Virus record (IMG/VR): IMGVR_UViG_3300020421_000052
Coordinates: 1 to 41,740 of that record
Reading direction: 5' to 3' (one strand)
Source: a virus
Length of the DNA stretch: 41,740 bases
Below, piece by piece: positions 1-41,740 of this stretch; positions within the stretch are counted from its first letter, which is position 1, and each line of letters begins with the position of its first letter. The translations under genes and the position numbers were made by a program. The notes beneath the pieces are model-generated. The model made no database searches. It was given only the letters and a program-made list of their open reading frames with translations, and was not told the origin of the DNA.

Positions 1-1781
1 TTCTTATCAACTTCTTGATAAGGTGCTTGTTTATATGAGTGCTCAGAGTGAGGTAAGAATGAAACACCACTCATCACATCAAAGTTTTCATAAACCCATG
101 CACCTACTTGTAACCATTCATCTTCTTTCACATAAACTGTGATTGAAGGTTTGTGTTCACACCAATGCAATTGATATATCTTCCATATCTCTAGTTGTTC
201 AATAGCAGATTTAGCATCTCTCATAATTGAACTCGTTGGAGACTTCATAGGAAAGTAAATAACTTTTGTATCATTAGGTTTCATTACATCATCTTCACCA
301 TAGAAACCTTTGTCTAACATCATATCACACAATGGGTCTTTCTTATCTGCTCTTACAGTTCTAAGATAGTAAGGTGAATAACGTGGGTGAATACCTGAAG
401 CTGAATCAACTAATTGTGATACAGTTCCTGAAGGTTTCACACAAGTAATAGCAGTAGCTTGATTAACTCCTAGCATCTCTGCCCACTTCTTATTTGTTTT
501 AATTGAATGTTCTTTTAAGTTAATTAACATTTCTTTTAAAACAGTTTGATTAAATATATTACCTGATAAAACTTCGTGGTCCATAATACCAGTTAATGAA
601 ACACCTAGTAATCTTTCTTCTTCAGTGTTATCTTTCCATTGTTTAGTTAAGTATCTAAAGTCTGATAGAGTTGACTGAAGTGTACCAAAGATTGTAGCTA
701 TCTCTACCTTTTCTTTTAAAGTTTCTTCAGTATCATCAGGTCTTACAACTACTTCAGATAGATTACAAAATTGTTTATTTCGTAAAACTATTTCTGAACA
801 TGGATTAGTCCCAAAGTCAAAGTCACCTTCTCTTCTACCTGAACGTGTTGCCATCTTTTGTGATGCAACTCTGTTAAAGATACCACGTTCACCTGACTTA
901 GAATCATAAAGAGATACCCACTCCTTCATGAATGTACCTATATCAGGCTTCTCAGTATAAGCTACAGAGTTATTAGCATAACTTCTTTGTGGATTATTGT
1001 CCCACCATTGACCAGTCTTTGCATCTCTCATTCTAATATCTGAAAGATTAGAAAGACTAATTAAAGCTGAACGTCTTACACCACCACAAACAACTACGTC
1101 TGCAATCTTACATACAATGTCATGACATTCAATACTAGTTAATTTTCTACCACTAGCTTTTTGAAATGTCTCAATACTAAATTTAAATAAATCTCTAAGT
1201 GGGTCAGGACCACTGGCACGTCCACCAAATGTTTTTAGTTTAGCACCTGCAGGTCTGACAAGAGACATATCAAACTGTGGTATTTGTCCTGCGTAAAGCA
1301 TAGCAACAAGTTCACGATAAGATTTTGCCCAACCTATTTTACTATCTCTAACTTTAATAACTGTTTCAGTTGTATGAAACTTCTCTGCAATCTCAGGAAG
1401 TTTATCAACGTATTGTCTTTCAACACTGAACCCTACACCAGTACCACACATAAGTATGTACATAATCTCGTCAAAGGTTCTTACATTATCAATAGCTACA
1501 TATGAACAATTAAATCCTGCTACATTATCTTTATCAAGAGCAGCTCCTGCAGTCATCAATGCTCTCATTGAAGGCATAACTTTTAATGTAGTGATAGCAT
1601 CAATCCATCTATCTCTTTCCTTCTTGTCTAATTTTTTGTTTGTTAGTTTCTCATAACGTCCTTGCATATAACTAACATATCGTTCAACAGTTTCACTCCA
1701 CGTTTCTCTTCTGTTTTCTTTTTCAATCCATCTCGCATAACGAGAGATGGCAATATAGTTTTGGTATTCAGTTGGTAACAT
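1..1781 (-). CDS. nrdJ: Class II (B12-dependent) ribonucleotide reductase, 3' end cut by window edge
   Basis: Open reading frame on the minus strand from ATG at 1779-1781 to the left edge, about 593 residues without a stop. It resembles the monomeric adenosylcobalamin-dependent ribonucleoside-triphosphate reductase of Lactobacillus leichmannii (about 739 residues), so roughly 145 C-terminal residues lie outside. Seen: Asn-Cys at C92 (first cysteine of the redox pair), the active-site motif NPCSEI with C328 and E330, and C339 eleven residues later, matching the C408/E410/C419 spacing of that enzyme. Role: reduces ribonucleotides to deoxyribonucleotides using a cobalamin-derived thiyl radical, supplying phage DNA synthesis. 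It is the last visible gene of the replication arm, downstream of endonuclease I. The C-terminal shuttle cysteines are off the window. Confident about the class, since no NrdB partner is needed and the finger-loop context is monomer-like. Confidence 0.9.
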   Translation of the reverse strand, partial: MLPTEYQNYIAISRYARWIEKENRRETWSETVERYVSYMQGRYEKLTNKKLDKKERDRWIDAITTLKVMPSMRALMTAGAALDKDNVAGFNCSYVAIDNVRTFDEIMYILMCGTGVGFSVERQYVDKLPEIAEKFHTTETVIKVRDSKIGWAKSYRELVAMLYAGQIPQFDMSLVRPAGAKLKTFGGRASGPDPLRDLFKFSIETFQKASGRKLTSIECHDIVCKIADVVVCGGVRRSALISLSNLSDIRMRDAKTGQWWDNNPQRSYANNSVAYTEKPDIGTFMKEWVSLYDSKSGERGIFNRVASQKMATRSGRREGDFDFGTNPCSEIVLRNKQFCNLSEVVVRPDDTEETLKEKVEIATIFGTLQSTLSDFRYLTKQWKDNTEEERLLGVSLTGIMDHEVLSGNIFNQTVLKEMLINLKEHSIKTNKKWAEMLGVNQATAITCVKPSGTVSQLVDSASGIHPRYSPYYLRTVRADKKDPLCDMMLDKGFYGEDDVMKPNDTKVIYFPMKSPTSSIMRDAKSAIEQLEIWKIYQLHWCEHKPSITVYVKEDEWLQVGAWVYENFDVMSGVSFLPHSEHSYKQAPYQEVDK

Positions 1782-1784
1782 AGT

Positions 1785-2159
1785 TTATTTCCCCTTTCTA
1801 TTTTTAAGTTTAATTCTATCATAACTATCCTTATGTGTCAACAAAGCATTAATATGATTCCTCACAAAGTTAGTTCTTTTAGATGTTAGTATTTCCATAG
1901 CGACTCTTCTCATATAGTTTGGTTCAATATCTGCGAGTTCGCATATGTATTCAAAGTCTTCTTTTCGTTTACCACTGTTGGTAGTAAACCAAAGTATAGA
2001 CTCACGTTTATACTTATGACTTTCCAAGTCTTGAGTATCTTTTTGAGTAGCATCAAGTAGTGCCTGTAAAATAACTGCAAGGAATAATGTCCTCTCAGCA
2101 CTTGTTGAGCTGATAATATTTTGTTCAACTGTACGAAAAAAATTATCATGTTGTTTCAT
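1785..2159 (-). CDS. Conserved small phage protein, function unknown
   Basis: A 124-residue protein if it starts at ATG 2157-2159; an upstream in-frame ATG at 2184-2186 would add nine residues but deepen the overlap with the endonuclease gene. Neither start has a strong Shine-Dalgarno. The C-terminal half (DFEYICELADIEPNYMRR and then a basic tail) looks like a small helical DNA-associated phage family seen in other podoviruses and alphaproteobacterial prophages, whose function I do not know. It ends 3 bases before the nrdJ start, so it is co-transcribed and possibly translationally coupled with the reductase. No catalytic motif, signal or membrane segment is visible. Confidence 0.65.
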   Translation of the reverse strand: MKQHDNFFRTVEQNIISSTSAERTLFLAVILQALLDATQKDTQDLESHKYKRESILWFTTNSGKRKEDFEYICELADIEPNYMRRVAMEILTSKRTNFVRNHINALLTHKDSYDRIKLKNRKGK

Positions 2160-2517
2160 TATACCATTGTTTAGGAATACCATCACTTATCTTGCAGTAT
2201 TCAAAGTTATGTTTGTCACACCACTTTGCGTAAGTCATAGTACCACCTTTGTTTAATTTTTTATTAGGATTATCAAAAGCAAATCTAATTATAATTTTAG
2301 GATTAGACTTTCTAAAAAACAAATGTTTCTTTCTCATCTCAATAGTTAACCTACCTTTAACTTCTATGTAAGACCCATTAGGTAATAAGAAGTCAGGGCA
2401 GTAAGTTTTATTTTCAAACCATTCATAACTATATTTATTAGGTTCATATTTAACTTTTACTTTTTTATCTTTAAAAAATTTATAAACCTTTTCTTCTGAA
2501 CCACTTCTAAACTTCAT
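2146..2517 (-). CDS. T7-type endonuclease I (Holliday-junction resolvase)
   Basis: A 123-residue protein close in length and order to T7 gp3. The T7 catalytic set is preserved: E8 in FRSGSEEKV, D42 in PDFLLPNG, and E52-x-K54 in IEVKGR, corresponding to T7 E20, D55, E65 and K67; RKKHL and the following helix also match. T7 gp3 is a dimeric nuclease that resolves branched DNA and breaks down host DNA so nucleotides can be reused. Here it sits among the replication genes between a small membrane protein (4-base ATGA overlap at 2514-2517) and a small unknown gene. It lacks the T7 N-terminal extension and the basic C-terminal extension. Assignment is firm; only the exact substrate preference is inferred. 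Confidence 0.92.
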   Translation of the reverse strand: MKFRSGSEEKVYKFFKDKKVKVKYEPNKYSYEWFENKTYCPDFLLPNGSYIEVKGRLTIEMRKKHLFFRKSNPKIIIRFAFDNPNKKLNKGGTMTYAKWCDKHNFEYCKISDGIPKQWYNETT

Positions 2518-2738
2518 TTAATATTCCTCATATGAAAATAGTTTCGTATATGTAAACATGTAAATACTACACACATAATTAACATATAATAACTAACAGA
2601 TAATACTGACCATGTAATCCATATTATATTTGAAACCATACCATATAAGGGTGCATAGTTATCTTTGTTACCATACACCCATACAGTAATCACTGCACTA
2701 ATTGCAGCTAGTAATTCAAACAAACTAACCAATGTCAT
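2514..2738 (-). CDS. Small multi-span membrane protein
   Basis: A 74-residue hydrophobic protein with probably three membrane segments (about residues 4-20, 30-48 and 50-65) and a short basic C-terminus ending in RNYFHMRNIK. The stretch around GNKDNYAPLYGMVSNIIWI resembles short PnuC-like or transporter-half proteins encoded by marine phages, but no transport motif decides this. It starts inside the end of the upstream nuclease gene (14-base overlap) and its stop overlaps the start of endonuclease I, so it is translated as part of the replication operon. No Shine-Dalgarno is seen, consistent with translational coupling. Function unknown. Confidence 0.6.
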   Translation of the reverse strand: MTLVSLFELLAAISAVITVWVYGNKDNYAPLYGMVSNIIWITWSVLSVSYYMLIMCVVFTCLHIRNYFHMRNIK

Positions 2739-3573
2739 TTAATTCTACCTCAATTACATCAGGTTTTTTTACAACTTGTGTTAAGTATCTTGGTCCATTC
2801 GCATAGATAAATTTTCTAAGTCCTTTCCCATTATTAGCATCCTGCCAACAATTAACTTTATAAGCACAGTAGGAACAGCCAACATCAAGTTTACGATTAC
2901 CACTAGCACCATCTGCAATATCGTCATAACACTTGCTAGGAACTGTATCATTTGCGACAACATTTTTAAGATGTAAGACCCTATCTTTCGCATTTATCAT
3001 CTCCATATCATGGACAGACATTAAACATATACGTCCACTCTGTTTATCAATAGCAAGAAAAGCACCACCTTTTTTATTTTGTGCATCAGCATAAGCTGAC
3101 AACTGTGCAATGTAACCAAAGGGGTCATCTTTTAATAGTGAACGATTAGAAAACTTTTTAAATGAATAAGCACTAGCTGATTTACAATCAGTAACAACAC
3201 CATCAATCTCACAATCTTGGTGACCTAATACTCCTTCAATCTCTAATTCTTTTTGTTCATTCTTAACTTCATGTCCTGCAGTTTTAGCTAATAATAAAAG
3301 TAACTCTTCAAGTATATGACCATAAGTAAATTTTATCTTCGCCCATGCAGGTAACTTTTCTTTTGTTATATCTCGTGACTGATACCACACCTGTCTATCA
3401 GGTTTACCAATCTGAGACATTCTTAAATTATTATTCTCAGAACGTGTGTTGAATAATTGTAATACACCTTCCTTCACTCTTTCAGCAAACAACTCCATAT
3501 CTTTTTCACTAGGTTGTGTGCCATCAGTAATAGTCTGGTACATATCTTCAACTAAAGTATCAATATTTTTCAT
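2725..3573 (-). CDS. RecB/Cas4-like PD-(D/E)XK exonuclease
   Basis: A 282-residue nuclease. Seen in order: H86 in GHILEE, D124 in GHQDCEIDG, D129-C-K131 in VVTDCKS (the D/E-x-K strand), and Q157-x3-Y161 in AQLSAYAD, the QxxxY motif typical of RecB- and Cas4-type nucleases. A C-terminal cysteine group (C233, C236, C242 in the segment CSYCAYKVNCW) suggests an iron-sulfur or zinc cluster; a fourth N-terminal cysteine, as in Cas4, is not evident before the catalytic domain. In T7-like replication arms this position is held by the gp6 exonuclease, so the likely role is DNA end resection, primer removal or host DNA degradation. A hairpin with a T-run lies between the SSB gene and this start (3577-3608). 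Confidence 0.82.
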   Translation of the reverse strand: MKNIDTLVEDMYQTITDGTQPSEKDMELFAERVKEGVLQLFNTRSENNNLRMSQIGKPDRQVWYQSRDITKEKLPAWAKIKFTYGHILEELLLLLAKTAGHEVKNEQKELEIEGVLGHQDCEIDGVVTDCKSASAYSFKKFSNRSLLKDDPFGYIAQLSAYADAQNKKGGAFLAIDKQSGRICLMSVHDMEMINAKDRVLHLKNVVANDTVPSKCYDDIADGASGNRKLDVGCSYCAYKVNCWQDANNGKGLRKFIYANGPRYLTQVVKKPDVIEVELNDIG

Positions 3574-3576
3574 TGA

Positions 3577-3608
3577 AAAAAATAGGGGTGAGTTATTAAC
3601 TACACCCC
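3577..3608 (-). terminator. Terminator-like hairpin between SSB and exonuclease genes
   Basis: On the minus strand a stem of GGGGTG/CACCCC (3603-3608 with 3585-3590) is continued by AGTT/AACT after one bulged base, with a 3-base loop, and is followed by UA and seven U residues (3577-3584). This is an intrinsic-terminator shape lying 10 bases after the SSB stop. The next gene's ATG follows only 3 bases after the T-run, and the only GGAG is on the far side of the hairpin, so it may instead attenuate expression or bring the ribosome site near the start codon. Confidence 0.5.
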
Positions 3609-3630
3609 CATCTCCTTTTAAAAGTTAAGG

Positions 3631-4116
3631 TTAAGCAGGTACTTCTGCAAACTCTGAAGTTGAATTATCTGCATTAGATGCAGAAGGAATCTCTTCAAAT
3701 TCACTTGCAGTTGAACTACCACCTTCATAGGCAACTAGGTTTACAACCTGAATGGCTTGTAAGTCAGCACTCTTACCACTTCTACCAGTTGGTTTATGAG
3801 TCCACTCGTAAGTTTTAAATAAAACATTTACATCTGAACCATTACCAATCAAAGTATTTTGAAGTGGACGTTTCATACCATCCATTACATCAGGTGCTTT
3901 GTTAGGACTACCATCTTTTCTTTTAGCTTTTCTTTTGATGGTAACAAAGTCTCCTCTATCGTCACCTTTGTTTTTAATAGATAGACCTTCAGCTTCAGCT
4001 TTCTTTTTATTATCAGCATCAACTGCTAAGTCTACAGAATAGACACCATCTTCATCAAACGTAGTGTTTGGTGATACGACTGATGCCCAGTAGGCTTTAC
4101 CATTTAATATTGGCAT
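3631..4116 (-). CDS. Single-stranded DNA-binding protein (T7 gp2.5-like)
   Basis: A 161-residue protein beginning MPILNGKAYWASVVSPNTTF, followed by an OB-fold-like beta-rich segment with many basic residues (KRKAKRKDG) and an aromatic-rich strand FKTYEWTHKP. It ends in an acidic, serine-rich tail made of two related pieces, SEFEEIPSAS and SEFAEVPA, as expected of an SSB tail that contacts polymerase and helicase. Such proteins occupy this place in marine T7-like replication arms. It is the first gene after the DNA polymerase and has its own strong sigma70-type promoter (4179-4207) and a good ribosome site (AAGGAG, 7 bases before ATG), implying high expression. The family call comes from composition, tail and context. 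Confidence 0.75.
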   Translation of the reverse strand: MPILNGKAYWASVVSPNTTFDEDGVYSVDLAVDADNKKKAEAEGLSIKNKGDDRGDFVTIKRKAKRKDGSPNKAPDVMDGMKRPLQNTLIGNGSDVNVLFKTYEWTHKPTGRSGKSADLQAIQVVNLVAYEGGSSTASEFEEIPSASNADNSTSEFAEVPA

Positions 4117-4147
4117 AAGTTTACTCCTTCTTTAAGGTTATTATATT

Positions 4148-4164
4148 TTCGTATTAACTACGAA
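4148..4164. promoter_or_regulatory. Inverted repeat in the SSB leader
   Basis: TTCGTA at 4148-4153 and TACGAA at 4159-4164 form a perfect 6-bp dyad with a 5-base centre, just downstream of the predicted transcription start of the SSB promoter. It could be an operator or a 5' stem-loop that stabilises the messenger. Confidence 0.4.
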
Positions 4165-4178
4165 TATCTCAGTGTATA

Positions 4179-4207
4179 ATTATAAGGTATAACAATACAC
4201 AAGTCAA
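4179..4207 (-). promoter_or_regulatory. Sigma70-type promoter for the SSB gene
   Basis: On the minus strand TTGACT (4202-4207) lies exactly 17 bases from a perfect TATAAT (4179-4184), giving a predicted start near 4171 and a leader of about 55 bases to the SSB ATG at 4116. It lies in the 115-base gap after the DNA polymerase gene, one of the few gaps in this arm. A host housekeeping sigma factor would be expected to read it. Confidence 0.75.
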
Positions 4208-4231
4208 CACTAATCAAAAATAAATTTAAAA

Positions 4232-5932
4232 CTAGTGTGTTTCTGCCCAACTCAGACCAGTCTTATACTCTGCATCTAGTGGACAATTAAGGTTGAGTTG
4301 TTCAGTTGTTTCTTTAATTGCCAACTTCACAATCTCTCCCATACTTTGTATGTCATTTTTGTTTACTTCAAACTGGTACTCGTCATGTATTGAAGCTACA
4401 AGTTTAACATCCAAACCTTTTGTGCGTACATGTTTAATCATGTTACGTAACCATACTTTACAAGCGATAGCACCTGCACCTTGTATGATTGTATTAACTG
4501 CTTTATGTGGTGACCTAACATTAAAGAGTCTACCATCTAAACCTTTTACTTTACCTGACTGAGCAGCTTCTTCTACTTGACTTCTAAAAGATTTTAGTCG
4601 TGGTAACTCAGATAAAAATTTATCTATAAGTTGTTTACCAACTGCCATATCTTTTGAGCCAACTATTTGTGCAATCTTTTTTGCACCTGCTCCAAACAAG
4701 AAAGCATATATAAAAGTTTTAGCTTGGTCTCTATCTGATAGTCCTGCCATGTTCATATTCTTTGTGTGAATATCACCATTCAGTATCTCATGTGTATACT
4801 CAGATGTGTTAATGTAATGTGCTAACATTCTTAACTCTAGTCCTGAAGCATCAGTACCAAAGATAACATGAGTATCTGGCTTATCAGTTGTCCATACTTC
4901 TCTACATTCTTTACCATAAGGTGAATATGTAGCAGGTATCTGAGCCATATTTGGCGAGTGATGGCTCATTCTACCTGATACACAACGCAAAGTAAGGACA
5001 CGACCATGCACTCTTCCAGTGGTTTGATTAACAACATCAAGCCAAGAAGAGATTTGAGACGTTCTTTTTTTTAATAATAAATATTCAGCTATCAATTTAG
5101 CTTCAGCTATATTATCTATCTTTGATAGTACACTCTCGTCTACAATAGGTGAACCTTTATCAGTAAACTTATTTGGTTTCCAACCTAACTTCATAAGTCG
5201 TTCAGCTATTTGTTTACGAGACGCAAGATTAAATTCTTGATAACTAACTTTAGTAAAAGGTACACCCTTTATATACCCACGAGATTTATTATTTACTTTA
5301 GGTATGAACTCTTCCTCAATCTTTAATGGTGGAAAAGTTTTATGTACTTCTTTTTCTAACTGTTCAGCTTTATCTTCAAGCATTGCATGAAGACCACTAG
5401 CTTTCTGTTGGTCTAAATAAAATCCAGTGTCTTCTTGTTTAGAAACAATGGAACGTATATCATGTTCAAGTCTCAAAGAATAATCTGAGAATCTTTTACC
5501 TTCAAGTTTTAAATGATTATAAACTTTATGTGTAAGTTCAACATCACGTCTACAATAAGTAAGCATCTCTTCACTAAACTCAGAGAAGTTATTGAACTCA
5601 AGTTTATTAAATCCAAATCTTTTACCCCAGGAATCTAATGAGTGACCATTCTCACGTTCAGGATTGTATAGCTGAGACATAATTAAAGTATCTTCAATCT
5701 GTCCAATAGTAATCTTCGTGCCAGTCAATCTATTTAGAACTGGTGCGTCAAAAGAAATACCATTGTGCATAATAATTTTATCTGCATGTTTATTTATAAA
5801 CGCAGGAAACTTATCATAACAATCTTTACCAACGAAAGCATAGTTCTCATTTGTCTCCATGTTTCTAGCTACAATACAATGTATCTTTGTTGCATCTAGT
5901 GAATCTGTTTCTATGTCAACTACTAAATTCAT
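4232..5932 (-). CDS. Family A DNA polymerase with 3'-5' exonuclease domain
   Basis: A 566-residue polymerase of T7 gp5 type. Exonuclease motifs: D6 and E8 in DIETDSL, N57 and D62 in HNGISFD, Y126-x3-D130 in YCRRD, all intact, so proofreading is expected. Polymerase motifs: A at D361-E366 (DASGLELR), B at R401-x3-K405-x3-Y409 followed by FG at 413-414, and C at H516-D517-E518. The residue aligned with E. coli Pol I Phe762 is Tyr409, as in T7 polymerase. The 5' nuclease domain is absent, as is normal for phage enzymes. No DnaJ-type zinc motif (CxxCxGxG) is inserted, unlike the HMO-2011 phage polymerase as I recall it. The start codon shares one base with the stop of the upstream nuclease gene. 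This is the replicative enzyme. Confidence 0.95.
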   Translation of the reverse strand: MNLVVDIETDSLDATKIHCIVARNMETNENYAFVGKDCYDKFPAFINKHADKIIMHNGISFDAPVLNRLTGTKITIGQIEDTLIMSQLYNPERENGHSLDSWGKRFGFNKLEFNNFSEFSEEMLTYCRRDVELTHKVYNHLKLEGKRFSDYSLRLEHDIRSIVSKQEDTGFYLDQQKASGLHAMLEDKAEQLEKEVHKTFPPLKIEEEFIPKVNNKSRGYIKGVPFTKVSYQEFNLASRKQIAERLMKLGWKPNKFTDKGSPIVDESVLSKIDNIAEAKLIAEYLLLKKRTSQISSWLDVVNQTTGRVHGRVLTLRCVSGRMSHHSPNMAQIPATYSPYGKECREVWTTDKPDTHVIFGTDASGLELRMLAHYINTSEYTHEILNGDIHTKNMNMAGLSDRDQAKTFIYAFLFGAGAKKIAQIVGSKDMAVGKQLIDKFLSELPRLKSFRSQVEEAAQSGKVKGLDGRLFNVRSPHKAVNTIIQGAGAIACKVWLRNMIKHVRTKGLDVKLVASIHDEYQFEVNKNDIQSMGEIVKLAIKETTEQLNLNCPLDAEYKTGLSWAETH

Positions 5933-6342
5933 TATATACTAATATACTCCTTTATTGTTTTTAAATCAAATAGTTTTTGCAAACTAATTAAATACATTCT
6001 TGATGCGTTATGGTCACCACCATTTACAGATACCTTTCTTTCTAAAGAGTCCAGTATCTTTTTTAGGTTCTCAGTTTTAAATACTAACGTGGCATAAACA
6101 TCTTCACCTACACATAGATTATGAAACCAATAGTCAGCTTCAGTTGCATTGATACCTGAAGGTTTACCATAACATTCATATTCAATAGCTATGTTACCAG
6201 TTCTTTTCCAAACATCACGTTCAGATTTAACTTCAATCTTTTTATCTTGAAGCATATCTTGAATCATATCTTCTCTAACTTTTCCATAAGCTAAATCAAT
6301 ATCAAACTTCTTTCTGTCTTTACTCTTGGGTTTCAAACTCAT
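5932..6342 (-). CDS. Small PD-(D/E)XK endonuclease
   Basis: A 136-residue protein whose middle reads KIEVKSERDVWKRTGNIAIE followed by GKPSGI and TEADYWFH. The E37-V-K39 strand with an upstream acidic helix (FDIDLAYG, E24-D25) is the core of a small PD-(D/E)XK nuclease, and the TGNIAIEYE...ADYW arrangement resembles VRR-nuc or junction-resolvase-like phage enzymes. It lies between primase-helicase and polymerase, overlapping the helicase gene by 23 bases and the polymerase start by one base, with its own AAGGAG site. A role in replication or recombination, perhaps debranching or primer processing, is inferred from context. It is distinct from the T7 endonuclease I encoded further downstream. 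Confidence 0.7.
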   Translation of the reverse strand: MSLKPKSKDRKKFDIDLAYGKVREDMIQDMLQDKKIEVKSERDVWKRTGNIAIEYECYGKPSGINATEADYWFHNLCVGEDVYATLVFKTENLKKILDSLERKVSVNGGDHNASRMYLISLQKLFDLKTIKEYISI

Positions 6343-7963
6343 CTGCGTTCTCCTTAAAAGGGTTATCTATTTCAGTCATTCTACCATTCTCAGTAGAGTA
6401 AAGTAAGTAAGAACCAACTCCAGTAGTTCCTGCATACCTATTTTTAAGTACACGAATAGTTGAAGTATTCTTTGCAATCTCATCATCATCTTGTTGGTTT
6501 CTTTCCATACCAATCACTGCATCAGATAACTGTGCGATTGAATGTGAACCACGCAAGTGTGATAATGAAACTTGCTTTCCTTCTTCGTGTCCTTTATCAT
6601 TATCAAGTCTTCGTAAGTGACAAGCTAACAACATACCTATCTTAGACTCATGACATAAGCTACGAAGTTTAGTCATAAGAATATCAATAGCTTTTCTTTC
6701 ATTACCATCATCTCTGCCTGATATAATTAAACTTAGATGGTCAACGAATACCCACTTACAATCACAACCTTTAGCCATGTAACGAATACGATTGATAACA
6801 TCATCATCATCCATAGAACCAAAGTGGTCAAACAAAACTAAACGTCTATCACCCCTAAGTTCTTCAGACCATTTCTTTAATTCAGATGGTTCTTGTTTCT
6901 TCCACTCTTCAGGTTTGTGTAGTTCTTTGTTTGCATGTATACCTACTAAACCTCTGAATGTTCTTTTCTTTTCTTCTTCTAAAAACAAAAGACCAATCTT
7001 ATCTTCAGTAGTTTTCCATATATGATATACAAGCTCACGTAGTAAACTTGATTTACCCATACCAGTACCTGATGTAAGTGTAACCAATTCACCAACACGC
7101 ATACCATATAACTTATTATTTAATCCTTTAAAAGGATAAGGAACAGAGTCAACCTCTTCCTCAACCCATAGGTCATCAACAATATCATCATACGTTACAA
7201 TACCTGCAGGTGTATAAGGTTTAGCATCCCACCAGGTACGAGTAAACTGTTCACGTTTACCTGCCTTTAAATATTCGTTAGCATCTTTTAATTCAAGATT
7301 AACTATCTTACATTTATTAGGTGGAAATATCTCTGATACTTTATTAGCAGTTTCTCTACCAATACTATCGCTATCAAAACATATCACAATATTCTCAAAG
7401 CTATTTAAGTATTCAAAGTTTTGTTTACAATCTCTAACTGCTGAAGCTACACCATTCTTAATGGACACAGTAGCATAACGACTACCAGTCATTTGAAATA
7501 CTGCCATAGCATCACACTCACCCTCAGTAATTGTAATGTACTTCTGTCCACTTGTGAATAAGTGTTGTCCAAACAATTCAGACTCAGCAAAGTTACCTTG
7601 TGTCGTAAACACTTTAGGTAATGCTCTAATCTTATTAGCAACGTGCTTACCTTGTGCATTATAGAATGGATATATATGTTTTGTAACCATACCATTATTA
7701 GCTAACGTGGTTACTCCATACTTACTCGCAGTTTCTTGAGAGATATTTCTATCTTTCAATTCAGTTCTATCACCAACGTACAAGTCAGAATAACTGTTAG
7801 TATTATTTGTAATAGGTGTTACTTCCACTCCTTCTCCTTTCTCAAAATAGCCACAGTCAGGTGTAAAGCAGTGTGCACCATCACTATAACGTGCTAAATT
7901 ATCTTTACTCCCACATTTAGGACACTGTTCGTGCCCAATAAATTTACTTTCCATTTTTAACAT
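6320..7963 (-). CDS. Bifunctional DNA primase-helicase (T7 gp4-like)
   Basis: A 547-residue protein with the full T7 gp4 order. An N-terminal zinc-binding domain has C14-x2-C17 and C32-x4-C37; a Toprim primase core shows E147 in TEGECD and D197/D199 in CFDSDS; the DnaB/Twinkle-like ring helicase has Walker A SGTGMGKSS (298-306), Walker B FVDHL with D408, and a late arginine-finger region NRYAGTTG. It would synthesise RNA primers and unwind DNA at the fork as a hexamer with the polymerase. Start at 7963 follows an AGGGGG site closely; an alternative ATG lies 9 bases in. An 8-bp hairpin lies just upstream at 7982-8005. Identity is secure. Confidence 0.94.
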   Translation of the reverse strand: MLKMESKFIGHEQCPKCGSKDNLARYSDGAHCFTPDCGYFEKGEGVEVTPITNNTNSYSDLYVGDRTELKDRNISQETASKYGVTTLANNGMVTKHIYPFYNAQGKHVANKIRALPKVFTTQGNFAESELFGQHLFTSGQKYITITEGECDAMAVFQMTGSRYATVSIKNGVASAVRDCKQNFEYLNSFENIVICFDSDSIGRETANKVSEIFPPNKCKIVNLELKDANEYLKAGKREQFTRTWWDAKPYTPAGIVTYDDIVDDLWVEEEVDSVPYPFKGLNNKLYGMRVGELVTLTSGTGMGKSSLLRELVYHIWKTTEDKIGLLFLEEEKKRTFRGLVGIHANKELHKPEEWKKQEPSELKKWSEELRGDRRLVLFDHFGSMDDDDVINRIRYMAKGCDCKWVFVDHLSLIISGRDDGNERKAIDILMTKLRSLCHESKIGMLLACHLRRLDNDKGHEEGKQVSLSHLRGSHSIAQLSDAVIGMERNQQDDDEIAKNTSTIRVLKNRYAGTTGVGSYLLYSTENGRMTEIDNPFKENADEFETQE

Positions 7964-7981
7964 TCAACCCCCTATATAAAA

Positions 7982-8005
7982 AGTAATACATAAAAAAGTA
8001 TTACT
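7982..8005 (-). terminator. Perfect 8-bp hairpin upstream of the primase-helicase
   Basis: AGTAATAC (7982-7989) and GTATTACT (7998-8005) form a perfect dyad with an 8-base A/T loop. On the minus strand it is followed by TTTTTATATA. It may be a weak terminator after the small-gene block or a stabilising hairpin at the 5' end of a processed replication messenger. It lies in the gap 7964-8039. Confidence 0.4.
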
Positions 8006-8039
8006 GTTGTTATTATATATACATTACTCATTATACCCC

Positions 8040-8339
8040 CTAATGTAGTTTATTATTATCTTTATCGTACATAAATTCAAATACTTCATCACCTTCAGTT
8101 GGTTCTTCTCCCATACTTAATGCTATAAGTTCTTGAGCAGTATCATTTAATGCGTTCTGCATTGTAAGAAAACCATAGTAATCTTTTTCAGCTTTGGTTA
8201 TAGCTGTAATTGCTAATGCTCTTGCCATTAGGTATACAGTTTCAGGTGAATCATATTTAATTATTAACTCCATAATTATTTTATGGATAGCCATAACTAC
8301 TTCTTCACGTTCTTTGGTTGTTAACTTTTTTAGTTCCAC
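8040..8339 (-). CDS. Hypothetical small early protein
   Basis: I choose GTG at 8337-8339 as start because GGAG lies six bases before it; a TTG at 8345 directly abuts the site and is less likely. This gives 99 residues: a helical N-terminal part rich in Lys and Glu, an alanine-rich helix (MARALAITAITKAEKDYYGF), and an acidic C-terminus. No known motif is recognised. It overlaps the end of the 59-codon gene upstream by 35 bases, with its ribosome site inside that gene, so the two are likely coupled. Confidence 0.6.
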   Translation of the reverse strand: MELKKLTTKEREEVVMAIHKIIMELIIKYDSPETVYLMARALAITAITKAEKDYYGFLTMQNALNDTAQELIALSMGEEPTEGDEVFEFMYDKDNNKLH

Positions 8340-8484
8340 TATCAACTCCTTCCATCATTTCAACAAACCCATTTATATCTTTCAATGGAACTTGTTTAAT
8401 ATTTGTTTCACCACTCATAGTTAATATATTATCTACAAGAGATGTTGGTATTTCTTCGTGTGTTTTAAATTTAGATATCATCAT
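8305..8484 (-). CDS. Hypothetical 59-residue protein
   Basis: A 59-codon reading frame from ATG 8482-8484 (a second ATG follows at once) to TGA 8305-8307, with the sequence AAGGAAGGAG ending four bases before the start. The protein is mixed and helical, with MISKFKTHEEIPTSL near the start and an acidic segment EMMEGVDSG. It overlaps the stop of the DUF3310 gene upstream and the start of the 99-residue gene downstream, filling what would otherwise be a gap in a fully packed operon. Function unknown. Confidence 0.65.
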   Translation of the reverse strand: MMISKFKTHEEIPTSLVDNILTMSGETNIKQVPLKDINGFVEMMEGVDSGTKKVNNQRT

Positions 8485-8770
8485 TTACTCCTTCCTTAAA
8501 ACCTTCCATTATTATCTGTCTTGATTTTAAGTCCTCATTATGAATTATATTTATAAGTTTGTCAAGATACCATTGTGCTTTCTTTAAATCTTCCAAAGGT
8601 TTTCCTTTATAATCATACCTCCAGAGATACTTTATAACATTTGCTTTTAAGTACCCAACAAATTCTTTGTCTGACATTGATGCTTTGATACCATCAATAC
8701 ATTCTATGCCATCTTTATTATAATGTCGTGGGTTATTTACGTTATCGTATTTTTTCATATGCGTGTCCAT
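8471..8770 (-). CDS. DUF3310 family protein (SaV-like)
   Basis: A 100-residue protein starting at ATG 8768-8770, preceded by AAAGGA; a longer frame to 8815 has no ribosome site. The core NPRHYNKDGIECID, then EFVGYLKANVIKYLWRY, then EDLKKAQWYLDKL is the conserved DUF3310 pattern found in very many tailed phages and sometimes labelled nucleotide kinase without good proof. The helical pattern recalls small nucleotide-pyrophosphohydrolase-like folds, but I do not see the metal-binding motif. It is in the early operon, overlapping the upstream gene by 29 bases. Confidence 0.85.
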   Translation of the reverse strand: MDTHMKKYDNVNNPRHYNKDGIECIDGIKASMSDKEFVGYLKANVIKYLWRYDYKGKPLEDLKKAQWYLDKLINIIHNEDLKSRQIIMEGFKEGVNDDI

Positions 8771-8966
8771 ATCTTTTGTCCTTTCTTTTATCACCAAATT
8801 CTTTTGGTGTATCACATTTAACTGCCTTTATTTTATAAGGTGGTTTTGTTTCTTCATAAATTTTCATTACAGTTTTCTCACAGTTATCATATAACTTAGG
8901 TAAAACTTTTTGATGTATCTTATTGTCGTACTCAAACCATACTGTTATTAAAAAATATGTAAACAT
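8742..8966 (-). CDS. Hypothetical small protein
   Basis: A 74-residue protein with a hydrophobic, beta-like beginning (MFTYFLITVWFEYDN) and a basic C-terminal part. The start is supported by GGAG ten bases upstream, inside the end of the preceding gene, with one base between the two genes. No family is recognised. The downstream DUF3310 gene begins inside it in another frame. Confidence 0.6.
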   Translation of the reverse strand: MFTYFLITVWFEYDNKIHQKVLPKLYDNCEKTVMKIYEETKPPYKIKAVKCDTPKEFGDKRKDKRYGHAYEKIR

Positions 8967-8967
8967 A

Positions 8968-9252
8968 TTATCTTATCTCCATTGGTACTACACATTTTCT
9001 TTCCTGCACTGGTATGTACTTAGGGTCAACTGGTACACCTTTGATAAGTTGTTGTCTTATCAAATGAAACTCCCAACCAATACACATATATCCTGATTGA
9101 CTTAATTTACTTCTGTCAATATTTCTTATTGCGTATTCTTGTTCAGCTATCATACTGGCATTATCACAGTTAGGTAGTTCTTTAACAAATAATTCTACGT
9201 CACCAACTGGTGAAGCAAAAGTTAAATACAATGCAAACATTTCTTTTATCAT
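8968..9252 (-). CDS. Hypothetical small protein
   Basis: A 94-residue protein. The start ATG overlaps the stop of the previous gene as ATGA, with AAAGGA nine bases upstream; a second Met at codon 5 is possible. The N-terminal stretch MFALYLTFASPVGDVELFV is beta-like, followed by a helical part and three cysteines. It resembles unnamed phage proteins located near lysis genes, but I cannot assign a function. It belongs to the transcript that begins at the lysis promoter at about 10.1 kb. Confidence 0.6.
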   Translation of the reverse strand: MIKEMFALYLTFASPVGDVELFVKELPNCDNASMIAEQEYAIRNIDRSKLSQSGYMCIGWEFHLIRQQLIKGVPVDPKYIPVQERKCVVPMEIR

Positions 9253-9464
9253 TTATCTAGTTCCTTTCTTACACACTTCTGTTTATAATACACATTACCC
9301 AAGAGTGTGATACTAGGGTTATGTGGGTCAGGTTTTTTCTTACCAACGTACTCCCATACACAAGTCATAGTCTTGTTATTGTTTGCACGTTGGTGAAAAA
9401 AATCAATGTTATCAAGGGTATACAAGTTAATTATAAACCCTACTATTACTGTTTCAATTCCCAC
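9249..9464 (-). CDS. Small protein with N-terminal membrane-like segment, lysis block
   Basis: A 71-residue protein starting at GTG 9462-9464, supported by GGAG nine bases upstream. Residues 2-16 (GIETVIVGFIINLYT) are hydrophobic enough for a short membrane anchor, and the rest is polar with cysteines at about 35 and 64 and a motif KKPDPHNPS. The start lies inside the last codons of the 39-residue holin candidate. Position after endolysin and holin candidate makes a spanin-like or antiholin role possible, but nothing in the sequence proves it. Confidence 0.55.
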   Translation of the reverse strand: MGIETVIVGFIINLYTLDNIDFFHQRANNNKTMTCVWEYVGKKKPDPHNPSITLLGNVYYKQKCVRKELDK

Positions 9465-9573
9465 TAAAATAATCTCCTATAAAATATAATGTTGTAAATA
9501 AAAACATACCCATCATAAATCCAAATAGGATTTGCAATGTAAACCATAATGCTCTGTCAACTTTAGTAGACAT
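9454..9573 (-). CDS. Single-span small membrane protein, holin candidate
   Basis: A 39-codon frame from ATG 9571-9573 to TGA 9454-9456. The product has a short charged N-terminus (MSTKVDRALW), one long hydrophobic helix of about 24 residues (FTLQILFGFMMGMFLFTTLY and onward) and a tiny polar tail GDYFSGN. Its ATG sits inside the last codons of the M15 endolysin gene (11-base overlap), the usual coupling in lysis cassettes. Size and topology fit a small class III/pinholin-type holin. The call is inferred from topology and neighbours; no sequence family is recognised. Confidence 0.6.
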   Translation of the reverse strand: MSTKVDRALWFTLQILFGFMMGMFLFTTLYFIGDYFSGN

Positions 9574-9979
9574 AAACAACTTGTGGTAGTGGTGTGTAAT
9601 CTATTCTTCTGTCAACGTGTATGAATGTTCTCGCTACACCTACAGTCCAACCTAAGTCTATTGCTCTCTTAATTAAATCTTTTCTGAAGACTGAATTAGG
9701 TATGGCAATGTCAACTGCACAAGTATCTGTGTCCCATTTATCATTACCAATTTTATGAAATGAATTGGGACTTACTGGATAGCCACGACTTTTTAACCAC
9801 TCATTATGTTCTGTTGAACGACAACAAGAAGTTATCTGTAATGGTTCTCCAATATTCTCTCTTAAATTTATTAAACAATTTAAGAAACCTTTAGCTAAAA
9901 TAATATCTTTAGATGTAGGACATTGTAATTCTTTTTCACTAAAGTATTTATTATCATAATAGTTTAATCTTTGTGACAT
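9563..9979 (-). CDS. Endolysin, peptidase M15A (D-Ala-D-Ala carboxypeptidase fold)
   Basis: A 138-residue peptidase M15-type protein. Zinc-binding and catalytic residues are visible: H75 in NSFHKIG, D90 in CAVDIAI, and H121 in FIHVDRR with D123 beside it. Such enzymes cut peptide links in peptidoglycan and serve as endolysins in many marine podoviruses. There is no signal peptide, so release would need a holin, which fits the small membrane gene that begins in its last codons. Length matches stand-alone phage M15 domains. The start shares a base with the stop of a 37-residue gene, with AAAGGA nearby. A virion-associated role is less likely because the gene lies in the early arm with a dedicated promoter. 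Confidence 0.85.
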   Translation of the reverse strand: MSQRLNYYDNKYFSEKELQCPTSKDIILAKGFLNCLINLRENIGEPLQITSCCRSTEHNEWLKSRGYPVSPNSFHKIGNDKWDTDTCAVDIAIPNSVFRKDLIKRAIDLGWTVGVARTFIHVDRRIDYTPLPQVVYVY

Positions 9980-10092
9980 TATTTCTTTCCTTTCTTATCT
10001 TTGTCATTAAGTTCTTTAATTCTTTTGTAAGAATTATAAAGTTGTTTATTTAGTTCTTGTATTTCTTTTTCATACATTTGACTTTTTCTCAT
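9979..10092 (-). CDS. 37-residue coiled-coil-like peptide upstream of endolysin
   Basis: Frame from ATG 10090-10092 to TAA 9979-9981, first gene after the lysis promoter, with AAGGAG nine bases upstream. The product is almost entirely a charged helix (KEIQELNKQLYNSYKRIKEL) ending in a lysine-rich tail, so a short coiled coil is likely. Its stop overlaps the endolysin start as TAATG, indicating translational coupling. No membrane segment. Function unknown. Confidence 0.6.
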   Translation of the reverse strand: MRKSQMYEKEIQELNKQLYNSYKRIKELNDKDKKGKK

Positions 10093-10123
10093 TCACATTA
10101 TCTCCTTTCTCTTTATGTAAAAG

Positions 10124-10153
10124 ATTATACAATTTTTGTGTAACTTGTGTCAA
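10124..10153 (-). promoter_or_regulatory. Near-consensus sigma70 promoter of the lysis block
   Basis: On the minus strand a perfect TTGACA (10148-10153) and a perfect TATAAT (10124-10129) are separated by 18 bases. The predicted start near 10117 gives a leader of about 25 bases to the 37-residue gene and endolysin. It is the strongest promoter match I see in the window. Dyads just upstream (10169-10208) look like operator sites. Confidence 0.8.
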
Positions 10154-10168
10154 ATTAAAAATGCATTA

Positions 10169-10182
10169 GTCAAATTACTGAC
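10169..10182. promoter_or_regulatory. Single GTCA-N6-TGAC site upstream of the lysis promoter
   Basis: GTCAAATTACTGAC has the same 14-bp dyad shape as the array at 17588-17773. It lies 15 bases upstream of the -35 box of the lysis promoter, a good place for an activator or a silencer. Confidence 0.5.
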
Positions 10183-10208
10183 ACATATGTGTTGTATAAT
10201 TACAACAC
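10181..10208. promoter_or_regulatory. Two overlapping palindromes between lysis promoter and upstream gene
   Basis: ACACATATGTGT (10181-10192) is a perfect 12-bp palindrome, and GTGTTGTA (10189-10196) pairs with TACAACAC (10201-10208) around TAAT. The second would form an 8-bp hairpin right after the stop of the upstream gene but has no T-run, so operator or messenger-end stabiliser are both possible. Confidence 0.5.
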
Positions 10209-10463
10209 CTACTCATTATAAGTTTCTATGTAGTCTTGTATCTCTTCAGGTGTCATAAGATTGACAAGTATTGGTGTGTCTTCACCCATGTAACCACCTT
10301 CAATGTTAAAGTCTACAAATTCTCTGGCTTCTTCATAAGACATATCGTCCCTTTTAACCAGTTTGGTTATCATTCTGTGCTTATCATAGATAAATACATC
10401 TAACATACCACTGCGTGTACCTACACCTATGATGCAGTCATCATAATCGTCCCATATTTTCAT
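10209..10463 (-). CDS. Conserved phage hypothetical protein (MKIWDDYDD family)
   Basis: An 84-residue acidic protein starting at ATG 10461-10463, preceded by AAGGAGGGAG; the longer frame to 10502 is not needed. The opening MKIWDDYDDCIIGVG and the later EEAREFVDFNIEGGYMGEDTP match a small protein common in marine phages, with no assigned function as far as I know. Its start overlaps the previous stop as TAATG. It ends just before the palindromes upstream of the lysis promoter, so it is the last gene of the preceding transcript. Confidence 0.7.
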   Translation of the reverse strand: MKIWDDYDDCIIGVGTRSGMLDVFIYDKHRMITKLVKRDDMSYEEAREFVDFNIEGGYMGEDTPILVNLMTPEEIQDYIETYNE

Positions 10464-10744
10464 TACTCCCTCCTTTCTTTTATTGCAAGTTGTCGTAGCC
10501 ATTCTCTACCACCATAAGGAAAAGCTATAAAACATTCCATTAAAAACTCTGCGTGTTTTATACCTATACTTTTAGCATACACAACACTAATATTTCTGTA
10601 ATCTTCTTCGTCATCTCTATCTCCCCCAACCAAATCTATGATTAGGTTCTCTTCATCAGTAACATCAATGTCATCTTGATGTATGAGGTAGTCATTGTAC
10701 TCATTGAAACTATCAATGATTTTATATTGTACTAATATTGGCAT
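10463..10744 (-). CDS. Hypothetical acidic protein
   Basis: A 93-residue protein with a very acidic middle (HQDDIDVTDEENLIIDLVGG and DRDDEEDY) and a helical C-terminal half ending in basic KERRE. Both ends overlap neighbouring genes by one base (TAATG), and AAGGAG precedes the start. Charge and size recall DNA-mimic or host-takeover proteins, but that is speculation; no family recognised. Confidence 0.65.
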   Translation of the reverse strand: MPILVQYKIIDSFNEYNDYLIHQDDIDVTDEENLIIDLVGGDRDDEEDYRNISVVYAKSIGIKHAEFLMECFIAFPYGGREWLRQLAIKERRE

Positions 10745-10932
10745 TAGTTACTCCTTTCTGTAATATATTTATCAAGTGCATAGAACCATATACCATTGAT
10801 GGTAGGTTCAACCAAAGCTACTAACCCTGACTCAAATAAAGATGCACCAGTTAACCAATAGACAACATTCATAGCTATGATTATGTGTCCACAAGTATAT
10901 ATAATGGTTCTGCCTATGCTTGTATCAATCAT
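10744..10932 (-). CDS. Small membrane protein, DUF2061-like
   Basis: A 62-residue protein starting at ATG 10930-10932 behind a GGGGG site; a GTG one codon earlier is possible. Two membrane helices are likely (about residues 10-28 and 33-52). The pattern TGASLFESGLVALVEPTING followed by WFYALDKY resembles DUF2061 two-helix membrane proteins. In phages such proteins may alter the host membrane; a holin role cannot be excluded but the endolysin lies on a different promoter. Overlaps the downstream gene by one base. Confidence 0.65.
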   Translation of the reverse strand: MIDTSIGRTIIYTCGHIIIAMNVVYWLTGASLFESGLVALVEPTINGIWFYALDKYITERSN

Positions 10933-10937
10933 CACAG

Positions 10938-11162
10938 TTACCCCCTTACTTCTAAATGAAAATCAAGTATCTCACATACTTTATCTACAGTTTCACACCA
11001 TATGTCTTCGTACTTTTCTTTAGTTATCCAGTTACCATTGTCTTCATCTATTTCATAAGGTGACTCATTAAAAACATCATCTATATGTTTATCAAACATA
11101 ATGGTAGCTAACTCACAGTACAAAGCTACATAGTCTTCAGATTTTATTATAGGTTTACTCAT
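10938..11162 (-). CDS. Hypothetical acidic protein
   Basis: A 74-residue helical protein, strongly acidic in the middle (DDVFNESPYEIDEDNGNW). The start ATG lies in the last codons of a 49-residue gene with AAAAGGAG upstream. No family recognised. Part of the densely packed early operon. Confidence 0.6.
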   Translation of the reverse strand: MSKPIIKSEDYVALYCELATIMFDKHIDDVFNESPYEIDEDNGNWITKEKYEDIWCETVDKVCEILDFHLEVRG

Positions 11163-11304
11163 CTTCGTTCTCCTTTTCTAAATCAAATCTAATCCATACT
11201 GATGCACCTGCTTCGTCTTCAAATCGTTGCATCTCTTCCCAATCAACTGGTGAGTATACTTCTAACCATCTGATAAACTCTTTAAATGTTTTAGGTTCAG
11301 TCAT
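11155..11304 (-). CDS. Hypothetical 49-residue acidic protein
   Basis: Frame from ATG 11302-11304 to TAA 11155-11157, with AAGGAG nine bases before the start. The product has two Trp-containing helices (EFIRWLEVY, DWEEMQRFEDEAG) and an acidic end. It overlaps the gene on each side by 8 bases, and it explains the otherwise empty stretch 11163-11296. Unknown function. Confidence 0.65.
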   Translation of the reverse strand: MTEPKTFKEFIRWLEVYSPVDWEEMQRFEDEAGASVWIRFDLEKENEDE

Positions 11305-11608
11305 CTTCCAACTCTCCTTTCTCGTACTCTATTGTTTCTTGCAATGGTTGTTGTATTGCAGTTAATAATATATGTTGAGCAGACGCAGTTGAAGGTGCAG
11401 TATCGTGTATGAACTGAGAAGCTACATCTGCCAAAGCACACGCAATGTCAAAGCCATGCGTCTTTCTTTTGATGTGTTTGTTAATTACTTTTTCTAAGTC
11501 TTTAGCTACAATGTCCACATCAAACTCTGCATCTGTAACTTTTTCTTTTTGTTTCTTTCTATGTTTAGAAAGCATTCGTTTAGTTTTAAAATCAATTACA
11601 TCACACAT
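11297..11608 (-). CDS. Hypothetical protein with basic N-terminus
   Basis: A 103-residue protein: a basic N-terminal stretch (KTKRMLSKHRKKQKEK), then a helical body with an alanine-rich helix and an acidic end. AAAGGA lies nine bases upstream. The middle (FDIACALADVASQFIHDT) resembles small helical phage proteins of unknown role. Overlaps the next gene by 8 bases. Confidence 0.65.
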   Translation of the reverse strand: MCDVIDFKTKRMLSKHRKKQKEKVTDAEFDVDIVAKDLEKVINKHIKRKTHGFDIACALADVASQFIHDTAPSTASAQHILLTAIQQPLQETIEYEKGELEDD

Positions 11609-11610
11609 AG

Positions 11611-11820
11611 TTATAGTCCTTTCTTTAGTTTATCTATTACTTCATCTGGTTGTTCAACAATAGATTCTATTTGTTCATCTTCAACATTGGTAGGATTACC
11701 AAAGTTTAATTCATCATAATCCCCTGCCCAAACTTTTTCTTCAGCTTCCTCTTCAGAGTCAGCTTCCACTATGGACTGCCATGTAGCAGTAGCATAGGTT
11801 GTTACAAGATATTTTTTCAT
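11611..11820 (-). CDS. DpnD/PcfM-like small protein
   Basis: A 69-residue protein. MKKYLVTTYATATWQSIVEA, then DSEEEAEEKVWAGDYDEL, fits the beta-strand plus ADSEEEAxxK pattern of DpnD/PcfM-like and related phage proteins, which have no settled function. The C-terminus is acidic and helical. AAAGGA precedes the start at the standard distance used throughout this operon. Confidence 0.65.
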   Translation of the reverse strand: MKKYLVTTYATATWQSIVEADSEEEAEEKVWAGDYDELNFGNPTNVEDEQIESIVEQPDEVIDKLKKGL

Positions 11821-11822
11821 AG

Positions 11823-12032
11823 TTATATTCCTTTCATCTTAGCTACTGTATCATAGAACCTTGGATTCTCCAAGATAAATTCTTCACCATCTTGATAAAA
11901 TGTAATCTCTTCATTATCATAGGCATCATCAATGATGAACTCGTCCACACCCATTTCAAGTAACTGATTCTCAGTCATTTGTTTGCGTGTTTCTTGCGTC
12001 ACATTTATTAGTACAAACTTTTTATTGTTCAT
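11823..12032 (-). CDS. Hypothetical small acidic protein
   Basis: A 69-residue protein with a strongly acidic centre (VDEFIIDDAYDNEEITF). AAAGGACTAAACT precedes the ATG, a leader form reused by several neighbouring genes. No family recognised. Two bases separate it from the next gene. Confidence 0.6.
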   Translation of the reverse strand: MNNKKFVLINVTQETRKQMTENQLLEMGVDEFIIDDAYDNEEITFYQDGEEFILENPRFYDTVAKMKGI

Positions 12033-12035
12033 AGT

Positions 12036-12251
12036 TTAGTCCTTTCTTTTCATAGTGTACTCGCCATACTTTACTTGAGTAAAGCTAACACTATGGTTTT
12101 CAGTTAAGTATTTGCGTAACTCTGAACCCTCATACCCCTCAGTGTCACACCATTTTTTCAAGACTGGATTATCAAAATCCATTCTTAAAATCTCTTTGGC
12201 AAATCCATTAATCATCTGCCAATCTATTTCAGTCTTTAAATATTTACCCAT
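12036..12251 (-). CDS. Hypothetical small protein
   Basis: A 71-residue helical protein rich in aromatic and charged residues (IDWQMINGFAKEIL, LKKWCDTEGYEG). AAAGGA lies upstream of the ATG; the start shares one base with the stop of the previous gene. No family recognised. Confidence 0.6.
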   Translation of the reverse strand: MGKYLKTEIDWQMINGFAKEILRMDFDNPVLKKWCDTEGYEGSELRKYLTENHSVSFTQVKYGEYTMKRKD

Positions 12252-12466
12252 TATTTATTCCTTTCTAATTCTTCAAGATGATTAACGAGCATATCCAAAC
12301 CATCACACACCCCCTTATGTTCAGCTTGTAAAGACTCAAAGTCTACTCTTGTCACTTTTTGTGGACATTGTATTTGTTTATGTATTGCATTAAAAAATTT
12401 TTTTTCTGCTTCATTTTTAATATCTATTGTTATGCTTTTTATTTTCTCTATGTCAGCTTCTTTCAT
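12251..12466 (-). CDS. Hypothetical small coiled-coil-like protein
   Basis: A 71-residue, almost wholly helical protein with heptad-like spacing at both ends (IEKIKSITIDIKNEAEKKFF and LDMLVNHLEELERNK), so a short helical hairpin or coiled coil is likely. GAAAGGA precedes the ATG. Unknown function. Confidence 0.6.
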   Translation of the reverse strand: MKEADIEKIKSITIDIKNEAEKKFFNAIHKQIQCPQKVTRVDFESLQAEHKGVCDGLDMLVNHLEELERNK

Positions 12467-12479
12467 ATTGTTTTCCTTT

Positions 12480-13016
12480 CTATGTAAACCATATTGGTCT
12501 TGGTCGTTTAGTCCAATTACAAAATGGTCGCTTGTATTTCATATAAAAATCCTGATACGCAAGTATAGGCATATGCTCTACCTTACAATCATCAGGCATA
12601 CATTGTGGCATAGGTGTAAACCCTTTGTCCATAGGTATGTTTTGAGGTGACTGCATAAGGGTATTCACTCGCTTACCTACTGCGTGGAACTTACCATACC
12701 TATGTGTATACTCTTTGAGTAGACAATGTAATAGATTACATAGCCACCAGTAGTTAGTATGACTCTCTCGTACCCATTTATTACTTGGGTGATTAATGTG
12801 ACTCGCTAACATAAGGTCTTTATCGTACCATTCGTTAGGGTGTTTCCATCTCTTGAGTCGTCTACCATTTTGTATAACAGTGTACTCTTCACCATCAAGA
12901 ACTCTATGAGCAGTTGATAGTAATTGTGCATACTCAATACACATCTTGACCACATGCTTGTCACAGTGTTGCTCTGCACAAATCTGTGGGTCATCTGATA
13001 AATAAAATATATTCAT
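12480..13016 (-). CDS. Conserved phage protein, DNA-repair-like family, unproven
   Basis: A 178-residue basic protein and one of the larger genes in this arm. The opening MNIFYLSDDPQICAEQHCDK, then HVVKMCIEYAQLLSTAHR, and later PSNKWVRESHTNYWWL and EYTHRYGK are highly conserved features of a family common in marine phages. Relatives are sometimes labelled pyrimidine-dimer glycosylase, but I see no clear match to T4 endonuclease V and leave the function open. Conserved His, Cys and Trp residues suggest an enzyme or nucleic-acid binding. AAAGGA precedes the ATG. Confidence 0.7.
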   Translation of the reverse strand: MNIFYLSDDPQICAEQHCDKHVVKMCIEYAQLLSTAHRVLDGEEYTVIQNGRRLKRWKHPNEWYDKDLMLASHINHPSNKWVRESHTNYWWLCNLLHCLLKEYTHRYGKFHAVGKRVNTLMQSPQNIPMDKGFTPMPQCMPDDCKVEHMPILAYQDFYMKYKRPFCNWTKRPRPIWFT

Positions 13017-13027
13017 GTGTGTCCTTT

Positions 13028-13120
13028 CTATATTGGTAGCACTTGGTTGCTATGCCATAAGGCATACATAGCTAGACCAAATGCTAATATTAATTTTAAT
13101 AATAATCTATCGTACATCAT
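13028..13120 (-). CDS. 30-residue single-span membrane peptide
   Basis: Short frame from ATG 13118-13120 (or the next ATG) to TAG 13028-13030, preceded by GAGGGGG. The product is a charged start (MMYDR) followed by a hydrophobic helix (LLLKLILAFGLAMYALW) and a short tail. The ATG lies in the last codons of the upstream gene, so it is coupled. Tiny size keeps confidence moderate; topology would allow a membrane modulator. Confidence 0.5.
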   Translation of the reverse strand: MMYDRLLLKLILAFGLAMYALWHSNQVLPI

Positions 13121-13328
13121 TTACCCCCTCATATTTATCAATAAGAGATTCCAAATCCCACTCTGATAAATGTGAAAAGTCTTTAGAATGATACTTAGGA
13201 TAGTCAGCTTCAAAGTAAGTAGAACCACCATCTCCATCATTCCATATAGTACCCTTATCAGTTTTGACTTCATATCCTAGACCTCGTCTAGTTTTAAAGT
13301 ATCTAATATTTTTTATGTTTATATTCAT
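13107..13328 (-). CDS. Hypothetical small protein
   Basis: A 73-residue protein starting at ATG 13326-13328 (AAGGAG ten bases upstream); the longer frame to 13382 would run deep into the previous gene. The sequence is beta-rich at first (KNIRYFKTRRGLGYEVKTD) with GTIWNDGDGGSTYF and an acidic helical end. The pattern suggests a small OB- or SH3-like fold, but no family is recognised. Confidence 0.6.
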   Translation of the reverse strand: MNINIKNIRYFKTRRGLGYEVKTDKGTIWNDGDGGSTYFEADYPKYHSKDFSHLSEWDLESLIDKYEGVNDVR

Positions 13329-13329
13329 C

Positions 13330-13626
13330 TTACGCAAACTCCTTAAACTTTTCAAGGAAGTTATAGTTCTTTTTCCATTCATCTGTACCTGCTATTAATT
13401 TGTGATAACTTACCACATCTTTAACATAGATGTCTCCATACTCCCACGAACCATAGGTATAAGGTGAACGACTCGCAACGTACCACCTAGCATAAGGGTT
13501 TTTACTTTCATTTTCTTTTGTCTGATAAGTTTTTAAAACTCTATGCTCAAAGAATGTTGCTTCATTTTTATAAATTGCATAAGGTGAATCCACCTTTACA
13601 GTCTTACCAAATTTATTTTTTGCCAT
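13330..13626 (-). CDS. Hypothetical protein
   Basis: A 98-residue protein starting at ATG 13624-13626, with AAAAGGAG nine bases upstream; the extension to 13737 has no ribosome site and overlaps another gene. It begins basic (MAKNKFGKTVKVDSPYAIY), then has an aromatic stretch (ARWYVASRSPYTYGSWEYGD), and ends in a charged helix. It resembles uncharacterised marine phage proteins. One base separates it from the next gene. Confidence 0.65.
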   Translation of the reverse strand: MAKNKFGKTVKVDSPYAIYKNEATFFEHRVLKTYQTKENESKNPYARWYVASRSPYTYGSWEYGDIYVKDVVSYHKLIAGTDEWKKNYNFLEKFKEFA

Positions 13627-13762
13627 ACTTTTTCTCCTTTTGTTGGTCAAAATATTTATCAAGTTTCTTAAAGAAACTCTCGTTAATAATATCTGACAGT
13701 TCAGCACACACATTTGGTGGTAGGTCTGAACTGCCATATAGTTTTATGGAACTACTCATCAT
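13613..13762 (-). CDS. Hypothetical 49-residue basic protein
   Basis: Reading frame from ATG 13760-13762 (second ATG follows) to stop at 13613, with GGAG six bases upstream inside the preceding gene. The longer open frame to 13930 lies antiphase over a real gene and is not credible. The product has a short N-terminal segment, a helix (NVCAELSDIINESFFKKLDK) and a lysine-rich tail. It overlaps both neighbours by 11-14 bases. Confidence 0.6.
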   Translation of the reverse strand: MMSSSIKLYGSSDLPPNVCAELSDIINESFFKKLDKYFDQQKEKKYGKK

Positions 13763-13937
13763 CAGTAACTCCACACTTGGACATAATGTATGCCCTAGCG
13801 ACAGACTTTTTGTCCTCGCCAAATCTATCACCAATCTTGGTGACAATGTCAGACATAGCCCAACCCCTAATCTTAGGGTCAGACTTACCATCTGCCATAA
13901 GTTTTTCAATAGTTTGAAAAATAAAATCATTATCCAT
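13752..13937 (-). CDS. Hypothetical 61-residue protein
   Basis: A small helical protein (DFIFQTIEKLMADG, then DIVTKIGDRFGEDKKSVARA) whose second half has helix-turn-helix-like spacing, so DNA binding is possible but unproven. AAAGGAG lies eight bases before the ATG. A single cysteine precedes the acidic end. Early operon member. Confidence 0.6.
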   Translation of the reverse strand: MDNDFIFQTIEKLMADGKSDPKIRGWAMSDIVTKIGDRFGEDKKSVARAYIMSKCGVTDDE

Positions 13938-13963
13938 AATTAAACTCCTTTGTCAATGGATTA

Positions 13964-14104
13964 TTATTTACTAAGTTGTTGCAGTTTTTCTGCAAAGTTT
14001 TCCCAATCTTTGGTCAACTTGTGTCTGTGTACTGGACACTCTATTTTTTGGATTACTTTCCAAGAGAAGTCTGCCCAAGCATCAGCTATAAATCTTTGTT
14101 CCAT
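13964..14104 (-). CDS. Hypothetical 46-residue protein
   Basis: Frame from ATG 14102-14104 to TAA 13964-13966 with AAAGGA seven bases upstream. The product is helical and Trp-rich (MEQRFIADAWADFSWKVIQK) with a CPVH motif in the middle and ends in LQQLSK. It directly follows the first copy of the 69-bp repeat. Unknown function. Confidence 0.6.
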   Translation of the reverse strand: MEQRFIADAWADFSWKVIQKIECPVHRHKLTKDWENFAEKLQQLSK

Positions 14105-14110
14105 AGCATT

Positions 14111-14179
14111 ATCCTTTCTGTTTGTGGTTAATATTACATAAATAAATACTACTTCATAATATTCAGTAGTATTTTTTAT
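14111..14179 (-). repeat. 69-bp leader repeat, copy 1
   Basis: Matches 14311-14379 at all but three positions that I can count, exactly 200 bases away. It contains the ribosome site of the 46-residue gene and a hairpin with arms AATACTAC (14146-14153) and GTAGTATT (14166-14173) followed on the plus strand by a T-run. It lies wholly between two small genes. Confidence 0.8.
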
Positions 14180-14304
14180 TACTCAAGACCCTTGCAATCA
14201 TCTTCCTCGCAATAGAATTTTTTCAATTCTATTTTCATTTCTTCAGGTAAACTGTCCCAATAACAGTTTACTATTGTGTCAAGTTTATTAAATTTGTCAT
14301 TCAT
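14179..14304 (-). CDS. Hypothetical 41-residue protein
   Basis: Frame from ATG 14302-14304 to TAA 14179-14181 with AAAGGACTAAACT before the ATG. The product is mixed helical (FNKLDTIVNCYWDSLPEEM) with two further cysteines near an acidic end (CEEDDCKGLE). It is bracketed by the two copies of the 69-bp repeat, so gene and leader look like a duplicated unit in which the coding parts have diverged or been exchanged. Confidence 0.6.
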   Translation of the reverse strand: MNDKFNKLDTIVNCYWDSLPEEMKIELKKFYCEEDDCKGLE

Positions 14305-14310
14305 AGTTTA

Positions 14311-14379
14311 GTCCTTTCAGTTTGTGGTTAATATTACATAAATAAATACTACTTCATTATATTCAGTAGTATTTTTTAT
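14311..14379 (-). repeat. 69-bp leader repeat, copy 2
   Basis: Second copy of the repeat at 14111-14179, with the same hairpin arms and ribosome site, here serving the 41-residue gene. On the minus strand this copy carries TATAAT (TATTAT in copy 1), but I see no matching -35 box. Confidence 0.8.
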
Positions 14380-14708
14380 GGTTGCTCACTTGCTCTATGC
14401 TCTTGTATATCTTCATTCAAAAGATTGTACAAATATTCATTTGCAAACTCGTCAAAGTATTCTGCTTCTTCAGATAGCATTTGGAACTCTCCAAAATGTA
14501 CCTCAAACCTATGCCATACTCTGTCTATGATTTCATTAAAAAGACACGCAACTACTAATTTATCTGAAGCGAACTCTTCAAAGTTAAACTTGGTAATTTT
14601 CTTACCATTGTAGATGAACGTACTCATTTCTTCATCATACAATCTAGCAAGGTGATATTCTATTTCAGAATATAAATCTTCTTGCATTTTTAAATGTTGA
14701 TTTGACAT
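14376..14708 (-). CDS. Hypothetical acidic helical protein
   Basis: A 110-residue protein starting at ATG 14706-14708, with AAAGGAG eight bases upstream; a start two codons earlier is less well placed. It is acidic and helical throughout, rich in Phe and Tyr (FNFEEFASDKL, EAEYFDEFANEYLYNLLN). The start codon lies at the centre of the dyad TTTGACTATGTCAAA, shared exactly with the gene starting at 16846. No family recognised. Confidence 0.65.
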   Translation of the reverse strand: MSNQHLKMQEDLYSEIEYHLARLYDEEMSTFIYNGKKITKFNFEEFASDKLVVACLFNEIIDRVWHRFEVHFGEFQMLSEEAEYFDEFANEYLYNLLNEDIQEHRASEQP

Positions 14709-14727
14709 AGTCAAACTCCTTTCTTTG

Positions 14728-14871
14728 TTATTCTATTGCTTCTAAAAGTTTTTCCAAAGGTGAACCTTTAAACTTTTTAGAAGTAAAAGTTTCCATTGGA
14801 AGTCCCTTGTAAACAAGGGCTTTCAAATGTTTATGTTGACTACTCGTCAACTGTATGTGTCTATATATCAT
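14728..14871 (-). CDS. Hypothetical 47-residue protein
   Basis: Frame from ATG 14869-14871 to TAA 14728-14730 with AAAGGAG nine bases upstream. The product reads like a small HTH-type or kinase-fragment-like helix bundle (LTSSQHKHLKALVYKGLP, then a helix ending LEKLLEAIE). It fills the gap between two clearer genes. Unknown function. Confidence 0.6.
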   Translation of the reverse strand: MIYRHIQLTSSQHKHLKALVYKGLPMETFTSKKFKGSPLEKLLEAIE

Positions 14872-14900
14872 ATTATTATTCTCCTTTCTTTTTGTTATGC

Positions 14901-15164
14901 TTAATCAAAGCATTCGTTTTTATATTCGCCATTCTCATCTTCATAATGACAGTAATCAATACGAAATTCAGAGGTGCAATCTCTACAACCCATCAATTCA
15001 TTTTCAGTTATATCATTATGTTTTAACTTTGGAAATGTTGCTATCCATTCCCCTTTTTTATTTTGGTTTAAAGTAACATTATCATCTGCACCACAGTTTA
15101 TATATTCATGATAGTAGAAATAAATATTTGTACTTTTACAATCTGGACATTTATAAATACTCAT
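14901..15164 (-). CDS. Small zinc-ribbon-like protein
   Basis: An 87-residue protein starting at ATG 15162-15164; the ATG at 15185 lies inside the ribosome site. Two CxxC knuckles are present, CPDC near the start (YKCPDCKSTN) and CRDC at about two thirds (MGCRDCTSEF), the spacing of a zinc ribbon, plus further cysteines. Between them lies a beta-rich segment. It could bind nucleic acid or a protein partner such as host RNA polymerase, which is not testable here. Overlaps the stop of the preceding gene. Confidence 0.65.
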   Translation of the reverse strand: MSIYKCPDCKSTNIYFYYHEYINCGADDNVTLNQNKKGEWIATFPKLKHNDITENELMGCRDCTSEFRIDYCHYEDENGEYKNECFD

Positions 15165-15165
15165 A

Positions 15166-15339
15166 TTATTTACTGTCCCTTTCATTTAAAAATTGATTAA
15201 ATAATTGTTCACCTATTTCTGAACATTTACTAGCGAACTCATCTTGATATTGGTTAACAAACTCTTCCCACTCTTCGTGGTGTATTTCACCAAACACATC
15301 AAGATGTGATTTTTTTAATGATTGCCATAGTTCATGCAT
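15166..15339 (-). CDS. Hypothetical 57-residue acidic protein
   Basis: Frame from ATG 15337-15339 to TAA 15166-15168, with AAAGGA eight bases upstream. The product is helical and acidic (VFGEIHHEEWEEFVNQYQDE) with an IGEQLFNQFL helix near the end. It follows the four-hairpin gap at 15363-15482. Unknown function. Confidence 0.65.
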   Translation of the reverse strand: MHELWQSLKKSHLDVFGEIHHEEWEEFVNQYQDEFASKCSEIGEQLFNQFLNERDSK

Positions 15340-15362
15340 AGTATTTTCCTTTCTTTGTTGCT

Positions 15363-15482
15363 AATCAAATATAATTATTTGATTAAAGGGTAGCTAGAAA
15401 CTTGGAGAGTACCTTTACTCTAGCTACCTTTTAATTAAATAAAAGGTGGTGCAGTTTAATGCTTTCACATAAGGTCTGCACC
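15363..15482 (-). ncRNA. Cluster of four hairpins, possible structured RNA element
   Basis: Within 120 bases of non-coding sequence there are four stems: AATCAAATA/TATTTGATT (15363-15384), GGTAGCTAGA/TCTAGCTACC (15389-15428), ACCTTTTA/TAAAAGGT (15426-15447) and GGTGCAG/CTGCACC (15448-15482). The second and third share three bases, so they compete at their edge. No open frame of note crosses them. They could be an intercistronic RNA, a processing or attenuation element, or a regulatory leader for the downstream small gene. Called ncRNA only provisionally. Confidence 0.4.
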
Positions 15483-15529
15483 ATACCTACATTACATAAC
15501 ATACCTACTTTCAAATTACAAGTTTTAAT

Positions 15530-15652
15530 TTATTTAGAAATAAATCTGCCAGTTATTGGGTCGTGTTTGACTGCCAGATAACCTTGGTTATTTGAAAATG
15601 TACCAACAGTTTTATATCTGTCAGTAGTTCTTTGTCTATATAATTTATGCAT
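15530..15652 (-). CDS. Hypothetical 40-residue basic protein
   Basis: The credible start is ATG 15650-15652, just after the stop of the cysteine-rich gene and behind GAAAGG; the long frame to 15880 is antiphase to that gene. The product MHKLYRQRTTDRYKTVGTFS continues to ITGRFISK and is basic with a beta-like middle. Unknown function. Confidence 0.55.
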   Translation of the reverse strand: MHKLYRQRTTDRYKTVGTFSNNQGYLAVKHDPITGRFISK

Positions 15653-15671
15653 AATGTTATGCCTTTCTTTT

Positions 15672-16382
15672 TTAGTGTTGATAAATTGCAACACTCTTTG
15701 CGTTAATATTTGAACCACTACATAACACACATTGTTCGCAGGTGGTTCGTTTACCTGCTTCCTTAGAAGCTGGACAAAGGACTTCATGCTTCGCATCAAG
15801 TTCTTCATTCTTTTGTAGGACTCTAAAAGTCCTAAATCCTTTTGACCAAAATTGTTTACTTTCTTCGTAAGTATCAGCACTCATCATGCATTGGTCAGCT
15901 CGTACATCAGCACTTCCAATCTTTGATTGGTGAGTGTAGCCAGTATGCTTTTTAGCTTTGCTAAGTAAACTGTCCCAGATGTAGCTAGGTACTGCTGAAG
16001 GGTCGCCATAAGTACCAAGTCTTACGACTTGATTTTCGCCTAGACTTTGTATGTCTTTGTGATTGTCAACCTTAGAATAATTACCTTTCTTAAATGCTCT
16101 ATAAGTTGCCAGTACACCTTGATATAATTTGACATAGCAAGTTCTACCTTTAGCTTGTTTTCTGTTTGGTTCATCTGTGATTATTCCCCTATGTTTACAA
16201 TTACCACATATTGAAAAATCTTCGCCAGTCTTACTGGCAAGTAATGGGTCTATATCACTACGAATGATATAGGTCTGAGCCATATTACCAGTCTTTTTGT
16301 TTTTACTTCCATTGAAGTAAATGACTACGATATCCTTGTTATCAATCAAAGACTCACCTTGATAGATGATTGTACCAGTCAT
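15672..16382 (-). CDS. Cysteine-rich conserved phage protein
   Basis: A 236-residue protein, the largest gene in this stretch. Cysteines are arranged as CxxC in ICGNCKHRG (about 59-62), one in GRTCYV, one in DQCMMS, one in LCPASKE, and CxxCxxC in TCEQCVLCSG near the C-terminus. Other strongly conserved-looking parts are VRLGTYGDPSAVPSYIWDSL, HTGYTHQ, and FWSKGFRTFRVL. I know this pattern from many phages and mobile elements but no proven function. The cysteines suggest zinc or iron-sulfur binding, and the distribution of motifs looks enzymatic. GAAAGGA precedes the ATG. Confidence 0.7.
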   Translation of the reverse strand: MTGTIIYQGESLIDNKDIVVIYFNGSKNKKTGNMAQTYIIRSDIDPLLASKTGEDFSICGNCKHRGIITDEPNRKQAKGRTCYVKLYQGVLATYRAFKKGNYSKVDNHKDIQSLGENQVVRLGTYGDPSAVPSYIWDSLLSKAKKHTGYTHQSKIGSADVRADQCMMSADTYEESKQFWSKGFRTFRVLQKNEELDAKHEVLCPASKEAGKRTTCEQCVLCSGSNINAKSVAIYQH

Positions 16383-16405
16383 AATTATTTATTTCCTTTC
16401 AATTA

Positions 16406-16738
16406 TTATATTGCTTCTAATTGACAAATAGCAGGATAACTACTTTCTTTATCAACCATTCTATTTTCATAATCTTCAAAATGTTTACATATATTTGTCC
16501 AATTATGTTTATTATCTGGTAAATCATGGTCGCCGTCCCAACTTCCATCTTCACCATAATAATCTGCACCACCAGTAATTTTTTTGTTATAATGTTCTGA
16601 TAGTCTTTGTTTATCTTTTTTATCCAAGTAATTATAGGTGATACTTAATCCATAAGTACCATCTAAAACTTCCTTAGCTATTCCATAGCAATAAATTTTA
16701 TCGCCATTCTTTTTAGTATAAATAAATTCTTCACTCAT
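16406..16738 (-). CDS. Hypothetical protein
   Basis: A 110-residue protein with a beta-rich N-terminus (EFIYTKKNGDKIYCYGIAKE), an aromatic and acidic middle (GGADYYGEDGSWDGDHD) and a helical end. AAAAGGAC lies upstream of the ATG. No family recognised. It follows the 34-residue gene by a few bases. Confidence 0.6.
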   Translation of the reverse strand: MSEEFIYTKKNGDKIYCYGIAKEVLDGTYGLSITYNYLDKKDKQRLSEHYNKKITGGADYYGEDGSWDGDHDLPDNKHNWTNICKHFEDYENRMVDKESSYPAICQLEAI

Positions 16739-16741
16739 AGT

Positions 16742-16846
16742 TTAAGTCCTTTTTTTTAGGGTTACTATCATTGATGATTTGGTAGGAAATTTTATTTCCT
16801 TTATCCAAACTTTCTTTTTAAAGTTTGCTATTTCTATTTTTGACAT
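16742..16846 (-). CDS. Hypothetical 34-residue basic peptide
   Basis: Frame from ATG 16844-16846 to TAA 16742-16744 with AAAGGA upstream. The product is short and lysine-rich (MSKIEIANFKKKVWIKEIKF...). The start lies in the dyad TTTGACTATGTCAAA, identical to that at the 14708 start. Small size limits confidence. Confidence 0.5.
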   Translation of the reverse strand: MSKIEIANFKKKVWIKEIKFPTKSSMIVTLKKRT

Positions 16847-16887
16847 AGTCAAATCCTTTCAGTTAGAGTTAATTATAAATTAAAGTA

Positions 16888-17106
16888 TTACTTCCAATAA
16901 GTCAAATATAATTTTAAACAATGTTTATAAAATAATTGATTATTAAATTCTGGAAACTCTTTTATAAGTTTTCCATAGGCAGTTCTTAGATGCCTAGACT
17001 TTTTCAAAAACATAAAAAACTTTTCATCACAAAGTTTTATTTTTTCTGAAATATTTTCATATTCTCTGGTTAAGTCAAACCAGTTTTTAGTCTGTTTTTT
17101 ATTCAT
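16888..17106 (-). CDS. Hypothetical basic protein, first gene of the leftward arm
   Basis: A 72-residue lysine- and aromatic-rich helical protein (MNKKQTKNWFDLTREYENIS..., FFMFLKKSRHLRTAYGKLI). It is the first leftward gene next to the divergent control region, with AAGGA upstream and a promoter candidate at 17173-17201, so it should be among the first genes expressed. Such first early genes often encode host-takeover factors, which is inference only. Confidence 0.6.
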   Translation of the reverse strand: MNKKQTKNWFDLTREYENISEKIKLCDEKFFMFLKKSRHLRTAYGKLIKEFPEFNNQLFYKHCLKLYLTYWK

Positions 17107-17172
17107 AGTTTTTTTCCTTAGTTTTAATAATTAAAGATTTAATCAACAATCTTAAAATGATTTTATTCATTG

Positions 17173-17201
17173 AGTATGCTTTTTGTAGTTTAACTTCTCA
17201 A
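17173..17201 (-). promoter_or_regulatory. Leftward early promoter candidate
   Basis: On the minus strand TTGAGA (17196-17201) and CATACT (17173-17178) are 17 bases apart. The -35 box differs from consensus at one position and the -10 box at two. The predicted start near 17165 gives a leader of about 60 bases to the first leftward gene, containing an AAGATT/AATCTT dyad at 17136-17155. Confidence 0.4.
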
Positions 17202-17217
17202 AAAAATCTAAAGTTTG

Positions 17218-17297
17218 TTGAAGTATATTTAATTATTATTTATATACTACAAAGTAGTAGTATATAAATAATAATTAATATTTATTAAATACTTCAA
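17218..17297. repeat. Long hairpin 1 of the control region
   Basis: Perfect 22-bp stem, 17229-17250 with 17257-17278, around the loop AAAGTA (17251-17256). Beyond a small internal loop a further 9-bp stem TTGAAGTAT/ATACTTCAA (17218-17226 with 17289-17297) closes the structure. The apex CTACAAAGTAGTAG is shared with hairpin 2. Confidence 0.85.
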
Positions 17298-17450
17298 AAA
17301 ATTCTTTTGAAATTTTGATGATAAATTTCTCTGGCATTTTTAAAAAATGGGCAAGTAAATTTGAATCTCAAAAGAATCTTTGAAGTAAGAATCAAAAGAT
17401 AAAAGAATCAAGAAAAACTGGGAAAATTTTTGGGAAGGAAATCAGGGAAG

Positions 17451-17574
17451 TCCCAGTCTTTCTAGGTTAAAATATCTTTATAGACTCTATAATTTCAATA
17501 GTCTACAAAGTAGTAGACTATTTAAATTATTCTTTAGAGTCTATAAAGATATTTTAACCAAGAAAGACTAGGGA
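17451..17574. repeat. Long hairpin 2 of the control region (about 54 bp paired)
   Basis: From the outside in: TCCC/GGGA, AGTCTTTCT/AGAAAGACT (17455-17463 with 17561-17569), one mismatch, a perfect 25-bp stem (17465-17489 with 17535-17559), TAATTT/AAATTA, and a 10-bp stem AATAGTCTAC/GTAGACTATT (17497-17506 with 17513-17522) around AAAGTA. The whole inverted repeat covers 124 bases and directly precedes the GTCA-N6-TGAC array. Confidence 0.88.
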
Positions 17575-17587
17575 GTCTAGGGCAAAT

Positions 17588-17773
17588 GTCAAGTTATTGA
17601 CACTGTTGGTTTTTTGACAGTTGAAAACGTCAGAATATTGACAGACAGAGTCAATCTTTTGACGATTAGCTAGAAATCAAGGTAGAAAAGGGATTCAGAG
17701 CCGTCAATTTCTTGACAAGGTGTCAAAGTCTTGACAGTGTGTCAGATTTTTGACGAGGTGTCAGATTTATGAC
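17588..17773. repeat. Iteron array GTCA-N6-TGAC, seven perfect dyads plus one half site
   Basis: Fourteen-base dyads start at 17588, 17629, 17650, 17703, 17722, 17741 and 17760; a degenerate copy that keeps only the right arm starts at 17605. Consensus GTCARNNTNTTGAC, with A instead of T at the eleventh base in the last copy. The last four are spaced exactly 19 bases apart with spacers AAGGT, AGTGT and GAGGT. Regular spacing and conserved outer arms point to cooperative binding of a dimeric protein, as at replication origins or multi-operator control regions. Confidence 0.85.
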
Positions 17774-17802
17774 AGTCTAGGGAAATCAAGGGAGGGGGAC
17801 AC

Positions 17803-17846
17803 AAAAAAAGAGGGGGTGTGTGTATAATATAAAAAAGGGTACCCCC
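17803..17846 (-). terminator. Terminator-like hairpin facing left
   Basis: On the minus strand GGGGGT (from 17841-17846) can pair with ACCCCC (from 17812-17817) around a loop of about 23 bases and is followed by TC and seven T residues (17803-17809). It would stop leftward transcripts coming from beyond the virion arm before they enter the iteron region. The large loop makes this tentative. Confidence 0.35.
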
Positions 17847-18085
17847 AAAAAATTAGGGAGAAAATGGAGTTGTAGTTGTTGATAATGATTATTAATGGGG
17901 GAGTCCTCAAATAGATTTACACAACACTGCACGAGGGATGCAATAGAGTCTATATAGTTATGTGTTATGTGATTTGTGTTTCCTACAGATATACCTATTA
18001 ACCCTGGAAACTTAGTCATAAGTATATCATACTTTTTTAAAACTCACAATAGTATTTTTTTCTTTTTTATAAATACATTATAGTG

Positions 18086-18091
18086 TATAAT
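18086..18091 (+). promoter_or_regulatory. -10 box of the small terminase gene, possibly leaderless
   Basis: A perfect TATAAT ends seven bases before the ATG at 18098-18100. With usual spacing, transcription would start at or next to the start codon, giving a leaderless messenger, in line with the absence of any Shine-Dalgarno there. No good -35 box is present at 17 bases (only a T-run), so activation or a different sigma factor may be needed. Confidence 0.4.
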
Positions 18092-18097
18092 ACAATA

Positions 18098-18796
18098 ATG
18101 AAAAAGCAACCTAAACATTTATTGTATGCTCATTTAGATGATTCAGGTCTCAGAGACTTAATTAAAGAAACGGCAGCCACCAGAAAAAAGGTAAACGCAG
18201 GTAGAGACTTAATTGAGATGAGACGTGAGTACATGAGAAGAGTTGAAGAGAGGAGACTTAATATGACTAAAAGAAAAGCTAATAAATTACCTAAAGAACA
18301 AAAGGTAAAGATGTTAGAAAAAGCACAACAAAAGTACCATAACTTTGCAAAGAATACATTACCTAGTGGATTATCTCCTATGCAAGAAAAGTTTTGTTTA
18401 GAATATACAGCAACAGGTGATACTTTAACTGCATGGAGAGCAGCAGGTTATAAAGAAGGTAAGACTGAAGCTGATACTCGTGCAGAAAGTAAAAGATTAT
18501 TAAAGAATGATAAGATTGAAGAAAGATGTAATCAAATAAGACTAGACGCAATGAAAGATGTAGGTCTTAATATTAATGAAGTTGTAAAAAAGTTTATGAA
18601 AGTTTATGACAGAGGTATGGAAGAAAATGATTTAACTAACTCTAATAGAGCAATGGAGTTTATAGGTAAACATCTAGGTATGTTAATTGAACGTAAAGAA
18701 ATTAAACAAGACATTACAACTAAATCACCTGAAGAATTAGAACGTGAGATAAAGCATTATGAAAATGTTGTCAAGCTTGAACAAGGTAATAAATAA
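18098..18796 (+). CDS. terS: Terminase small subunit
   Basis: A 232-residue protein from ATG 18098 (a GTG five codons earlier overlaps the -10 box and is unlikely). After a basic, helical N-terminal extension of about 90 residues, the segment LSPMQEKFCLEYTATGDTLT, AWRAAGY and AESKRLLKND matches the helix-turn-helix DNA-binding part of the Terminase_2 small-subunit family. The later helices (VVKKFMKVYDRGME, RAMEFIGKHLGM) would form the ring oligomer. It recognises phage DNA and feeds it to the large subunit. First gene of the virion arm, ahead of a small membrane protein and the large terminase. The long basic extension is larger than in minimal small terminases. Confidence 0.85.
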   Translation: MKKQPKHLLYAHLDDSGLRDLIKETAATRKKVNAGRDLIEMRREYMRRVEERRLNMTKRKANKLPKEQKVKMLEKAQQKYHNFAKNTLPSGLSPMQEKFCLEYTATGDTLTAWRAAGYKEGKTEADTRAESKRLLKNDKIEERCNQIRLDAMKDVGLNINEVVKKFMKVYDRGMEENDLTNSNRAMEFIGKHLGMLIERKEIKQDITTKSPEELEREIKHYENVVKLEQGNK

Positions 18797-19013
18797 AGTT
18801 ACTAAATATTTAATTAATATATTTGCAGGTATATTAATTTTTTGGGTTCTATATATGTTTACTATGGCAGGATGGAATACATTCTGTAAAGGATGTCCAG
18901 TTAAATGGTACACAACAAATGTTGAACCTTATATACCTAGACCTGAACCTAAACCTAAACCACCTATCATAGAAGATGATGAAGAAGACTGGGAAGATTC
19001 AGAATGGGAATAA
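18759..19013 (+). CDS. Small membrane protein with proline-rich acidic tail, spanin candidate
   Basis: An 84-residue protein starting inside the end of terS (38-base overlap; an ATG two codons later is also possible). A basic amphipathic start is followed by one membrane helix (about residues 19-38, FAGILIFWVLYMFTMAGW), a CKGC motif, then the proline-rich stretch YIPRPEPKPKPPI and a tail of Asp, Glu and Trp. The N-in, C-out orientation is suggested by the lysines. In T7 the inner-membrane spanin gene 18.5 lies at this same place, between the two terminase genes, so a spanin-like role is possible. No lipobox is visible and no sequence family is recognised. Confidence 0.6.
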   Translation: MKMLSSLNKVINKVTKYLINIFAGILIFWVLYMFTMAGWNTFCKGCPVKWYTTNVEPYIPRPEPKPKPPIIEDDEEDWEDSEWE

Positions 19014-19129
19014 AAATAATTAAGGGGACTACACATTGGTTTATACCTTCAAACTTTGCACGAAGAGTAAAACCAAAAGAATATAAATCACCAGTAATAA
19101 ACTATGGACCTAATACAAGAACCAAGTAG
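19004..19129 (+). CDS. Hypothetical 41-residue basic protein
   Basis: Frame from ATG 19004-19006 to TAG 19127-19129, with GGGAAG seven to eight bases upstream. The product is basic with an aromatic start (GIKIIKGTTHWFIPSNFARR). It overlaps the membrane protein's end by 10 bases and the large terminase start by 26, which would couple terminase translation, since that gene lacks its own ribosome site. It fills the gap 19014-19103. Confidence 0.5.
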   Translation: MGIKIIKGTTHWFIPSNFARRVKPKEYKSPVINYGPNTRTK

Positions 19130-20636
19130 TAACTTAATTAAACTAAGAGAGTTATACTTTCAAAAAGCAGTATTACAATCTAAAGATAGCTTTCTACATT
19201 TTATAGCTATGTTTGCACCTACTCTTGTGCCTGACTGGTTAATGGGTAAACACATACATGTAATAGCTGATAAATTACAAAAGGTTGAAAGTGGAGAAAT
19301 AAAAAGACTTATGGTGTTTCTTCCCCCACGTTCTTCCAAGTCAGTGATATGTTCCAAGTTATTTCCTGCGTGGTACGTAGGCAGACACCCACAACATGAG
19401 ATATTAACTGTATCACACTCAGACCAATTAGCTTCAGACTTTGGTAGAAGTGTAAGAGACTTAGTTAATTATGATTTATTTAATACAGTATTTCCTCAAG
19501 TGGAACTACGTAGTGACGTAAGAGCAGCAGGTAAATGGAAAACAAATCAAGGTGGAACTTATTATGCAGCAGGTGTTCGTAGTCAGATTGCAGGTCGTGG
19601 TGCCCATGTAGCCATACTAGATGACGTAATGTCTGAAGAGGACTCCTTTAGTGAAACAGGTAGACGATACGTAAAGGAATGGTACCCTTCAGGTTTACGA
19701 ACTCGTATTATGCCTAATGGTTCAATTGTAATTATTAATACACGTTATCATGAAGATGATTTATGTGGTTGGTTATTAAGACAAGAATCACAAGTTGAAT
19801 TAGAAAATAAATGGGAAGTAATAAAGATACCTGCATGGGTAGACGAACCTTCAAGTAAATTGCTGAACTTACCAGTAGGCTCAAGTTATTTTCCTGAGTG
19901 GAAGCCAACTGAAATACTAAAGAATGATGAAGAAGAGATAAAAGCAAGTAATGGCTCACGATATTGGGAGTCTCTTTATATGCAGAATCCTGTGCCTGAT
20001 ACAGGTGGTATAATTAAAAAGAAGTGGATTCAGTGGTGGGATTATGATGAGCCACCTGCATGTGACTATATAATACAAACATATGATACTGCATTCTCTA
20101 CAAAGACTACAGCAGATTTTAGTGTGATACAGACCTGGGGTATCTTTGAACATATGGAGACTGATTCAACAGGAAGAGAGAACTGGGTATCTAACTTAAT
20201 ACTATTAGGAAATGAAAAAGGTAGATTTGATTATCCTGCATTAAGAATGAAAGCACAAGAGTTATATGATTATCATAAACCTGATGTGTGTATCATTGAG
20301 AAGAAAGCAAGTGGACAATCATTAATACAAGATTTAAGACGTGCAGGTTTACCTGTGCTTGATTATATTCCTGATAGAGATAAGACTGCTAGAGTATATG
20401 CAGCTACACCTATGATGGAAGCAGGACGTGTATGGTTACCTAAAGGTCATGATTGGAGTGATGACTTATATAGTGAAGCAATTACATTTCCAAATGCACG
20501 ACATGATGACCAAGTAGACGCAATGACTATGGCAATACACTATATGAAAGAATCATGGAATTTAACTCATCCAGATGACCCTGATTATGAAGAAGGTTAT
20601 GAAAGAAAAAAAAGGGTTGCATACTGGAAGTTTTAA
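19104..20636 (+). CDS. terL: Terminase large subunit
   Basis: A 510-residue DNA-packaging motor. ATPase: Walker A-like PPRSSKS at 74-80, Walker B ILDDVM with D173-D174 followed by acidic SEED, and a coupling motif near INTRYHEDD. Nuclease: first acidic residue D328 in QTYDTAF, E399 in CIIEKKASG, and the third metal site in ARHDDQVDA with D468, D469 and D472, an RNase H-like arrangement. It pumps DNA into the capsid through the portal and cuts it. Starts at the first ATG, with no ribosome site but translational overlap with the small frame before it. Length and order are as in T4/P22-type large terminases. Confidence 0.95.
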   Translation: MDLIQEPSSNLIKLRELYFQKAVLQSKDSFLHFIAMFAPTLVPDWLMGKHIHVIADKLQKVESGEIKRLMVFLPPRSSKSVICSKLFPAWYVGRHPQHEILTVSHSDQLASDFGRSVRDLVNYDLFNTVFPQVELRSDVRAAGKWKTNQGGTYYAAGVRSQIAGRGAHVAILDDVMSEEDSFSETGRRYVKEWYPSGLRTRIMPNGSIVIINTRYHEDDLCGWLLRQESQVELENKWEVIKIPAWVDEPSSKLLNLPVGSSYFPEWKPTEILKNDEEEIKASNGSRYWESLYMQNPVPDTGGIIKKKWIQWWDYDEPPACDYIIQTYDTAFSTKTTADFSVIQTWGIFEHMETDSTGRENWVSNLILLGNEKGRFDYPALRMKAQELYDYHKPDVCIIEKKASGQSLIQDLRRAGLPVLDYIPDRDKTARVYAATPMMEAGRVWLPKGHDWSDDLYSEAITFPNARHDDQVDAMTMAIHYMKESWNLTHPDDPDYEEGYERKKRVAYWKF

Positions 20637-20645
20637 GTATATAAT
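20617..20645 (+). promoter_or_regulatory. Promoter candidate upstream of the portal gene
   Basis: TTGCAT (20617-20622), 17 bases, then TATAAT (20640-20645). It overlaps the end of terL and would start transcription about 22 bases before the portal ATG. The -35 form TTG(C/T)AT with 17-base spacing recurs at 26139 and 39026. Confidence 0.5.
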
Positions 20646-20674
20646 ATTATAATAATAACTGTGAAAGAAAAATT

Positions 20675-23065
20675 ATGCCAACGGAAAAAAATCCTTTTGA
20701 TAAAATATCTCAAGTAGAAGAAGACGAAGACAAAATTGTTGACGAAATTATTAATGAACCTCTTCCTGATGAAAGTGTAGCAATGATGGAAGATGGGTCA
20801 GCAGTAGTTGACTTAATGGGTAACCCTGCTATTATGCCTGAAGAAGGTATGCCAGGTGGACATTATGATAACTTAGTTCCAACTCTTGATGAAGAACAAC
20901 TACAAGAGATTGGTGCAGATGTTTATGATAAGTACGAATCAGATAAAGAGTCAAGACAAGAATGGGAAGAAACTTTCCAAAGAGGTTTTGATTTACTAGG
21001 ATTAAAATTAAAAGAAACTTCAGAACCATTTGAAGGTGCATGTACTGCAGTTCATCCACTCTTAATAGAGTCAGCAGTGAAGTTTCAATCTAAAGCTTCT
21101 CAGGAATTATTTCCTGCAGGTGGACCAGTAATGTCTCAAATAATTGGAACTGAGACTGTAGAAAAACAACAACAAGCATCTCGTGTAAAACAGTTTATGA
21201 ATTATCAGTTAACTGACATGATGCCTGAATACTTTCATGAGTTTGAAAGAATGTTGTTTCACTTACCAATTATTGGTTCAGCATTTAAAAAGATTTATTA
21301 TGATTCATCATTAGACAGACCATGTTCAGAGTTTGTTCCTATTGACCAGTTCTATGTATCTTATCATGCTTCAGATTTAATGAAAGCAGATAGATATACA
21401 CATGTTATATTACGTAATCCAAATGACTTAGCTAAAGAAATTGATGCAGGTGTTTATGAAGATATGGATTTGCCTGAAGCACAACCAATAGAACAAACAT
21501 CAATGTCAATGAAGGTTGATGAGATTATGGGTACATCTATACCTGCTGACTCTGACCCTCAATATGTTTTATTAGAACAACATTGTTATTTAGATTTAGA
21601 TGATAGTGGTATTGGTTTACCTTATATTGTAACAGTTGAAGAAAGTTCAAGAAAAGTTTTATCTATTAGAAGAAACTATAATGAAGATGACCCAACTAAA
21701 CAAAAGAAAATGTTCTTTACACATTATAAGTTTGTTCCAGGTTTTGGTTTCTATGGTTTAGGTCTAATACATTTCTTAGGTAATCTTACAATGACTGCAA
21801 CTGCAGCTATGAGAAACTTAGTTGACTCAGGACAGTTTGCAACATTACCTGCTGGTTTTAAAGCTAAAGGTGTTAAAGTTGTAGGTGATAATGAGCCTCT
21901 ATCTCCTGGTGAGTTTAGAGATGTAGAAGCTACAGGTGTAGATTTAGCTAGAGCAATTGTACCTTTACCTTACAAAGAACCTTCTAATACTTTATATCAG
22001 ATGTTAGGTTTTGTTGCAGGTGCAGGACAAAAGTTTGCTGACAGTACAGAACAAGTAATTAATGATTCAACTAACTATGGTCCAGTTGGAACAACTATGG
22101 CATTGTTAGAAGCTTCAAGTAAATTTTTTAGTGCTATACATAAACGATTACATTATTCACAAAAAGAAGAATTTAAAATATTAGCAAGAATAAACTTTGA
22201 GTCTTTACCTGACTCATATCCTTACGAGGTTCCTGGTGCAAGTCCAACCATATTTAAAATGGACTTTGATGGTAAGATAGATGTCATTCCTGTAAGTGAC
22301 CCTAACATACCTTCAAGTGCTCATAGATTAATGCTTTCACAGTTGGCTCTTCAGTTAGCCAGTCAAGCACCACCAGGAACTTATAATATACAGGCATTAC
22401 ATAGAACAATATTACAAGCTGCAAATATGCCTAACTTGGAAGCTATACTTCCACCTAAAATACAGCCACAGGCACTTGACCCTGTATCAGATATACAGTC
22501 AGCAGTAAAAGGTATGCCAATAGCTGCATTTCCTGGACAAGACCATATGGCACATATTACAGTTAAGACTGCATTTTTATCTGACCCATTGAATGGTGGC
22601 AGTCCTATTATGGAAAAAGTAAAACCAGTTCTTGAAGCAAATATAAAAGAACATATGATTATGAGATACCAAGAACAAATTAATGGAATGGTATCAGGAG
22701 TAGCAACTGACCCTGCAACATTACAACAAGTTCAGGCTGAAGCTGCACAACAGATTTCACAAGCCAACCAAGCAATGGGTACAACGGAAACACCTGAACA
22801 ACAAATGGTTGAGCTTGAGAAACAAAGGCTTGACATTGAAAAAGAAAAACTTGGTCTTGAAGCCTTACAAGAAGCTGCTGAATTAGCAGTTAAACAAAGA
22901 GAACTGACTCTCAAAGAAGAAGAACAAGGTATTAAAGCAATTGAAAAAGGTGCTAACCAAATTCTAAAACAAACTGAAGGTCAGAAAAATAGACAAACAA
23001 AAGTTGCAACTCAAACTATAAAAACACTTGGTGACTTAGCCAAGGAAGAAATGAAAGGAGAATAG
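20675..23065 (+). CDS. Portal protein
   Basis: A 796-residue protein directly after terL. It has an acidic N-terminal stretch, a long mixed core (for example EEWEETFQRGFDLLGLKLKE, KFQSKASQELFPAGG), and a C-terminal region from about residue 680 to 790 that is a long Gln/Glu/Lys-rich coiled coil (EQQMVELEKQRLDIEKEK). Size, place and the C-terminal helical extension fit the portals of marine podoviruses, with a P22-like barrel extension. Twelve copies would form the DNA channel at one capsid vertex. Function by position and general resemblance; no single diagnostic motif exists for portals. The ribosome site is weak, but a promoter candidate lies just upstream. Confidence 0.85.
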   Translation: MPTEKNPFDKISQVEEDEDKIVDEIINEPLPDESVAMMEDGSAVVDLMGNPAIMPEEGMPGGHYDNLVPTLDEEQLQEIGADVYDKYESDKESRQEWEETFQRGFDLLGLKLKETSEPFEGACTAVHPLLIESAVKFQSKASQELFPAGGPVMSQIIGTETVEKQQQASRVKQFMNYQLTDMMPEYFHEFERMLFHLPIIGSAFKKIYYDSSLDRPCSEFVPIDQFYVSYHASDLMKADRYTHVILRNPNDLAKEIDAGVYEDMDLPEAQPIEQTSMSMKVDEIMGTSIPADSDPQYVLLEQHCYLDLDDSGIGLPYIVTVEESSRKVLSIRRNYNEDDPTKQKKMFFTHYKFVPGFGFYGLGLIHFLGNLTMTATAAMRNLVDSGQFATLPAGFKAKGVKVVGDNEPLSPGEFRDVEATGVDLARAIVPLPYKEPSNTLYQMLGFVAGAGQKFADSTEQVINDSTNYGPVGTTMALLEASSKFFSAIHKRLHYSQKEEFKILARINFESLPDSYPYEVPGASPTIFKMDFDGKIDVIPVSDPNIPSSAHRLMLSQLALQLASQAPPGTYNIQALHRTILQAANMPNLEAILPPKIQPQALDPVSDIQSAVKGMPIAAFPGQDHMAHITVKTAFLSDPLNGGSPIMEKVKPVLEANIKEHMIMRYQEQINGMVSGVATDPATLQQVQAEAAQQISQANQAMGTTETPEQQMVELEKQRLDIEKEKLGLEALQEAAELAVKQRELTLKEEEQGIKAIEKGANQILKQTEGQKNRQTKVATQTIKTLGDLAKEEMKGE

Positions 23066-23066
23066 A

Positions 23067-23204
23067 ATGAGTGAAATAATTAAAGGTCCTAAACAAGGAC
23101 AAGGCTATGGTGACTGGTCTAAAATACCTAGTAACGAATATTCAGTTCGTTGTAAAAAAGGTATTCTAAGACAAGACCCACCTGATAGTTATAAAGTTAA
23201 ATAA
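23067..23204 (+). CDS. Hypothetical 45-residue protein
   Basis: Frame from ATG 23067-23069 to TAA 23202-23204, with AAAGGAG nine bases upstream, right after the portal stop. The product is polar and glycine-rich at first (KGPKQGQGYGDWSKIPS) with one cysteine and a basic end. Similar short proteins follow the portal in other marine phages as I recall. Function unknown. Confidence 0.6.
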   Translation: MSEIIKGPKQGQGYGDWSKIPSNEYSVRCKKGILRQDPPDSYKVK

Positions 23205-23209
23205 TAACT

Positions 23210-23416
23210 ATGATACATAAAATTATTTCTGAGATTGAGAAGGAATTAAATCTGGAAGTAAGTCAAATTCAAAAATCATTAGGGGATGGTAATTGTGAAG
23301 ACTATCCTCGTTATCAACAAATGGTAGGTTCAATTACTGGATTGAATATGGCTATAGCTATAACTAAAAATGTTTATAAAAATATGATTGATGGAGATGA
23401 TGATGAGAACACCTAA
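23210..23416 (+). CDS. Conserved small helical protein
   Basis: A 68-residue protein: helix (IHKIISEIEKELNLEVSQIQ), then SLGDGNCEDYPRYQQMVG, then a helix rich in Ala and Ile and an acidic end. The pattern with the central DGNCEDYPRYQ is conserved in marine phages and often lies between portal and head genes, suggesting a structural or assembly role. It overlaps the co-chaperonin gene by 14 bases. Confidence 0.65.
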   Translation: MIHKIISEIEKELNLEVSQIQKSLGDGNCEDYPRYQQMVGSITGLNMAIAITKNVYKNMIDGDDDENT

Positions 23417-23819
23417 ATTAGAAAATGCTATTAAAAATAATGATTGGATTGAAGATGCAGAAAAACCTGACCCAGAAGTTTTACCTAACTTGCCTGGCTA
23501 CCACATATTGGTTCGCCCTGTTTCGGTAAAAAGTAAAACTAAAGGTGGTTTATTATTGCCTGATTCAGTTAAAGATGATGTAGCTTATTTAACTACAGTA
23601 GGTAAAGTTTTAACAATAGGTGATTTAGCTTATGAAGATAAAGATAAATTTCCAAATGGTAAATGGTGTGACGTAGGAGACTACGTTTGTTATGCTAGAC
23701 ATGCAGGTCAAAAACTTTATTACAAGGGTGTAAGACTATTATTATTATTTGATGACCAAGTAATGATGAAAGTTGATGACCCTACTAATTTAGATATGAC
23801 ATATAACTTAGCTAAATAA
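23403..23819 (+). CDS. GroES-like co-chaperonin
   Basis: A 138-residue protein from ATG 23403 (GGAG six bases upstream; earlier in-frame ATGs overlap the site). After about 28 residues comes a GroES fold: PGYHILVRPVSV, the mobile-loop segment KSKTKGGLLLPDS with GGLLL at residues 48-52 (compare GGIVL in GroES), then VGDYVCYARHAGQKL and LLLLFDDQVMMKV. Like T4 gp31, it could replace host GroES so that GroEL folds the phage capsid protein, which fits its place among head genes. N- and C-terminal extensions are longer than in bacterial GroES. Identity is clear; the client is inferred. Confidence 0.85.
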   Translation: MRTPKLENAIKNNDWIEDAEKPDPEVLPNLPGYHILVRPVSVKSKTKGGLLLPDSVKDDVAYLTTVGKVLTIGDLAYEDKDKFPNGKWCDVGDYVCYARHAGQKLYYKGVRLLLLFDDQVMMKVDDPTNLDMTYNLAK

Positions 23820-23820
23820 A

Positions 23821-24018
23821 ATGAAGTACAAACTAAAAGAAGCTTTTCTAGCTCATGCAGAAGGACATGTAAAAAAACATATTGCAAATGTAGATGTTCT
23901 ATTAAATAATTCTGTAGGAGTTAGTCAACATGGAGACATCATTAGTGAGATTGAAAAAGAACTTGAACAAGTTTCTAAGTATGAAGATTTAATTTCAATG
24001 ATGAATAAATACTTTTAA
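23821..24018 (+). CDS. Hypothetical small helical protein
   Basis: A 65-residue protein starting one base after the co-chaperonin stop. MKYKLKEAFLAHAEGHVKKH, then IANVDVLLNNSVGVSQHGD and a charged helix, is a pattern known from marine phages next to head genes. No motif suggests an activity. Confidence 0.65.
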   Translation: MKYKLKEAFLAHAEGHVKKHIANVDVLLNNSVGVSQHGDIISEIEKELEQVSKYEDLISMMNKYF

Positions 24019-24031
24019 TAAGGAGGAGAAA

Positions 24032-24154
24032 ATGAAACTAACTAAAAACATTATAAGATTTCGTAACCTTTTAATTAAAATACCAAAGGCTATGAAAGGT
24101 ATCTATGATGGTTCTGAGAATCGTTGGGGATATAGAAAGATTAACAATGACTAA
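24032..24154 (+). CDS. Hypothetical 40-residue basic protein
   Basis: Frame from ATG 24032-24034 to TAA 24152-24154, with a very strong AAGGAGGAG site. Basic and helical (MKLTKNIIRFRNLLIKIPKA), ending in an aromatic polar part (ENRWGYRKIND-like). Overlaps the next gene by 8 bases. Confidence 0.6.
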   Translation: MKLTKNIIRFRNLLIKIPKAMKGIYDGSENRWGYRKINND

Positions 24155-24404
24155 ATTATGTGCAAGGGGGAAAAATGCTGCGAAACGTAAATTTAAAGTT
24201 TATCCTAGTGCGTATGCAAATGCGTATGCTTCTAAAATCTGTGCAGGAAAAATTAAAGACCCTAGTGGTAAGAAGCGAAAAGATTGGAAAGGCAGTGCAA
24301 AGAGCATGGCAAAAGGTAAAAGAGTGGGTAAGCCACAAGGTAAAATTGCTAAAGGTTGTGGTGCTGTTATGGAGAATAGACGAAAGCGAACTAAGTATAC
24401 TTAG
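24147..24404 (+). CDS. Small basic Cys-containing marine phage protein
   Basis: An 85-residue protein from ATG 24147, in the last codons of the previous gene. LCARGKNAAKRKFKVYPSAY, then ANAYASKICAGKIKDPSG, and a lysine-rich end are a hallmark of a small family in marine phages. Strongly basic with paired cysteines, so nucleic-acid or head-interior association is plausible. Function unknown. Confidence 0.7.
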   Translation: MTKLCARGKNAAKRKFKVYPSAYANAYASKICAGKIKDPSGKKRKDWKGSAKSMAKGKRVGKPQGKIAKGCGAVMENRRKRTKYT

Positions 24405-24450
24405 TGATAAATATAAAAAACAAAAAGGTAAAAGACCTGAAGAGGTATAG
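24358..24450 (+). CDS. Possible 30-residue frame bridging two basic genes
   Basis: Continues the +1-shifted frame past the stop of the previous gene to TAG 24448-24450. GTG starts at 24358 or 24361 follow AAAGG, giving a product ending in WRIDESELSILSDKYKKQK and GKRPEEV. It would fill the gap 24405-24450, and its C-terminal half reads like protein rather than noise. Weakly supported. Confidence 0.35.
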   Translation: MVLLWRIDESELSILSDKYKKQKGKRPEEV

Positions 24451-24732
24451 ATGAAAAAGAAAAAAGGTGGTGGACTTAAAAAATGGTTTAAAGAAGACTG
24501 GGTAGATATATCTACTGGTAAATCATGTGGTCGTAAATCAGCTAAATCATCAAAAAGAAAATACCCAGTATGTAGACCAAAGGCAGTTGCAAATAAAATG
24601 ACTGCAGGACAAAAGGCTGCAGCAGTAAAAAGAAAAAGGGCAAAGACTAATGTAGGACCTAAACCAACTTCTATTAGGTACCCTATTAGTGCAAGTGGAC
24701 GAAAACAAAAAGTAAAAAAGAAAAGGGGATAA
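24451..24732 (+). CDS. DUF5872-like basic protein
   Basis: A 93-residue very basic protein: LKKWFKEDWVDISTGKSCGR, then KRKYPVCRPKAVANK, then an Ala/Lys-rich tail. The WVDISTGKxCGR and YPVCRP pieces with one cysteine each match my memory of DUF5872, found in marine phages and some algal viruses. Possible zinc or nucleic-acid binding via the cysteines; function unproven. Follows the other small basic gene. Confidence 0.7.
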   Translation: MKKKKGGGLKKWFKEDWVDISTGKSCGRKSAKSSKRKYPVCRPKAVANKMTAGQKAAAVKRKRAKTNVGPKPTSIRYPISASGRKQKVKKKRG

Positions 24733-24736
24733 AAAA

Positions 24737-25204
24737 ATGATTGACCCATTTACAGCTTTTGCAGCTTTGAAGGGAGCTACAGAAGCTATATCAAGTGGTA
24801 TTAAAACAGGTAAAGATTTAATGAATATGTCAGGGTCTGTTGCAAAATGGGCAAAGGCAGAAGCAAGTCTTCAAGTTATATCAAGTGAAAAACCTAAAGG
24901 TTTAAATAAGTTATTTGGTAAACTTACAGGTGCTGAACAAAATGCTATTGATGCACATTTTAGAAAAGAAGAAGCAAAAAGAATTAGAGATGAAATGAGA
25001 CAAATGTTTTTGCTATATGGTTCACCTGGTCAATGGGAAAGATTACAAAAAGAAATTGCAGTTGAAAGAAAAAGACAAGCAGATTTTTTGAAACAAAAAA
25101 TAGCTGCAGCAAAAAGAAAAAAGAATATTATTTTATGGACAATTGCTGGAATATTAGGATTGGGTTTTCTAGCAGTTGAATATTATATAATTACCAATCT
25201 ATAA
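24737..25204 (+). CDS. Conserved structural-type protein with C-terminal membrane helix
   Basis: A 155-residue protein with a good AAAGGGG ribosome site. MIDPFTAFAALKGATEAISS begins a helical, alanine-rich part; the middle is a charged helix (RKEEAKRIRDEMRQMF, ERKRQADFLKQKIAAAKRKK) and the last 25 residues form one membrane helix (IILWTIAGILGLGFLAVEYY). Proteins with this start are common in cyanophages and other marine phages, of unknown role. The membrane end suggests a virion protein that touches the host membrane, or a membrane anchor. Confidence 0.7.
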   Translation: MIDPFTAFAALKGATEAISSGIKTGKDLMNMSGSVAKWAKAEASLQVISSEKPKGLNKLFGKLTGAEQNAIDAHFRKEEAKRIRDEMRQMFLLYGSPGQWERLQKEIAVERKRQADFLKQKIAAAKRKKNIILWTIAGILGLGFLAVEYYIITNL

Positions 25205-25214
25205 AGGAGCAAAA

Positions 25215-25337
25215 ATGAAAAAAGCAAAAATGAGAATGGCTGGTGGCAAAAAAGTTAAAATGGGTTATGCTGGTGGCAAAAAAGTTAAGATGATGAAAGC
25301 TGGTGGTAAAGTTCCAATTATACATGGACCAAAATAA
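25215..25337 (+). CDS. 40-residue repeat peptide (AGGKKVKM repeats)
   Basis: Frame from ATG 25215-25217 to TAA 25335-25337 with AAAGGAG upstream. The product carries three tandem units of the form AGGKKVKM or AGGKV at residues 9-16, 19-26 and 29-32, ending in PIIHGPK. It is extremely basic and glycine-rich, with no predicted fold. Related GGKV-type tails end two other proteins in this window (30688-31248 and 31251-31673). Confidence 0.7.
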   Translation: MKKAKMRMAGGKKVKMGYAGGKKVKMMKAGGKVPIIHGPK

Positions 25338-25339
25338 GT

Positions 25340-26002
25340 ATGTCTCATCTTATATCCAATATACCTTTTTTTAGGTGTTGGGTAAGGAAGGAGTTTACTC
25401 ATAATCATCAGGCTTATCATGGGGAATATTTACATGCATTAGCTATCGCAGTTAACTGTATGCCTGATAGATGTTTAAGTTTCCAAGTTGTATTTACAGG
25501 TTGTGAAGCTGAAGAACAAAATTTACATGGTGGTGCAATGTGGGCACGTATGCCAATAACAGGTTTAATAGGTGATATACCATTAGATGAATGGACACCA
25601 CCTATGGAAACACATTATGCTCAACCTTGGGATTGTCCTAGTCATAATCATAGTATTGTAGTTATGGATAGAATTAGTTCAAGTCCTTGGATGTGTAAAG
25701 TAAATGGTGAATTTTATACTGGTAAATATTATTTTACAGTTGACTTCACTGATAGTGCAGTAGCAGATGACCCTGCACAACATAAACAATCACATGTTTT
25801 ACATTTAACATCTGGTCCATATAAAGGTGCAATAGTAGCTTTACCTAACAATAGAGTTAGAGTTACAAGTCCTGCAATGTGGTCAGCAGGTGAAGGTGCT
25901 CCAGACTTTGTACCTTCTCAATATAAACATACTGCTGAATCTCATGATGATTATATGGATGTAAATAAAACTTTTGATAATTTATATAATAAGGATAAAT
26001 AA
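25340..26002 (+). CDS. Conserved marine phage protein, probably virion or head associated
   Basis: A 220-residue protein starting two bases after the repeat peptide. Rich in His, Cys, Trp and Pro: SHLISNIPFFRCWVRKEF, YLHALAIAVNCMPDRCLSFQ, THYAQPWDCPSHNH, and near the end DDYMDVNKTFDNLY. The family recurs in marine phage head regions as far as I know, without a proven role. The many His and Cys residues may bind metal. No signal or membrane segment. Confidence 0.7.
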   Translation: MSHLISNIPFFRCWVRKEFTHNHQAYHGEYLHALAIAVNCMPDRCLSFQVVFTGCEAEEQNLHGGAMWARMPITGLIGDIPLDEWTPPMETHYAQPWDCPSHNHSIVVMDRISSSPWMCKVNGEFYTGKYYFTVDFTDSAVADDPAQHKQSHVLHLTSGPYKGAIVALPNNRVRVTSPAMWSAGEGAPDFVPSQYKHTAESHDDYMDVNKTFDNLYNKDK

Positions 26003-26134
26003 ATGCATTATACTGCAAGATTAAAAAAAGTAATAAAAGGTTTGAAAAAAGCAACTAAGTTACATGCTCAACAAGCCAAGATACTTGAAGGTATTGAAAA
26101 AGACCAGAGAGTAAGATATAAAAATAAAAAATAG
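26003..26134 (+). CDS. 43-residue basic helical peptide
   Basis: Frame from ATG 26003-26005 to TAG 26132-26134, starting directly at the previous stop, with AAGGATAAATAA upstream. The product is one long basic helix (ARLKKVIKGLKKATKLHAQQ, then AKILEGIEKDQ) and a lysine-rich end. I recall similar peptides in marine phages. Function unknown. Confidence 0.6.
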   Translation: MHYTARLKKVIKGLKKATKLHAQQAKILEGIEKDQRVRYKNKK

Positions 26135-26138
26135 ATAC

Positions 26139-26167
26139 TTGTATGTTATTATAACATATAGTATTAT
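26139..26167 (+). promoter_or_regulatory. Promoter candidate of the capsid operon
   Basis: TTGTAT (26139-26144), 17 bases, TATTAT (26162-26167), in the 82-base gap before the scaffold gene. The spacer contains the dyad TATGTTA/TAACATA (26142-26158). Same -35 form and spacing as the candidates at 20617 and 39026, so a shared late promoter type is possible. Confidence 0.5.
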
Positions 26168-26216
26168 ATAACATTAAACTTTGCGTAATCGTTTGGTTCG
26201 CATCAACGGAGATAAA

Positions 26217-27239
26217 ATGGAAGTAGAAAAAAAGGAAGAATGGAGTGACATTGACACTTCACAACCTGAAACTAAAGAAGAAGATAAAGTAGACTTTGAG
26301 GTTGAAAAAACTTCTGAAGATAAAGAAGAAAAGGTTGAAGCTGTAGTTGAAGAAAAACCTGTAGCTGAAACTAAAACTGAAACGAAGGAAGATACTCAAC
26401 CAGAGGAACAACCTGATGAAGCTAAAGACATTGAGTCTGAAAGAGCACAAAAAAGAATACGTCAGTTAGTTCGTCAAAGAAAAGAAAAGGAAGAAGAAGT
26501 TGCCAGACTTTTAGCTGATAAACAAGAACTAGAAAAAAGACTTACTACAAACCAAAGTAATCAATTTGATTTAACTAAGACAAGTATTGAGTCTCAAGAA
26601 AAAAGTTTAGAAAATCAACTTAATCTTGCTAAACAAAACTACTTAGATGCTTTTGAAAAAGATGACAAGAATCAATTATTAAAAGCACAAGAAGCTTTAA
26701 ATGAAGCACAGATTAATTTAAATAATGTAAAATCAAATAAGGTAAGTTTTGAAAAAGATTACGAGAATTACCAGAACGCAGTTAAACAACAGCCTGTTCA
26801 ACAATCTCAACCTCAACAACCCCAATACGACCCTAAAGCAGTTGCATGGGCAGAAAAGAATGAATGGTTTGGTCAAGACAAAATGATGACTGCTGCAGCA
26901 TTAGCTTTAGATGCTCAGTTAAAAGAAGAAGGTTTTGACCCTGCAGATGATGACTTTTATGGAGAAGTTGATAATAGACTTAAAGAAGCATTTCCAAATA
27001 AGTTAAAAACATCTGAACAGGAAACTCAACAAGTTCGTCAGAAGGCTACGTCAAGTCCTTCCCAAGTGGTAGCAGGAACATCTCGCACTCCTGCTTCTAA
27101 GAAAATCAAACTATCTCAAGAAGATGTTAGATTAGCTAATAAATGGAATATACCACTAGACAAGTATGCGAAAGAAAAGTCTAAAGTAGAGACTGGAGAA
27201 GAGTATACAACAATAACAACACAAATGCGTAGGAGTTAA
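26217..27239 (+). CDS. Capsid scaffolding protein
   Basis: A 340-residue protein from ATG 26217 (GGAG five bases before; the open frame extends back to 26181 without a site). The first third is highly acidic with Glu/Lys runs, the middle is a long charged coiled coil (from about residue 85 to 195), and a conserved-looking part AVAWAEKNEWFGQDKMMTAA followed by ALDAQLKEEGFDP precedes a basic end. Acidic, helical proteins directly upstream of the major capsid gene are scaffolds that guide procapsid assembly and leave before packaging. Call from composition and position. Confidence 0.8.
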   Translation: MEVEKKEEWSDIDTSQPETKEEDKVDFEVEKTSEDKEEKVEAVVEEKPVAETKTETKEDTQPEEQPDEAKDIESERAQKRIRQLVRQRKEKEEEVARLLADKQELEKRLTTNQSNQFDLTKTSIESQEKSLENQLNLAKQNYLDAFEKDDKNQLLKAQEALNEAQINLNNVKSNKVSFEKDYENYQNAVKQQPVQQSQPQQPQYDPKAVAWAEKNEWFGQDKMMTAAALALDAQLKEEGFDPADDDFYGEVDNRLKEAFPNKLKTSEQETQQVRQKATSSPSQVVAGTSRTPASKKIKLSQEDVRLANKWNIPLDKYAKEKSKVETGEEYTTITTQMRRS

Positions 27240-27241
27240 AA

Positions 27242-27733
27242 ATGGCTATTAATAAAATAAAACGTAATGAAGAAACTAGACAAGCAACATCAAAAGAAGA
27301 AAATTATTCATTTGAAGATACTGGTCTATTAGATATACCTCAATCTGTAACTGATAAATTTGCAAATCAAGGTATGTCATTAAGATGGATTAGAATAGAT
27401 TTAAATGGACAAGATGATTATAAAAATGTTGGTAAAAGACAACGTGAAGGTTGGACATTTGTTACACCTGATGAAGTCCCTGAACTAGGTTCTACAACTG
27501 CTATTAAAGAAGGTGGCAGATATAATGGAGTCGTTTCCAGTGGTGATGTAGCATTAGCAAAAATGCCTACAGACAAAATGATAGCTAGGCAAGAGCATTA
27601 TATAAAAAAGCACCAACAACAAGAAGATTCATTAGATTCTACTTTACGTGCTCAATCTGATTCTCGTATGCCAATAACTAACTCAAGTAAATCAACTGTT
27701 ACAAAAGGTCGTGAACCTCGTTTTCAAAGATAG
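27242..27733 (+). CDS. Conserved head-region protein
   Basis: A 163-residue protein between scaffold and decoration protein, with a GTAGGAG site. Core: MSLRWIRIDLNGQDDYKNVG, then REGWTFVTPDEVPEL, and GRYNGVVSSGDVALAKMPTD, followed by a polar helical tail. Such proteins lie here in many marine podoviruses and are likely minor head components or assembly factors; I know no proven role. Confidence 0.7.
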   Translation: MAINKIKRNEETRQATSKEENYSFEDTGLLDIPQSVTDKFANQGMSLRWIRIDLNGQDDYKNVGKRQREGWTFVTPDEVPELGSTTAIKEGGRYNGVVSSGDVALAKMPTDKMIARQEHYIKKHQQQEDSLDSTLRAQSDSRMPITNSSKSTVTKGREPRFQR

Positions 27734-27774
27734 TTTGTAACATATATTAATAATACTTACGAAGGAGATAACAA

Positions 27775-28356
27775 ATGAGTGCAAGTAAAGCATTATTTGG
27801 AATGGTCCCTTTAAGAAAAGTTGGTTCTAATTACAATTCTACTGCTCAAACTCAGTATAATATTGCTAATGGACTAGCTTCTAATATCTTTCATGGAGAC
27901 CTCGTAACGATTTCTGCTGGTAATATTACACCAGTAGCAACAACAACTGACTATGCAGTAGGTGTTTTTATGGGATGTGAATATACAGACCCAACTTCAA
28001 AACAACCTACGTTTAGTCGTCACTTTCCTGCAAATACTTCAAGTGCTATTGGTAACCCAGTAGGATTTGTTGTTGATGACCCTTATGCTACATTTATGAT
28101 ACAAGCAGATGCGTCAGTTACTGCAGGTGATATTCAATCACAAAACTTTGCTGTGACTTTAGGTAGTGGTAGCACGATTACTGGTAATTCAGGTTTTGGT
28201 ATTAAAGCTGCAAGTAGAGCAACAACTACTAAAGCTGTAAGACCTATAGCAGTAATTGATGAACCAGGCAATGCCTTATCAGGTACTGATGGTGCATTCC
28301 CTAAACTTGAAGTCAAAATCGTCCAACATTGGATGAAACGTCAGGCAACAGCATAA
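27775..28356 (+). CDS. Head decoration or stabilising protein
   Basis: A 193-residue, beta-rich, Ala/Thr/Ser-rich protein with an excellent AAGGAG site. SASKALFGMVPLRKVGSNYN, later NIFHGDLVTISAG and VGVFMGCEYTDP, and a barrel-like middle (ITPVATTTDYAVG) look like a capsid-bound decoration protein. It is placed directly before the major capsid gene, as decoration proteins are. No cysteine pair or enzyme motif. Role inferred from position and composition. Confidence 0.7.
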   Translation: MSASKALFGMVPLRKVGSNYNSTAQTQYNIANGLASNIFHGDLVTISAGNITPVATTTDYAVGVFMGCEYTDPTSKQPTFSRHFPANTSSAIGNPVGFVVDDPYATFMIQADASVTAGDIQSQNFAVTLGSGSTITGNSGFGIKAASRATTTKAVRPIAVIDEPGNALSGTDGAFPKLEVKIVQHWMKRQATA

Positions 28357-28374
28357 CATAGAAGGAGAAATAAT

Positions 28375-29283
28375 ATGGCTATAAATAGAGCAAGTATTGC
28401 TAAACAACTTCTTCCAGGACTTAATGCTGTATTTGGTGTTGAGTATGGTGATGTTAATGACGAACATACACCCCTATTTGAAACTGAAAACTCAGATAGG
28501 TCTTTTGAAGAAGAAGTGTTATTCACAGGGTTCGGCACAGCTCCAGTAAAATCTGAAGGTGCTGCTGTTTCTTTTGATGATGCACAAGAATCGTTCACAG
28601 CTAGATATAACCACGAAACAGTGGCTTTAGCTTTTTCAATTACTGAAGAAGCAATGGAAGATAATCTATATGATACTTTCGCTAAAGTTCGTTCTCGTGC
28701 ACTAGCAAGAGCAATGGCTAACACAAAACAAGTAAAAGCAGCTACAATCTTTAACCAAGGTTTTACTGCTGGTGACACTGCAATTGGAGATGGTCAAGCA
28801 TTCTTCTCTGCGTCTCACCCTGTTGTTGGTGGTGGCACACAAAGTAACCTACTAGCTGCAGCAGATTTAGCTGAAGCAGCTTTGGAAACTGCATTAATCG
28901 CAATTGATGGAACTAAAGATGACAGAGGTATCTTAGTTGGTGCACAAGCTGTATCTTTACATATCCCATCTGACCTAAAATTTACTGCTGATAGGCTTCT
29001 AGCTTCTCCAGGTAAAGTTGGGTCTGCAAATAACGACATTAATGCAATCAGAAATATGGGAGTAATTCCTGATGGTTATTATGTAAACAGAAGGTTTACA
29101 AATTCCAACGATTACTTTCTTAAAACTGACGTACCTAATGGTACTAAAATGTTTGTTAGAGTTCCTCTACAAACTAAAATGGAACCAGATTTTGATACTG
29201 GTAACGTCAGATTTAAAGCAAGAGAGAGATACTCTTTTGGTGTTTCTGACTGGAGAGGATTTTATGGTTCTCAAGGAGCCTAA
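28375..29283 (+). CDS. Major capsid protein (HK97 fold expected)
   Basis: A 302-residue protein with the strong site AGAAGGAG. It follows the scaffold and decoration genes and has the length and composition of HK97-type capsid proteins: an N-terminal arm (AINRASIAKQLLPGLNAVFG), a long spine helix region (FSITEEAMEDNLYDTFAKVR), a peripheral domain with GFTAGDTAIGDGQAFFSASH, and a beta C-terminal part ending FKARERYSFGVSDWRG. The pattern recalls Mu gpT-type head proteins. An intrinsic terminator follows. Fold assignment is inferred; the structural role is well supported. Confidence 0.85.
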   Translation: MAINRASIAKQLLPGLNAVFGVEYGDVNDEHTPLFETENSDRSFEEEVLFTGFGTAPVKSEGAAVSFDDAQESFTARYNHETVALAFSITEEAMEDNLYDTFAKVRSRALARAMANTKQVKAATIFNQGFTAGDTAIGDGQAFFSASHPVVGGGTQSNLLAAADLAEAALETALIAIDGTKDDRGILVGAQAVSLHIPSDLKFTADRLLASPGKVGSANNDINAIRNMGVIPDGYYVNRRFTNSNDYFLKTDVPNGTKMFVRVPLQTKMEPDFDTGNVRFKARERYSFGVSDWRGFYGSQGA

Positions 29284-29298
29284 TCCAAATTATATAAG

Positions 29299-29320
29299 GG
29301 GTCTCATTAGAGACCCTTTA
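29299..29320 (+). terminator. Intrinsic terminator after the major capsid gene
   Basis: GGGTCTC (29299-29305), loop ATTA, GAGACCC (29310-29316), then TTTATACTTTATA. The 7-bp GC-containing stem with a T-rich end lies 15 bases after the capsid stop and would lower expression of the genes behind it relative to the capsid. Confidence 0.75.
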
Positions 29321-29344
29321 TACTTTATATAGAAGGAATTATAA

Positions 29345-29626
29345 ATGACAAACTTAACAGCAATAGAATATTCAGCAATTACTACAGCAGCAGCAACGTC
29401 TACTGTTCGTTCTTTTGGTACAAGAATAAGAGGTTTTAATGTTGCTAATATTAAAGATGTAGTAGGTGCTTTTGAAATTAAAAATGGTACTACTTCAAGA
29501 GTTAGAATTGTATTACCTGCAAATGGTACACTTGATACTTATTTAGCAGATGAAGGTATTAGATGTGAAGATGATGTTACAGTAAGTGTAACTCCAAGTG
29601 TCTATGCTACAATTTATATTGGATAG
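29345..29626 (+). CDS. Small virion-type protein
   Basis: A 93-residue beta-rich protein (AIKNGTTSRVRIVLPANG-like strands, DDVTVSVTPSVYATIYIG at the end) with AGAAGGAA upstream. Similar proteins lie after the capsid gene in marine phages. Likely a minor structural or head-surface protein, by position. No motif recognised. Confidence 0.6.
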   Translation: MTNLTAIEYSAITTAAATSTVRSFGTRIRGFNVANIKDVVGAFEIKNGTTSRVRIVLPANGTLDTYLADEGIRCEDDVTVSVTPSVYATIYIG

Positions 29627-29631
29627 ATGAA

Positions 29632-29937
29632 ATGGCTAGAAAAGCTAAAAAGAAATCTAAAGGCATGGGAATTAAGACTAGTGTAAAGTCAGGTAATTTT
29701 TTACCCACTAGCAAAGGTGCAGGTATGACAAAAAAGGGTGTTGCTGCTTATCGTAGAGCAAACCCAGGTTCTAAATTAAAGACTGCAGTAACAGAATCAA
29801 GACCTACAGGAAAAAGAGCAAAGAGAAGAAAATCATTTTGTGCTCGTTCAGCAGGACAAGCTAAGATGCATAATATAAGCTGTAAGAAAACTCCAAAGAA
29901 AAGAATTTGTGCAGCTCGTAGAAGGTGGAAATGTTAG
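29632..29937 (+). CDS. DUF6321-like basic protein
   Basis: A 101-residue very basic protein. The core KKGVAAYRRANPGSKLKTAV, then RPTGKRAKRRKSFCARSAGQ, and an end of KKTPKKRICAARRRWKC matches a family I recall as DUF6321, wide-spread in marine phages and giant viruses. Four cysteines and many Arg/Lys residues suggest binding to packaged DNA or to RNA. Unproven function. One codon separates it from its neighbours. Confidence 0.72.
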   Translation: MARKAKKKSKGMGIKTSVKSGNFLPTSKGAGMTKKGVAAYRRANPGSKLKTAVTESRPTGKRAKRRKSFCARSAGQAKMHNISCKKTPKKRICAARRRWKC

Positions 29938-30594
29938 ATGGCAAATTTTACAACTTTAACAACAGAGATAGTAAATACAACTGAGAATGATGCTCAAGAG
30001 TTCTTAGACCAAATACCTAACATTGTTAATAGAGCAGAAGAAAGATTAACAGATGAATTAGATGATTATGGTTTAGTAACCTATACATCAGTAGCAGTAT
30101 CACAAGGTAATAATATTGTTACCTTACCAACTGGTACAAGAATAGTAAAGAATTTTAATGTAGATATTAATGGAGCAAAGACAAGTATACTAGTAAAGAC
30201 TGATGAATATTTAAGAGATTACTGGTCAGTGTCAGCTTCAACAGGTGAACCAAAGTATTATGCCCATAAAGATAATACAACAATAATGATTGCACCTACA
30301 CCTTCATCAACAAGTAATGGTGAAGTCGTACATGTAACAAGACCAACAACATTAACTTCAGCTTCACCTGATAATTATTTTACACAGTTTTGTTATGACG
30401 CATTGTTTAATGCCTGTATGGTAGAATCGTACATATTTATGAAGAACTTTCAAATTGTACCTATGTTTGAACAACGATACCAAACTTCAATACAGACTGT
30501 AAGAAACAGAGCCAGAAGATTTAGACGTGACGATATGACAAGACCTGCAAGTCCTGCAGGAGCAGATAATACAGTCGTAGATGGAAGTAATTAA
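29938..30594 (+). CDS. Head-completion/adaptor protein, P22 gp4-like (first copy)
   Basis: A 218-residue protein. An N-terminal helical part with IPNIVNRAEERLTDELDDYG, a beta-rich middle (VAVSQGNNIVTLPTGTRIVK), and C-terminal helices with an arginine-rich stretch (RNRARRFRRDD) follow the pattern of phage adaptor proteins that bind under the portal, such as P22 gp4. A second protein with the same architecture is encoded at 31678-32361. Role inferred from architecture and position. Confidence 0.65.
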   Translation: MANFTTLTTEIVNTTENDAQEFLDQIPNIVNRAEERLTDELDDYGLVTYTSVAVSQGNNIVTLPTGTRIVKNFNVDINGAKTSILVKTDEYLRDYWSVSASTGEPKYYAHKDNTTIMIAPTPSSTSNGEVVHVTRPTTLTSASPDNYFTQFCYDALFNACMVESYIFMKNFQIVPMFEQRYQTSIQTVRNRARRFRRDDMTRPASPAGADNTVVDGSN

Positions 30595-30686
30595 TGGTTA
30601 TTAGTAGAAGTTCAATACCACAACAGATAATGAAACCTGGTCGTAAACGTATAAAAAAACTTAAACAAGGAAAAAGGAGTAGATAA
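30594..30686 (+). CDS. 30-residue basic peptide
   Basis: Frame from ATG 30594-30596, overlapping the previous stop (TAATG), to TAA 30684-30686. The product MVISRSSIPQQIMKPGRKRI continues with a lysine- and arginine-rich end. The SRSS...QI..PG pattern followed by a basic tail is one I know from other marine phages, so it is probably real despite its size. Confidence 0.55.
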   Translation: MVISRSSIPQQIMKPGRKRIKKLKQGKRSR

Positions 30687-30687
30687 A

Positions 30688-31248
30688 ATGTCATTAATAG
30701 TTAAAGGAGCCAAGCAAATTGGTAAAAGATTATTAAAAAAAGAATCTGTTGAAGACGCAATTAAAAGAGGTGTTAAAGTAAAAAAACTTCCATCAGGAAC
30801 TAGAAAAGACCTTCAAGATAAATTAGCAGATAGATTTAAATATCCTTCACAATCTAAAAAGAAAAGTAGAAAAGCAAAAGAAGAAGCTAAAAAAAGAGGT
30901 GAAGATGTTATGTCTAAAGTTGAATTTGAAAGAATGTTAGATAGAATGGCATCACAAGGTGGAGTTACTGCATATAGAGAAAGTCAACTAGGAAAACAAT
31001 TTCTAACTGAATCTGGAGCAACAGGAAGATTTCCTAAAGTTGAAGGATATACTAAAGCACAAGTTATGAAATTAATGGGACTAGCTAAAAAAGGTCAAAA
31101 ATTTGACCCTGAAAAGAAAATAATTGCTGAAGGTGGTTATGGTATTCAAACAGGTAAAACTGGTGGTTCAGTTAAAAAGTTAAAAAAATCTAATAGTAAA
31201 AAATCTAATCGTAGCTATCGTGGTTATGGTGCTGCAAGAAGAGGTTAA
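30688..31248 (+). CDS. Basic protein with GYGAARRG tail
   Basis: A 186-residue, strongly basic helical protein (KGAKQIGKRLLKKE, SKKKSRKAKEEAKKRGED) with AAAAGGAG upstream. The end is glycine-rich: TGGSVKKLKKSNSKKSNRSY then RGYGAARRG. Comparable glycine-basic tails occur on the next gene and on a 40-residue repeat peptide upstream. Likely virion-internal or assembly protein, by position; function unknown. Confidence 0.65.
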   Translation: MSLIVKGAKQIGKRLLKKESVEDAIKRGVKVKKLPSGTRKDLQDKLADRFKYPSQSKKKSRKAKEEAKKRGEDVMSKVEFERMLDRMASQGGVTAYRESQLGKQFLTESGATGRFPKVEGYTKAQVMKLMGLAKKGQKFDPEKKIIAEGGYGIQTGKTGGSVKKLKKSNSKKSNRSYRGYGAARRG

Positions 31249-31250
31249 TA

Positions 31251-31673
31251 ATGGTTGCAAGATTTGGTAAAAAATTAGTTGAATCAGGTTTTTCGTCAAT
31301 AGCTAAGAGTAGAAAAAATTTAACTTATCCTACAAAGCTTCATGCTAAACTTGATAAACTTAAAACAGATATTAGTTCAAAAGAAAATAGATTAAAAAAT
31401 CTTTTAAAGGACGAATTAATTAGTAAAAATAAATATCAAACTTTATTAGATTCATATAAAAAACCAAGACAAAAAAAGATATTTAAATTACAAGACCAAA
31501 TAGCTGCAAGAGCAAAAGAAATGGAAAGAACAGGTAAGGTTCAAACTACTAAAAATAATCCAAGACTTGCTGCAGAAAAAGAAAGAATGAATCTTAGAAC
31601 TGCAAAAAAAGGTGGACAATTAAGAGGTATGGGTAAAGCACTACGTGGTGGTGGTAAAGTAACGAGAGGTTAG
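31251..31673 (+). CDS. Basic helical protein with GGKV-type tail
   Basis: A 140-residue protein, basic and helical with coiled-coil spacing in the middle (AKLDKLKTDISSKENRLKNL). It ends in GGQLRGMGKALRGGGKVTRG, the same tail style as the neighbouring gene. Starts two bases after that gene. The tail resembles a recurring tag in marine phages with no known role. Confidence 0.65.
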   Translation: MVARFGKKLVESGFSSIAKSRKNLTYPTKLHAKLDKLKTDISSKENRLKNLLKDELISKNKYQTLLDSYKKPRQKKIFKLQDQIAARAKEMERTGKVQTTKNNPRLAAEKERMNLRTAKKGGQLRGMGKALRGGGKVTRG

Positions 31674-31677
31674 ATAA

Positions 31678-32361
31678 ATGGCAACAAATAATACGTCAGG
31701 CACTTATGACTTTAATTTAGAAATAGGTGACGTTATACAGGAAGCTACTGAGATGATTGGTGGTGAAGTAACTCTTGGTGAAGAACCAAGAAGTGCTAGA
31801 CGTTCAATTAATCTTATTTTAAATGACTGGCAGAATAGAGGTGTTTGTTTATGGACAACAAATACAACTATTGTGAGTATTGCTGCAAGTACATCTCAAG
31901 TAAGTTTAGGTAGTCATGTAAGTGACGTAATGCAAGTTGTTATTAATAGAGATAATACAGATTTAGAAATGACTCGTATATCGTTTGAAGAATATTTAAA
32001 AGTTCCTAACAAAGGACAAACAGGTAGACCTTCACAGTACGCAATAAAAAGATTTGGTGATAATGTACAATTACATCTATGGTCATTATCAAATGTTAAT
32101 ACTGATAAACTAAAGATTGAAAAGATTGATTATATGCAGGATGTAAATAAATCTGCAATACAAAATGCAGATATGCCTAGAAGATTTTTACCTGCATTAA
32201 CAACTGGTTTAGCATATTATATGTCATTAAAAAGACCAGGTATATCTGAAGCAAGAGCAAAGTTTTTAAAAGCTGAGTACGAAGAAAGACTTAGTTTTGC
32301 AATGACTGAAGATAAAGAACGTGCTTCACTTTACATTACACCTAGAATGGGTGTAATATAA
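31678..32361 (+). CDS. Head-completion/adaptor protein, P22 gp4-like (second copy)
   Basis: A 227-residue protein. IGDVIQEATEMIGGEVTLGE, then RSARRSINLILNDWQNRGVC and LWTTNTTIVSIAAS, later PRRFLPALTTGLAYYMSLKR, are typical of phage adaptor proteins related to P22 gp4, which lock DNA in the head and attach the tail. The gene at 29938 has the same helix-barrel-helix design, so the connector may be built from two related rings. The stop overlaps the next start (TAATG). Confidence 0.7.
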   Translation: MATNNTSGTYDFNLEIGDVIQEATEMIGGEVTLGEEPRSARRSINLILNDWQNRGVCLWTTNTTIVSIAASTSQVSLGSHVSDVMQVVINRDNTDLEMTRISFEEYLKVPNKGQTGRPSQYAIKRFGDNVQLHLWSLSNVNTDKLKIEKIDYMQDVNKSAIQNADMPRRFLPALTTGLAYYMSLKRPGISEARAKFLKAEYEERLSFAMTEDKERASLYITPRMGVI

Positions 32362-32651
32362 TGGCAGTAGGAAAAAGAGCCAAAGCAGTATGTGACATAT
32401 GTGGATTTGTTTATCCTCATAATGTTATGAAGTTAAACTCTTATGGCTTATTAGTTTGCCCTACTGATTTTGATGGTGCTTATGATGAAAAGAATCATCC
32501 ACAAAATAGAGCACCAGATGTAAAAGATGATGAGACGATTAGAAACCCAAGACCTACACGAAGCGAAGCTTTTACAACTTGGGAAAATCAAAATACTAAC
32601 TGGGAAGTAACTACCCAAAATTGGAATATAGTGAGTAATTTAGATGCCTGA
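32361..32651 (+). CDS. Zinc-finger-type structural protein
   Basis: A 96-residue protein with C11-x2-C14 in VCDICGFVYP and C33 in LLVCPTDFDG. In related phage proteins the second knuckle reads CPxC; here Asp36 stands where the fourth cysteine would be, so metal binding may use Asp or be lost. The C-terminal half is polar with NNWEVT-like repeats (WENQNTNWEVTTQNWN). Lies between connector and fibre genes; probably a small virion protein. Confidence 0.65.
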   Translation: MAVGKRAKAVCDICGFVYPHNVMKLNSYGLLVCPTDFDGAYDEKNHPQNRAPDVKDDETIRNPRPTRSEAFTTWENQNTNWEVTTQNWNIVSNLDA

Positions 32652-34455
32652 TTTAACTGGACAAGAAATATCAAATTCGTATAAACGACTATTACAGGTA
32701 AAGACTTCAGCTAATGAAGGAATTACTTCAACTCTAAGGACTATTCAGTCAGGTGACAATTCAGACTCACCTTTACAACTCAACAACTCTACATTAAATG
32801 TTAATGGTACTTTTGCAATAGGTGGTGTAAATCTAACTGCAACTGTTTCATCTTTAAATGCAACTGCAGATATATCAGGTGGTCAAGGTTATATAGTTAT
32901 AGATGGGACGAATGTTTATAAAAGAACTTTTTCTGAGGGTAATGGTATTACTATTACAAATCCAAATGGAGTTGCAAGTAATACAGGTATTGCCTTAACA
33001 AGCACAATAAGTAATATTCAAAGTTTTGGTGCTTCAGCAGTTTCAGCTAATACATTAAATGTTACAGGAACTATGACAGTTTCCTCAATGAGTGTTACTG
33101 ATTTTAATGCAGCTACTGTAAGTGCTACTTTATTAAAAGGTAATAATGCAACAATTGTAAGTACAGTATCAGCAGGATTTTTTGTAGGTGATGGTTCAGG
33201 TTTAACAAATGTTCCTTCTGCTGAAGGTGGTACAGTAAATGCAGTAGTTGCAGGAACAGGTCTTAATGCAACTGTTAATGGTGTAACATCAACAACTGTA
33301 AATACAAGTGGTACTATAAATGTTAATCCTAATCAATCATTTGGTACAGTTTCAGTTTCAACAGGTTTAGTTGTTCCACAAGGAGCAGCAACTTTTTCAG
33401 TTCCTATTAGTGGAGCATCAGCAGTTTTTACAGGTGACGTATCTGCAGCTAATGTTTTTGCAGGAACAAATGTTTATGTAGGTGGTGTAGCAGTTCCAAC
33501 AGCAGCTAATGTGGCTGCAGTATCAGCATTAACTTCTGTTAATAAAGCTGATATAGCTACAAATGTAGCAGCAATAACTTCAGCAAATACAGTTATAGCT
33601 GCAGTATCTGCATTAACATCTGTAAATAAAGCAGCTATAACATCTATAAATGGTATTATAGGTGATGGTGGTAATTATGCCACAAGTGCTGAACTTGCTA
33701 CAGTATCTGCAGCATTAGCTACAAGTATAGGAAATAGTAATACAAATATAGCTGCAGTTTCAGTTTTAACTTCAGTTAATGCAGCAGCTATTACTTCAGT
33801 AAATACAGTAATAGGTGCAGTTTCTGTACTTACAAAAACAAATTTAGATGCCATTACTTCAATCAATACAGTTGTAGGAAATGTTTCATCAACTCTTGCA
33901 ACCTCTATAGCAAATTCAAATACTGCAATAGCTGCAGTTTCAGTTTTAACTTCAGTAAATCTTGCAAGAATAGTTGCAACTTCAGCAGCATTAGCAACAA
34001 GTATTGGAACAAGATTACCATTAGCAGGTGGTGCATTAACTGGAATACTTTCAGCAACTGATGTTATATGTAGTGGAGTAGGTGTAGATGTAGATGCCTT
34101 ATTAGGTAAAGATGTAAGAATTGCAAAAGCTGCAGTAGCTGACATTGTAAGTTTAACTGATGGTGCAAATATATCAGTTGACTTTAATGCAGGTCAAAAC
34201 TTTGCAGTACAATTAGCAGGTAATAGAACAATAGATAATCCTACAAATTGTGTTCCTGGACAAACAGGAAGTATATTTGTAATACAAGATGGAACTGGTA
34301 GTAGAACTTTATCATTTGGAACTAATTATAAATTTCCTGGAGGGACTGCTCCAACATTATCAACAGGTGCAAGTGCATGTGACAGAATTGACTACATTAC
34401 GTTTACGTCAACAAATGTACATGCAGTAGCCACATTGAATGTGAGTACAGCTTAA
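32644..34455 (+). CDS. Tail fibre with repeat stalk
   Basis: A 603-residue protein rich in Ala, Ser, Thr, Val and Asn with no cysteine until the end. Residues about 285-455 are degenerate repeats built on AVSxLTSVNxAAITSxNTVI, typical of trimeric fibre stalks. The C-terminal 125 residues form a compact beta domain (NISVDFNAGQNFAVQLAG, then GQTGSIFVIQDGTGSRTLSF and FPGGTAPTLSTGA) that also ends the fibre at 39712-40683. Such a tip may bind the receptor or template trimerisation. The N-terminus (MPDLTGQEISNSYKRLLQ) would attach to the tail. Confidence 0.8.
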   Translation: MPDLTGQEISNSYKRLLQVKTSANEGITSTLRTIQSGDNSDSPLQLNNSTLNVNGTFAIGGVNLTATVSSLNATADISGGQGYIVIDGTNVYKRTFSEGNGITITNPNGVASNTGIALTSTISNIQSFGASAVSANTLNVTGTMTVSSMSVTDFNAATVSATLLKGNNATIVSTVSAGFFVGDGSGLTNVPSAEGGTVNAVVAGTGLNATVNGVTSTTVNTSGTINVNPNQSFGTVSVSTGLVVPQGAATFSVPISGASAVFTGDVSAANVFAGTNVYVGGVAVPTAANVAAVSALTSVNKADIATNVAAITSANTVIAAVSALTSVNKAAITSINGIIGDGGNYATSAELATVSAALATSIGNSNTNIAAVSVLTSVNAAAITSVNTVIGAVSVLTKTNLDAITSINTVVGNVSSTLATSIANSNTAIAAVSVLTSVNLARIVATSAALATSIGTRLPLAGGALTGILSATDVICSGVGVDVDALLGKDVRIAKAAVADIVSLTDGANISVDFNAGQNFAVQLAGNRTIDNPTNCVPGQTGSIFVIQDGTGSRTLSFGTNYKFPGGTAPTLSTGASACDRIDYITFTSTNVHAVATLNVSTA

Positions 34456-34751
34456 TGGTAGCAAGAATACCTAGAAAAAAAGGTCAACCTGCTAAGAGTA
34501 AAAAACATTCAGACTTATATACTGATGAAGACCCAAAAGGTACAATACATGGTTTAAAGTTTGCAACAGTAGAAGATGCTCAAAGGTCAGTGAGAAAAAT
34601 AAAAAACTCAAGACGTAAACATAATCATAAAACACAAGCAGCAATTGCAATGGAACAAAGAGCAAAAGTTGCAGGTAAAAATAAAGCAGCATTAGTTTAT
34701 AGAAGATTTATTGAACAACAAAAAAAGAAAACAAAAACAAGGACGGCTTAA
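34455..34751 (+). CDS. Conserved basic marine phage protein
   Basis: A 98-residue basic helical protein: KKHSDLYTDEDPKGTIHGLK, then FATVEDAQRSVRKIKNS, RRKHNHKTQAAIAMEQRAKV and a lysine-rich end. The pattern is strongly conserved in marine phages and also met in some giant viruses as far as I recall. The function is unknown. Both ends overlap neighbouring genes (TAATG). Confidence 0.7.
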   Translation: MVARIPRKKGQPAKSKKHSDLYTDEDPKGTIHGLKFATVEDAQRSVRKIKNSRRKHNHKTQAAIAMEQRAKVAGKNKAALVYRRFIEQQKKKTKTRTA

Positions 34752-36229
34752 TGGCAGTATTTCAAAATAACTTATTAGCAGGAGCAGGTGCACAATCTAG
34801 TGGTGGTACAGTACACACAATAGACCAATCGATTCGTTTTAATGATGATGATTCACCAGCTTTAAATAAAACATATTCTGGTGCTGGTTCAAGAGTAAAA
34901 TTTACATATAGTTGTTGGCTTAAAGTAGCAACTACTGATACTGGTAGTGGTTTTCCTTTGTTCAATGGAGGAACTGGTACTAGTGACACTACTTGGTCTG
35001 GTGTATCTTATTATCAAGGTATGATATATGCACAAGGTTATAGTACAAACTGGAGAATAACAACAAGAAAACTAAGAGACCCTGCAGCTTGGTATCATAT
35101 AGTTTATGTATGGGACACAGGTCAAGTAGCTGATACTGAAAGAATAAAAATATTTATAAATGGTGTTAGAGAAACAGAATTTTCTACATTTAATCATCCA
35201 GCTAAAGATGCACAGTCTGGTATAGGACAAGCATCACAACAACATACTATAGGTTATCAATCAAGAACAGTTGGTTGGGGTTATGCAGATGCTTATTTAG
35301 CAGACATGGTATATCTGGATGGTACTGCAGCAGACCCTTCTAGCTTTGCTGAATATAATGAAAATGGAATATGGGTTCCTAAAGATGTAAGTGGTCTGAC
35401 ATTTGGTACTAATGGTTTTCATATTGATGGTAGAGATAGTGCAGACCTTGGAGATGATGAATCAGGGCAAGGTAATGATTACACATCTACAGGACTTGCA
35501 GCACATGACCAAGTTAGTGACTCACCTACAAATAATTTTTGTGTTGTTAATCCTTTATATAGAGGTACAGCTACAACAGTAGCAGCATATGGTACATTAG
35601 CAAATGGTAATTTAGAATTTAGTTATACAAATGCAAATAATGCTGGTCAATTATGCACTGAACTTTTTACGAGTGGTAAATGGTATTGGGAGATGAGAAT
35701 GGTTGCTGGTGGTGGTAGTTCAAGCTATTTTAACAGTAGTGGTATTGCAGCAGTAAATGATGGTTATGTTAAATCAGATACAAATATGCATGGAACAGTT
35801 GCTGGTGAAATAGGTTTTAATTCATATAATGGTGAGTGTAAAGCATTTGGTTCTTTAACAAAAACATATACAGAAGTTCCATTTGTTGATGGAGATATAT
35901 TACAAGTTGCAGTAGATGCTGATAATGGTGCTATATATTATGGTAAAAATGGAACATTTATGGGTTCTGGTGACCCAACATCTGGTGCTAGTAAAACAAA
36001 TGCTGGTGCAACTTGGACACCTTCTAGTTATTCTGGTGGTTGGGTTCCAACAGTTGGTGCACTAGGTGGGAGTGTTCCTAAAGTAATGATGAATTTTGGA
36101 CAAGAAGGAACTTTTGCAGGAGGCACAACTGCTGGTAATAATAGTGATGGTAATTCAGTAGGTAATTTTAAATATAGTGTACCAAGTGGGTATTTAGCAA
36201 TTTGTACAAAGAATTTAGGAGCAGAGTAA
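34751..36229 (+). CDS. LamG/SPRY-type tail adhesin
   Basis: A 492-residue protein. The N-terminal half (about residues 25-215) has the LamG or concanavalin-A-like pattern: FTYSCWLKV, AWYHIVYVWDTG, KIFINGVRETEF and ADAYLADMVYLDGTA. A linker GTNGFHI...DDESGQGNDYTSTG precedes a second beta-sandwich (about 275-480) with GKWYWEMRM and VDGDILQVAVDADNGAIYYG, like SPRY domains. Such proteins probably bind carbohydrates on the host surface. It is a paralogue of the next gene, sharing domain order and linker. Confidence 0.78.
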   Translation: MAVFQNNLLAGAGAQSSGGTVHTIDQSIRFNDDDSPALNKTYSGAGSRVKFTYSCWLKVATTDTGSGFPLFNGGTGTSDTTWSGVSYYQGMIYAQGYSTNWRITTRKLRDPAAWYHIVYVWDTGQVADTERIKIFINGVRETEFSTFNHPAKDAQSGIGQASQQHTIGYQSRTVGWGYADAYLADMVYLDGTAADPSSFAEYNENGIWVPKDVSGLTFGTNGFHIDGRDSADLGDDESGQGNDYTSTGLAAHDQVSDSPTNNFCVVNPLYRGTATTVAAYGTLANGNLEFSYTNANNAGQLCTELFTSGKWYWEMRMVAGGGSSSYFNSSGIAAVNDGYVKSDTNMHGTVAGEIGFNSYNGECKAFGSLTKTYTEVPFVDGDILQVAVDADNGAIYYGKNGTFMGSGDPTSGASKTNAGATWTPSSYSGGWVPTVGALGGSVPKVMMNFGQEGTFAGGTTAGNNSDGNSVGNFKYSVPSGYLAICTKNLGAE

Positions 36230-36230
36230 C

Positions 36231-39023
36231 ATGACAACACCAACAATACCAAATGGCGAAGAACATTTTTTTACAACAAGATATTCTGGAAATGGAACAG
36301 CACAACGTGTGGGTAAGTTTGTACCTTTTACTGATAGTGGTACGATTGCTAATAGTGTTATGTTTAATGATGCTGATGATGCCTATTTAGCAAGAACATT
36401 TTCAACACCTACTAATAATAAAAAATGGACATATAGTGTTTGGTTTAAAAGATGTACATTAGGTACAAATCAAGCTCTTATGTCTGCTGATTATGATGGT
36501 GCTACTTATTGGGATATGAGGTTTAATACAAGCGACCAAATATACATACAAAATCGTATTGGTTCTTCAAATATTTTATCAGTAAATACAACAAGAACTT
36601 TTAAAGATACAAGTAAATGGTATCATTTGCTTTTTGTTTATGATTCTGATAATTCAACTTCAACAAGTAGAGCAATTCTTTACATAGATGGTGATGTTCA
36701 AACACTTAGTGGATATCCAAGTTCTGGTGATGCTAGTGCTTACAATGTAAATTCAGAACCACATCATATAGGAGTTTCAAGAACTGCTGATGCTTCTGGT
36801 GCTATTTGGTCGGAGTTTGATGGTTATTTTGCAGAAGCTAATTTCGTTGATGGACAAGCATTACTACCAGCTTCATTTGGCGAAACTGATACATCAACTG
36901 GAAGATGGATTCCATCAACAGTCAAACCTTATCCTACAACTACAACTGATATTGCAGTTACAGTTGTGAGTAGTGGTGGTAATAAATATGCTTTAGATGG
37001 TGTAACTCAAGGAACAGTAACTTTAATTGAAGGTGCAACTTATAAGTTTGACCAAAGTGATTCATCAAACTCAGGACATCCATTAAGATTTTCTACAACT
37101 TCAGATGGAACACATGGTGGTGGCTCAGAGTTTACAAGTGGAGTAACAACTGCTGGAACCCCAGGTTCAAGTGGTGCTTATACAGAAATAACAGTGCCAA
37201 CAGGAACAGCTACATTATATTATTATTGCACTAATCATAGTGGTATGGGTGGTACTGCAAATACTCAAAACCAGTATGGCACTAATGGATTTAGATTAAA
37301 ATTTCAAGATAGTTCAGCATTCGGAGATGATACCAGTGGAAATGGTAATGATTTTACATCTAGTAGTTTAACAGCATCTGACCAACGAACTGACTCACCT
37401 ACAAATAATATGCCTACAATGAGACCTTATAACCCTAGTTACTCACAAGCATTCGCTGAAGGTAATATGCAACATGCTACAACTGGGTTTAATGTTGGTT
37501 ATCCAGTTGTTTCAACTTTACGTCCAAAAGGTTCTGGAAAGTTTTATGCTGAGTGTAGAGCAAGTGAGGCTTCAGGTGGTTATAATTTAACCTTTGGATG
37601 TTTTGCACAAGAAGATTTACATAATTATTCAAGTGGAGCAATTTATCCTGGTAATGCAAACTGGGGTTCTGGATTATGGGTAGAACCAAATCAATATGTA
37701 AGATGGAATGGAGTAACTTCATATACCAATTACACTCCTTTTACTTTTGATGCAGGGGACGTTATAGGCTTGGCTTTAGATTTAGATATAGGATTACTTT
37801 CCTTTTATGATGATGATAATGCTTTGATAGGTAGTATAACATGGGATAGAGAAAAAAGTGCTTGTTTTACTGCAATGTCAAACAAAGCTGTTACTTTTAT
37901 TTGGAACTTTGGAGATAATCCAACATTCAATGGTACTGAAACAGCAGGTGGTAATACTGATGGGGATGGTAATGGAAACTTTTTAAAGAGTGTTCCAACT
38001 GGGTTTAAAGTGCTTAAACAAGACAACATGGCAGAAACATCTAAAGGTGTCCCTGGTTTAACTTGGACAAAAGATAGAGATGCTGCTGTTTCTTGGATGT
38101 GTATTGATTCATCTCGTGTTTATACAGCAGAGGGTGTGCCTGGAGCAATGAACTTAAATAATACAAATAGAGAATATGGACAAATTGATTTTGTTGATGG
38201 AATTAATAAATTTTTAAAAGGTGGTTATACAGTAATGACTTCAAATTCTGGTGCTTCCTATATGAACTCAGCAGGGTCTAATTATGTTAGTTTTTCATGG
38301 GTAGCTAATAGTGGAACAAAAGTTACAAATACAACTGGTTCAATTACATCTACTGTTCAAGCAAATACAACTGCAGGTTTTTCAATAGTACAATATGTTG
38401 GAACTGGTAGTTCAGGTTCAGTTGGTCATGGTTTGACTGCTGCACCATCATGGATGATATTTAAAGATAGAGATACTGATTCTACAAATTGGAGAGTTTA
38501 TCATAAATCTTTAGGAGGTATAACAAAATATCAAATATTAAATACTAATGGTGCTACTCAAACTGCATCTATGTGGGGTGCTCCTACAGCTTCAGCTTTT
38601 ATTATTGGTGGTACTGGTTATGAAGTAAATGAAAGTGGTAGGAACTATGTTGCCTATTGTTGGCATGAAGTAGAAGGTTATAGTAAATTTGGAAGCTATA
38701 TGGGAACTGGTCTTGAAGATGGTCCATTTATATATACAGGATTTAAACCTAGTTGGATAATGCATAAAGCAAATAATGCTGCTAGTTGGTATGCTTATGA
38801 TGTTCGTAGGTCACCAATTAATCCAGTATTACTTCCAGTTTATCCTGATGGAACTTATGTAGAGACTCCTAATGTTTATGGTTTTGACCTACTTAGTAAT
38901 GGTTTTAAAGTAAGACAACCTAGTGGTTATGGTGGTAATTATAGTGGAGTTGAAACTTATTACATGGCATTTGCTGAACATCCATTCGTTGGTGATGGAA
39001 CTAGTCCTACAACTGCAAGATAG
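36231..39023 (+). CDS. Large tail adhesin: LamG, inserted cupredoxin-like and SPRY-like domains
   Basis: A 930-residue paralogue of the previous protein. LamG-like domain at about 40-215 (YSVWFKRC, KWYHLLFVYDSD, FAEANFVDGQA). Residues about 231-349 are an extra domain absent from the paralogue; it has the type-1 copper ligand pattern H283 (GHPLRF), C333, H336 and M339 (YYYCTNHSGMGG), as in plastocyanin-like proteins. Then come the shared linker (GDDTSGNGNDFTSSS), a SPRY-like domain (about 410-600, ending PTGFKVLKQDNMAETSKG), and a C-terminal part of about 320 residues (GLTAAPSWMIFKDRD, FKPSWIMHKA) common in marine phage structural proteins. Role: host-surface binding; copper binding is inferred. 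Confidence 0.8.
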   Translation: MTTPTIPNGEEHFFTTRYSGNGTAQRVGKFVPFTDSGTIANSVMFNDADDAYLARTFSTPTNNKKWTYSVWFKRCTLGTNQALMSADYDGATYWDMRFNTSDQIYIQNRIGSSNILSVNTTRTFKDTSKWYHLLFVYDSDNSTSTSRAILYIDGDVQTLSGYPSSGDASAYNVNSEPHHIGVSRTADASGAIWSEFDGYFAEANFVDGQALLPASFGETDTSTGRWIPSTVKPYPTTTTDIAVTVVSSGGNKYALDGVTQGTVTLIEGATYKFDQSDSSNSGHPLRFSTTSDGTHGGGSEFTSGVTTAGTPGSSGAYTEITVPTGTATLYYYCTNHSGMGGTANTQNQYGTNGFRLKFQDSSAFGDDTSGNGNDFTSSSLTASDQRTDSPTNNMPTMRPYNPSYSQAFAEGNMQHATTGFNVGYPVVSTLRPKGSGKFYAECRASEASGGYNLTFGCFAQEDLHNYSSGAIYPGNANWGSGLWVEPNQYVRWNGVTSYTNYTPFTFDAGDVIGLALDLDIGLLSFYDDDNALIGSITWDREKSACFTAMSNKAVTFIWNFGDNPTFNGTETAGGNTDGDGNGNFLKSVPTGFKVLKQDNMAETSKGVPGLTWTKDRDAAVSWMCIDSSRVYTAEGVPGAMNLNNTNREYGQIDFVDGINKFLKGGYTVMTSNSGASYMNSAGSNYVSFSWVANSGTKVTNTTGSITSTVQANTTAGFSIVQYVGTGSSGSVGHGLTAAPSWMIFKDRDTDSTNWRVYHKSLGGITKYQILNTNGATQTASMWGAPTASAFIIGGTGYEVNESGRNYVAYCWHEVEGYSKFGSYMGTGLEDGPFIYTGFKPSWIMHKANNAASWYAYDVRRSPINPVLLPVYPDGTYVETPNVYGFDLLSNGFKVRQPSGYGGNYSGVETYYMAFAEHPFVGDGTSPTTAR

Positions 39024-39025
39024 GG

Positions 39026-39054
39026 TTGTATTTAAAGTAACAATAGTTTATAAT
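39026..39054 (+). promoter_or_regulatory. Promoter candidate before the fibre-assembly-type gene
   Basis: TTGTAT (39026-39031), 17 bases, TATAAT (39049-39054), in the 68-base gap after the large adhesin. The -10 box is perfect and the -35 box half matched. A strong AAGGAG follows before the ATG at 39092. Same type as 20617 and 26139. Confidence 0.5.
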
Positions 39055-39091
39055 ATTAATTAAAATAATAACACATTAAAAAGGAGATAAC

Positions 39092-39700
39092 ATGTGGGCA
39101 AAAGTAAAAGCTGACCAAGTTATTGAAGTATTCAGTGGTGCTAAAGCTATAACTGATAGTAATGGTGTTCAGCATCCTTCAAGTATCTTCAGTAATTGGT
39201 CAAAAGATGAATTAAAGAATATAGGTGTATATGCTGTATCTATGGCAACACCACCTGATAGTAGATTTTATAAAGGTGGAACATCTTCATATTCATTTAG
39301 TAATGGTAAAGTAATTGAAACAATAAATCAAACTTCACATAATTTAACTGATGTAACTGCAACTGATTCAGATAATAAAGTTATGAAAAATTCAGATGGA
39401 ACTACCATGCTAACAAGAGGTTTAATTACACAGTACAAAATGGATATTGACAATCGAGCTTATAGTTTATTACAACCATCTGATTGGATGGCAGTAAGAC
39501 AATATGAAACTGGTGTTTCAATCACAGATGATTGGAAAACTTATAGAGCAGGTGTAAGAACTAAAGCTGCAGAAATGAAAACTGCAGTGTCTGCTGTAAC
39601 TTCAATAGGTGCATTAAAAGATTTGCATGTAGTTTATGATACAGATAATTCAATAGCAAGTGGGATATTATATAACTTTGGTGAACCACCATCAGAATAG
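39092..39700 (+). CDS. Tail-fibre assembly-type protein (DUF4376-like)
   Basis: A 202-residue protein. The N-terminus (MWAKVKADQVIEVFSGAKAI) and middle are beta-rich; the C-terminal third, SLLQPSDWMAVRQYETGVSI, then DWKTYRAGVRTKAAEM, matches the LLxxSDWxxxRxxE...YRxxVR signature of phage tail-fibre assembly and DUF4376-like proteins. These act as chaperones or accessory parts of fibres. Its own promoter candidate and strong ribosome site suggest independent expression. Lies between adhesins and another fibre. Confidence 0.68.
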   Translation: MWAKVKADQVIEVFSGAKAITDSNGVQHPSSIFSNWSKDELKNIGVYAVSMATPPDSRFYKGGTSSYSFSNGKVIETINQTSHNLTDVTATDSDNKVMKNSDGTTMLTRGLITQYKMDIDNRAYSLLQPSDWMAVRQYETGVSITDDWKTYRAGVRTKAAEMKTAVSAVTSIGALKDLHVVYDTDNSIASGILYNFGEPPSE

Positions 39701-39711
39701 GGGAAAATTAA

Positions 39712-40683
39712 ATGGCAACATTTACGTCAAGAATTAGACTTGAGAAGCAAGACAATGGAGCAAACTCAGGAACATGGGGTACTGTACTTAATCAAAACGT
39801 AATTGATTTGGTTGATGATGCAGTTGCAGGTTATACTATTGTTTCATGTAGTTCAGCAATAACATTATCATCTAATAATGGTTCTGCTGACCAATCTCGT
39901 AGTGCAATTCTTGAACTTCAAGGAACATTAACATCTAGTGTTGACATTACAATTCCATCAGTATCTAAAATTTATTTTGTAAAAAATAATACTTCAGGTT
40001 CACATGCAATTACATTAAAAACTGCAGCAACAACTGCAAAAACTACAGTTACTCAAGGTGGTACTGGTCCATTTATTTGTGATGGTACTAATGTATTTAC
40101 AGGTGCTGATACTACAGGTTTAGGTTTAGGAACTGCTGCAACATTAAACTTTGGTACATCAGTTAATGAATTAATTCCAGTATCAAGTGCAGACGTAAGA
40201 TATATACCTACTTCAACTTCATCAACAATAACTTCTAATAAAGTATTTAGTGGTACTGTAATTACTTCAGGAACAAATACTTTTACTTCAATTACTACAC
40301 ACTCAGGTAAGTCAGTATTTACTGCTGAAGTATCTGCAGCTTCATCAGCAACTTTTTCAGGTGCAGTAGGAACTCCTGAAGTTTCAATTGCAAGTGCAAC
40401 TTCAATGAATATAGATTTTTCAGCAGGAAATAATTTTGCTATTACGTTAGGAACAAACGCAACTCTTGCAGGAGCAGTTAATGGTAAGGTAGGTCAATCA
40501 GGTACAATAACAATAACGCAAGATGGTACAGGAAGCAGAACATTATCTTATGGTGATGCTTATAATTTTCCAAGTGGAACAGCACCTACACTTTCAACTG
40601 CTGCTGCTGCAAAAGATATTATAGTTTATAAGGTCAGAGAAGTTTCATCTGTAGATTGTGCCAGTCTTCTTAATCTTTCATAG
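39712..40683 (+). CDS. Tail fibre sharing the C-terminal tip of the 32644 fibre
   Basis: A 323-residue protein. The start SRIRLEKQDNGANSGTWGTV is a recurrent N-terminus of marine phage tail proteins. After Ser/Thr-rich beta repeats, the last 100 residues (MNIDFSAGNNFAITLGTNA, then GQSGTITITQDGTGSRTLSY and FPSGTAPTLSTAAA) are clearly homologous to the end of the fibre at 32644-34455. AGGGGAAAA precedes the ATG. Likely receptor-binding or fibre-tip protein. Confidence 0.75.
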   Translation: MATFTSRIRLEKQDNGANSGTWGTVLNQNVIDLVDDAVAGYTIVSCSSAITLSSNNGSADQSRSAILELQGTLTSSVDITIPSVSKIYFVKNNTSGSHAITLKTAATTAKTTVTQGGTGPFICDGTNVFTGADTTGLGLGTAATLNFGTSVNELIPVSSADVRYIPTSTSSTITSNKVFSGTVITSGTNTFTSITTHSGKSVFTAEVSAASSATFSGAVGTPEVSIASATSMNIDFSAGNNFAITLGTNATLAGAVNGKVGQSGTITITQDGTGSRTLSYGDAYNFPSGTAPTLSTAAAAKDIIVYKVREVSSVDCASLLNLS

Positions 40684-40691
40684 GGGATTCT

Positions 40692-41740
40692 ATGTCAACA
40701 GAAACACAGCTTCAGTTACTTAAACTTGACTTTGCTCCAGGCTTTCATAGAGAGTCAACTCAATATGCAGAACAAGGTAAGTGGTTTGATGGTAATAGAG
40801 TTAGATTTAGGGCAGGTAAACCTGAAAATATAGGTGGTTGGAACTTTAAAGTTAGCAACTCTTTTGAAGGAACTGGTAGAGATTTAATTAGTTGGGAAGA
40901 TAATGATACATTAAAGAGAGCAGCTTTTGGAACTGAATCAAAACTTTATACTTATTTTGGTGGTGTTAATTATGACATTACTCCTATTACCTCAACAGTT
41001 ACTGTAACAAATAAATTAACAACTGCAGCAGGTAGTACAAAAGTTTTAGTAAGTACAGCTAATACTTTATCTACTGGAGATTTTGTAGAATTTACATCAA
41101 TGGCAGCGACTATTGGTGGTAATGTATTTTTTACAAGTGGTAGTGATTTTAAAGTTAGTGTTATTAATAGTAATTCATTTGAAGTATTAACATCAACAAC
41201 TGCAGCAGCAACTTCAGCAGCAACTGGTGAAGTAACAATAAATTTTTTATTACCAGTAGGTACATCAACAGCAGTTACAGGTTTAGGTTGGAATGCAGGT
41301 TACTATGGTCAAGGTGGTTATGGAGAACCAAAGACTCAATCAGATATAACTATATTACCAAGACAGTGGACGTTAGATACATGGGGTGAAGATTTAGTTG
41401 CAGGTTTAAGAGGTGGTCGTGTTTATTATTGGGAAACTTCTGTAGGTATTGACCAAAGAATAATTGAAGTAAGTGCAGCACCAAGTGTAAGTAATACATT
41501 AATTGTTTCTCAAGAAGATAGACATTTAATTTGCATGGGAACAAATGAATTTACAGGTGGTGCATTTAATCCATTATTAGTTAGATGGTCAAATCAAAAT
41601 GATTTTAATAATTGGACACCTTCAGTCAGTTCAACTTCAGGTGAAGCTATATTAGGTTCAGGAAATAGAATTGTAGCAGCAGCTCGTAGTAGAAATAATA
41701 TAATTATTTTAACTGATAAGTCTGCACATACAATGCAGTT
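40692..41740 (+). CDS. Tail hub/stabilisation protein, P22 gp10-like, 5' part
   Basis: Open frame from ATG 40692 (GGGG site) to the right edge, 349 complete residues. FAPGFHRESTQYAEQGKWFD, then NRVRFRAGKPENIGGW, WNAGYYGQGGYGEP and TWGEDLVAGLRGGRVYYWE are typical of a large tail hub family in marine phages, with bladed beta-propeller-like repeats (HLICMGTNEFTGGAFNPLLV, RWSNQNDFNNWTPS). It resembles P22 gp10 and T7 gp12-like tail proteins that join the connector to the needle or tube. Truncated, so its full length is unknown. Confidence 0.75.
   Translation, partial: MSTETQLQLLKLDFAPGFHRESTQYAEQGKWFDGNRVRFRAGKPENIGGWNFKVSNSFEGTGRDLISWEDNDTLKRAAFGTESKLYTYFGGVNYDITPITSTVTVTNKLTTAAGSTKVLVSTANTLSTGDFVEFTSMAATIGGNVFFTSGSDFKVSVINSNSFEVLTSTTAAATSAATGEVTINFLLPVGTSTAVTGLGWNAGYYGQGGYGEPKTQSDITILPRQWTLDTWGEDLVAGLRGGRVYYWETSVGIDQRIIEVSAAPSVSNTLIVSQEDRHLICMGTNEFTGGAFNPLLVRWSNQNDFNNWTPSVSSTSGEAILGSGNRIVAAARSRNNIIILTDKSAHTMQ

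Follow-up and report, generated by a model that had tools for sequence, protein, structure and literature searches.

Why should a phage carry, at the point from which its genes diverge, two long hairpins with unrelated stems and the same tip? The question is raised by a window of 41,740 nucleotides, the whole stretch of DNA analysed here, which is a 41.7-kb fragment with 33% GC from an uncultured marine tailed phage. Its large terminase shares about 40% identity with the corresponding proteins of Pelagibacter phages HTVC023P and HTVC027P, and the phage group is called HTVC023P-like here. The leftward genes encode a primase/helicase, DNA polymerase, exonuclease and annealing protein, the rightward set begins with terS and terL, and both hairpins (H1 and H2) sit within the noncoding region of about 1 kb between the leftward early genes and terS/terL. 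In a near-complete relative of 57.2 kb (G001) all genes diverge from the hairpin locus and converge near 41.7 kb, and this region is the single divergence point of the HTVC023P-like group. A nucleotide search of GenBank phages with the region returned only weak, unrelated matches; the relatives' records are metagenomic fragments, so absences among them count weakly. The elements of the locus are the following.

17218-17297, no strand assigned: H1, with a perfect 22-bp core (17229-17250/17257-17278), loop AAAGTA (17251-17256) and apex CTACAAAGTAGTAG (17247-17260).
About 17451-17573, no strand assigned: H2, with outer arms 17452-17489/17535-17572, inner arms 17489-17506/17513-17530 and apex 17503-17516.
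17299-17423, plus strand: middle segment M, purine-rich and fast evolving, between the hairpins.
17432-17444, plus strand: motif GGGAAGGAAATCA, invariant among carriers of this cassette; unrelated cassettes have it as GGGARGGAAAYCA, immediately 5' of H2.
17395-17423 with 17451-17479 (the 5' base of H2), plus strand: alternative pairing, 76% complementary, with the motif in its loop.
17587-17780, no strand assigned: array of about 8 GTCA-N6-TTGAC-like dyads, some 19 bp apart.
17786-18098, no strand assigned: noncoding block that about 30 relatives conserve upstream of terS.
18021-18049, minus strand: predicted sigma70-like leftward promoter, TTGTGA-N17-TATACT, of which relatives keep consensus-compatible variants.
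17832-18014, minus strand: candidate small RNA or leader, predicted at about 180 nt and ending at GGGGGTACCCTTTTTT.
17173-17201, minus strand: putative promoter driving the leftward early genes, TTGAGA-N17-CATACT, located to the left of H1.

The earlier note had described two long hairpins with an identical 14-nt apex, and the structures, their coordinates and the shared apex are all real and far beyond chance. When the window was shuffled 200 times with dinucleotides preserved, no perfect stem exceeded 14 bp, and 1000 shuffles of the local region gave at most 11 bp, compared with 22 bp in the real sequence. H1 and H2 are the only inverted repeats of at least 22 nt within 400 nt in the window. 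Beyond the core of H1, weaker pairing extends to 17218-17297. The 25-bp perfect core reported for H2 also exists, within outer arms of 38 nt that are 95% complementary, but it does not touch the apex that was said to cap it: below the apex come a perfect stretch of 10 pairs, a single mismatch, roughly 6 more pairs, a bulge on the 3' side and only then the 25-bp run. T-runs are indeed lacking after H1 and H2 on either strand, and neither hairpin has the arrangement of an intrinsic terminator, a stem followed at once by a T-run. A protelomerase site was not adopted either, since telomere resolution requires a palindrome symmetric through its centre and the centre AAAGTA is not self-complementary. 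Rfam covariance models gave nothing above the gathering score in the window, and weak miRNA-like matches at H2, far below cut-off, were dismissed as reflecting the long hairpin only.

The stems have been preserved as pairs among the four sequences that carry this cassette (the window itself, W, with L078, L137 and L206; W-type). Of the 74 stem pairs, nine carry changes in both partners and none in a single partner, compared with 0-1 double changes when partners were slid by 1-3 columns, a count that rests on few events given the four sequences. Two of the double changes lie in H1 and seven in H2; L137 altered two H1 pairs together with one loop base, and the upper part of H2 shows paired substitutions and a paired indel. 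The base of H2, including its fixed mismatch, is nearly invariant in the four relatives, and the H1 core, the H2 base and motif GGGAAGGAAATCA evolve more slowly than segment M. The covariation analysis that had been proposed thus yielded compensatory changes, and the paired structure seems to be maintained while its letters change. Outside the hairpins, a paired change was also observed at 17176-17199, from TTGAG...CTCAA in W to TTCAG...CTGAA in L078, L137, L206 and L213.

A search for further copies of the apex, also proposed in the earlier note, found the 14-mer CTACAAAGTAGTAG exactly twice in the 41.7 kb, at the two tips. Many unrelated viral contigs contain the 14-mer by itself, with no long stem around it, and therefore the element is the apex plus its stem rather than the 14-mer. 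A virus-wide 14-mer motif was accordingly set aside: among the other carriers fetched, only L078 had a long stem, and L203 and L204, two of the five contigs that match a 17-mer of H2, do so by chance and have no copy of the cassette. The loop reads AAAGTA in W, L078 and L206, and ATAGTA in both hairpins of L126 and in the one hairpin seen of L125. In L137 the two apices are unequal (ATAGTA in H1, CAAAGTAA in H2), which is an exception to the matching within genomes.

These comparisons divide the earlier proposal that a shared loop on unrelated stems implies selection on the loop. Matched apices do recur at the locus in relatives whose stems are unrelated; a fixed signal, however, is contradicted by the passage of AAAGTA into ATAGTA or CAAAGTAA in near relatives and by a different apex in others. 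The apex thus drifts between phages, which the note had taken as evidence against its reading, while matching within a genome mostly persists, L137 excepted.

Where the locus holds an unrelated cassette (relatives of the L156, L126 and L129 types), there is again a hairpin pair whose tips are alike in each genome and different between lineages. Their common layout is a hairpin, a segment with GGGARGGAAAYCA, a second hairpin, a dyad array and the conserved terS flank, and it recurs with unrelated sequence in the L156-type, in L126 and, with terminator-like hairpins, in the L129/L131-type. GGGARGGAAAYCA is located before H2 in most cassette types, and the type of dyad switches with the cassette. 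The L156-type shares with the window the left flank up to 17208 and the terS-side flank beginning at 17786, with a replaced cassette in between; an alternative pairing option similar to that of W is visible in L156, and the two locus hairpins of this type and a third in the early region have a common long apex around CCCTAAAGGG. In the L129-type, terminator-like early hairpins occupy the positions of H1 and H2. No long hairpins were found at the locus in L141 and L142-L151, despite the conserved terS flank, and therefore not every member of the group needs the pair. A short leftward ORF of about 15-20 codons (MSEGTTQVR-like), which may be conserved, overlaps a GC-richer hairpin of the middle segment at L129:3317-3410 and in similar records.

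The terS flank has features of its own. In about 30 relatives the conserved leftward promoter is followed by a nearly invariant stretch ending at GGGGGTACCCTTTTTT, which points to an early leader or small RNA, about 180 nt long and so far undescribed (17832-18014). This candidate has no Rfam match above cut-off, and its covariation is weak, almost absent, because the sequence is nearly invariant. At 18083-18110 a TATAAT (about 18089) directly precedes the terS ATG (about 18099), and therefore translation of terS may start on a leaderless mRNA. About 12 contigs of relatives, including G002 of 56.7 kb, end inside 17410-17910 of the window, which may be an assembly-breaking stretch or lie near a physical end. 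Several contigs ending there raised the possibility that the module holds fixed packaging ends, which was not adopted; assembly breakage is as likely, because these ends are scattered across about 500 bp and G001 is broken at another place.

Within a genome, loops of equal length, early-region hairpins (family A, below) included, share 88% identity when compared directly and 27% when one of them is inverted; the direct orientation is favoured by 92 of the 96 loop pairs and the inverted one by none, and matched copies have one orientation. In W-type sequences the unpaired bases are 70-74% purine on the plus strand and 31-34% on the minus strand, and GC skew becomes positive from H1 rightward, with its cumulative minimum at the locus. 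A function on the plus strand is favoured because of the single orientation, the purine-rich unpaired bases and the skew, even though rightward genes have similar skew, so the purine richness also fits this general trend.

Our preferred reading, held tentatively and at less than even probability, is that H1 and H2 form a matched pair bracketing a structured plus-strand control element within a divergent control or origin module, most likely as a rightward RNA. In such a scheme the pair would bracket a strand-specific structured element in the only divergent promoter region of the phage, and rightward transcription would cross it so that the plus strand works as RNA. The long stems would display the common tip twice, flanking the purine-rich segment with GGGAAGGAAATCA, a phage or host factor could read tip and stem, and early/late expression or RNA processing might be set as the outcome. 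In its favour are the paired stem changes, the recurrence of the layout with unrelated sequence, the apex matching within genomes, the single orientation, the purine-rich unpaired bases of the plus strand, the slow evolution of the H1 core, H2 base and motif relative to M, and the divergence of all G001 genes from the locus. Several observations count against this RNA reading. Sequence prediction found no convincing rightward promoter near H1, and segment M alone folds no better than shuffles on the plus strand of W and L137; the hairpin-less relatives and the unequal apices of L137 also weigh against it. So does the lack of wobble: no G-T or A-C pairs occur in the hairpin families among about 780 Watson-Crick pairs, a count made on all rows but that of AAAGTA, where unrelated contigs are mixed in. 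The absence of wobble does not decide between RNA and DNA, because the early hairpins, which are probably transcribed, also have none. Protein reading of a hairpin loop is known from the virion-RNA-polymerase promoters of phage N4, which differ from H1 and H2 in their short stems and 3-nt loops. A promoter of this type was considered and not adopted; a search for phage RNA polymerase (PF00940) gave no match, but the control genomes gave none either.

The same tips could instead be displayed by DNA. Hairpins or cruciforms at a replication origin, extruded or formed in single-stranded DNA, with the apex read by an initiator, primase or nuclease, are a possible though somewhat unlikely explanation. 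The dyad array adjoins H2, the cumulative GC-skew minimum falls at the sole divergence point, and the stems are strictly Watson-Crick on either strand, all of which would suit an origin, but the skew switch cannot be told apart from an effect of gene direction, the analysis identified no initiator protein, and some relatives keep the conserved flank and dyads without long hairpins. The priming sites ssiA and ssiB of plasmid RSF1010 are likewise two hairpins beside an iteron-like array; they lie on opposite strands, whereas H1 and H2 have the same orientation.

Another account, rather improbable in our judgement, is that template switching, together with short conversion from copy to copy, generated the palindromes and their matched tips, which would then have little or no function. 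Template switching has been shown to make and maintain perfect hairpins (PMC8794818), and the perfect stems and multi-base paired changes seen here resemble such products: changes are only two-sided, with a paired indel and block changes, wobble pairs are absent, and the repeat families are lineage-restricted. Template switching can also invert loops, however, and none of the 96 loop pairs is inverted; moreover, apex and base evolve slowly, the H1 core and H2 base more slowly than M, and positions and orientation are fixed. Lineage-specific families of palindromic extragenic repeats are known as REP elements, associated with TnpA-REP/RAYT (PMC3733652, PMC8266576), and the repeats here share both properties, but GTAG lies at the apex instead of at one end, and copies are few and in one orientation. 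The Y1 (HUH) transposase of REP/RAYT or IS200/IS605 systems (PF01797) was absent from five possibly incomplete records, with control genomes positive. An integron attC cassette array was not adopted, since tyrosine recombinase (PF00589) had no match in five possibly incomplete records and all controls were positive.

Further hairpin families are found in the early region of the same phages, and of one of them, family A, the window holds two copies.

14144-14174, no strand assigned: family A copy 1, AAATACTACT/TCATAATATTC/AGTAGTATTT, inside a 91-bp direct repeat.
14344-14374, no strand assigned: family A copy 2, with loop TCATTATATTC.

The 91-bp direct repeat (88%) spans 14089-14379, with a hairpin in each copy and a 41-codon leftward ORF enclosed, and G001 has a single hairpin and no such ORF between the neighbouring homologues, which suggests that a hairpin-bounded gene was gained or lost. 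Family A hairpins lie between early genes, often 2-5 nt past stop codons and with A/U tracts, and in relatives the early hairpins follow stop codons and precede a conserved GAAAGGA-ATG start. The loop form TC[A/G]...TTC recurs on several different stems, with TC[A/G] kept and TTC mostly so, and the GA...GA loop ends of the sense strand could form tandem G-A pairs. A host origin of the family was rejected: a search across 84,980 bacterial and archaeal species, each represented by one genome, gave no match. A short hairpin at 15362-15385 (TAATCAAATA/TAAT/TATTTGATTA) is also present in L124, L137 and L156 among the relatives. Among described phage features, family A comes closest to the extended start-associated sequences (ESAS) of Cluster K mycobacteriophages (PMC3203893). 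These inverted repeats of unknown function are dispersed upstream of a subset of genes in the genome half without structural genes; their consensus is specific to each genome, and the spacer mostly measures 4-13 bp. Family A does lie just upstream of GAAAGGA-ATG; H1 and H2, in contrast, are far longer, are paired in the divergent region and, at 123 bp and 383 bp from the nearest leftward start, are not beside a ribosome-binding site.

About as improbable as upkeep by template switching, we consider, is that H1 and H2 are transcription insulators (bidirectional terminators or RNase III-type hairpins parting the two units, the apex being merely inherited from a duplicated hairpin), for which the placement of family A after stop codons and its presence at the H1/H2 positions in L122, L127, L129, L131 and L158 would speak, but a T-tract in a position to terminate is missing from H1 and H2 of W and from L126's hairpin 2, and the group's recognisable terminators are GC-rich with short stems (e.g., the one predicted at W 29297-29325).

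The most far-reaching reading is that these phages have a new class of control element, in which genome-specific matched tips bracket an exchangeable module at the early/late divergence and the tip co-evolves with a cognate phage factor, each lineage having its own recognition type; we regard this as unlikely. If the tips are read by a cognate factor, the locus would represent a lineage-specific recognition module at the early/late switch or the replication origin, and such a module could explain block exchange between near relatives. Besides, the pattern of paired changes is a natural case in which selection can be tested against template switching as the force that keeps hairpins perfect.

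Follow-up and report, generated by a model that had tools for sequence, protein, structure and literature searches.

A cupredoxin-like domain with a conserved type-1 copper ligand set as an exchangeable module of virion proteins in aquatic phages

An adhesin-like virion protein is encoded in the window, which is the whole stretch of DNA that was analysed (41,740 bases, equal to the complete IMG/VR virus record), and an insert in this protein is probably best explained as an optional, horizontally exchanged module that bears a complete set of type-1 copper ligands and may have a function in surface contact. The predicted fold of the insert, the order and spacing of its ligands and their retention across the family are all supported by computation on sequences and models, and on this basis it is quite likely that the site binds one copper ion. 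A ligand-intact cupredoxin is here an optional and freely exchanged part of virion proteins across aquatic phages and of marine surface lipoproteins.

The protein (930 aa) lies next to a smaller paralogue (492 aa), and the two ORFs are related across their LamG-like and SPRY-like parts, with an E of 3e-28 by BLASTP. The features of this region, all on the plus strand, are the following:

34751–36229, plus strand: ORF of the neighbouring paralogue, 492 aa, LamG and SPRY, without the insert
35381–35401, plus strand: equivalent of the empty site in the paralogue, where VP and FGTNGF are separated by 7 residues, read from the sequence
36231–39023, plus strand: ORF of the adhesin-like virion protein, 930 aa, with LamG/pentraxin-like, cupredoxin insert, SPRY and DUF7483 parts
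36345–36914, plus strand: predicted LamG/pentraxin-like fold, first part, residues 39–228 (VIA-align Z 15–20.5)
36915–37274, plus strand: predicted cupredoxin insert, residues 229–348, between TSTGRWIP and YGTNGFR, delimited by the empty site of 46 orthologues
37077–37079, plus strand: H283, first putative ligand, aligned with the copper-ligand His of plastocyanin and pseudoazurin
37227–37229, plus strand: C333, putative ligand, aligned with the copper-ligand Cys
37236–37238, plus strand: H336, putative ligand, aligned with the copper-ligand His
37245–37247, plus strand: M339, putative axial ligand (C-x2-H-x2-M in 284 of 285 domains with the His, Cys, His, Met set)
37275–37412, plus strand: predicted LamG/pentraxin-like fold, closing part, residues 349–394 (matches to whole pentraxins end at 386–394)
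37413–38027, plus strand: predicted SPRY-like domain, residues 395–599 (Ash2L SPRY, Z 16.9 at 393–598)
38049–38984, plus strand: DUF7483, residues 607–918 (Pfam PF24299, E 2.5e-80, 270.5 bits)

The full-length model (pLDDT 74.7) places the first part of the protein in the LamG/pentraxin-like (ConA-like sandwich) fold, with structural matches by VIA-align to pentraxins, agrin, PAPP-A and BACOVA_03559 at Z 15–20.5. The Pfam LamG models give no match at E ≤ 1 in the 930-aa ORF itself; Laminin_G_3 is found in a relative with an empty insert site, L568 (E 5.3e-13), and the SPRY match of the 930-aa ORF (Pfam E 0.0014) falls below the cutoff. The PHROG matches of the protein (19943, 24898 and 27411) are tail and structural families, and it is from these families and their names, together with the LamG and SPRY folds and DUF7483, that a role as an adhesin is inferred.

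The first-pass annotation had described about 119 residues that are extra with respect to the paralogue. The extra segment exists, and comparison of both ORFs bears out that the paralogue lacks it, but the exchange is one of 120 residues in place of 7, a net difference of 113. The limits of the insert are given by a LamG-anchored scan in which the query was blind to the insert (80 loci, the second gene of the pair being compared): exactly 7 residues separate TSTGRWIP from YGTNGFR in 46 orthologous ORFs, and 112–137 residues occupy the same site in 7 others. An insert is likewise present in locus L617, only its start is seen in L566, the sequence of L567 ends just before it and L627 is of another type. 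The insert had also been placed after the LamG domain and before a linker shared with the paralogue, a layout that the match ranges in the full-length model contradict. Whole pentraxins and LamG proteins match from residue 37–39 through to 386–394, followed by the SPRY match at 393–599, and the ends of the pentraxin chains are therefore reached only after the insert, from which it was deduced that a loop of the LamG fold houses the cupredoxin, which splits that fold in two. Since the fold matches extend to 386–394, the supposed linker just past the insert would be the end of the LamG fold.

Evidence that the insert is a cupredoxin comes from its predicted structure as well as from profile alignments. 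The AlphaFold2 model of the insert region (36921–37307; 83 sequences) is confident (pLDDT 90.0, pTM 0.83) and nearly all beta, with nine strands arranged as in the Greek-key beta-sandwich of the cupredoxin fold superfamily, to which both Foldseek and VIA-align assign it. Among solved structures, its best matches are copper proteins (rusticyanin, nitrite reductase, auracyanin and laccases). All 14 Foldseek matches in the PDB at E ≤ 0.001 are copper proteins, and among the 50 matches listed 48 are named copper proteins, the other two being coagulation factor VIII and a type II secretion chain. By VIA-align, nitrite reductase 2dv6 (Z 9.6, rmsd 3.0, 102 aligned residues) and rusticyanin 2cal (Z 9.3, rmsd 2.8, 105 aligned residues) are among the 48 of 999 chains that reach Z ≥ 8. 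Given that VIA-align values under 8 can be common, weight was placed on the consistency of the matched families and on the sequence profile.

A profile of 95 members of the family, searched against PDB sequences, gave 55 copper proteins and 5 antibody light chains as its best 60 of 74 matches, with nitrite reductase at the top (E 1.7e-7), pseudoazurin at 3.8e-5 and plastocyanin at 1.4e-3, and its alignments set the His, Cys, His and Met of the family on the ligands of pseudoazurin, plastocyanin and nitrite reductase. Its members had been selected for having these four residues, so that the invariant ligand columns of the profile are no evidence of conservation. Only this profile reached copper proteins: the insert as a single sequence found weak antibody and capsid matches in the PDB (best E 0.059), and a 19-member profile was of no help either, its best match being SUMO at E 0.01. 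The window domain by itself matches no copper family of Pfam or NCBIfam and stays under the gathering cutoff of PF00127 Copper-bind (21.2 bits), a threshold passed by the trimmed domains of L163, L145 and L105 (22.2–22.3 bits), the whole L163 ORF scoring 20.4. Copper-bind matches 20 of the 95 members at E ≤ 0.1, and NCBIfam models of plastocyanin, amicyanin, halocyanin, rusticyanin or pseudoazurin match a few of them at E ≤ 0.01. Another Pfam family, PF25489 (At5g54830-like), was considered and set aside; it matches 23 of the 95 members with a best E of 2.1e-6, and two members score 16.4–16.6 bits against a cutoff of 27. Taken together, the confident fold, the matches to copper proteins, the alignment of ligand on ligand and the conservation seen in ligand-blind scans uphold the original cupredoxin reading, and the insert is almost certainly homologous to cupredoxins.

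The four proposed ligands are where they had been reported, with H283, C333, H336 and M339 starting at nucleotides 37077, 37227, 37236 and 37245 and the motif reading YYYCTNHSGMGG. In the model, C333 (model residue 103) ends the strand 99–103, and H336 and M339 lie in the loop that precedes the last strand, which agrees with the type-1 pattern His...Cys-x(2-4)-His-x(2-4)-Met; C333 is also the sole cysteine between residues 75 and 442 of the adhesin. The spacing C-x2-H-x2-M occurs 551 times per 84,265 residues inside the domain and 18 times per 1,678,552 residues outside it (all remaining six-frame ORFs in the loci retrieved), an enrichment of approximately 600-fold, the chance expectation being about 0.001 per 118 residues. 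Plastocyanin and azurin usually have an Asn after the first ligand; the window domain has a Pro.

The conservation of the ligands was evaluated with queries that do not contain them. Scan A9, whose query was the 45 residues before H283, returned 80 loci, one of them cut off, and 78 of the 79 readable homologues have all four ligands, 77 as C-x2-H-x2-M (one a duplicate) and L421 as C-x4-H-x2-M; L449 has lost the Cys and the His. Scan A10, with the residues between H283 and C333 as query, returned 80 loci (2 cut off) and found the four ligands in 77 of 78 readable homologues, the exception being L505, with Asp, Cys, His and Leu at these positions. The two scans have no domain sequence in common. 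The ligand columns of the A9 set are conserved in 79–80 of 80 sequences, among the highest values in an alignment whose median column is at 71%, the FDQSD..N columns being conserved there through the search pattern. In the LamG-anchored scan, all 8 readable inserts have the four ligands.

In a broader set of 334 distinct domains (from 352 hits of the first four viral scans and the named phages, after removal of the window copy, L099, and of exact duplicates), 285 have the complete set, a count that is not a rate because scans A2 and A3 used patterns that contain ligands. In scan A4, which used ligand-free patterns and a site-less query, the set is present in 44 of 46 domains in L281–L325 and in 0 of 35 in L246–L280, and among the named phages it is present in 17 of 25 rows, which is likewise not a rate, the regions having been picked partly for alignments that ended ahead of the motif. 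PHROG 693 (S-SSM4, S-H25 and relatives) makes up the large group in which the domain was kept and the site was lost; it forms one clade (100% SH-aLRT) whose stem is long, at 1.33 changes per site, as if constraint had been lifted after the loss of the site. Other site-less copies are second copies in long proteins of the cyanophages Syn1, S-CAM4 and ACG-2014h, and L282, L184 and L234 are single cases. From these losses it follows that the fold can be used without metal. Two rare variants, L101 and L369, have Gln for the axial Met and keep His-Cys-His, a change that occurs in natural blue copper proteins. Random loss of the ligands among homologues, which would have spoken against a copper site, is not what is seen: loss is rare, mostly wholesale and chiefly confined to the PHROG 693 clade, outside which the ligands are conserved across the family. 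The tree places six ligand changes, which are only indicative, as the tree is built on few columns, leaves many forks open and includes the ligand columns.

The insert is exchanged independently of its flanks and behaves as an optional module at one exact site. Upstream of the insert, L568 and the window share 88% identity, yet the insert site of L568 is empty. With respect to the window, L569 has a dS of 0.11 upstream and 1.13 in the insert, and L571 shows the opposite, 0.59 upstream and 0.13 in the insert; in L571 and L640, amino-acid identity rises from 45–49% upstream to 96–98% in the insert. An earlier comparison, in which the insert was 93% identical against 41–47% for the LamG, SPRY and DUF7483 parts, was dropped, the loci having been chosen by insert similarity; it is the LamG-anchored scan replacing it that demonstrates mosaic exchange. 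In the same LamG-anchored set the dN of the insert (0.03–0.33) is lower than its dS in all 7 comparisons, which indicates purifying selection.

The domain occurs well beyond the window phage, as a mobile accessory module that virion proteins of many aquatic phages carry. It is present in 71 of 50,697 phage records, all with aquatic names or hosts, of which 59 are cyanophages by the first word of the name and the others are labelled Methylophilales, Pelagibacter, 'Marine', 'uncultured' or, in one case from seawater, 'phage'. Its carriers are LamG, tail-fibre and baseplate virion proteins of many unrelated architectures: it is found towards the C-terminal end of tail fibres in podoviruses (Pelagibacter phages Baldr and HTVC028P), in the baseplate and tail-fibre families PHROG 677, 708 and 30742 and, in S-TIM5, in a structural protein encoded close to the portal gene. 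BFVD structures of such phage proteins also match, one of them named immunoglobulin domain-containing.

When 84,980 species genomes were scanned, with one pattern that includes ligand residues, 80 loci were returned, several of which are clearly cellular. The four ligands were found by script in 78 of 84 domain rows of genome contigs and by reading in two more (L356 and L402); the remaining rows are L369, with its Gln for Met, a site-less copy in L404 and two copies in L382, one cut off. In SAR86, Marine Group II archaea, K189A and Woeseiaceae, marine surface lipoproteins have the same domain, mostly with four ligands; unlike the adhesin, these are cell proteins that are anchored through a lipobox and have cadherin-like or collagen-like stalks. 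The SAR86 lipoproteins that carry it have 183 aa, those of Marine Group II combine it with collagen-like stalks and those of gammaproteobacteria with cadherin-like domains. Metabolic or other cellular genes are the neighbours in L392, L350 and L372, and the SAR11-labelled L375 and others are phage tail fibres by PHROG match. In the tree, the cell lipoproteins fall among the viral domains, with few resolved forks.

Known cupredoxins serve as secreted electron carriers or form domains of enzymes. The insert shares with them (PF00127; plastocyanin, pseudoazurin, amicyanin, rusticyanin and the cupredoxin domain of NirK) the predicted fold, the order of the ligands, the alignment and a loop length within the known range, and it differs in being part of a virion protein without a signal peptide, in the Pro after the first His, in its score below the Pfam cutoff and in a long conserved segment of its own, GTPGSSGAYTxITV. 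Tailed phages have accessory Ig-like domains, beta-sandwich modules that are optional, have spread horizontally and occur on various virion proteins; the insert is likewise optional and spread, but its fold is that of a cupredoxin and it bears metal ligands. That phages can encode a type-1 copper protein is already described in the excerpts of PMC3037559, a source that also covers the virion proteomics of S-SM1: the plastocyanin gene petE of cyanophages is a separate photosynthesis gene of 324–369 nt and is not part of the virion, whereas the insert belongs to a 930-aa ORF and is not a small stand-alone gene. Metal sites in phage tails also have a precedent in the HxH iron sites of tail fibres such as T4 gp37 and the Ferrojan horse proposal, as given in the excerpts of PMC11705849; metal and motif differ from those proposed here, and the 930-aa adhesin has no H-x-H motif. 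Two further sources are, in the excerpts available, unrelated to the insert, namely PMC8115048 (a real viral nirK) and PMC4535781 (archaeal halocyanins). Among the literature matches listed, taken from titles and starts of abstracts and outside subscription journals and preprints, no report of a phage cupredoxin domain was found.

A phage protein made in the cytosol meets almost no free copper. The adhesin would be made in the apo form in the reducing cytosol and may be loaded with copper after lysis, from the lysate or from seawater; the metal would then lock the fold-closing loop. The insert could act in an accessory role at the surface, where it would strengthen or tune the tail's contact with cells or polymers, or serve the stability of the particle. 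Surface display is supported by the PHROG tail and baseplate families and by the lipoproteins of marine cells, an analogy on which a surface-contact role can be proposed tentatively, as a possibility somewhat short of an even chance. Being absent from most orthologous adhesins, the module is not the essential receptor-binding part.

Other readings of the site take the copper, the fold or the domain identity differently. The first-pass annotation had allowed that the fold might serve only as a scaffold, a stable beta-sandwich spacer whose ligands are relics or bind nothing; this fits the derived PHROG 693 clade, whose members keep the domain without the site, as do some second copies in cyanophage proteins. 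It does not fit the window protein and is very unlikely there, since nearly all homologues in the ligand-blind scans keep the four residues, which are among the most conserved columns, and since loss is mostly wholesale, as expected if the ligands work together. Apo cupredoxins can bind zinc, and with little copper present during folding in the cytosol the site might hold Zn or Cu(I) structurally, or leave C333 as a free thiol. The axial Met and the amicyanin-like C-x2-H-x2-M loop, a combination typical of copper sites and with the same spacing in the alignment with nitrite reductase 6hbe, make this highly unlikely. That the domain is immunoglobulin-like, as some public records have it, draws on the name of a matching MED4-213 protein (Immunoglobulin domain-containing), on the annotation of a P-HM1 protein with PF07686 and on antibody heavy chains matched through a YYC motif in the single-sequence search (best E 0.059). 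It is outweighed by the copper proteins that rank first in the profile, Foldseek and VIA-align searches and, with PF07686 absent from the Pfam matches of the 95 members, is exceedingly improbable.

Two more proposals accept the copper and give it another use. Sites with the His-Cys-His-Met set are electron-transfer sites, and the proteins matched by the insert have such sites; the module might then be redox-active, as an electron shuttle or as a tail switch triggered by redox state or copper, and the natural axial variants L101 and L369, which keep His-Cys-His, are in keeping with this. An unsystematic look noticed no partner gene adjoining the domain, and its presence in many unrelated virion architectures does not suggest one partner, so that a redox role appears highly improbable. 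Copper could also be a bait or cargo, the tail site being recognised by a copper-uptake or surface system of the host, in line with the iron of the T4 gp37 sites and the Trojan-horse proposal in the excerpts of PMC11705849, with the aquatic names or hosts of all 71 carrier records and with a ligand site that is kept while the surrounding domain varies. The 46 orthologous adhesins without the module, presumably still infective, and the presence of the domain in host-type lipoproteins argue against bait or cargo, which is distinctly unlikely. The preferred explanation is still that of an accessory module with an intact set of type-1 copper ligands and a possible role in surface contact.

Since an optional domain is shared by phages of the sea and marine surface proteins, some phage particles may carry copper. 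A bolder and rather unlikely extension would be that copper is a functional component of the virions of marine tailed phages, loaded at release and acting at contact with the host, on a mobile type-1 module shared with the surface lipoproteins of their microbial neighbours; if this were true, copper supply would tune infection and phages would belong to the organic copper-ligand pool of the sea. If copper is held, the tails would have a metal cofactor distinct from the known iron sites. Even without copper, the assignment corrects records that name such proteins Ig-like or hypothetical, and the natural series of presence, absence and site loss can be used for probing the function of the module.

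As regards the window phage itself, its DNA polymerase is nearest to those of the Pelagibacter phages HTVC104P, HTVC103P and HTVC115P (50–54% identity) and its terminase to those of HTVC023P and HTVC027P (40–41% identity); a SAR11-like host would be a guess.

The repeated domain of two cyanophage proteins, from P-HM1 (locus L092 of our scans) and MED4-213 (L097), is a cupredoxin, as opposed to the immunoglobulin naming found in their records: the former carries a PF07686 (Ig domain) note and the latter is named 'Immunoglobulin domain-containing'. In the tree of viral and cellular cupredoxin domains, which has few columns and many open forks, the P-HM1 and Syn1 cyanophage copies cluster with those of L382 and L397, two loci on a 189-kb contig (QCLS01000003.1) that was binned as Prochlorococcus and encodes long proteins bearing the domain. 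This contig is probably a virus within a single-cell genome. The SAR11-labelled contigs L366, L375, L376, L381, L391 and L393, which encode proteins of 584–703 amino acids with the cupredoxin domain close to the C-terminus, are likely viruses or prophages within SAR11 assemblies; L375 matches phage tail-fibre families (PHROG).

Short phage ORFs of 220–260 amino acids (L326, L074, L072 and similar ones) have their C-terminal end exactly at the cupredoxin, and their N-terminal segment, FASGK...ISDRSGFRYR, corresponds to PHROG 28581. The DRSG[FW] motif is present in the ORFs of 22 of the 82 cupredoxin-domain rows of the first scan. Two other ORFs of the window (32644–34455 and 39712–40683) have a common C-terminal stretch of the QDGTGSRTLSYG/QDGTGSRTLSFG type, which in both matches PHROG 4757.

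When the AlphaFold2 model of the window domain was searched by structure against BFVD, the predicted fold matched A0A481YVH3, A0A481Z6J5 and A0A481Z7Q7 (E-values of 2e-7 to 6e-7), which are small proteins labelled 'beta-sandwich' and encoded by Marseillevirus and Pithovirus LCPAC genomes.
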